Shown here: positions 1 through 13,567 of the stretch, piece by piece
How positions within the stretch are numbered: position 1 is the stretch's first letter
How the letters are laid out: every line of letters begins with the position of its first letter
Assembly (NCBI GenBank): GCA_020697375.1
Contig: JAJFBJ010000097.1
Span: 1 to 13,567, forward strand
Reading direction: 5' to 3'
Origin: Nitrospira sp.
GTDB lineage: Bacteria; Nitrospirota; Nitrospiria; Nitrospirales; Nitrospiraceae
DNA: 13,567 nt
The notes under the pieces: generated by a model
Told to the model about the DNA's origin: nothing
The model's database searches: none
The model's input: the letters and a program-made list of their open reading frames with translations, nothing else
Program-made: the position numbers and the translations under genes

Positions 1-504
1 TTTATCGGACTGGCCGCGCTGATCCTGTTGCTGTTTTTCCTCTGGTGTCCGCCGGACGTCTGCCGGGCGTTGAATATACAGACCTATACGATTTCGTCGC
101 TGGACGAATATCGAGAGTTTCTGGCGGACGAATCGGCTTTTAAGATCCACCACTCGGTTCGAGCAGTCCGCGTTGATTGTTCAGCTCTGCGCGACGATGT
201 CGTGGCCGCTTTGGAAAAGGGCCGGCTGATCTTGGGCGTCAGCGAGTCTAATGGTGCGCAGGGGAACAGCCTTCAAGCCGGTCAGGTCAAGGCTTGGCAC
301 CAGGGACGGCTGTTGCATCTGGGCAACGGGACCTTTGAGAATCGCGAGGAGTCGGAAGCTTGGGGGGTGAAGATCCGGGAAATGCTCTCCGAGCGACAAG
401 AACGCGAGCTGGCATTCCTGCCGCGACTATTCGGCGGCTTGATTATCCACGTTCATAACAAGGAGACCCCCGTCGTGCTGTTCTCTCGCAACCCCTGTAT
501 CTAG
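1..504 (+). CDS. Partial exported or membrane-anchored protein of unknown function (5' end missing)
   Basis: The reading frame is already open at base 1 and ends at TAG 502-504. The first residues (FIGLAALILLLFFLWC) form the hydrophobic core of a signal peptide or single membrane anchor, so the true start is almost certainly left of the window. A TTG at 28 could initiate but would cut this segment in half. The remaining ~145 residues look soluble and mixed alpha/beta, presumably on the outer face of the membrane, with no cysteine-rich, metal-binding or catalytic motif that I recognise. The ynfA-like gene starts 49 nt downstream on the same strand and is probably co-transcribed. Function unknown. 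The coding call is firm because of the long open frame and the coherent hydrophobic start. Confidence 0.75.
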   Translation, partial: FIGLAALILLLFFLWCPPDVCRALNIQTYTISSLDEYREFLADESAFKIHHSVRAVRVDCSALRDDVVAALEKGRLILGVSESNGAQGNSLQAGQVKAWHQGRLLHLGNGTFENREESEAWGVKIREMLSERQERELAFLPRLFGGLIIHVHNKETPVVLFSRNPCI

Positions 505-553
505 GAGGATGTGAGCCGCCGAGAAGCGCCCATGTTCACCGTGAGGAGGCGCG

Positions 554-889
554 ATGTCATTGCCCCTGTCGATCAGTCTATTCATCGCCGCCGGACTCTG
601 CGAGATCGGCGGCGGCTATCTGGTCTGGTTGTGGTTTCGTGAAGGGAAACCTATCACGTATGCCGCGGCGGGAGCGTTGTTGTTGATCCTCTACGGAATC
701 ATTCCAACCTTGCAGACTGCCCATTTCGGGCGGGTATACGCGGCCTATGGCGGCATGTTCATCATCCTCTCGTTGCTGTGGGGATGGGGAGCGGACGGGA
801 CCAGGCCGGACCGGTTCGATCTCATCGGAGCCGCCATCTGCCTGATCGGCATGGCCGTGATCATGTACGTCCCTCGCTCAACGATGTAA
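554..889 (+). CDS. ynfA: YnfA/UPF0060 family small membrane protein
   Basis: This 111-residue protein has four predicted membrane helices, the usual size for the family. Conserved YnfA features are visible: [13 protein letters not shown] in helix 1, GRVYAAYGG before helix 3, and [17 protein letters not shown] as helix 4. YnfA proteins are inner-membrane relatives of the small multidrug resistance transporters. E. coli family members have been linked to efflux of toxic organic cations, but the substrate here cannot be read from sequence. The start is secure: AGGAGG at 544-549 precedes ATG 554 by 4 nt. The gene lies 49 nt behind the preceding gene and probably shares its transcript. Confidence 0.93.
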
Positions 890-1056
890 GGGCGGCCGGC
901 ATCCTTGCACAATTTCGTGCCACCTGCCCAATCCATGCCTTCTCAACCACATCCCTAGCCTGCGCTCTCTCTTTACTATCCTCTACTTACCGCACATACC
1001 GGCTTGCGTCGCACCTGTCGATCCGTCGCCAAGCTTAGGGCTCAAGAGGTAAGTAA

Positions 1057-1072
1057 CTAGGTACATATCTAG
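1057..1072. promoter_or_regulatory. Imperfect CTAG-N8-CTAG inverted repeat, candidate operator
   Basis: CTAGGTACATATCTAG lies in the 245-nt intergenic region ahead of the small secreted protein, 62 nt before its ATG at 1135. Twelve of sixteen positions obey dyad symmetry. It has the same layout (CTAG ends, GTAC inside, 16 bp) as the perfect palindrome at 9747-9762 upstream of rsbR. CTAG is otherwise sparse in the window. A shared dimeric regulator is an inference. No convincing -35/-10 pair was seen around it. Confidence 0.35.
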
Positions 1073-1134
1073 CGGTTGGCTCGCGGTGGAGGCGCGAGGA
1101 TGAACCTATGAAATCGGGAGAAGGGAGGCATCTC

Positions 1135-1542
1135 ATGGGAACATCACTACAGACTTCGTTCATCACGTCTGTACTCGCGCTCTGTCTGGCTTGGCCGGTG
1201 TTTTCTCAAGCCGGCCAGCCGATTCCCGAGGAACCAGGTGAGGAACAGCTCGTCGGCCAATCCTACGATACGATCATAGGGCTCTTCTTTCGCGAGTACT
1301 CGCTACGAGAGAACGGTCATGTGGATTACCGCACGGCCCGCCACATCCTGGGAATATCCTACGACGATCCGGCGGCCGAGGCATTGGATGTCGCGCCCTA
1401 CCCGATATTCTACTGGTACGATCCCCATCAGGACGGACGGTGGGAAATATGGGTGGACCGCGGCGGAGAGGGGTGGACCGCGGCGGAGAGGGCCATCTCG
1501 CTGAAGCGGTTCGCTATGATTGGAAACAGGGAGAGGAACTGA
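1135..1542 (+). CDS. Small secreted protein of unknown function, C-terminus frameshifted by a 20-bp tandem duplication
   Basis: ATG 1135 is chosen over the in-frame ATG 1108 because GGGAGG (1123-1128) lies 6 nt before it. Residues 1-26 are a Sec signal peptide (hydrophobic 10-23, cleavage likely after FSQA). The mature part has an aromatic, acidic core (GLFFREYSLRENG, DYRTARHILG, PIFYWYDPHQDGRWEIWVDRGGEG) that I cannot assign to a named family. As written, the last 22 residues after GGEG are basic and unlike the rest. Removing one copy of the 20-bp repeat at 1451-1492 shifts the frame to a tail containing AVRYDWKQGEELIALKTW and a TGA at 1560-1562. That tail continues the aromatic/acidic style much better. 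Both versions are 135 residues long. The broken frame may be a real mutation or an assembly error. Confidence 0.7.
   Translation: MGTSLQTSFITSVLALCLAWPVFSQAGQPIPEEPGEEQLVGQSYDTIIGLFFREYSLRENGHVDYRTARHILGISYDDPAAEALDVAPYPIFYWYDPHQDGRWEIWVDRGGEGWTAAERAISLKRFAMIGNRERN
1451..1492. repeat. Exact 20-bp tandem duplication inside the secreted-protein gene
   Basis: The unit gggtggaccgcggcggagag occurs at 1451-1470 and again at 1471-1490, with two further matching bases (gg) after it. Twenty is not a multiple of three, so one copy must shift the reading frame. Collapsing it restores a natural-looking C-terminus ending at 1562. Confidence 0.95.
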
Positions 1543-1593
1543 TCGCATTGAAGACTTGGTGAATATGGTGAGTAGCGCTCGTTGCACGGCCTC

Positions 1594-4500
1594 TCACCCT
1601 GCGTCACGGCCGTTCATTTTCACGTCGTGCGGCAGCGAAAAGCGCCGAGAGACAATGACAATTACAGGGTGGAACCGGCTGCTCGAAGCGCCTGTTGAAT
1701 CGTTTCGTGGAGCTGCTCGATGGCGGCATCCTTGGCCAGGAATGAGACGGCGCCTGCTTCCCGCATGGAATGAGACGGCGCCTGCTTCCCGCATGACCTG
1801 CTCAACCTGCCGATTGTTGTGCACGGAGAGCCCGATGACCAGGATGGCTGGTTGCTCGGCCTTCAATATGTGCGTCGCTTCAATACCGTCTATGCCTGGC
1901 ATATTCACATCCATAATCACGACATGCGGCGACAGGGCTTTAGCCAGGGTGATCGCTTGCGCGCCGTCCACCGCTTCTCCCACCACTTCAATATCGGGGT
2001 ATCCATCCAGCACTGTGCGGAGCCCCTGGCGAAGCATGGCATGGTCGTCCACCAGAAGCACTCTGGTTCTCGCCGAATGGTCGAGGGCGCGAGAAGGGAC
2101 CGTTGCCGGCCTATCCGCCGTCCTTGCGGTCTTGGGTCCGCTTCGTTCGACCGGATCGGCGCCCGCTGCCGTCTGGCTTTTTTCGAGATCCGTTCCCCCG
2201 GGATCATCTTCAGCCGGCGCATCTTCATAGGGAACGGCCAAAGTGACCTTCGTTCCGCCTCCCGGAGATGACTCGACCGTCATGTGCCCGCCCAAGGCAT
2301 CCATCCGTTCTCGGATACTGAACAGGCCGAACATCGGTGTGGTGAGGTTCGCCGCGGCGCCGGCCGGGTCGAACCCGGTCCCCTCATCCGCGACCCGGAC
2401 ATGTAGCACATCTCCCTCGGTCCACACTGAAACCGACGCATGCAACGTTCCGGCATGCTTCGAGACGTTGATCAACAGTTCGCGAGCGGATTGAAAGAGC
2501 AACACCGCCTGATCTTCCCGCAACTGCACCTGCTCCAGGTCGCAATGCACGACTACCGTCATTTCCTGTCGCCGCATCTGTTCGGCGAGCCATCGGATCG
2601 CCATCACCAAGCCGAACTCTCGGAGCACGGGAGGGCTCAATTGGGCCACCAACGATCTGGTGTAGGTGAGCGCCTCGTTCAACATGTCGTCCAGCTCCTG
2701 CACCAGCCCCAGGGCCGGGCCGAGATCGCCACGTTTGGCTTGACCCACCTTCATACGGCCGAACACCAATAATTGCGCCAGATAGTCGTGGAGTTCCGAC
2801 GCCAGTCGCTGTCGCTCGCGCTGCTCGGTCAAAGTCAGTTCAGAAGCCAAGGCTCGTAAACGCGTACGGGACTGCATCAACGCCTGGGTGCGCTCGGCCA
2901 CCCGTTGTTCGAGTTCGATCGTCCAGCGCCGGGTTTGCTCTTGAGCCTTCTTTCGCTCGGTAATATCGCGCAATAATCCGGTGTACGTCACATCACCGCC
3001 CCGTTGGTTCTTACTGATCGACAGTTCCACCGGGAAGCGTGATCCATCCTTCCGAACTCCTGTCATCTCTGCGCCGATTACTTTGAAGGCCAGGCCGCTG
3101 ATATCGAAATCGCTGGCCGGCGAGGTTTCGTGCTCGCTACTGTATGGGTAGGGCATCAGCATCATAATATGGCGGCCGAGCAAATCGTCGAGCCGGTAAT
3201 CGAACAGGCGTTCGACGGCCGGATTGGCGCTATGGATGATTCCCTGCTCATCGATGATGATGATTCCGTCTACGGCGCCCTCCACCATGGCCTTGAGTCT
3301 GGACTCGCGTTCGGCCAGCGCCGATGCTGCCCGATGCCGTTCCCAGGCGATGGCGATGAGATGACACAGCGTTTGGAAAAACCCGATCTCCGCTTCGGTA
3401 AAACGATCCCTCCTGGTTGTCCCGAATGACAGCGTGCCCAGCACTTGCCCGTCGCCGGTCTTCAAGGCATGGCAGGCATAGGCCCTGATGCCTATGGTTC
3501 GCATGAGGTCGCCCTTGGGATCCGAGGCAATCTGGTCGCTGTCTGCCATCATCGACGTCCCACAGGCGGCCACATGCCCGCAGAAACTTTGCCCCCAATG
3601 GAGCCGCTGCGCTGCTTGCGCTACATATTCCGGCACGCCGACACCGGTGAGGAGATGGAGGTCTTTGCTTTTCTCGTCCACCACATAATTGAGACAGAGA
3701 TTCACATCGAATTGAAACGAGACTTTTTCGTAAATCGTCTTTGTCCAGCTCGCGGGATCGGAGGGCACTTCCAGAATCATCCGGCTGATTTCGAGGAGTA
3801 GTTGTTGTTGCTCTTTCTGGCTGTTCAGTATGCCTTCTTGTCGCTTTCGGTCGGTAATGTCTTGAGCCGTGCCTAGGATCTGCACCGGTCGTTCTTCCCG
3901 ATCCCGCGCGAAAATGACGTTGCGGGAATGAAACCAACGCCACTCCCCGCTACGATGCCGAATCCGGCATTCAAATTCTATGACCTCTCCATCAGCCAAA
4001 GAAGGCAGGCCCTTCAGGCACTCCCGCACCTGTGGCAAGTCCTCCTCATGCACCAGCGCCTGCAACGCTTCTTGTCCAACCAGCTGCAGCCCTTCCGCGG
4101 CATAGCCGAGCGCGGCTTCCAATTTTGCATTGGCATAGATGTTTCTATTTTCAGACAGATCGTAGAGATAGACCGTGGAGGGCGCCGCATCCACCAACTT
4201 TTTGATGAACCGTTCGCGCTGGGTCAGTTCGCTGAGGAGGACCCGTTTTTCTTCCTCTCGATCGTACAGCCGCAGCAGGGCCTTGGCCGCACCCAACAAT
4301 TCCGTGGCTTCCAGTGGTTCAGTCAAGTACACGTCCGCGCCGCCTGCCAGTCCAAGGGCCTTGTCCTCCGGTTTCACGCTGGAGGCGGAGACTTGCAAGA
4401 CCATGGTTTGTTCCGTCGCCGCGTCCGTCTTGATGCGCCGGCAAATTTCGATGCCGTTGATATCCGGCAGCCCCACATCCAAGAGCACCAGTTGTGGACG

Positions 4501-4647
4501 ACCCTGCTGTATCAGCTCCAACGCGTCCCGGCCATTCGCGGCCTCCAACACGCTGTATCCCGCGCGCCCGAATATTCTGCTCTTGGCATAGCGCGCGCCT
4601 TCATCGTCATCGACGATCAGCACGGTATGTCGGAACGTATCTGTCAT
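1594..4647 (-). CDS. Hybrid sensor kinase REC-PAS-GAF-PAS-HisKA_3-HATPase-REC, last domain frameshifted
   Basis: ATG 4647 lies 7 nt after the preceding kinase stop. Domains by residue: REC 8-125 (acidic D13-D15, phosphoacceptor D57; the usual lysine of the KP motif is Glu110 in YLTEP), PAS 150-268, GAF 285-440, PAS 450-567, coiled coil 568-600, HisKA_3/NarX-type dimerisation with H620 in SELHDYLAQ, HATPase (N727, DEGTGFD at 754, GLFSIRER), charged linker 805-860, and a NarL-type REC from 861 (D867-D868, D913 in IMDVNMPG). After VSF-960 a 28-bp duplication shifts the frame and the ORF runs on to 1594 with an unrelated basic tail (1017 residues in all). Without it the protein would read FLAKDAAIEQLHETIQQ and stop at 1664-1662 (985 residues), restoring Lys963. 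No DNA-binding domain follows in either frame. It likely acts as a cytoplasmic kinase or phosphorelay node at the end of the rsb operon. Confidence 0.88.
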   Translation of the reverse strand: MTDTFRHTVLIVDDDEGARYAKSRIFGRAGYSVLEAANGRDALELIQQGRPQLVLLDVGLPDINGIEICRRIKTDAATEQTMVLQVSASSVKPEDKALGLAGGADVYLTEPLEATELLGAAKALLRLYDREEEKRVLLSELTQRERFIKKLVDAAPSTVYLYDLSENRNIYANAKLEAALGYAAEGLQLVGQEALQALVHEEDLPQVRECLKGLPSLADGEVIEFECRIRHRSGEWRWFHSRNVIFARDREERPVQILGTAQDITDRKRQEGILNSQKEQQQLLLEISRMILEVPSDPASWTKTIYEKVSFQFDVNLCLNYVVDEKSKDLHLLTGVGVPEYVAQAAQRLHWGQSFCGHVAACGTSMMADSDQIASDPKGDLMRTIGIRAYACHALKTGDGQVLGTLSFGTTRRDRFTEAEIGFFQTLCHLIAIAWERHRAASALAERESRLKAMVEGAVDGIIIIDEQGIIHSANPAVERLFDYRLDDLLGRHIMMLMPYPYSSEHETSPASDFDISGLAFKVIGAEMTGVRKDGSRFPVELSISKNQRGGDVTYTGLLRDITERKKAQEQTRRWTIELEQRVAERTQALMQSRTRLRALASELTLTEQRERQRLASELHDYLAQLLVFGRMKVGQAKRGDLGPALGLVQELDDMLNEALTYTRSLVAQLSPPVLREFGLVMAIRWLAEQMRRQEMTVVVHCDLEQVQLREDQAVLLFQSARELLINVSKHAGTLHASVSVWTEGDVLHVRVADEGTGFDPAGAAANLTTPMFGLFSIRERMDALGGHMTVESSPGGGTKVTLAVPYEDAPAEDDPGGTDLEKSQTAAGADPVERSGPKTARTADRPATVPSRALDHSARTRVLLVDDHAMLRQGLRTVLDGYPDIEVVGEAVDGAQAITLAKALSPHVVIMDVNMPGIDGIEATHILKAEQPAILVIGLSVHNNRQVEQVMREAGAVSFHAGSRRRLIPGQGCRHRAAPRNDSTGASSSRFHPVIVIVSRRFSLPHDVKMNGRDAG
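1739..1795. repeat. Exact 28-bp tandem duplication inside the terminal REC domain of the hybrid kinase
   Basis: Starting at 1739, the 28-bp unit (ggaatgagacggcgcctg... to 1766) is repeated at once at 1767-1794, with one more matching base. Twenty-eight is not a multiple of three, so the extra copy shifts the kinase frame after residue 960. Collapsing it restores the conserved REC lysine and a stop codon (complement of 1662-1664) about 70 nt earlier than the present one. Confidence 0.95.
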
Positions 4648-4654
4648 GGTTGTA

Positions 4655-6847
4655 TCACTCTTGTTGCACCCGGTCGGCAGCTTGACCGAACCGTTCGGGA
4701 ATCACCTCGGTGATGACGCGACGGACGCGTTCTTCGGAGAGATCGCTTTTCATGACAATTGCCCGCGCAGATCGCTCGAGTACCGCTCGGGCCTCTGCTG
4801 AGAGGGCCTGAGAGGTGACGATAACGACAGGGGTTCCGGCCACTTTTTCGTACGCCGCCAGGTCTTGAAGAAACTGCCACCCGGAGCGGCCGGGCATCGT
4901 GAGATCGAGAAAAATCAGATCCGGCTGCAGTTCCCGGCAGAGCCGGATTCCCGCCATGGCGTCTTCGGCTTCCGAGACGGTACAAGGAAGATCCAACAAG
5001 CACTTTTTAAGGATATAGCGAAAGGACTCGTCATCGTCAATGATCAAGAGGCGCGGGAACGCTTCATTCCCGGCCGAACGACCTACGATCCCTCGCCGCT
5101 CCACCAGACGGTCCAACTCCGAGACGAGCGCGGCACGTTCGATCGGCTTCACATGGTACGCATCTGCGCCCAACACAAGGCCCTTGCCGTGATCTTCCAC
5201 CGTCGTCACGACGATGATCGGGATATCCTTGGTCGCCTCGTCCGCTTTCATATGCGCAAGCCAGCGCCAGCTTTCTTCTCCGCCCAGCAGGATATCGAGA
5301 ATGATGGCAGCCGGTCGCAGCCCTTGCAAGAGGCGCCGAGCCTGATGAAGCCCCGCGGCGCATATCGGCTGATATGTGGTGCCCCGGAGATAGGTTTCAT
5401 AAATGAAGCGGGTCTCCGCTTGGTCTTCGATAATCAGAATAGGAAACCGCGCGGTATCCAGCGGAGCCACTTCGCCCCCTCCCGTATCAAGGAGCCTGTC
5501 TCTGGAAGAGTGGTGGACAGGAAATGTAAGTCGGAACGTAGAGCCGATTCCCACCTGGCTCTCGACCGTGACGTGACCGCCAAGCAGGCCTGCCAGCTTT
5601 TTGCACAGGGGAAGGCCAAGCCCCGTGCCTTTCACCCGGCGCTGGATGGGATGGTCCACCTGGCTGAACTCTTCAAAGATCAGAACCTGGTCTTCCGGTC
5701 TGATCCCGATGCCGGTATCGGCGACCGACAGGGTGATGTTCTCCTCAAGCGCATCGATCGATGCCGTGACCCGAATTTCGCCTTTCTCGGTAAATTTCAG
5801 GGCATTGGAAATAAAATTCCTGACGACTTGCGACACTTTTCCTTCGTCGGTATACAACAGCGGTAACCCGTCCGGGTCATCGAATACAAGATTCACCGAC
5901 GAGCCGGCCAGCAGGGGCTTCAACATGCCTCGGAGCGCGCTGAACATCGTTTTGATTTCGAACTCCACCGGACGCACATCCACTTTACCGGCTTCGATTT
6001 TGGCAAGGTCGAGCAGATCGTTGACGAGTTCGAGCAGAGTTTCAGCCGCCTTTCGAATGAAACGGGCTTGTTTGTCCTGCTCGATGGTCAGTTCACCGTC
6101 GGTGCGATCCAGCAGGAGCGCCGACAGCGCGAGGATCGAACTCAGCGGCGTACGGAACTCATGGCTCATGTTGGACAGAAACCGGCTTTTCATCTGGTCC
6201 GCGCGCCGGAGATGGTCGGCCTTTTCATCCAACTCGGCATAGAGCGCGACGACTCCACGATTGGTATCCTCCAATTCATGGTTCATGCGGACCAGCTCGT
6301 CCTGTCGAACACGCAGTTCATCCAGGATCCGCATCAGCTCATGGTTTTGCTGCCTCAATTCCTCTTGCGCGCTTTGCGCGGGGGTTGTGATCAGCTGGTC
6401 GACCAGCTGCTGTAATTCCTTTGCGCCCACCAGCGGCGCGCGCGTCGGTACCAGCTTTTTCAATCGCACCGTCGTGCCGAAGCTTTCTTGGCTCTGCACG
6501 TCGCACTGGTCCATCAGACGCTTGGCGCCGAGGATTCCCAGACCCATGCCGGTTGCCGATTGATACCGGCCCTCCAGAATACGCGGGAGATCTCGAATGC
6601 CGGGGCCCTTGTCCGTCACGCGGATCACCAGCACTTGAGGCGAGGTCTGGCCCTCCAGCAGGAACTCCACCAAGCCATGTTCGGCATATCGGAATGCATT
6701 GCGCGCGATTTCGGAGACGGCCGTCGCGATTCGGGTCTGGTCTTGAGAGTCGAATCCCAACAGCTGCGCGATGTGCCTCGCCCGCTGCCTTGCGGCCACC
6801 ACGTCATCCTCGTATTTCAATGCGACCGTCGCGATCGGATACGTCAT
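4655..6847 (-). CDS. RsbT-like ATPase domain fused to hybrid histidine kinase with two REC domains
   Basis: This 730-residue cytoplasmic protein has no membrane helix. Residues 1-132 are an RsbT-type GHKL domain (SEIARN with N50, DKGPGI with D79, GMGLGILGAKRL at 100-111) closely resembling the stand-alone RsbT encoded upstream. A coiled coil follows (145-218), then HisKA with H229 in SHEFRTP, HATPase (N348, D377 in ADTGIGI, GTGLGLPL at 407-414), REC1 468-585 (D518, K567) and REC2 598-715 (D604-D606, D648, K700). All key residues are intact. In Bacillus, RsbT binds the stressosome and then a phosphatase. A fused RsbT-like domain suggests that this kinase senses the stressosome state directly (inference). 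ATG 6847 has a weak ribosome site and overlaps the stop of a small ORF (ATGA), so coupling is likely. The next kinase starts 7 nt downstream. Confidence 0.93.
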   Translation of the reverse strand: MTYPIATVALKYEDDVVAARQRARHIAQLLGFDSQDQTRIATAVSEIARNAFRYAEHGLVEFLLEGQTSPQVLVIRVTDKGPGIRDLPRILEGRYQSATGMGLGILGAKRLMDQCDVQSQESFGTTVRLKKLVPTRAPLVGAKELQQLVDQLITTPAQSAQEELRQQNHELMRILDELRVRQDELVRMNHELEDTNRGVVALYAELDEKADHLRRADQMKSRFLSNMSHEFRTPLSSILALSALLLDRTDGELTIEQDKQARFIRKAAETLLELVNDLLDLAKIEAGKVDVRPVEFEIKTMFSALRGMLKPLLAGSSVNLVFDDPDGLPLLYTDEGKVSQVVRNFISNALKFTEKGEIRVTASIDALEENITLSVADTGIGIRPEDQVLIFEEFSQVDHPIQRRVKGTGLGLPLCKKLAGLLGGHVTVESQVGIGSTFRLTFPVHHSSRDRLLDTGGGEVAPLDTARFPILIIEDQAETRFIYETYLRGTTYQPICAAGLHQARRLLQGLRPAAIILDILLGGEESWRWLAHMKADEATKDIPIIVVTTVEDHGKGLVLGADAYHVKPIERAALVSELDRLVERRGIVGRSAGNEAFPRLLIIDDDESFRYILKKCLLDLPCTVSEAEDAMAGIRLCRELQPDLIFLDLTMPGRSGWQFLQDLAAYEKVAGTPVVIVTSQALSAEARAVLERSARAIVMKSDLSEERVRRVITEVIPERFGQAADRVQQE

Positions 6848-6951
6848 GTGTGGAGTCCCGCTTGGTTCATGATGGCTGTCGTCTCATCCACGTCCGGGGG
6901 GCACAGGCCGCAGGCCGAATGACCGGCGCTATGGTTATCGATCGCGGACAT
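6844..6951 (-). CDS. Possible 35-residue small ORF bridging phosphatase and kinase genes
   Basis: ATG 6951 lies 4 nt after an AGGA motif (gagaggaaccg). The ORF overlaps the last 17 nt of the phosphatase gene in another frame and ends with a TGA that shares ATGA with the start of the RsbT-kinase gene. It reads MSAIDNHSAGHSACG... and contains a CGLC pair. It fills the only gap longer than about 10 nt inside the operon, and the next gene has little Shine-Dalgarno sequence of its own. It may therefore be a coupling or leader peptide. No homology is known to me and it could be chance. Confidence 0.33.
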   Translation of the reverse strand: MSAIDNHSAGHSACGLCPPDVDETTAIMNQAGLHT

Positions 6952-7981
6952 CGGTTCCTCTCGGGCCTCCGAACACGAGGACCGTGGCGTCGTCGGTCCG
7001 GCGCCCATAATCCCGGTACAGAGTGGCGGCAATGAGACTCGCGTCGCGCATCATCAGCCCGACGTACGATGTGAGATCCCAGCGGGTGCTGATTCCATCC
7101 GAGCACAGGACGAGCGTCGCCGATTCGGACCAAGGATATTGAAACTCCTTCGCCTGTCGCATCTGATGGCCTAGGATTCCATTCTGGGACACCATGTGAC
7201 GAGCGACACCGTCTTGAAGGACTGTGGCCATGATATTGCCGATACCGGAAAAGTTAATGATCCCTCGATCATGTAAGATCTCCGCGATTCCGAGCGCGGC
7301 CCCTCTCGTTGATTTAAGCGTCTCATGGGCCAGCTCGATCTGCTCGACTAGCGGCGCATCGCGATGTTCCAAGAGACTCGCCATCGCCGCTGAGGAGGCC
7401 TCGGCCGCCAGCGGTCCATGGCCTAAACCGTCGGCCACGGCACAGAGGGTTCGCTTGCCGGACGATTCGAACAGCCACGCATCGCCCGAGACCGTTTCGC
7501 CAGGTATGGGCATGCGGACCACACCGGGGACAGTTCCCAGGAAGGTATCTCGGCGCGGAGAATGGTCTTTCCAGACCCGCGCGACCAAAACGGTTCCCTG
7601 TCCCGGCTTGGAATGTATGTCGAATGTCGAGGCAACCCTCGACAGCGCTCCGAGGCCCGTGCCGCTGCTGCCAGCCGTGGAATGGCCATCTTGAAGGGCA
7701 CGGTTCACATTGCCCATTCCAGGCCCCCTATCGATCGAGAGCATTTCAATCCCAGGAATCGGGCCATGCATCAATGCCCGTAACAATATTTGACCTTCCT
7801 TCGCATGTTTGACCAAATTGCTGCCCATCTCAGAGGCGATCAGCGCGCAGACTCCGGTTTGGGTTTCACCCAATCCCGCGAGTTCGGCCAACGCCGTAGC
7901 CCTTTGGCGGGCCTCCGACACCTGACTGGATTCCACGACGGAAATGATCCGTTGCTCACGTACCGCTTCGTTGATATCCAA
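6935..7981 (-). CDS. RsbT-like ATPase domain fused to SpoIIE/PP2C serine phosphatase (RsbX-like role)
   Basis: The N-terminal ~135 residues are a GHKL ATPase of the RsbT/RsbW type (IASEMGSNLVKHA with N55, DRGPGM, GTGLGALS). The rest is a SpoIIE-family PP2C domain with its metal-binding aspartates: SGD 165-167, VADGLGHG (D184), LCSDGIS (D295), RTDDATVLV (D330/D331). It likely dephosphorylates the STAS proteins RsbR/RsbS, like RsbX of Bacillus, or a downstream STAS protein, like RsbU. Position after rsbT fits either. A GTG at 7999 would add six residues and overlap rsbT by 10 nt but has no ribosome site. TTG 7981 follows GGAGGTAAGG, which overlaps the rsbT stop, so I prefer it (348 residues). 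ATP-binding SpoIIE phosphatases of this layout are a known type. The target is inferred. Confidence 0.9.
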   Translation of the reverse strand: MDINEAVREQRIISVVESSQVSEARQRATALAELAGLGETQTGVCALIASEMGSNLVKHAKEGQILLRALMHGPIPGIEMLSIDRGPGMGNVNRALQDGHSTAGSSGTGLGALSRVASTFDIHSKPGQGTVLVARVWKDHSPRRDTFLGTVPGVVRMPIPGETVSGDAWLFESSGKRTLCAVADGLGHGPLAAEASSAAMASLLEHRDAPLVEQIELAHETLKSTRGAALGIAEILHDRGIINFSGIGNIMATVLQDGVARHMVSQNGILGHQMRQAKEFQYPWSESATLVLCSDGISTRWDLTSYVGLMMRDASLIAATLYRDYGRRTDDATVLVFGGPRGTDVRDR

Positions 7982-7989
7982 TGGGAACC

Positions 7990-8394
7990 TTACCTCCACC
8001 GGGCAATCATCACGCTGGTTCCTTTGCCGGCTTCCGATTGGATATCGAATTCATTCACCAGTCGCTTCGATCCGCTCAACCCCAGACCCATCCCGCTCGC
8101 GGTCGTAAACCCGTCCTTCAACGCCAAGCTGAGATCGGCAATGCCCGGCCCCTTATCCACGAATGTCAGCCTCAGCCCGCGTCGGATACCCTCCTGTAAC
8201 GCTTCGAAGCGGACCTCTCCTCCCCCGCCATGTTGGAGCGTATTTCGGGCCAGTTCGCTGGACGCCGTCACGATCTTGGTTTGATCCACGAGAGAGAACC
8301 CCTGCATCAGCGCCCATTCCCTCGTTATTTGTCTGGTCCTCACGATGTCGTCGGAAGATCGAATCGCAAATGTCTCATCCCGCAACGTGGCCAT
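7990..8394 (-). CDS. rsbT: RsbT-type serine/threonine protein kinase
   Basis: From ATG 8394 the protein has 134 residues, essentially the length of Bacillus RsbT (133). The frame extends upstream to 8451 but those residues overlap rsbS deeply and look non-native, while GAGGT lies about 9 nt before 8394. GHKL motifs are intact: SSELARN (N box), DKGPGI (G1) and GMGLGLSGSKRL (G2). In the known system RsbT is held by the RsbR-RsbS complex, phosphorylates both on stress, is released, and activates a partner. Here candidate partners are the phosphatase and the RsbT-domain kinase that follow. The start overlaps the end of rsbS by 20 nt and the stop lies within the ribosome site of the next gene, so these genes are translationally coupled. 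Confidence 0.93.
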   Translation of the reverse strand: MATLRDETFAIRSSDDIVRTRQITREWALMQGFSLVDQTKIVTASSELARNTLQHGGGGEVRFEALQEGIRRGLRLTFVDKGPGIADLSLALKDGFTTASGMGLGLSGSKRLVNEFDIQSEAGKGTSVMIARWR

Positions 8395-8764
8395 TGCCCC
8401 TTGACCTCTGCCCGATGGACTCCTCGAGCATCTGCACTCCCTTGTCGACATTGAGAGCCGTGCGCACGCCGGGCAACGCCAACCCCAATTCCACCAGTGT
8501 AATGGCTACCGCCGGCCGCATGCCGACCAACACCGTCTCCGCGTCCAACACCTTTGCCATGCTGGCGATGTTTCCGATCATGCGGCCGATGAAGGAATCC
8601 ACGATTTCCAGCGACGAAATGTCGATGAGGACACCGTGCGCCCGGTCTGTGACGATACGTCCGGTCAAATCGTCCTGCAGGGTCATGGCGAGGCGGTCGT
8701 GCATGTCTACCTGTACGGTCACCAATAAAAACTTACCCATTTTAAGGATCGGAATCCGTTCCAT
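8375..8764 (-). CDS. rsbS: RsbS-type STAS domain stressosome protein
   Basis: This 129-residue single STAS domain begins with the family signature ERIPILKMGKFLLVTVQ. The segment DISSLEIVDSFIGRM aligns with Bacillus RsbS, so Ser57 (VDSF) corresponds to the phosphorylated Ser59. GMRPAVAITLVELGL near the end is also typical. RsbS forms the core of the stressosome with RsbR and is the main target of RsbT. The C-terminus has a short extra tail (about residues 118-129) rich in R, G and S that overlaps the rsbT start. The gene begins 3 nt after the rsbR stop without a strong ribosome site, which suggests coupling. Confidence 0.95.
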   Translation of the reverse strand: MERIPILKMGKFLLVTVQVDMHDRLAMTLQDDLTGRIVTDRAHGVLIDISSLEIVDSFIGRMIGNIASMAKVLDAETVLVGMRPAVAITLVELGLALPGVRTALNVDKGVQMLEESIGQRSRGNGHVAG

Positions 8765-8767
8765 CGA

Positions 8768-9631
8768 TCAGTCATTCGCCGTGGCGGCCGCGCGCTTTCC
8801 GATCACGGCTCCGGTGCGCTGAAGCGCGATCATGAACGCATCGGCGAGCGTGGCTTTAGTCATGACATCGCTCAAATTGACGCCGAGATGGACGATGGTC
8901 TGGGCTATTTGCGGCCGGATACCGCTGATGATGCAGTCGGCTCCCATCAGCCTTGCCGCCGCAACGGTTTTCAGGAGATGTTGCGCCACCAGGGTATCGA
9001 CCGTCGGCACCCCGGTGATATCGATGATGGCGATCATGGCGCCGGTTTCGACGATGCGTTCCAGAAGGTTTTCCATCACGATCTGGGTTCGCGCGCTGTC
9101 GAGCGTCCCGATCAACGGCAAGGCGAGAATGTCGTCATACAACTGTACGACCGGCGTGGACAATTCCAGCAACTCATGTTGCTGCCGTTGGATGACTTCT
9201 TCGCGGCTGTGCTGATGCAGATCGATGGTATGCAATCCGAGGTTGTCCAGAAGCAATGTCAAATTCCACAGCTCGCCGGCCTGTTCTTTGGCATCGGCAA
9301 ATCCTGCGCGGACCAGATTGAACAGTGGTTGTTTCAAGGAAAAGATGAAGGTCGCCGTTTCGGCCGGACTGAAGCCCTGCAGCGCCCTGCGGCGAACCGT
9401 CTGGGCCAGGAGGTCCTTCATCGGCTTCCAGGAAGGAGCATTGAGATCCGATCCGCTTGGCAGGGCTTGGTTGAACAGATTGAGAAAGTCCCGGGACTGT
9501 TCACGCAACTCGGTCTCATTCATCAGGTCTCGGCGAAGCGTTGGCGAAGAGAGTTGGTAGGCCACCCATTCTTTCAGGACCGCCTCTAGATGCTCGCGTA
9601 GATATTGTGCGAATGTGCGTTGACTCGTCAT
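8768..9631 (-). CDS. rsbR: RsbR-type stressosome sensor (RsbRD_N + STAS)
   Basis: ATG 9631 is preferred over the in-frame GTG 9652 because AAAGGAG (9647-9641) is the ribosome site 9 nt before it. That gives 287 residues. Residues ~8-130 are a helical RsbRD_N-type sensor domain (VLKEW, RALQGFSPAETATFIFSLKQPLF), not the globin-like sensor of Bacillus RsbRA. A linker helix leads to a STAS domain (~160-275) with LPLIGTLDSARTQ, IIDITGVPTVDT and GADCIISGIRPQIAQT. Thr213 (VDT) matches RsbRA Thr205. The position of Thr171 is Ser179 (LDS), with the same 34-residue spacing. RsbR forms the stressosome shell and passes the stress signal to RsbT. First gene of the operon. Confidence 0.93.
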   Translation of the reverse strand: MTSQRTFAQYLREHLEAVLKEWVAYQLSSPTLRRDLMNETELREQSRDFLNLFNQALPSGSDLNAPSWKPMKDLLAQTVRRRALQGFSPAETATFIFSLKQPLFNLVRAGFADAKEQAGELWNLTLLLDNLGLHTIDLHQHSREEVIQRQQHELLELSTPVVQLYDDILALPLIGTLDSARTQIVMENLLERIVETGAMIAIIDITGVPTVDTLVAQHLLKTVAAARLMGADCIISGIRPQIAQTIVHLGVNLSDVMTKATLADAFMIALQRTGAVIGKRAAATAND

Positions 9632-9678
9632 AGACCTTTGCTCCTTTCTCACCTGTGTGGAATCATGGACGTAGCCTT

Positions 9679-9715
9679 CCCTGCCCTGTCTTCAAAGGTG
9701 AGAAGTGAGGCAGGG
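9679..9715 (-). promoter_or_regulatory. Two-stage hairpin in the rsbR 5' leader
   Basis: On the - strand CCCTGCC (9715-9709) pairs perfectly with GGCAGGG (9685-9679), and inside it CTTC pairs with GAAG around an 8-nt loop. It lies between the palindrome at 9747-9762 and the rsbR ribosome site at 9647-9641, so it would be in the leader RNA if transcription starts near the palindrome. No T-run follows, so it is not a classical terminator. Its role is unknown. Confidence 0.35.
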
Positions 9716-9746
9716 CACTCTAAGCTGGATACACATCAATGCTGTA

Positions 9747-9762
9747 CTAGGGGTACCCCTAG
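9747..9762. promoter_or_regulatory. Perfect 16-bp palindrome CTAGGGGTACCCCTAG, candidate operator of the rsb operon
   Basis: The sequence equals its own reverse complement over 16 bp. It lies 115 nt before rsbR in the 196-nt gap after the CBS gene. Each half contains TACCCCT, which fits the TACYYMT heptamer known for NarL-type regulators, although the two halves here are inverted and overlapping, unlike the usual 7-2-7 NarL arrangement. Possible -10 sequences on the - strand are TATCCA (9731-9726) or TAGAGT (9722-9717), with no good -35, as expected for an activator-dependent promoter. That reading is inference. Confidence 0.5.
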
Positions 9763-9827
9763 ACGCGAGAGCATACGAGGACAGAATGCGGACAGCAATA
9801 GGCTGGTCTTCCTGTGGTCGGCGGCTG

Positions 9828-10262
9828 TTACGACCAGTATTCGGAGGCCTTCATATATCCCTGCAGTAAGTCGCGTCTCGCCACGATGCCGACCAGCTCA
9901 TTGTCCCGCACTACGGGCAGACGCGTCACGTACCGGTCTTGAAACAGGTTCGCAACCTCCTCCATGGTCATGCCTTCCCGGGCCGTGAGGGGATGGGGCG
10001 TCATGATTTCAGAAGCCAGGACCTTGCGCAAATCCCGCCCATCGATCATGGCTTGCAGGAGATCGTATTCCGTCACGAGGCCGACGAGCCGGTTGCCTTC
10101 TTCCACTACGGGCAACCCTCCGAAATTTTGTTTCGTCATCAGCCTGGCGATCGTGAGCGCATCCGTGCCGGCCGTGCAGGTGAACAGGGCATCCTGCATC
10201 AGCTGGCCGACGGTGAGAGTTTTCGGATCACAGGCTCGGGTGAGCGAGTCGATTTGACGCAT
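9828..10262 (-). CDS. Two-CBS-domain (Bateman module) protein
   Basis: This 144-residue protein consists almost only of two CBS motifs: ~18-73 (TVGQLMQDALFTC..., GGLPVVEEGNRLVGLVTEYDLL) and ~83-138 (ASEIMTPHPLTAREGMTMEEVANLF..., RLPVVRDNELVGIVARRDLL). Bateman modules usually bind adenine nucleotides and report energy state to a partner. No partner domain is attached. ATG 10262 follows GAAAGGA with 7 nt between, the same ribosome site used by the four-CBS gene across the divergent region. The gene lies 21 nt behind a secreted-protein gene and is probably its co-transcribed second cistron. The rsb operon begins 196 nt further on, in the same direction, and could receive read-through. Confidence 0.93.
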   Translation of the reverse strand: MRQIDSLTRACDPKTLTVGQLMQDALFTCTAGTDALTIARLMTKQNFGGLPVVEEGNRLVGLVTEYDLLQAMIDGRDLRKVLASEIMTPHPLTAREGMTMEEVANLFQDRYVTRLPVVRDNELVGIVARRDLLQGYMKASEYWS

Positions 10263-10283
10263 ACGTCCATCCTTTCTTCACAA

Positions 10284-10811
10284 TTATTCCTTCGAAGCGG
10301 CCCGTGATGGACTGTGATCCTCCGCCCAGCGCATGTGCTGAACGGTCACATGGCCTTGCCTGATCCTCATCCCCTTGGCCCGCTCCGTTTGACCGCCCAG
10401 CGTCGCCTCGATCTCATAAATGCCCTCCGGCAAATCGATGAAGAGCCAGGGCCCGTTGTTCCGCTCTGTTGGAATGCTGAGAATTCTATTGCCCATTTCA
10501 TCATGAATCGCGACCGTTGCTCCCGCCACGAATGGCTTCCCGCCCGCCGTAAAGACCAGCTTCAACGAAAATGGAGGATAGGTGGCCTCGCGTTCTGCCT
10601 GGCCTATTCCCGCGCTGAAATACCGGATCGATCCACTGTGGTAGAGCGGGATGAGATCTTTCTGCGGGCCTATGTCGGTCGGAATTTCCAACTCGATCGC
10701 ATCCCCGCCCGGAAGCTCACGCGCCACCACGGCGGCTGCGACAACGGTGACTCCCGTGAGCCACAGAATCACCCCCAGCAGACCGATCACCAATGGCAGA
10801 CGAGCCTCCAT
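10284..10811 (-). CDS. Exported protein with carboxypeptidase-regulatory-like beta-sandwich domain
   Basis: ATG 10811 is chosen because AAAGGA lies 8 nt upstream. The in-frame extension to 10853 would cover a likely promoter and put a charged segment before the signal. Residues ~5-30 are a hydrophobic signal peptide or anchor (LVIGLLGVILWLTGVTVVAAAVVA). The 175-residue protein then shows YFSAGIGQAERE followed by a beta-sandwich-like stretch: KLVFTAGGKPFVAGATVAIHDEMGNRIL, GPWLFIDLPEGIYEIEATLGG. These resemble carboxypeptidase regulatory-like (prealbumin-fold) domains of envelope proteins with no catalytic role. The C-terminus is basic and low in complexity. An overlapping + strand frame of similar length has no domain features and is rejected. 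Confidence 0.82.
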   Translation of the reverse strand: MEARLPLVIGLLGVILWLTGVTVVAAAVVARELPGGDAIELEIPTDIGPQKDLIPLYHSGSIRYFSAGIGQAEREATYPPFSLKLVFTAGGKPFVAGATVAIHDEMGNRILSIPTERNNGPWLFIDLPEGIYEIEATLGGQTERAKGMRIRQGHVTVQHMRWAEDHSPSRAASKE

Positions 10812-11138
10812 GACCCACGTCCTTTCATGGCATCCTGAAACGCTGTCACGCAATCATAATGCCCCGATATCAGGCATGTCTCTATCCTCTTCACCCGGCG
10901 CATTATTGATTGCCGGCCTATCTTATGATCGTTCCAGTTATCGGACGACTGACGCCAATTACCCCAAAGAGGCGACGGAGGCTGCTGCAAAACGCCGCAA
11001 CCGGCTCCATCGGGATGAACCGCAACCTAGCTCGGCTGATTCGTGATCATAGCGGATGGATAGTGAAGCAGCCCTTCGACCAAGCTCAGGCATATCCAAT
11101 GCAGTGCCCATTGCAGCGCAATGAATGAAAGGATAGGG
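10812..11138. other. Divergent intergenic region between the two CBS-protein transcription units
   Basis: These 327 bases separate the - strand pair (10811 leftwards) from the + strand four-CBS gene. They probably hold both promoters. On the - strand a sigma70-like pair fits (see 10853-10882). For the + strand I see no convincing pair. A TATGAT at about 10924 has no properly spaced -35. A 56-codon + frame from 10876 (MSLSSSPGALL...) lacks a ribosome site and is not called. No repeat or RNA gene was recognised. Confidence 0.6.
10853..10882 (-). promoter_or_regulatory. Candidate sigma70-like promoter for the secreted/CBS gene pair
   Basis: On the - strand GAGACA (10882-10877, four of six bases match TTGACA) is followed after 18 nt by TATGAT (10858-10853, five of six match TATAAT). 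The predicted transcript would start about 35 nt before ATG 10811. Plausible by position and sequence only. Confidence 0.35.
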
Positions 11139-11999
11139 ATGCCTATGGCGACGGGAGCAGGCTGCCAGGTCAGCGCCTATATGCACCGCGAACTGGAGGT
11201 CATCCCGCAGGATTCCGCGGTATCGGCCCTTGCCGCCAGAATGCGGGAGCGGCGCATCGGCTCGGTGCTGATTGAAACATTCGACCGCCCTCAGAATGAC
11301 TGCCGGATCGCCGGGATCGTCACGGAGACCGACCTGGTCGGCAAGGTGCTGGCACAATGTCTCGTGCCCTCAGCCACCATGGCGACCGACATCATGAGCC
11401 GTCCCCTCATCACCATCGAGCCGAACCGCCCGATGCTCGATGCCAGCCATCTGATGGAAGCCAAGAGGGTGCGGCATCTGGCGGTCGCCGAGGGCCACGA
11501 TGTCCTCGGAATCATTTCGGTGCGCGATCTGGTCAGACACTTCGTCGAGGCGGAGGGCGGACCGGTGCAGGCCCTCACGGATGTCTACCGCCCCTTGAGC
11601 GTGCTCATGAACCGCACCATCGAAACCATCACCAGCGATGCAACCGCCCGGTCCGCCGCGCAACGCATGGCCGCGAAACACATCGGGGCGCTGTTCGTGA
11701 TGGAAGCCGACGAACTGGTGGGCATCGTGACCGAAGCAGACCTGGTGCGGAAGCTGCTTGCCGACCAGCGCGATCCGGAGACGGTGAGAATCAACGCCCT
11801 GATGAACTCGCCGTTGATCGACATCGACATCAATCGGACCATCCGCGATGCCAGCGACCTCATGGCGGCCAAACGAGTCCGCCACCTGGCCGTCACCGAA
11901 CATGAGAAGGTGCTCGGCGTGCTGTCGATCCGGGATCTGGTCAAGATGGTGTCGATCCGCGACCGTCCTGAATTTTTGAAACGCAGCTCACCGGCATAG
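11139..11999 (+). CDS. Four-CBS-motif protein (tandem Bateman modules)
   Basis: ATG 11139 lies 5 nt after AAAGGA. ATG 11145 (6 nt after ATAGGG) and ATG 11121 are in frame but less or not better supported. The 286-residue protein holds four CBS motifs, approximately 12-72, 84-136, 154-206 and 220-272. Modules 1-2 and 3-4 are an internal duplication: DASHLMEAKRVRHLAV..VLGIISVRDLV recurs as DASDLMAAKRVRHLAV..VLGVLSIRDLV. Two modules in one chain can form a CBS disk without a partner, normally binding AMP, ATP or related ligands. No enzymatic or membrane domain is attached. The gene diverges from the two-CBS gene pair, which suggests co-regulation. A GC-rich hairpin directly after the stop lacks a T-run. 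Confidence 0.93.
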   Translation: MPMATGAGCQVSAYMHRELEVIPQDSAVSALAARMRERRIGSVLIETFDRPQNDCRIAGIVTETDLVGKVLAQCLVPSATMATDIMSRPLITIEPNRPMLDASHLMEAKRVRHLAVAEGHDVLGIISVRDLVRHFVEAEGGPVQALTDVYRPLSVLMNRTIETITSDATARSAAQRMAAKHIGALFVMEADELVGIVTEADLVRKLLADQRDPETVRINALMNSPLIDIDINRTIRDASDLMAAKRVRHLAVTEHEKVLGVLSIRDLVKMVSIRDRPEFLKRSSPA

Positions 12000-12058
12000 C
12001 GCGCTGGGCCCGCGCGGCGGACTCCTGCCGGGACGCATCGTATCTCCATGAAGAAAAA

Positions 12059-12085
12059 TTCATCGGCGCTTCATCGGCACTTCAT
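12059..12085. repeat. 11-bp direct repeats (TTCATCGGCRC), candidate regulator site
   Basis: TTCATCGGCGC (12059-12069) is followed at once by TTCATCGGCAC (12070-12080) and a third TTCAT (12081-12085). An inverted ATGAA precedes them at 12048-12052. An 11-bp period places each copy on the same DNA face, as in sites for OmpR/PhoB-type regulators. The array lies in the 227-nt gap between the four-CBS gene and the lipoprotein gene. The regulator is unknown. Confidence 0.5.
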
Positions 12086-12173
12086 TTTCTGGTTGTAGGC
12101 TTTCGGCATTGGTCCGTTTTTCTTCTGCAGGACGGGAGAACAGGGGCGGGCGCATAGGCCGTGAGGCTTCACC

Positions 12174-12230
12174 ATGAAGGCGCGGCAATGTCAGGTATTC
12201 AACCGCTATTGTGAATTGATGCCACAGTGA
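12174..12230 (+). CDS. Possible 18-codon leader ORF before the lipoprotein gene
   Basis: ATG 12174 follows GAGG with a 7-nt gap and reads MKARQCQVFNRYCELMPQ, then TGA at 12228-12230. That stop overlaps the GTG start of the lipoprotein gene (GTGA), which has no clear ribosome site of its own. This is a classical layout for translational coupling. Too short to confirm from one sequence. Confidence 0.33.
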   Translation: MKARQCQVFNRYCELMPQ

Positions 12231-13318
12231 AGGTCCAGATTTCATCAAGCAACAGTGCTGCGACGCCAGGGAACAGGCTTAGGCGATACCACAGGTTTCC
12301 AACCTTTATCGCCTATTGTCTACTCGTCGCCTGGCTGCCGGGCTGCGTCAGCGGGCTCAACATCAAGGACGTAAGCGATGACGACGAGGATGAGAGCATC
12401 GCCCAGAGTTATTGCGAACCAGCCACCGTTCCTACCGCTGAAATTGTCACCGTGTCGGCCGGTACCGAAGCCAACCCGATCCAAACGACGTCACGGTATT
12501 CAGTGGCGGCTTCCATCGCCCCTTTGCCATTTTCACCCCGGGCGCAGCAGGTTGCGGCCATTATCGGCGTGGATGGCCTGCTTGCCGAGTTCAACGCGCT
12601 TGAAAAAGAGATGGCGCATGGATTGGAAGGCGCATCGCTGCGCTTCCTGACGGTCCGCCAAGAACTGTCCGACCGGCTGCTGTTAGCCCTGTTCGAAGCG
12701 AACAGCATTGCCGCGGAGCTCGAATGCGAGAAGGCGCGAACCGAGGACATCGCTTCCCGGCTGGAGGATATCAGGAATGACGTTCAGCAAGGTCGAACGA
12801 TTTTGGCCATTCTGGCCGACTCTATTTCAGGTGTGTTCGCCGGAACCTTTCTGCTGGTCGGGGCAGAAATTATTTCCGGGATAATCGATCTTACAGGAAG
12901 CGCTGCGGCACTGGGATTCGGCGTGGCGGCCCTGGGCGGTGATCAGTCATACGAATTAAGCCATGGACGTAACCTCATGACTGAAATTTGGCATGGAGGC
13001 CAATCCAGCAACCAGTTTCCCGCTCCGGTCTGGCGTTATCTGAATTGGCCGGTGCGCGAAACCAGCAAGCGGAGCCGGCGCGAGAATATCGTCGGAAGCT
13101 GGCGCGCGCGTCTGGGAAAACCCGGCACAAACGAAGAGCGCCGCCGCGCAGACCTTTTTTTCGGCGAAGGAGGAGTGTACCGGATCAGCGAGTTGCGGCA
13201 TCGGGGTGAAATGCTGGGATTGCTCAAAACGCACGTCAACTTGATGACCCAGGACTTGAACCTGCTCTTCCGTGAAACGCTGCACCGAAAGCCCCTTGTG
13301 AAAAGTGACCCGACATAG
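12227..13318 (+). CDS. Predicted lipoprotein of unknown function
   Basis: GTG 12227 is the only usable start before the signal sequence, since a stop lies in frame at 12212. Residues 1-40 form a long basic n-region, a hydrophobic core and a lipobox-like LPGC, so Cys40 would be lipidated. An acidic run follows (DVSDDDEDES). Residues ~115-190 are strongly helical and probably coiled coil (LLAEFNALEKEM, RQELSDRLLLALFEANSIAAELE). Residues ~198-238 are hydrophobic and glycine/alanine-rich (FAGTFLLVGAEIISGIID...AALGFGVAALGG), like a membrane-inserting hairpin. The C-terminal ~110 residues are basic and soluble, with W and R clusters. I do not recognise the family. The helix plus glycine-rich segment recalls envelope-spanning or pore-associated proteins, but no function should be assigned. 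It may be coupled to the 18-codon ORF. Confidence 0.8.
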   Translation: MKVQISSSNSAATPGNRLRRYHRFPTFIAYCLLVAWLPGCVSGLNIKDVSDDDEDESIAQSYCEPATVPTAEIVTVSAGTEANPIQTTSRYSVAASIAPLPFSPRAQQVAAIIGVDGLLAEFNALEKEMAHGLEGASLRFLTVRQELSDRLLLALFEANSIAAELECEKARTEDIASRLEDIRNDVQQGRTILAILADSISGVFAGTFLLVGAEIISGIIDLTGSAAALGFGVAALGGDQSYELSHGRNLMTEIWHGGQSSNQFPAPVWRYLNWPVRETSKRSRRENIVGSWRARLGKPGTNEERRRADLFFGEGGVYRISELRHRGEMLGLLKTHVNLMTQDLNLLFRETLHRKPLVKSDPT

Positions 13319-13460
13319 GGCCCGACTCTCAACGCCTTGGCAGGCATGGCGCCGGTCGTCCTGTCTGCCGGCCCGCTGATTCCCCACGGTGTCGCTTCAC
13401 GTCGGTCAACCGCCCTCCGTCCTCCCATGGCAATTTCCGCAGCCTCTCCTTACGTTTTGA

Positions 13461-13489
13461 TTGCGCCGGATCGCCCGGAACGGTAGACT
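13461..13489 (+). promoter_or_regulatory. Weak candidate promoter before the right-edge ORF
   Basis: TTGCGC (13461-13466), a 17-nt spacer and TAGACT (13484-13489) give a loose sigma70-like pair about 33 nt before ATG 13523. Only three and four of six bases match consensus. Confidence 0.2.
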
Positions 13490-13522
13490 TCCCCGACGCC
13501 CCTCTATGCTGCATACCCATCC

Positions 13523-13567
13523 ATGACAGATCGAATCGCTCGTCTGTTCTTTCACGACTGGAGCCGC
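13523..13567 (+). CDS. Possible start of a truncated gene at the right edge
   Basis: ATG 13523 opens a frame (MTDRIARLFFHDWSR) that runs off the window end after 15 codons. No strong ribosome site precedes it. The 204-nt gap after the lipoprotein gene and the weak promoter upstream make a new gene start here plausible, but the visible part is too short to identify. Confidence 0.3.
   Translation, partial: MTDRIARLFFHDWSR

What the first reader, a model, noticed from the sequence alone, without database searches (positions are those of the whole stretch)
4655..9631. Stressosome operon wired into a histidine-kinase phosphorelay
Seen: rsbR, rsbS and rsbT are followed, with overlaps or very short gaps, by an RsbT-like/SpoIIE phosphatase and a kinase whose N-terminus is itself an RsbT-like domain with intact N, G1 and G2 boxes. 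Known: in Bacillus the stressosome releases RsbT to activate RsbU and then sigma-B. Inferred: here the RsbT-like domain of the kinase docks on the RsbR/RsbS shell, or competes with RsbT, so stress would switch phosphotransfer through H229, D518 and D648. Stressosome modules next to two-component genes are known in other bacteria, so the novelty lies mainly in the fused RsbT-like input domain.
Basis: partly seen in the sequence, partly recalled or inferred. Interest (0 to 1): 0.72.

Follow-up and report, generated by a model that had tools for sequence, protein, structure and literature searches.

The report
Stressosome operon with RsbT-fused histidine kinase
This is a bacterial stress-sensing gene set in which a relative of the stressosome's own switch protein is welded to the front of a histidine kinase; the same arrangement recurs in distant bacteria, including Deinococcus radiodurans, so how a stressosome talks to a phosphorelay can be tested in a laboratory strain.

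Summary
The kinase's N-domain is 40% identical to the operon's RsbT. It is not local. Of 48 fused kinases collected (window included), 45 have rsbR, S, T and X on the same strand within 6 kb; two more are cut by contig ends, one is a true exception. Fused domains form one clade, HisKA_2 kinases included. The same slot elsewhere holds an RsbU_N-headed kinase (1) or a bare coiled-coil kinase (9). In 8 of 48 fused domains the ATP site has decayed (0 of 71 free RsbT), while most conserved alpha1-alpha2 residues survive. This favours docking over a second serine kinase; binding is untested. Stressosomes beside two-component genes are published, and one paper credits the D. radiodurans linkage to a 2001 study. 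Ten searches surfaced no paper on the fusion. Verdict: new variant of a known kind.

The parts
8768..9631 (-). RsbR: RsbRD_N sensor domain + STAS; T213 and T245 at the usual phosphorylation positions
   Evidence: Pfam PF14361 E 6e-27, PF01740 E 3e-13; positions
8375..8764 (-). RsbS: single STAS; S57 in VDSF
   Evidence: PF01740 E 5e-8; relatives in the same order
7990..8394 (-). RsbT, free switch kinase, ATP motifs complete; overlaps rsbS and the RsbX-like gene
6935..7999 (-). RsbX-like phosphatase with an extra N-terminal GHKL domain (HATPase_c_2 + SpoIIE/PP2C)
   Evidence: N-domains form a separate clade, 100/96
4655..6847 (-). Hybrid histidine kinase with fused RsbT-like domain
6452..6847 (-). 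RsbT-like domain (residues 1-132); model pLDDT 92, nearest solved folds SpoIIAB and RsbW in complexes with their partners
6194..6451 (-). Linker and signalling helix (residues 133-218) with QNxEL and ELEDTNRGVVALYAELDEKA; predicted helix 160-246 runs on into HisKA
5987..6193 (-). HisKA, H229
5516..5848 (-). HATPase_c of the histidine kinase
5102..5437 (-). Receiver 1, D518 (bounds approximate)
4745..5047 (-). Receiver 2, D648
1594..4647 (-). Sixth gene: REC-PAS-GAF-PAS-HisKA_3-HATPase_c-REC kinase, possible receiver of the signal; C-terminal receiver frame-shifted by a tandem duplication
   Evidence: 36 of 48 fused kinases are followed by a REC-first kinase in my profile count, 12 are not

Best explanation
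A stressosome signalling operon whose output is a phosphorelay instead of a sigma-B cascade. RsbR and RsbS form the STAS shell, RsbT phosphorylates it on stress, the RsbX-like protein resets it (all by homology). The kinase carries its own RsbT paralogue as a docking domain that binds the same STAS shell, or a partner in it, as RsbT does; docking or release alters the helix (about 160-246) leading into the H229 dimerisation domain and so switches autophosphorylation. Phosphate then goes to the kinase's receivers and/or the N-terminal receiver of the second kinase. Shown: genes, domains, conserved order, single-clade fused domain, alternative kinase heads in the same slot, ATP-site loss with most conserved alpha1-alpha2 residues kept. 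Inferred: binding to the shell, sign of the effect, relay order.
For: Conserved order in 45 of 48 fused kinases, each with an intact free RsbT. One fused clade at 98/92, on HisKA and HisKA_2 kinases alike, so the module moves between kinase cores yet stays in rsbRSTX operons. The same slot holds an RsbU_N-headed kinase in L175 and a bare coiled-coil kinase in nine loci; RsbU_N is RsbT's published docking domain, and RsbT activates RsbU by ordering a coiled-coil linker (PMC12143880, passages). At least 3 of 6 ATP-site residues are changed in 8 of 48 fused domains and 0 of 71 free RsbT (Fisher 5e-4), while D15, R20, Q37, T42, E46, R49, R110 and L111 stay in all eight. Nearest solved folds of the fused domain: SpoIIAB and RsbW, solved with SpoIIAA, sigma F or RsbV.
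Against: No binding or phosphorylation data. Nine operons manage without the domain. L105 is a fused kinase with no RsbS, T or X nearby. 40 of 48 copies keep at least five of six ATP-site residues, so nucleotide binding probably matters there. E46, recalled as the catalytic base of such kinases, is kept even in decayed copies. Two conserved alpha1-alpha2 residues, A23 and V44, are kept in only 3 of the 8 decayed copies. The eight are few lineages: L183-L186 look like one, and L099 and L159 pair in the tree. L195 is a weak match (40 bits, residues 6-74 of its ORF) and Pfam finds no HATPase_c_2 in it. Most loci were picked by similarity to the fused kinase.
Confidence: 0.55

Rival explanations
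1. The fused domain is a second, active serine/threonine kinase: it phosphorylates RsbS/RsbR itself (or is activated by them), and the histidine kinase is only a passenger output.
For: In 39 of 48 fused domains all six ATP-site residues are intact, and E46 is kept in all 48; the window copy is complete.
Against: ATP site decayed in 8 of 48 fused domains but in none of 71 free RsbT; all 45 complete loci also have an intact free RsbT.
Confidence: 0.15
2. The fused domain never touches the shell: it is a built-in copy of the RsbT-on-linker activator, working in cis on its own helix, and is regulated by the RsbX-like protein or by free RsbT.
For: RsbT orders a target's coiled-coil linker in B. subtilis (PMC12143880, passages); the same slot can hold RsbU_N; the helix is continuous into HisKA in the model.
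Against: The loop around position 93, aligned by way of Listeria RsbT with the RsbT D92 that contacts RsbU, is rewritten: D or E in 68 of 71 free RsbT, G in 43 of 48 fused. This is weak: the RsbX N-domain also keeps D there (38 of 38), and an acid often stands one position earlier in fused copies.
Confidence: 0.2
3. Free RsbT (or the RsbX-like protein) acts on the kinase's coiled coil, as in the bare-kinase operons, and the fused domain is a modulator or dimerisation aid.
For: Nine operons have a kinase with only a short N-terminal coiled coil, so some coupling without the domain must exist if those kinases are outputs.
Against: The fused domain is one clade across the five phyla in the trees, with R20, Q37, E46 and R49 invariant in all 48 copies.
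Confidence: 0.1

Closest known systems
Vibrio-type rsbRSTX stressosome with D1-D2 two-component output (V. vulnificus; PMC9237108, PMC10014275, passages read)
   Same: rsbR-S-T-X followed directly by a two-component kinase; V. vulnificus mutants in the upstream and downstream modules are reported to have similar phenotypes
   Different: There RsbX is a single PP2C domain; the authors found RsbU_N in some downstream proteins but not in most, and no positive RsbT-D1 interaction. A Vibrio relative here has PAS-HisKA-HATPase_c-REC-REC-Hpt and no RsbT-like head (L161).
RsbU_N-headed histidine kinases in stressosome operons (PMC12143880, passages; L175 here)
   Same: Same operon slot, kinase reached through a coiled-coil linker
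   Different: They are thought to recruit free RsbT through RsbU_N; here an RsbT-like domain itself is the head
D. radiodurans MP1 operon around DR_B0028/DR_B0029 (L158)
   Same: Same six-gene order; the 577-aa kinase has HATPase_c_2 + HisKA + HATPase_c + REC
   Different: One receiver instead of two. PMC6501615 (passage) states the co-regulation with an anti-sigma system, citing Makarova 2001 (not held); no fused domain is mentioned in that passage
B. subtilis / Listeria RsbRST-RsbU-V-W-SigB
   Same: RsbR, RsbS, RsbT; Listeria proteins match the same profiles
   Different: No RsbU_N, and nothing matching a sigma factor, among the window ORFs scanned with Pfam

Membership tests
Stressosome (RST module) | RsbR with N-terminal sensor + STAS, RsbS single STAS, RsbT kinase, adjacent | tested here: met
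Stressosome (RST module) | Phosphorylatable Thr in RsbR STAS and Ser in RsbS at the usual places | tested here: met
   T213, T245, S57 in the contexts VPTVDT, RPQIAQT, VDSF; similar contexts are seen in Listeria; that these are the sites is recalled
Stressosome (RST module) | Assembly of an RsbR:RsbS shell that binds RsbT | not testable with these tools
   needs purified proteins
rsbRSTX module | RsbX-type PP2C directly after rsbT | tested here: met
   SpoIIE domain, E 2e-8; has an extra GHKL domain, unlike the single-domain RsbX of PMC9237108
Sigma-B partner-switching cascade | RsbU (RsbU_N + PP2C), RsbV, RsbW, sigma factor | tested here: inconclusive
   not seen among the window ORFs scanned; no whole genome is held
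RsbT family (fused domain) | Closer to RsbT than to other GHKL domains of the operon | tested here: met
   40% against 27% identity; grouped with free T apart from X N-domains at 100/100; in the wider tree a clade of its own whose sister is unresolved
RsbT family (fused domain) | Complete N, G1, G2 boxes | tested here: met
   met in the window copy; 9 of the 48 copies examined have a change, 8 of them three or more
Hybrid histidine kinase | HisKA with His, HATPase_c, receiver with Asp | tested here: met

The most novel reading that the evidence does not exclude
The kinase head is a pseudo-RsbT plug: a former serine kinase turned into a stressosome-docking domain that several lineages keep without a working ATP site. 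It replaces the RsbU_N:RsbT pair by covalent fusion, so that the shell holds or releases histidine kinases directly, in at least seven phyla.
Probability: 0.35. Interest if true: 0.7.

Novelty: new variant of a known kind. Interest (0 to 1): 0.55.

Why it matters
What a Gram-negative stressosome acts on is open: PMC9237108 reports no positive RsbT-D1 interaction and PMC4976288 calls RsbT's downstream partner unknown (passages). A kinase that carries its own RsbT-like domain gives a concrete, testable link between a partner-switching machine and a phosphorelay. It occurs in named strains (D. radiodurans R1, Phaeobacter inhibens DSM 17395), and the decayed copies offer natural variants that may separate docking from catalysis.

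Tried and rejected
Rejected: that the fusion is a one-off or an assembly join; it recurs in 48 ORFs. Rejected: that the N-domain is a duplicated histidine-kinase CA domain; its nearest solved folds are SpoIIAB and RsbW. Weakened: a first idea that the fused domain simply lost the RsbT D92 contact; an acid stands one position earlier in 130 of 158 copies of a set weighted towards close relatives and in at least 22 of 48, so only a rewritten loop is claimed. D92 was located by counting in the Listeria ORF (D94) plus a recalled two-residue offset to B. subtilis. Led nowhere: PDB searches for a solved RsbT (searches give SpoIIAB first); no NCBIfam RsbT model matches; the full-length fold search finds ordinary kinases, ShkA first.

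Rows dropped: L101 (same contig as L010); L117 (same locus as L021) among the free RsbT, and L021; L154 (kinase cut by contig end) from the 48; ORFs with fewer than 150 residues after the domain. L104 is in the tree but fell out of that (match too short); the loci are in neither tree. The seven-residue alpha1-alpha2 set was chosen from positions invariant in alignment A2, which already held the decayed L099, so its 4-of-56 figure is partly built in; the list (positions conserved in the 40 undecayed copies) is free of that.
Full report
OBSERVATION. Five genes on the minus strand match the finding: rsbR 9631-8768, rsbS 8764-8375, rsbT 8394-7990, an RsbX-like GHKL+SpoIIE gene 7999-6935, and the kinase 6847-4655. 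A sixth gene, 4647-1594, begins 7 nt later and encodes REC-PAS-GAF-PAS-HisKA_3-HATPase_c-REC. H229, D518 and D648 are correct. The kinase N-domain is 40% identical to the operon's RsbT (E 2e-30) and 27% to the RsbX N-domain. Its predicted fold (pLDDT 92) is nearest to SpoIIAB and RsbW, in entries solved with their anti-anti-sigma or sigma partners, ahead of histidine-kinase domains.

HOW COMMON. A protein search scored the 7997 candidates sharing most words, all with E <= 0.001; only 120 are listed, and all 120 carry HATPase_c_2, HATPase_c, HisKA and Response_reg. Two Nitrospira entries are named 'Putative SigmaB asociated two-component system sensor protein', so annotators had seen the link. 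Sampled genomes with the first 300 residues at E <= 1e-50: 5 of 198 (phylum of a Nitrospira genome), 13 of 299 (phylum of a gammaproteobacterial genome), 1 of 199 (phylum of Aquisphaera), 4 of 199 (phylum of an Acidobacteriaceae genome). These counts include the centre genome of each sample, and 6 of the 13 and 1 of the 4 are kinases without the RsbT part. With the domain alone: 7 of 190 at E <= 1e-15 in the class of a Bradyrhizobium genome, 24 of 201 and 65 of 184 at E <= 1e-22 in the phyla of a Thermoflexales and a Pyxidicoccus genome (Chloroflexota and Myxococcota); these counts include free RsbT, and in the Chloroflexota sample every listed match lies in a short frame (at most 190 aa).

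NEIGHBOURHOODS. 45 have RsbR, RsbS, RsbT and RsbX on the same strand within 6 kb. L002 and L020 lack some because their contigs begin 532 and 1676 bases upstream. L105 is a true exception: only an RsbR-like gene on the other strand, in a genome that also has a complete locus (L104). Of the 68 loci, 19 have any rsb gene; the other 49 match mainly through the kinase core. From the Pyxidicoccus phylum I fetched 18 of the 65 matching genomes, chosen mainly by frame length; all 11 with an open frame of 600 or more are fused kinases in rsbRSTX operons. From the Thermoflexales phylum I fetched 2 of 24: one has no kinase in my profile, one is L195.

PHYLA. Nitrospirota, Planctomycetota, Acidobacteriota and Pseudomonadota (labels), Deinococcota, Myxococcota, Chloroflexota (two proteins named Caldilineaceae and Chloroflexi; weak L195).

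DENOMINATOR. In the phylum of G006, 25 of 299 genomes match the free-RsbT alignment at E <= 1e-25. Their loci (and L014): fused kinase in 8 (the centre G006 among them), bare kinase of the same family in 6, other or undetermined in 11. So the fused form is one of several outputs.

WHAT ELSE SITS IN THE SLOT. Of 59 GHKL-type RsbX genes, the next kinase is fused in 47 (L154, cut by a contig end, included), lacks an RsbT-like domain in 10, and was not found in 2. Nine of the ten have only a short stretch before the kinase, with the motif E-[LI]-[ED]-[ES]-T-N-[QRH]-G-V-[LV]-A-L-Y (eight, L157); the three given to Pfam (L108, L113, L116) show HisKA and HATPase_c alone. The tenth, L175, begins with RsbU_N (E 3e-9). 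Fused domains also occur on HisKA_2 kinases (L153, L162). My sample is weighted to the fused form, so these are not natural frequencies.

DESCENT. In two trees the fused domains form one group: 100/97 (20 rows) and 98/92 (20 rows, with 18 free RsbT of other stressosome types). Neither tree holds the Myxococcota or Chloroflexota copies. In one search they group with free RsbT apart from RsbX N-domains. In the wider tree the deep branches are not resolved and the root is a midpoint, so descent from the operon's own RsbT is not shown.

ATP SITE. Six residues (N50, D79, G81, G83, G102, G104) are complete in 39 of 48 fused domains; one has a single change (L003) and eight have three or more (L099, L104, L159, L183-L186, L195). 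Of 71 free RsbT one has a single change and none three (Fisher 5e-4). Among positions conserved in the 40 undecayed copies, the eight keep D15, R20, Q37, T42, E46, R49, R110 and L111 in all, R39, S45 and D113 in seven, A27 and A43 in six, but A23 and V44 in only three; N50, Y54, A55, D79, I84 and G100 are kept in none. Over the twelve such positions from 15 to 49 that is 80 of 96 cells kept, against 12 of 48 for the six ATP residues. For the seven-residue set that I had picked earlier the changes are 4 of 56 against 36 of 48, or 4 of 35 against 24 of 30 when reduced to five lineages; that set was picked from an alignment that already held L099. Cells are not independent, L099 and L159 pair in the tree, and L195 is a weak match. 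R20 of SpoIIAB is recalled, not looked up, as a contact to its partners.

MECHANISM. PMC12143880 (passages) reports that RsbT activates RsbU by ordering a coiled-coil linker and notes RsbU_N-headed histidine kinases in stressosome operons. Here the RsbT-like head is joined by a predicted continuous helix, residues 160-246, to the dimerisation domain (pTM 0.42, so relative domain placement is not reliable). The economical reading is that the head replaces the RsbU_N:RsbT pair and reads the STAS shell by docking. The sign of the effect and the relay order are open: of 48 fused kinases 9, 27 and 12 have 0, 1 and 2 receivers by my profile, and 36 are followed by a receiver-first kinase, 12 not (among the 12 are the window, whose HisKA_3 gene the profile misses but Pfam shows, and L114, which has only 1651 bases left).

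LITERATURE. Stressosome modules beside two-component or c-di-GMP genes are published (PMC9237108 passages; PMC10014275 passages; PMC4976288 passages). Pane-Farre 2005 and 2017 are cited there and were not seen; PMC7522486 (passages) added nothing on the fusion. For D. radiodurans, PMC6501615 (passage) says that DR_B0028 and DR_B0029 are thought to be co-regulated with an anti-sigma regulation operon, citing Makarova 2001 (not held), and that DR_B0028 was higher after vacuum exposure; PMC7597052 (passage) found DR_B0029 more abundant after orbit exposure; PMC7143949 (passage) calls DR_B0026 RsbT; PMC8363230 (passage) lists both kinases. That DR_B0028 is DR_RS15590 is inferred from gene order, not from a cross-reference. 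Ten searches surfaced no paper describing an RsbT-like domain fused to a histidine kinase; of their listings I opened passages of nine papers, and figures, such as Fig. 3 of PMC9237108, are not held, so a drawing of it could exist.

VERDICT. Real, conserved, and a new variant of a known kind. The operon context is known biology; the fused head, its single clade, its exchange with RsbU_N or a bare coil, and its repeated loss of the ATP site are what is worth a bench test.

Noticed in passing
window 1739-1795 (minus-strand gene 4647-1594): A perfect 28-bp tandem duplication (two copies) lies in the C-terminal receiver of the second kinase and shifts its frame; the relative in L098 continues in frame to a normal receiver end. 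Whether it is a real mutation or an assembly error cannot be told.
   Followed up: partly
window 6935-7999: The RsbX-like phosphatase also carries an N-terminal GHKL domain with all six ATP-site residues, as in 38 of 38 RsbX N-domains aligned; PMC9237108 describes RsbX as single-domain. Why a phosphatase should keep such a domain is unexplained.
   Followed up: partly
L163 5723-6628; L166 7252-8105: Two free RsbT-like genes in tandem after rsbS, an unfused arrangement.
   Followed up: no
L187-L193: Seven loci from the phylum of Pyxidicoccus with GHKL and PP2C genes apart and, in most, the order changed; five of the seven show no kinase in my profile.
   Followed up: no
window 9828-10262 (-) and 11121-11999 (+): Two CBS-domain proteins (two and four CBS stretches) lie on the operon's upstream side.
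   Followed up: no
window 554-889 (+): YnfA/UPF0060 family membrane protein.
   Followed up: no
window 12227-13318 (+): 363-aa ORF with a lipoprotein-like start (LPGC) and no Pfam or NCBIfam match.
   Followed up: no
L105 8058-9518: A second fused kinase in genome G500 outside any rsbSTX operon, with a lone RsbR-like gene on the opposite strand: possibly a second input feeding the same shell.
   Followed up: no
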